Positions 1 to 11,788 of a stretch of 11,788 nt of DNA are shown piece after piece (positions within the stretch are counted from its first letter, which is position 1; every line of letters begins with the position of its first letter). The notes beneath the pieces are model-generated. The model did not search any database, was not told where the DNA came from, and saw only the letters and a program-made list of their open reading frames with translations. A program made the position numbers and the translations under genes. Source of the DNA: an uncultured Planctomycetaceae bacterium (lineage in GTDB: Bacteria; Planctomycetota; Planctomycetia; Pirellulales; Pirellulaceae); contig CAIYOB010000015.1 of assembly GCA_903927685.1 (NCBI GenBank), forward strand, positions 1 through 11,788. Direction: 5' to 3'.

Positions 1-157
1 CATCGATCAGTCGTCGGACATTCCAGGTCACGCGAGGGCCCAGCCGAATCGACGGCAGCAGCCGCTCCTGCATGTCCACCACCAGCAGAGCCGTATCGTC
101 ACGAGACATAAGTTCCGGGCTGCGCGGCAGGCGTTCGTCGGTATTCATGGCGTTCAT
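1..157 (-). CDS. Isochorismatase-family cysteine hydrolase, N-terminal fragment
   Basis: This is a partial gene: reading leftward from the ATG at 157, 52 codons are open to the window edge. Residues 20-32 read DDTALLVVDMQER, the first beta strand and catalytic-Asp motif (Asp28) of the isochorismatase/nicotinamidase-like hydrolase superfamily. Members use an Asp-Lys-Cys triad to hydrolyse small amides or enol ethers. Lys and Cys would lie beyond the edge, so the substrate cannot be judged. A second in-frame ATG (148) and a third Met at codon 17 (109) are alternative starts; no convincing ribosome binding site precedes any of them. The gene is divergent from rpmF. The family call rests only on this short N-terminus, but the VVDMQ signature is quite specific. 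Confidence 0.72.
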   Translation of the reverse strand, partial: MNAMNTDERLPRSPELMSRDDTALLVVDMQERLLPSIRLGPRVTWNVRRLID

Positions 158-553
158 TGTTCAGACCGCGGTTGGGAAAAGCAAGTCGGCAACGGCGGTG
201 ATGGGCACGGCGCCGCGGGGGCGATTGGTGCGAGGTTACGCGACGTACCATTTGGGGCTGGGTCACCGTGCGCGACGGCTCGATCAAGACCGCCGTGGCC
301 ACTCATGGCCGTTGACACAAGGCCGATACCACCGTAGTATGCTCAGTTTGCCGAGGCGGCAGGTCTGGTGTGCCTTCGAATTCGGCCGGTGGCGGGCCCT
401 GAAGTCGCGACCGGTTGCGATGCAGGCCACCAACTCGGCGATGGCAATAACTCCCTGCTCAGTAACACTTTGCGTGCCATCAAGACGCTCGGCGCGTCGC
501 GGTTGGCAGGTTGCTGGCCAGTGTTTCCCTGTGCAAGTGTTTGGATAGAGGCT
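158..553. other. Divergent intergenic region with rpmF leader
   Basis: This 396-bp stretch has no convincing gene. Open frames exist on both strands, but they have no family resemblance and are explained by high GC. It holds a sigma70-like promoter facing rpmF (312-340) and a small inverted repeat just upstream of its -35 (GGCCA-CTCA-TGGCC, 297-310). About 205 nt of transcribed leader before rpmF would follow. The rpmF frame stays open upstream to an ATG at 368, but that extension does not look like the DUF177/YceD protein that often precedes rpmF. I see no T-tract hairpin here. Confidence 0.6.
312..340 (+). promoter_or_regulatory. Putative sigma70-type promoter of the rpmF-fab genes
   Basis: TTGACA (312-317) is a perfect -35 hexamer. 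It is followed after exactly 17 bp by TAGTAT (335-340), which matches the -10 consensus at 4 of 6 positions including T1, A2 and T6. The predicted start would be near 347, giving an rpmF leader of about 205 nt. No transcription data are available, and planctomycete promoter rules are assumed to resemble the general sigma70 pattern. Confidence 0.5.
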
Positions 554-736
554 ATGGCGGTTCCCAAGAGAAGGCAGTCGAATTCCCGAACGGGCAAGCG
601 TCGTTCGCATGACCACAAAAAGCCCAAGCAACTGACGTTCTGCCCCAAGTGCAGTACGGCCGTACCGACCCATGTCGTCTGCCCGAATTGCGGGTATTAC
701 ATGGGACGCGTCGTGGTCGAATCGGCTGAGGAGTAG
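554..736 (+). CDS. rpmF: 50S ribosomal protein L32, zinc-ribbon form
   Basis: This 60-residue protein is a component of the large ribosomal subunit. It starts MAVPKRRQSNSRTGKRRSHD, the conserved basic L32 head (MAVPK+R.S.SR...R) that lies against 23S rRNA. The zinc ribbon is complete: Cys30-x2-Cys33 and Cys43-x2-Cys46, so this is the zinc-binding (C+) paralogue type. The ATG at 554 is chosen because the conserved head begins there, although the frame remains open upstream. Only 14 nt separate its stop from the fabD start, which suggests cotranscription. rpmF heading a fatty acid synthesis cluster is a common bacterial arrangement, but the usual plsX and fabH between rpmF and fabD are absent here. 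Identification is secure. Confidence 0.96.
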   Translation: MAVPKRRQSNSRTGKRRSHDHKKPKQLTFCPKCSTAVPTHVVCPNCGYYMGRVVVESAEE

Positions 737-750
737 GCGAGGGCTGGGCC

Positions 751-1662
751 TTGAGCAAGATCGCTTTTCTGTTTCCGGGTCAGGGTGCCCAGACCGTGGG
801 GATGGGGGCGGCGCTGGTCGAGCAATTGCCGGCGGCCCGCAGCCTGTTCGCGCGCGCGGCCGAGGTACTGGGTTACGACTTGGCGGAGGTCTGCTTTCGC
901 GGGCCCGACGACGTGCTGGATTCGACCGAATACAGTCAGCCGGCATTGTTTGTCACCAGCTTGGCGGCGCTCGAGTTGTTGCGGCAGGAGTCGCCGCAGA
1001 CCGTCGGTGAGTGTGCGGCGACGGCCGGACTGAGCCTGGGCGAATACACGGCCATCGTGTTTGCCGGGGCGATCGAGTTCGAGGCCGGCTTGAAGCTCGT
1101 TCAGCAACGCGGGCAGGCCATGCAGGAAGCCTCGGATCGTACGCCGAGCGGGATGGTCAGCATTCTGGGCTTGGACCGGGCTCGGGTCGAGAAACTGTGC
1201 GACGAGGTTCGCCAGGACGGGGAGGTTTTGCAGTGCGCCAACTTCCTGTGTCCCGCGAACATCGCCGTCTCGGGGCATAATGCCGCGTGTGAGCGGATTG
1301 CCGAGGCCGCGGCCAAGGCTGGGGCCATGAAAGTTGTCCCGCTGGCAGTGGCCGGGGCCTTCCATACCCCGATCATGGGTTCGGCCGTCGAGCGACTCGC
1401 TGCCGCCCTGGCCGATGTCCCGATGCGCAAGCCCCAGATTCCTGTCATTTCCAACGTGGACGCACGGCCGCACGAGGATCCTGAGGAAATGCGGGAGCTT
1501 CTGATTCGCCAGGTCGTGTCGCCGGTCCAATGGGAAGACTCGATGCGGTACCTGTTGGGCGAAGGCTTTGACTTGTTCTATGAGATCGGTGCGGGGCGCG
1601 TCCTGCGGGGGCTATTGAAGCGAATCGACCGCCGGGCGACCTGCGAGAGCGTAAGCTGCTGA
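751..1662 (+). CDS. fabD: Malonyl-CoA:ACP transacylase FabD
   Basis: This 303-residue protein transfers malonyl from CoA to holo-ACP, supplying the extender unit for type II fatty acid synthesis in the cytosol. The N-terminus IAFLFPGQGAQ is the family signature (Gln11). The nucleophile elbow is GLSLGEY with Ser95, and Arg120 (QQRG), His205 (GAFHT) and Gln254 fill the other catalytic and binding positions. The length is normal. The start is TTG at 751: the conserved first strand begins at residue 4, and the next in-frame ATG, at 799, would remove the PGQG motif. One departure from the E. coli enzyme is Leu94 in place of His in GHSLGE. The gene lies 14 nt after rpmF, and about 110 nt separate it from fabG. 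Confidence 0.95.
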   Translation: MSKIAFLFPGQGAQTVGMGAALVEQLPAARSLFARAAEVLGYDLAEVCFRGPDDVLDSTEYSQPALFVTSLAALELLRQESPQTVGECAATAGLSLGEYTAIVFAGAIEFEAGLKLVQQRGQAMQEASDRTPSGMVSILGLDRARVEKLCDEVRQDGEVLQCANFLCPANIAVSGHNAACERIAEAAAKAGAMKVVPLAVAGAFHTPIMGSAVERLAAALADVPMRKPQIPVISNVDARPHEDPEEMRELLIRQVVSPVQWEDSMRYLLGEGFDLFYEIGAGRVLRGLLKRIDRRATCESVSC

Positions 1663-1721
1663 ACGATCTCGGGGTTTGGCGAGAGCATCTGCACCACCAT
1701 CCTGTCGGCGAGAAACGCGGA

Positions 1722-1736
1722 GGCACCTGCGGTGCC
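1722..1736. repeat. Small perfect inverted repeat in the fabD-fabG gap
   Basis: GGCACC (1722-1727) and GGTGCC (1731-1736) are exact reverse complements separated by a 3-nt TGC loop. The resulting hairpin is GC-rich but is not followed by a T-run on either strand, so it does not look like an intrinsic terminator. It lies 40 nt before the chosen fabG start, upstream of the GGAGG at 1751-1755. It could be an RNA structure that affects fabG expression, or chance. Confidence 0.35.
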
Positions 1737-1776
1737 GGCAGGGGATTCACGGAGGATCCTGCGAGGAATGACTGTC

Positions 1777-2547
1777 ATGTCGAATCAACCTACGATCGGC
1801 CTCTCGGCGAACCTGACGGGGCAGGTGGCGCTGGTCACTGGCGCATCCCGCGGCCTGGGCAAGGCGATTGCCCTGGAACTGGCTCGAAATGGAGCGCGCG
1901 TGGCTTGCGTGGCTCGCGATACCGACAAACTGGCCGAGACGGTGGCGGCGATCCAGCAGGTAGGCGGTCAGGCCGAAGGCTTCGCCTGCAATGTCAAAGA
2001 ACGGAAATCGGTCGACACACTCGTTGATGGCATTTGCGCACAATGGGGACGACTGGATATTCTCGTCAACAACGCCGGGGTAACGCGGGATACGTTGCTG
2101 CCGCGAATGACGGACGAAGAGTGGGACGAGGTGATCTCGACCAACTTGACGGGGGCGTTTCTGTTCGCTCGGGCGGCCTCGCGGCACATGATGATGGCGA
2201 AATACGGGCGGATCATTAACATTGCCAGCGTCACGGGGATCATTGGCAATCCGGGGCAAACAAACTATTCGGCCACCAAGGCCGGCCTGATCGGGTTTAC
2301 GCGGAGCTTGGCCCGCGAGTTGGCGGGACGGAAAGTCACCATCAATGCGGTCGCGCCGGGGTTCATCGCGAGCGATATGACCAAGCAATTGGGGGCGGTG
2401 ATCCTGGAGGAGGCGAAAAAACGCATCCCGGCCAAGCGAATTGGGACGCCCGAGGACGTGGCGGGTGCAGTGCTGTTCTTGGCGAGTCCCGCGGCGTCCT
2501 ACGTCACGGGGCAGGTGATCGTGGTCGATGGCGGCATGACGGGGTGA
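1777..2547 (+). CDS. fabG: 3-oxoacyl-ACP reductase FabG
   Basis: This is a short-chain dehydrogenase of 256 residues, counted from the ATG at 1777. It would reduce beta-ketoacyl-ACP to 3-hydroxyacyl-ACP with NADPH. The motifs are the Rossmann TGASRGLG at 21-28, NNAG at 98-101, catalytic Asn123, Ser151, Tyr164 and Lys168 (YSATK), and a C-terminal DGGMTG typical of FabG. An alternative ATG at 1768 adds three residues. GAGG at 1763-1766 serves the 1777 start with 10 nt, and GGAGG at 1751-1755 serves 1768 with 12 nt, so the start is uncertain by three codons. A GTG at 1732 is less likely because it would add a non-conserved extension. Its place between fabD and acpP supports FabG over other short-chain dehydrogenases. 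Confidence 0.95.
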
Positions 2548-2574
2548 GCTTACCGCTTTCTCCCCGATCCGCTC

Positions 2575-2604
2575 TTGACCACTCTTGACAGAATCCTTTA
2601 TCTT
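2575..2604 (+). promoter_or_regulatory. Putative internal promoter for acpP-fabF
   Basis: TTGACC (2575-2580, 5 of 6 matches) and TATCTT (2599-2604, 4 of 6 including T1, A2, T3 and T6) are separated by 18 bp. A second hexamer, TTGACA at 2585-2590, lies within the spacer but has no good -10 at the right distance. The 163-bp fabG-acpP gap is long for this gene run, and acpP commonly needs more transcript than its neighbours, which fits an extra promoter. It is predicted only from sequence. Confidence 0.38.
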
Positions 2605-2629
2605 CTTGCGGTTTACGTTCCGAAATAGG

Positions 2630-2662
2630 GCTTGATTACGGTTCGATTCAGGCTTGATTCAA
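2630..2662. repeat. Three tandem 11-bp repeats upstream of acpP
   Basis: Three adjacent 11-mers read GCTTGATTACG (2630-2640), GTTCGATTCAG (2641-2651) and GCTTGATTCAA (2652-2662). Six of 11 positions are identical in all three (1, 3, 5-8), including the GATT core, and every other position agrees in two. An 11-bp period is about one helical turn, so equivalent bases face the same side of the DNA. This fits a protein-binding array, but it may also be chance or act in the acpP leader RNA. Confidence 0.4.
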
Positions 2663-2695
2663 CGCCGGGCTCGAATTCTAGGCTTTAGCTTACGT

Positions 2696-2701
2696 GGGAG
2701 G
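2696..2701 (+). promoter_or_regulatory. Ribosome binding site that sets the acpP GTG start
   Basis: GGGAGG ends 9 nt before the GTG at 2711. This strong Shine-Dalgarno match selects the GTG over the upstream in-frame ATG at 2654, which would add 19 non-conserved residues, and over the internal ATG at 2735. Confidence 0.65.
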
Positions 2702-2710
2702 AAATCAGAA

Positions 2711-2950
2711 GTGTCTTCAGTTGCAGAACGAGTAATGGACATTGTTGCCGAGCAGCTCGGCGTCGACAAGGAAAAAGTGAAGCCGGAAACGCACTTCATC
2801 AACGACTTGGGCGCCGACTCGCTGGACACCGTCGAGTTGGTGATGGAGTTGGAGGAAGAGTTCGATATCAACATCCCGGACGACGCCGCGGAAAAGATCG
2901 AGACCGTCGGCCAGGCGATCAAGTTCATCGAAGAAGCGCAGTCCTCCTGA
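2711..2950 (+). CDS. acpP: Acyl carrier protein AcpP
   Basis: This acidic 79-residue carrier protein holds growing acyl chains on a 4'-phosphopantetheine arm and shuttles them between the Fab enzymes. The attachment site is Ser37 in [14 protein letters not shown], the canonical position and context. Helix I (residues 2-15) and the acidic recognition helix II (38-50, [13 protein letters not shown]) are intact, and the length is typical. The GTG start follows GGGAGG with 9 nt. fabF begins 19 nt downstream. Ser37 must be modified by a phosphopantetheinyl transferase, which is not in this window, while a possible remover of that arm is encoded after fabF. Identification is secure. Confidence 0.97.
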
Positions 2951-2969
2951 TAGAGTGTGAGCCACCAGC

Positions 2970-4220
2970 ATGAAACGACGGGTTGTCGTCACCGGCCTGG
3001 GGGTCGTAACGTCGCTGAGTCAGAAAGTCGACGACTTGTTTGAACGCCTGTGTCGCGGCGAGAGCGGAGTCCATCCGATTCGCCTGTTCGACACGACGGA
3101 CTTCAAAGTCAAGTTCGGCGGCGACGTCTACGACTGGGATACCGGCGATTATATTGACAAGAAAGAGGTCAAGCGAATTGACCGGTTCACCCAATTTGCC
3201 TTGGTGGCCGGAATCGACGCCATACGCGACTCGGGCTTGGATTTTTCCAAGGAAGATCCGTTCCGTTGCGGCGTGGTTTTGGGTTCGGGCATCGGCGGGC
3301 TGAACGAGATCGAAACGCAGATGGCGCGGCTGCTGTACAAGGGCCCGGATCGCGTTTCGGCTCTCACCATCCCCAAGCTGATGCTGAACGCCGCCGGCGG
3401 CAACCTCTCGATTCATTTCGGCATCCGCGGCCCCAATTACACGGTCGCCACGGCCTGTGCCAGCGCGACCAACGCGATTGGAGACGCCTTCAAGTCGATT
3501 CAGTACGACGACGCGGACGTCATGATCACGGGCGGCAGCGAAGCCGCCGTGACTCCGATGGGAGTCAGCGGCTTTCAGAATATGAAGGCCCTCTCGATGC
3601 GCAACGACGCCCCGCCTCAGGCGAGTCGGCCGTTCGATGTTGACCGGGACGGCTTTGTACTGGCCGAAGGTGCCGGTTTGCTGGTGCTGGAAGAACTGGA
3701 ACATGCTCGGGCCCGCGGCGCACGGATCTATGCCGAAGTTCTGGGCTTTGGCGCCAGCGGGGACGGCGGCCACATCACGCAGCCTGACGAGCAGGGCACG
3801 GGGGCCGCTCGAGCGATGACCTGCGCCCTGCGGGACGCGAAGATGGACCCCGCCGACATGGTCTATATCAATGCTCACGGCACCAGTACGCCGTTGGGCG
3901 ACAAGGCGGAAACCTTGGCCATGAAACGCGTGTTTGGCGAGCACGCCAAGCGGCTGAGCATTTCGAGCACCAAGAGCAACCTGGGGCATACGTTGGGAGC
4001 CAGTGGCGGAATTGAATTGCTGGTCACGGTCAAGGCGATCCAGCGCAGCTTGGTGCCACCAACAATCAACTTGCAGACGCCGGATCCCGACTGCGACTTG
4101 GATTACACGCCGAACCAGCCACGCCAACGCGAGATCAAGGTGGCGATGAGCAACAGCTTCGGGTTTGGTGGTCACAACGCCTCGGTGATCGTCGGTCAAC
4201 TGCGGAACGGTGCGGCCTGA
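2970..4220 (+). CDS. fabF: 3-oxoacyl-ACP synthase II FabF
   Basis: This 416-residue condensing enzyme catalyses Claisen condensation of acyl-ACP with malonyl-ACP. It is a thiolase-fold KAS II: catalytic Cys163 (TVATACASA), His303 (NAHGTST), Lys335 (SSTKSN) and His340 (NLGHTLG) are all present. The glycine-rich FGFGGHN near residues 397-403 is the acyl-pocket gate region. The start MKRRVVVTGLGVVTSL is the standard N-terminus. The Cys-His-His triad separates it from FabB-independent KAS III (FabH, Cys-His-Asn). The spacing of 19 nt after acpP and 15 nt before the AcpH-like gene suggests one transcript. The length is normal and no lesion was seen. Confidence 0.96.
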   Translation: MKRRVVVTGLGVVTSLSQKVDDLFERLCRGESGVHPIRLFDTTDFKVKFGGDVYDWDTGDYIDKKEVKRIDRFTQFALVAGIDAIRDSGLDFSKEDPFRCGVVLGSGIGGLNEIETQMARLLYKGPDRVSALTIPKLMLNAAGGNLSIHFGIRGPNYTVATACASATNAIGDAFKSIQYDDADVMITGGSEAAVTPMGVSGFQNMKALSMRNDAPPQASRPFDVDRDGFVLAEGAGLLVLEELEHARARGARIYAEVLGFGASGDGGHITQPDEQGTGAARAMTCALRDAKMDPADMVYINAHGTSTPLGDKAETLAMKRVFGEHAKRLSISSTKSNLGHTLGASGGIELLVTVKAIQRSLVPPTINLQTPDPDCDLDYTPNQPRQREIKVAMSNSFGFGGHNASVIVGQLRNGAA

Positions 4221-4235
4221 GTTGGCCCGCCGCCC

Positions 4236-4889
4236 ATGAATTACTTTGCCCACGCTCTGCCCTACCTCGACCGTCCGTATTTTGTCGCGGGCACGGCAGT
4301 ACCCGACTGGCTGAGCGTGATCGACCGCAAGATGCGGGTCCGATCCACTGCAGCGCAGACACTGGTCGCACACGAGGATCCTCGGATCGCCGAGGTCGCG
4401 GCCGGCATCGTCCAGCACCACCACGATGACCGCTGGTTCCATCAGACGCGCACGTTCGCCGAGTTGAATCTGCAGCTGACGGCAGCCGTTCGCGGGGTTC
4501 TGCCGGACGACGATAGCTTTCGCCCCAGCTTCCTGGGGCATATTCTGGTCGAAATCCTGCTGGATGCGGCGTTGATTGCGAACCACAGGGACCAGCTCGA
4601 TGCCTATCACGAAGCCCTGCGGAGCGTCGATCCGCACCTGGTGGGGACGGCCGTGAATCAGATGGCGACCCGGACCTCGGACATCTGGCCCGTCTTCATT
4701 CCGCATTTTTGCGCCGAGCGGTTCTTGTACGACTACGCTGAGGATGCGAAACTGCTGGGGCGGCTGAACCGCGTCATGCGCCGCGTGCACCTGCCGCCCC
4801 TGCCGGACCAGTTCCAGATGATCCTGCCGGCAGCCCGCCAAGCCGTCGCCCAGCGGCAACAAGAGTTGCTGGGGAAGAGGGACGAGTGA
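4236..4889 (+). CDS. AcpH-like putative acyl carrier protein phosphodiesterase
   Basis: This 217-residue protein has no signal peptide or membrane segment. The N-terminus MNYFAHALPY, then G19 and PD24W, matches E. coli AcpH (MNFLAHLHL, G19, D24) in sequence and position as I recall it. The next block, GI-x2-His61-x3-Asp65-x3-His69, parallels AcpH GI-x-x-His-x3-Asp-x3-Asp. A third, His102-x3-Glu106-x3-Asp110, lies where AcpH has its DxxxDH helix. AcpH is a non-canonical HD-superfamily, metal-dependent enzyme that cleaves phosphopantetheine from holo-ACP. Location 15 nt after fabF and close to acpP supports that role. If not AcpH, it is still likely an HD-like metal hydrolase. The downstream half (residues 120-217) is not recognised. 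The start is the first ATG; no Shine-Dalgarno is evident. Confidence 0.55.
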   Translation: MNYFAHALPYLDRPYFVAGTAVPDWLSVIDRKMRVRSTAAQTLVAHEDPRIAEVAAGIVQHHHDDRWFHQTRTFAELNLQLTAAVRGVLPDDDSFRPSFLGHILVEILLDAALIANHRDQLDAYHEALRSVDPHLVGTAVNQMATRTSDIWPVFIPHFCAERFLYDYAEDAKLLGRLNRVMRRVHLPPLPDQFQMILPAARQAVAQRQQELLGKRDE

Positions 4890-4901
4890 AAAAGGTAGAG
4901 G

Positions 4902-4942
4902 GACAACTGAAAACGACCACTGACAACTGACCACTGACAATT
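4902..4942. repeat. Heptanucleotide tandem repeat array (GACMACT)
   Basis: Consecutive 7-nt units read GACCACT (4915-4921), GACAACT (4922-4928), GACCACT (4929-4935) and GACAATT (4936-4942). One more GACAACT (4902-4908) is separated by the 6-nt degenerate unit GAAAAC. The array fills most of the gap between the AcpH-like gene and the next coding region and ends 3 nt before that gene's ribosome binding site (AAGGAG, 4946-4951). It resembles dispersed heptamer repeats seen in cyanobacteria and planctomycetes. It is GC-poor against its surroundings, and its function is unknown. Confidence 0.7.
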
Positions 4943-4958
4943 CCCAAGGAGACCAACG

Positions 4959-5807
4959 ATGAAGTTCGGCATGAATCTGTTGCTGTGGACGGGCGAATTG
5001 AACGAGGGGCTGCTGCCCGTGCTCGAGTCGCTCAAGAAGATGGGCTACGACGGCGTCGAATTGCCGTTGTTCAACATGGGCTTGGACTACGCGGCCTGGG
5101 GCCGGCGGCTGGACGACCTGGGCTTGGCTCGGACGGCCGTGACCGTTCGCGGTGAAGCCGACAATCCGATCAGTCCCGATCCGGCGGTGCGCGCGTTGGG
5201 CATCGCGAATACGAAACGGGCCATCGATTGCGCCCAAGCGGCGGGTGCCACGGCGCTGGTCGGACCGTTCCATTCCGCGCTGGGGTATTTCACGGGCCAA
5301 GGCGCCACGGCGGACGAATGGAAGTGGGGCGTCGAGAGCATGCGGCCGGTCGCCGAGCATGCGGGCCAGGCCGGCGTGATCTTGGGGCTGGAGACCCTGA
5401 ATCGGTTCGAGTGCTATCTGCTGAACGCGCACGCCGATGCGACACGGTTCGTCCAGGAAGTCAATCATCCCAATTGCCGCGCGATGTACGACACGTTCCA
5501 CGCGCACATCGAGGAGAAGAGCGTCGCGGGGGCGATCCGCGCCGTGGCCCCGGTGTTGTGCCACGTGCACATCTCGGAAAACGACCGCAGTACGCCGGGG
5601 AAAGGCAACGTCCGCTGGGCGGACAACTTTGACACGCTGAAAGAAATCGGCTACGACGGCTGGCTGACGATCGAAGCCTTTGGCATGGCCCTGCCCGAGT
5701 TGGTTGCGGCCACCAAGATCTGGCGGCGGATGTACCAGACCGAAGAACAACTCGCCCGCGAGGGACTGGCGTTCATGAAGGCCCAATACGCCCAGCGCTG
5801 GCAGTAA
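4959..5807 (+). CDS. Ketose 3-epimerase-like sugar isomerase (xylose isomerase-like TIM barrel)
   Basis: This 282-residue protein belongs to the AP2Ec/xylose-isomerase-like TIM barrels and is closest in motif to D-tagatose/D-psicose 3-epimerases. The four metal ligands are in order: Glu145 (LETLNRFE), Asp178 (MYDTFH), His204 (HVHISE) and Glu239 (TIEAF). Substrate-contact candidates are Glu151, His181 and Arg210 (ENDRSTPGKG). Such enzymes use Mn or Co to epimerise C3 of free ketoses. No export signal is present, so it should be cytosolic. AAGGAG stands 7 nt before the ATG. It lies 81 nt before the Gfo/Idh/MocA gene, a frequent pairing in sugar catabolism. The exact sugar is unknown, and a hydroxypyruvate-isomerase-like or inosose-type role is an alternative. 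Confidence 0.85.
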   Translation: MKFGMNLLLWTGELNEGLLPVLESLKKMGYDGVELPLFNMGLDYAAWGRRLDDLGLARTAVTVRGEADNPISPDPAVRALGIANTKRAIDCAQAAGATALVGPFHSALGYFTGQGATADEWKWGVESMRPVAEHAGQAGVILGLETLNRFECYLLNAHADATRFVQEVNHPNCRAMYDTFHAHIEEKSVAGAIRAVAPVLCHVHISENDRSTPGKGNVRWADNFDTLKEIGYDGWLTIEAFGMALPELVAATKIWRRMYQTEEQLAREGLAFMKAQYAQRWQ

Positions 5808-5888
5808 CTGGACTTTCGCGGCGCGGTCTGGTGTAATGACGGCGATATCTCTGCGCCTACCGTTACCCACAGGTTCAAGGAGTCGCCC

Positions 5889-7364
5889 ATGCTTCGCCAG
5901 ACACGTCGCCAGTTCCTGCAACACGCCGCTGCCGGAGGGCTCGCGGCCACTTTCGCCATTGCCGGCACCAAGGCTTCGGGAAAAATCATCGGAGCCAACG
6001 ACCGGATTCGCTTGGGAGTGGCCGGGATCAACGGCCGGGGCGTCAGCCACCTGGATGCCTTTGCGGCCATGAAGGACGTCGAGATCATCTACCTGATCGA
6101 TCCCGACAAGCGTATTCACGGGAGCCGCGGCCAGCGGGTGCAAGACAAGGCGGGCAATACGCCCCAGTGCGTGCAGGACATCCGCCAGGCGCTGGAGGAT
6201 AAGAACCTGGACGCCGTCTCCGTGGCCACCTGCAATCACTGGCACGCCTTGATCACTTTCTGGGCGTGCCAGGCCGGCAAGGACGTGTACGTCGAAAAGC
6301 CTTGCAGCCACAACGTGTTCGAAGGCCGGCAGTGCGTCAAGATTGCGCGCCAGAAAGGGTGCATTGTCCAGCACGGCACGCAGAGCCGCGGCGAAGGCCA
6401 GTGGATCCGAACCGTGGCGGCGATCGCCAGCGGCAAGTACGGCCAGCTGCTGGTCGCCAAAGCGTATGCCTCCAAGCCGCGCTGGAGCATCGGTTTCAAG
6501 GAGACCAAGGAGCCGCCCAAGGAACTGGACTTCAACCTCTGGCTGGGCCCGGCTCCGCAGCAGCCATACCACGAGAACATCGTGCATTATAACTGGCACT
6601 GGTTCTGGGATTTTGGCAACGGCGAGATCGGCAACCAAGGCGTTCATCAGATGGACATCGCCCGCTGGGGCATCCCGGGCGCGACACTGCCCACCAGCGT
6701 GATCAGCATGGGCGGGCGGTGGGTGGAGTCCACGGCGGACAAGCCTCCGTACACCGACCAGGGACAGACGCCGAACATGCAGATCACCGTGTTCGATTAT
6801 GGCCAGACATTGCTGGTGTACGAGGTGTTGGGCCTGTGCGGCCGGAGTGCCGTCGGCGGAACGCCTTTCCCGGCCAAGGTGGACAACGAGTTCTATCTGG
6901 AGGCAGGCCATATCAGCGGCGGCAAGTTCTACCCCAAGGGCTCGGACCAGGGCGAGACGCTGCCGGATGTCGAAACGAACAAGGCCGCTGGGGACGTGTT
7001 CCGCAACTTCATCAATTGCATGCGGAGCCGAAACCATGAACAGTTGCACGCGGACATCCTGGACGCGCATTACTCGGCCGCCCTGTGCCACCTGGGCAAT
7101 ATTGCTTACCGGCTGGGCAAGCAGGTGCCGGGCAACAGCGCCGCGGCCGGTTTTCCCAGCAATCCGCACGTCCAGGAATCGCTCGAGAAACTGCGTGCCA
7201 ACCTCAAGCAGGCGGTCGGCCTGGACCTGGACACGGCCAACTACCAGCTGGGCGCGAAGCTGGACTTCGATCCGGCGACCGAGCGGTTTGTCGGCAACGA
7301 GGCAGCCAACGCGCTGTTGACGCGTCCGTACCGCGAGCCGTTTGTGGTCACCGAGGTCGCCTGA
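5889..7364 (+). CDS. Tat-exported Gfo/Idh/MocA-family oxidoreductase
   Basis: This NAD(P)-dependent sugar or inositol dehydrogenase-like protein has 491 residues, longer than the usual 330-450. Its N-terminus has a twin-arginine signal, TRRQFLQ at 5-11, followed by a mildly hydrophobic AAAGGLAATFAIAG (13-26), so export in folded form is likely. The Rossmann motif is GVAGINGRG (43-51), the family's EKP motif is Glu136-Lys137-Pro138, and GNQGVHQMDIARW (248-260) carries the conserved His253/Asp256 pair. Exported members such as Zymomonas GFOR keep their nucleotide tightly bound. AAGGAG precedes the ATG by 6 nt. It follows the epimerase gene and converges on clpX. The substrate is unknown. It resembles the large planctomycete family of signal-bearing Gfo/Idh proteins. 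Confidence 0.9.
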   Translation: MLRQTRRQFLQHAAAGGLAATFAIAGTKASGKIIGANDRIRLGVAGINGRGVSHLDAFAAMKDVEIIYLIDPDKRIHGSRGQRVQDKAGNTPQCVQDIRQALEDKNLDAVSVATCNHWHALITFWACQAGKDVYVEKPCSHNVFEGRQCVKIARQKGCIVQHGTQSRGEGQWIRTVAAIASGKYGQLLVAKAYASKPRWSIGFKETKEPPKELDFNLWLGPAPQQPYHENIVHYNWHWFWDFGNGEIGNQGVHQMDIARWGIPGATLPTSVISMGGRWVESTADKPPYTDQGQTPNMQITVFDYGQTLLVYEVLGLCGRSAVGGTPFPAKVDNEFYLEAGHISGGKFYPKGSDQGETLPDVETNKAAGDVFRNFINCMRSRNHEQLHADILDAHYSAALCHLGNIAYRLGKQVPGNSAAAGFPSNPHVQESLEKLRANLKQAVGLDLDTANYQLGAKLDFDPATERFVGNEAANALLTRPYREPFVVTEVA

Positions 7365-7392
7365 AACGGCAGGCAGCGGGACGGATGCCAAG

Positions 7393-7425
7393 AAAAAAAG
7401 AGCGGCAGCCTTGCGGCTGCCGCTC
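7393..7425 (-). terminator. Intrinsic terminator of clpX
   Basis: A perfect 11-bp stem, GAGCGGCAGCC (7400-7410) with GGCTGCCGCTC (7415-7425), encloses a 4-nt loop. On the minus strand it is followed directly by seven Ts (the A-run at 7393-7399). It starts 30 nt past the clpX stop. On the plus strand no T-run follows, so it would not efficiently end transcripts from the convergent oxidoreductase gene by the same mechanism. Confidence 0.88.
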
Positions 7426-7455
7426 ACGTGCACCGACGACTCGTCTCACTCGACG

Positions 7456-8742
7456 CTATGCACTCTTGGTCTGTGGCGTGGGCATCTTGATACAGCGGTT
7501 TCGGCCCTCGATACAATCCTCGTCGATCCGGTACGTAAAGCCCTCGCCGTGATCGGGCAACTCGTACATGATGTCCAACATCGACTCTTCGACGATGGAT
7601 CGCAGCCCGCGTGCCCCGGTGCCCTTCTCGTAAGCTTTGGCGGCGATCGCCCGCATCGCGGCTTCCGTGAACTCGAGTTTGCAGTTCTCGATCTCGAACA
7701 GCGTCTGATACTGCTTGATCAGGGCGTTCTTCGGTTCCGTCAGCACCTGGATCAGGCCCTTTTCGGACAACGGCATCAGGGGAGCCACGATCGGCAAACG
7801 ACCGACAAACTCCGGAATCATGCCGTAATGGATCAGGTCCTCGGAAGTGACTTGGCCCAGCAGCTCATTCGTGGACGCTTCGCTGCGGTAGCTGGCGGGC
7901 TGGCCAAAGCCCATGGTCCGCCGCCCGAGCCGTTTGCGGATGATGTCCTCCATTCCCACAAAGGTCCCGCCGCAGATGAACAGGATATTCGTCGTGTCCA
8001 TCTGGATGTACTGCTGCTCCGGATGCTTCCGGCCGCCCTGCGGCGGCACATTGGCCACCGTCCCTTCGAGCATCTTCAACAGCGCCTGCTGGACGCCCTC
8101 GCCGGATACGTCCCGCGTGATGGAGACGTTGTGGCTGGTCCGCCCGATCTTGTCGATTTCGTCGATGTACAGGACACCGCGCTGGGCCGCATCGAGGTCG
8201 AAATCCGCCGCGTGCAGCAACTTCAGCAGCAGGTTCTCGACATCCTCGCCCACGTAGCCGGCTTCGGTCAACGTCGTGGCGTCACCGATGGCGAACGGCA
8301 CGTTCAGGATGCGGGCCAGCGTTCGTGCCAACAGCGTCTTGCCGGAGCCGGTCGGGCCGATCAGCAGGATATTCGATTTGTCGATCTCGACATCCGCGCC
8401 TTCCCACCCCAAGGCCAGACGCTTGTAGTGATTATGGACAGCTACGGCCAGCACTTTCTTGGCAGCTTCCTGGCCGATGACATACTGGTCGAGTTGTTGG
8501 ACGATCTCCCGGGGCGCGGGGATTTCATTAAATAGCTTCTTGGTGGGGCCTCGGCGACGCTTTTCCTGATCCAGGATGGACTGGCACAGGTCGATACATT
8601 CCCCGCAGATGTAAACATCCCCGGGGCCTTCGACCAGCGGTCCCACGTCGCGGTAGCTCTTGCGGCAGAAGGAGCAAAACGCGTTCTTCTTCGTCGTGCT
8701 GCCACTCTTCCGTCCGCCACCGATCTCTTTTCCAACGGGCAT
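7456..8742 (-). CDS. clpX: ATP-dependent Clp protease ATP-binding subunit ClpX
   Basis: This AAA+ unfoldase of 428 residues recognises substrates and threads them into ClpP. The N-terminal zinc domain has Cys23-x2-Cys26 and Cys46-x2-Cys49. Other motifs are Walker A GPTGSGKT (129-136), pore-1 GYVG (162-165), Walker B with Asp194-Glu195 (LYIDEID), RKH loop (238-240), arginine finger region EFVGRLP (Arg315) and sensor 2 GARGLRS (376-382). The ClpP-docking tripeptide reads MGF (277-279) instead of IGF. The start is ATG at 8742, preceded by AAGGAG with 5 nt; a GTG two codons upstream overlaps that site and is rejected. No clpP lies in the window. The gene ends in a strong terminator. Length and motifs are complete. 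Confidence 0.97.
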
Positions 8743-8747
8743 AAACA

Positions 8748-8753
8748 CTCCTT
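8748..8753 (-). promoter_or_regulatory. Ribosome binding site that sets the clpX start
   Basis: On the minus strand this is AAGGAG, 5 nt before the ATG at 8742. The upstream in-frame GTG (8748-8746) overlaps its last base, so initiation at the ATG is favoured. Confidence 0.6.
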
Positions 8754-8830
8754 TCCAAAGCCCACTGGCGATCTCCCAGTCTTCGAGAGCCGCGAGCGGT
8801 CAAACTCCAGGTGTCGCTCGACTCAGCCGA

Positions 8831-8851
8831 CCGGCGATCCTTGCTCGCCGG
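8831..8851. repeat. Inverted repeat in the clpX upstream region
   Basis: CCGGCGA (8831-8837) pairs with TCGCCGG (8845-8851) around a 7-nt loop, about 90-110 nt upstream of the clpX start. No T-run follows, so it is not an obvious terminator. It could be part of the clpX leader or an operator. A minus-strand TTGACA lies at 8891-8896, but I found no matching -10, so I do not call a clpX promoter. Confidence 0.3.
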
Positions 8852-9016
8852 AGGCTACTTGGTGGGCTTCCCTGTCCGCTGTACTCGAGCTGTCAACGAT
8901 GTCAGTAACTCCCATATCGCATCCCGGGGCTATGAAAAAACACAGAAGCTTGGCGCGGCGGAGCAACCGACATAACCATTGACACCCAGTCGCTCGGCGC
9001 AATGGCAACCACGGTG

Positions 9017-9286
9017 CTAACCGTCGCCTTCCGCATCCTTGGCCCTCAGGTTCTGCTGCAGTTTCGTTCCCAGTACGGCCTTGATCTGCTGGAATTCCTG
9101 CGGCGTAATGTCACCATCTTCCCGCAAATTGCGAAATCCGCTCAACAGATCGCTGGCCGATGGCCCTTCCCTGTCCACGCGATCCCGAACCCGCTTGACA
9201 AGAAAGACCCCGATCAGGCACAGCACGATCAGTACGGTGCCCCAGATGGTCGCTTGAGCGGGTGTAGTGCGAAGAAATTCCAGCAT
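9017..9286 (-). CDS. Small membrane protein with SHOCT-like C-terminal tail
   Basis: This 89-residue protein is of unknown function. Residues 13-31 (IWGTVLIVLCLIGVFLV region) form one hydrophobic helix followed by KRVRDR, so the tail should be cytoplasmic by the positive-inside rule. Residues 46-74 (DLLSGFRNLREDGDITPQEFQQIK) fit the SHOCT pattern, a short C-terminal oligomerisation-type motif of the form LxxLxxxGxIT-x2-EF-x3-K. The rest of the tail is charged. The gene points the same way as clpX but is 274 bp upstream, with no clear terminator between, so cotranscription is possible but unproved. The ATG has no strong Shine-Dalgarno. The amphipathic composition makes it a credible gene rather than a shadow frame. 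Confidence 0.72.
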   Translation of the reverse strand: MLEFLRTTPAQATIWGTVLIVLCLIGVFLVKRVRDRVDREGPSASDLLSGFRNLREDGDITPQEFQQIKAVLGTKLQQNLRAKDAEGDG

Positions 9287-9348
9287 GACAGAAGACCCAC
9301 GCCAGCAACACGCCTAACATGCGGCAATTTCGCCAAAATACCGCTAGC

Positions 9349-9376
9349 ATTATGCATATTCCAGCCTTCCGGTAAA
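9349..9376 (-). promoter_or_regulatory. Possible promoter of the SHOCT-like membrane protein gene
   Basis: On the minus strand TTTACC (9376-9371, 4 of 6 matches) is followed after 16 bp by CATAAT (9354-9349, 5 of 6). Transcription would begin about 55 nt before the ATG at 9286. It is a sequence match only. Confidence 0.3.
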
Positions 9377-9483
9377 GGTTCAGCCAACTTGCAGAACGAA
9401 AAGTTTCTCGGCGTGACCTTCCCGGGTCTTCTGATCGGCGACACGGCGGATGGCCTTTGCGGCGAAAGACCTCCGGACGGTGA

Positions 9484-9512
9484 TTGACACCGGACTCGAC
9501 GGCTTCTAGCCT
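9484..9512 (+). promoter_or_regulatory. Possible promoter of the aldolase gene
   Basis: A perfect TTGACA (9484-9489) is followed after 17 bp by TAGCCT (9507-9512), which keeps T1, A2 and T6 of the -10 consensus. The layout repeats that of the rpmF promoter (perfect -35, 17-bp spacer, TAG-type -10). The predicted leader is about 83 nt. Confidence 0.35.
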
Positions 9513-9601
9513 AACGCTTTCGCGTCCCACACTTCCGCTCCCTCATGGGTCGCCTGACCATGTTACGTAGCGGTCCGGCGGCCAGTTCACGGATTCTTGC
9601 C

Positions 9602-10270
9602 ATGAAAGAAAAACAACTCGCCCGCGTCCTGGACACCGGCATTGTCGCGGTCATTCGCGCCAGCAATGGCGATCTCCTGGCCGATGTGGCAGAAGCCCTG
9701 CTCGCGGGCGGTGTGGACGTGATGGAGATTACGTTTACGGTCCCGGCGGCGGTGCGCGTGCTGGAGCGAGTGGCGGACCGGCTGGGGTCGCGAGTGCTGC
9801 TGGGCGCCGGCACGGTTCTGGATCCGGAGACCGCCCGCGCGGCCATCCTGGCGGGCGCCGAGTTCATCGTGGCGCCCAATACGAATCCGGAAGTGATCCG
9901 CCTCTGCCGCCGCTACAGCAAGTTGATCATGCCCGGCGCGATGACTCCCACCGAGGTGGTTGCGGCCTGGGAGGCGGGGGCGGATATCGTGAAGATCTTT
10001 CCCTCGGAGATCACGGGCCCCAAGTACCTGAAAGCCCTGCACGGCCCGCTCCCGCACATCCTGTTGATGCCTACGGGCGGGGTCGACCTGAATACGGCGG
10101 CCGAGTTTCTGCGGTGCGGCGCGTGCGCCCTGGGAATCGGCGGCTCGCTCGTGGAAAAGAAGGCCGTGGAGACTGGTAATCTGGAGCGGATCGAGTCCCA
10201 GGCTCGCCAATTCGTCCAGATCGTCCGGGAGACAAGGCAGGCCATGGCCGGTACAGCACGGTCGGGCTAG
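9602..10270 (+). CDS. eda: KDPG/KHG aldolase (bifunctional 2-keto-3-deoxy aldolase family)
   Basis: This 222-residue class I aldolase cleaves 2-keto-3-deoxy-6-phosphogluconate to pyruvate and glyceraldehyde-3-phosphate, and many members also act on 4-hydroxy-2-oxoglutarate. Residues seen are Arg19 (AVIRA), catalytic Glu42 (VMEITF), Thr71 in GAGTV, Schiff-base Lys131 (VKIFPSE), and the phosphate-binding PTGG (157-160) and GIGGSLV (178-184). ATG 9602 gives the standard length; upstream ATGs would add 14 or 19 odd residues. No Shine-Dalgarno is visible. No edd or kdgK lies in the window, so the pathway (Entner-Doudoroff, uronate or keto-sugar breakdown) cannot be fixed. KDPGal-type substrate preference is a possible alternative. 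Confidence 0.9.
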   Translation: MKEKQLARVLDTGIVAVIRASNGDLLADVAEALLAGGVDVMEITFTVPAAVRVLERVADRLGSRVLLGAGTVLDPETARAAILAGAEFIVAPNTNPEVIRLCRRYSKLIMPGAMTPTEVVAAWEAGADIVKIFPSEITGPKYLKALHGPLPHILLMPTGGVDLNTAAEFLRCGACALGIGGSLVEKKAVETGNLERIESQARQFVQIVRETRQAMAGTARSG

Positions 10271-10391
10271 ACCGTCTCGTGCGGGATCCCGTCCGAATGC
10301 GCCGCGTGCAGGATAATGGCCTCAAGCCAATCCGGCAGAGTGCCGATACCAGAGCCAAGAGGGTTCGCGCTCAGGGACGTCGCGCGCCCTG

Positions 10392-10427
10392 TCGGTCTGA
10401 CGCCCCAGCCTGTCCTGGCTAGACCGA
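10392..10427. repeat. Bulged inverted repeat downstream of the aldolase gene
   Basis: TCGGTCT (10392-10398) pairs with AGACCGA (10421-10427), and within it AGCC (10407-10410) pairs with GGCT (10417-10420). An 8-nt bulge lies on one side. The 3' arm contains GGCTAGACCG (10417-10426), which also occurs across the aldolase stop codon at 10265-10274. No T-run follows. It may be a structured RNA end or coincidence. Confidence 0.28.
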
Positions 10428-10539
10428 GCCGCTTTGTGGGCATGGAATCCGCCGTGACAGCGCCGGTTCTACAGTCCCATGCTACCGGAGGAAGCTTCGC
10501 GTACCCGAAACCGCCGCGGTTCAAGGGAGGGGACGATCG

Positions 10540-11788
10540 ATGCGGTCGTCAGTGTTAATTACGGCTCTGCTGGTGGTCGCGATCGGCGACCCCGTGGCCG
10601 CGCAGACACTCCCGGCTAACCCCGCAGCGGCTGCGGCCGCCTCTCCTGCTTCGTCCGCCACGCCCCCGACCGCCAGTCCGGCCCCCGCCCGGCCGGACTC
10701 CAGCGGATTGGTTCCTGTCTATTCCCGCGTCGCCAGCTTCACCATTCCGTTTTCCGTCGCCCAAGCCGATCGCCAGGCGATGGAGGTGCTGCTGTTCGTG
10801 TCCCACGACTTCGGCGCCAATTGGGTCCTGTACAATCGCCAGCCGGCGACTCTGGGCCAGTTCGCATTTCGCACGAACCGGGATGGCGAATACTGGTTCG
10901 CCTCGCGCACCAACCCCCTCGGCACGGTCGTCTCGGCGGGCGCATCGTTTCGCCCGGAATTGCGGGTGATCGTCGACACCTCGCCGCCGCGGCTGGACGT
11001 CCAGGCCGCCGTCAGCCCGCGCGGCGAGATCCAGGTGGACTGGCAAGCCGTCGATGATCTGCTCGCGCCCGAAACACTCAAGATCGAATACCAGCAGGCC
11101 ATCGGCCAGCCTTACCGGGCGGTGCAGGTGACGCCGGGGGCCACTCAGACGAGCCCGAACACCGCCGGGGGCCGAGCCACTTGGATGCCTGAACCGGGCA
11201 GCTACTTTGTCAGCGTGCGGGTCCAGGTTCAGGATCGCGCCGGCAATCCGGCGGAAGTCATCCGGCGGCTGATCCTGCCGATCGCCCTGACCAATCGCCC
11301 GGGTGGGGCGGCGGCTGCTGCGCCCCCCGCCGCACCGCCCGTCGAAGTCGGCGTCCCGTCCGACCCGCTGGCCGCGTACGGCATGGCGGCCAGCCCGCCG
11401 TCCGCGCCGCAGCCCGCAAGCGGACAAGACGTTCAGAAACCGGCCGCGCCGGACGCTCCGCAATCGACCCCCTGGCCCAGTGACGTGCAACGTGCCGGGG
11501 AGCCGGGCCGCGAAGTGTCCAGCACGCCAAACCCAGCGGACTCGTCGCCCGCCCCGGGGCCGGCGGGATCCATGACCGCGGCACCCTCGGCAGCTGCCAC
11601 GGGCGGCCAGTCGGGCGGCGATTCCTCCGCGTCGCCGGATCAAGCAGCCGGCAACGTCCCGGCGCGGGAAGTCGCGGTCTCGTCCGACGCCGGCTTGGTG
11701 GACAAAGCTGCCAGCCGCAGCGACACGCCCCGGGAACCTCGCCAAGGCCCTGACACTGGCGGTTCCAGCGAGGCGGCGGCCAAGGTCG
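10540..11788 (+). CDS. Secreted beta-sandwich protein with Ala/Pro/Ser-rich tail, 3'-truncated
   Basis: The gene is open for 416 codons to the window edge. AAGGGAGG stands 9 nt before the ATG. A Sec signal peptide is visible: MRSSVLITALLVVAIGDPVAA with probable cleavage after Ala21. Residues 22-56 are an Ala/Pro/Thr linker. Residues 58-146 contain FVSHDFGANWVLY and DGEYWFASRT, and residues 147-250 run from VDTSPPRLDV through DLLAPETLKIEY to VQDRAGNPAE, a pattern of Ig- or FN3-like beta-sandwich modules. From about 255 onward the chain is low-complexity Ala/Pro/Ser/Gly with scattered charges. It resembles conserved planctomycete envelope proteins of unknown role. No catalytic motif is seen. 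A long frame on the opposite strand (10555-11745) lacks any such features. Confidence 0.8.
   Translation, partial: MRSSVLITALLVVAIGDPVAAQTLPANPAAAAAASPASSATPPTASPAPARPDSSGLVPVYSRVASFTIPFSVAQADRQAMEVLLFVSHDFGANWVLYNRQPATLGQFAFRTNRDGEYWFASRTNPLGTVVSAGASFRPELRVIVDTSPPRLDVQAAVSPRGEIQVDWQAVDDLLAPETLKIEYQQAIGQPYRAVQVTPGATQTSPNTAGGRATWMPEPGSYFVSVRVQVQDRAGNPAEVIRRLILPIALTNRPGGAAAAAPPAAPPVEVGVPSDPLAAYGMAASPPSAPQPASGQDVQKPAAPDAPQSTPWPSDVQRAGEPGREVSSTPNPADSSPAPGPAGSMTAAPSAAATGGQSGGDSSASPDQAAGNVPAREVAVSSDAGLVDKAASRSDTPREPRQGPDTGGSSEAAAKV

Follow-up and report, generated by a model that had tools for sequence, protein, structure and literature searches.

The window (the whole 11,788-nt stretch of DNA that was analysed) raises the question of whether the open reading frame (ORF) directly downstream of acpP and fabF encodes an AcpH-type acyl carrier protein phosphodiesterase. 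A sequence-only reading had proposed this and had taken the gene order as a tie between carrier turnover and fatty acid synthesis. The features of the window are collected in Table 1.

Table 1. Features of the window, with coordinates, strand and basis of assignment.
Feature	Coordinates	Strand	Basis or remark
ribosomal protein L32 gene		+	first in the listed run, then fabD-like, fabG-like, acpP, fabF
fabD-like acyltransferase	751..1662	+	Acyl_transf_1
fabG-like SDR	1777..2547	+	adh_short_C2; start at 1777 chosen by the analyst, ORF as listed starts at 1732
acpP acyl carrier protein	2711..2950	+	NF002151, E 1.4e-36
fabF	2970..4220	+	TIGR03150, E 3.5e-182
acyl-carrier-adjacent ORF, AcpH (ACP_PD)-superfamily protein, 217 aa	4236..4889	+	ATG-to-stop ORF, homologues
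TIM-barrel sugar isomerase/epimerase	4959..5807	+	PF01261, E 1.9e-43
GFO/IDH/MocA oxidoreductase	5889-7364	+	
clpX		-	after the GFO/IDH/MocA oxidoreductase gene

The ORF was recovered with the position, strand, length and N-terminus (MNYFAH) that had been given for it, and the distance of 15 nt from fabF held as well (fabF stop codon, 4218-4220). A search with its product returned 2806 homologues at E<=1e-3 from 4072 candidates; among the best 120 of these, all that carry an organism in the source name are planctomycetes. Because of these homologues and the near-invariant residues described below, the ORF is a real gene, not a chance frame, with a product from a large protein family. The acpP and fabF genes of the window are also real. 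For the TIM-barrel product, the best NCBIfam model was D-psicose 3-epimerase, at 159.6 bits against a cut-off of 300.

Two further elements overlap or adjoin the gene. An antisense ORF of 1502 aa (window 2925-7433, minus strand) spans fabF, the AcpH-like and TIM-barrel genes and that of the oxidoreductase; most likely it results from G+C-rich codon use, given that the plus-strand genes have homologues or family matches. A short repeat-like run lies between the AcpH-like and TIM-barrel genes (window 4917-4940); with up to 3 mismatches allowed, the window holds a single copy, and a 13-base core was absent from all 168 loci searched.

Homology to AcpH through an intermediate group

Scanned alone, the window protein matched no Pfam family at E<=10 and, in NCBIfam, nothing past one chance row (E 0.12). 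BLASTP against E. coli AcpH (b0404, NP_414938.1, PF04336) gave no meaningful direct match. The protein was aligned with 40 relatives (alignment A1), and the 41 members were scanned singly against Pfam at E<=10. ACP_PD (PF04336) was matched by 18 of the 41 (best E 1.7e-5, under the Pfam cut-off) and was the sole family to recur, five others appearing once each. The best row, P0118, reached 25.4 bits against the gathering cut-off of 27, aligning residues 1-184 with profile positions 1-152; six relatives from the window's group scanned singly against ACP_PD gave this score, E values of 0.04 and 0.06, and three blanks. No planctomycete row scanned singly passed the cut-off, and a precomputed PF04336 label is carried by one (P0118) of the best 120 of the 2806 homologues. 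In 14 control genomes the ACP_PD model found matches in 5, four below the cut-off and 1 above it. The expected profile match to PF04336 was thus not obtained for the window protein. A better match to an unrelated family, which had been named as contrary evidence, did not come out of the scans of the window protein and the 41 members. Pfam HD-domain models were likewise matched by none of the 41 at E<=10, which says nothing against HD kinship because AcpH itself, at E<=1, matches ACP_PD alone in Pfam.

The connection runs through a deltaproteobacterial protein, P0123, which has 36% identity to residues 1-113 of the window protein and exceeds the ACP_PD cut-off (27.5 and 31 bits in two scans). 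Three Myxococcota/deltaproteobacterial proteins score 28.7-31 bits with this model, a PF04336 label stands on 41 among 120 listed members of the P0123 family, and some listed members are named 'acyl carrier protein phosphodiesterase' by JGI. In HH comparisons, the window's group (A1) matched the P0123 group (A3, Myxococcota/deltaproteobacterial) at 99.3%, E 1.7e-20. A3 in turn matched 22 enterobacterial AcpH rows at 95.3%, E 2.4e-8, and a set of 30 AcpH rows that takes in divergent Vibrio, Aeromonas, Halomonas and Alteromonadales sequences at 97.0%, E 9.4e-11 (191 columns, score 76.7; best of 50 shuffles, 18.7). Compared directly, A1 showed no significant match to the 22 enterobacterial rows and a weak one to the 30 rows (16%, E 0.0016, score 30.2; best of 50 shuffles, 21.9). 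As both steps through A3 are strong and the direct step is weak, homology of the window protein to AcpH/ACP_PD is supported by sequence comparison via intermediates only. The window protein itself stays below the 27-bit gathering cut-off, and common ancestry with the ACP_PD superfamily is detectable through the relatives' matches and the two HH steps. Of the proposed AcpH-like identity, distant homology therefore stands on the relatives' mostly weak Pfam matches, the bridging group and the shuffle-controlled HH scores, and direct resemblance does not. Among the papers searched, none joined acyl carrier protein phosphodiesterase with planctomycetes, or PF04336/DUF479 with Pirellul-.

Conserved residues and predicted structure

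Residues were compared across 121 proteins of the window's group (P0001-P0121), 120 Myxococcota/deltaproteobacterial proteins (P0123-P0242) and 121 AcpH proteins (P0122, P0243-P0362), the group labels resting on those members whose records carry organism names. All the motif residues ascribed to the window protein were found in it: G19, D24, the block G57-I58-x2-H61-x3-D65 and the helix H102-x3-E106-x3-D110. Across the window protein and its best 120 matches, each of H6, D24, H61, D65, H69, H102, E106 and D110 is conserved in at least 120 of the 121 sequences, the exceptions being one gap at H6, one gap at D24, one L at H61 and one D at E106. Conservation of H6, D24, H61 and D65 among orthologues, on which the original proposal had been staked, is accordingly borne out. 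H69, missing from its list of residues, is invariant, as is H102, in the 121 window-group and 120 Myxococcota/deltaproteobacterial proteins.

E. coli AcpH (193 aa, against 217 aa in the window protein) also has MN-x3-H6, G19, D24 and a GI-x2-H-x3-D block, and its D82 and R153 correspond to D110 and R183 of the window protein. The positions shared in this alignment are N2, H6, G19, D24, G57/G41, H61/H45, D65/D49, D110/D82 and R183/R153. All five of the conserved AcpH residues H6, D24, H45, D49 and D82 are thus present, as H6, D24, H61, D65 and D110, whereas D53, P74 and D78 of AcpH are replaced by H69, H102 and E106. In the AcpH group these positions hold D53 in 121/121, P74 in 119/121 and D78 in 120/121 proteins, and 10 diverse AcpH proteins, with identity down to 31%, all have D53 and D78; the window protein therefore lacks two residues kept by AcpH proper. 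The motifs had been said to follow E. coli AcpH in order and spacing. Two blocks do so; the third was given partly wrongly, because in AcpH it reads P74-x3-D78-x3-D82. The Myxococcota/deltaproteobacterial proteins (P0123 and relatives) are 21-29% identical to the window protein and hold all eight site residues, H69 and H102 included. A branch with 100/100 support separates the AcpH rows in a tree of 71 rows, and the clade of the window protein sits among the Myxococcota/deltaproteobacterial rows (midpoint root, long branches).

The model of the window protein (mean pLDDT 95.6, pTM 0.91) is all-helical, without strands. H61, D65 and H69 fall on one helix at i, i+4 and i+8, a second helix carries H102, E106 and D110 at the same intervals, and H6 and D24 fall on the first two helices. 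This placement fits facing helices around a putative metal site, for which the eight conserved residues are the predicted ligands. Fold comparison did not bring out an HD-like core: Foldseek searches of the model gave nothing significant against PDB, where the best match had E 1.1 and an HD protein came fifth with E 1.5, or against BFVD, and VIA-align gave Z of at most 3.3. For some orthologues (G331:C337, G334:C83, G335:C102, G336:C51, L014, L016, L022, L104 and L110) the match is split in two or spans a longer region, which suggests an insertion in these proteins.

Gene neighbourhood and candidate function

The neighbourhood of the gene was surveyed in three overlapping samples of 30 loci each. 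A TIM-barrel gene lies downstream on the same strand in 23/30 loci from genome contigs (29 window-family loci and one deltaproteobacterial; L019 ends 231 bases past the gene), in 17/30 loci of a phylum-wide draw (gene matched in 35/294 genomes) and in 19/30 loci of one family. Neither acpP nor fabF was found in any of the 60 loci of the contig and phylum-wide samples (flanks up to 8 kb and up to 1.5 kb, respectively), or in the 30 loci of the one-family sample; the upstream genes vary from one orthologue to another. Among 119 genomes of one family, the AcpH-like gene is present in 42, the TIM-barrel gene in 63 (E<=1e-60) and both in 36 (Fisher p 1e-7, with kinship uncorrected). The two genes start <=3 kb apart on one strand in 29 of the 42; of the other 13, 6 have no TIM-barrel gene at the threshold used, and in 7 it lies at another place. 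In G328, which belongs to the 7, a contig ends 231 bases from the AcpH-like gene.

The converse survey started from fabF, which is present in 112/119 of these genomes, against 42/119 for the AcpH-like gene (completeness unstated). It was found (E<=1e-120) in 40 of the 42 genomes with the AcpH-like gene, on the same contig in two, at distances of 63 kb and 1.3 Mb. The AcpH-like gene follows fabF in 0/30 fabF loci, of which 26 belong to genomes with the gene, and acpP lies upstream of fabF in 29/30 (flanks <=1.5 kb, and <0.6 kb in L118, L125, L129 and L141). Because the linkage was seen in none of these relative or fabF loci, adjacency to acpP-fabF is so far confined to the window among the loci examined, which otherwise come from more distant relatives. 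It is probably a local arrangement of the AcpH-like/TIM-barrel gene pair. The proposed tie of carrier turnover to fatty acid synthesis by gene order thus finds no counterpart in any examined relative, and the recurrent partner turned up by the survey is a TIM-barrel sugar epimerase. The earlier proposal is partly supported: its homology guess was good, and its gene-order account fails in the relatives examined. Since PF01261 is a broad family, the pairing names no substrate. Within 3.6 kb or less of the gene at 19 Myxococcota/deltaproteobacterial loci (18 genomes), there was no TIM-barrel, acpP or fabF match; one locus has a 32% SDR match.

With moderate confidence, the window protein is taken to be a metal-dependent phosphodiesterase or phosphohydrolase of a distinct planctomycete/Myxococcota subfamily of the AcpH superfamily, for which a candidate substrate only can be offered. 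The helices carrying H6, D24, H61-x3-D65-x3-H69 and H102-x3-E106-x3-D110 would bind one or two divalent metal ions, and these would activate a water that attacks a phosphoester, as proposed for AcpH. The substrate may be a small phosphoester from the pathway of the TIM-barrel epimerase. Such a compound is more likely than holo-ACP because relatives usually pair the gene with the epimerase and it was not found with acyl carrier genes, and the two extra invariant histidines together with this usual neighbour suggest that the target may differ from acyl carrier protein.

The opposite reading, that the protein is a true AcpH-type holo-ACP phosphodiesterase removing 4'-phosphopantetheine from AcpP, with the acpP-fabF adjacency as a direct sign of it, deserves serious weight and is nevertheless doubtful. 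It accords with the homology, with the five identical candidate site residues and with the gene order of the window; in addition, PMC8557913 reports AcpH homologues to act on varied carrier proteins in vitro. Against it stand the lack of acpP and fabF from the 60 relative loci and of the gene from the 30 fabF loci, the narrower distribution of the gene than that of fabF, and the replacement of AcpH D53 and P74 by H69 and H102. Holo-ACP is thus a possible substrate, one that gene context does not support. The same paper describes the cellular role of AcpH as unclear, and PptH of Mycobacterium tuberculosis as removing phosphopantetheine from carrier proteins, an activity like that of AcpH-type enzymes, while being non-homologous to AcpH. 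As described there, PptH has a metallophosphoesterase sandwich fold with beta strands, unlike the strandless model of the window protein.

It is improbable that hydrolase activity was lost or never present and that the protein is a helical partner which binds or regulates the TIM-barrel enzyme. Recurrent pairing with that gene and the incompletely kept AcpH residue set would agree with such a role; near-invariance of eight acidic or histidine positions in both groups would be unusual without catalysis. Zinc-dependent phospholipase C and S1/P1-type nucleases use H-x3-D and H-x3-E ligand pairs, and the spacing of H61-x3-D65 and H102-x3-E106 resembles these. Membership of such another helical metalloenzyme class is very improbable all the same, as homology points to AcpH and no phospholipase C or nuclease family was matched by the 41 A1 members at E<=10.

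The preferred reading, a phosphohydrolase of a distinct subfamily, can be extended tentatively. On this proposal, which we rate short of an even chance, the planctomycete/Myxococcota family would be a separate enzyme class within the AcpH superfamily, H69 and H102 would give a richer, perhaps dinuclear, metal site, the planctomycete enzyme would act together with the TIM-barrel epimerase encoded next to it, on a sugar phosphodiester or a sugar phosphate, and the 'ACP phosphodiesterase' labels on this branch would be wrong. Annotations of that kind on the branch rest on distant homology, which is a warning for their use. A sister subfamily with another set of invariant residues offers a natural comparison for the residues that make a carrier-protein hydrolase, and the pairing with a sugar epimerase gene gives a tangible starting point for finding the substrate of an AcpH-like protein.

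Some minor observations concern the surroundings of the gene and of its orthologues. A KDPG/KHG aldolase gene (window 9545-10270, plus strand; PF01081, E 1.9e-42) lies near the epimerase and oxidoreductase genes, so that the DNA past the fab genes looks like sugar-acid metabolism. Four loci (L001, L010, L011 and L023) are titled Candidatus Nealsonbacteria or Candidatus Kuenenia stuttgartiensis, yet their contigs carry the gene pair; the titles seem to be in error or overly wide. Genome size is 9.1 Mb for L001 and 7.4 Mb for L010. In the window, clpX lies 2.6 kb downstream of the AcpH-like gene on the opposite strand, and in L005, L008, L010 and L011 it lies 4-6 kb downstream of the orthologue, possibly reflecting an old shared neighbourhood or a single lineage.
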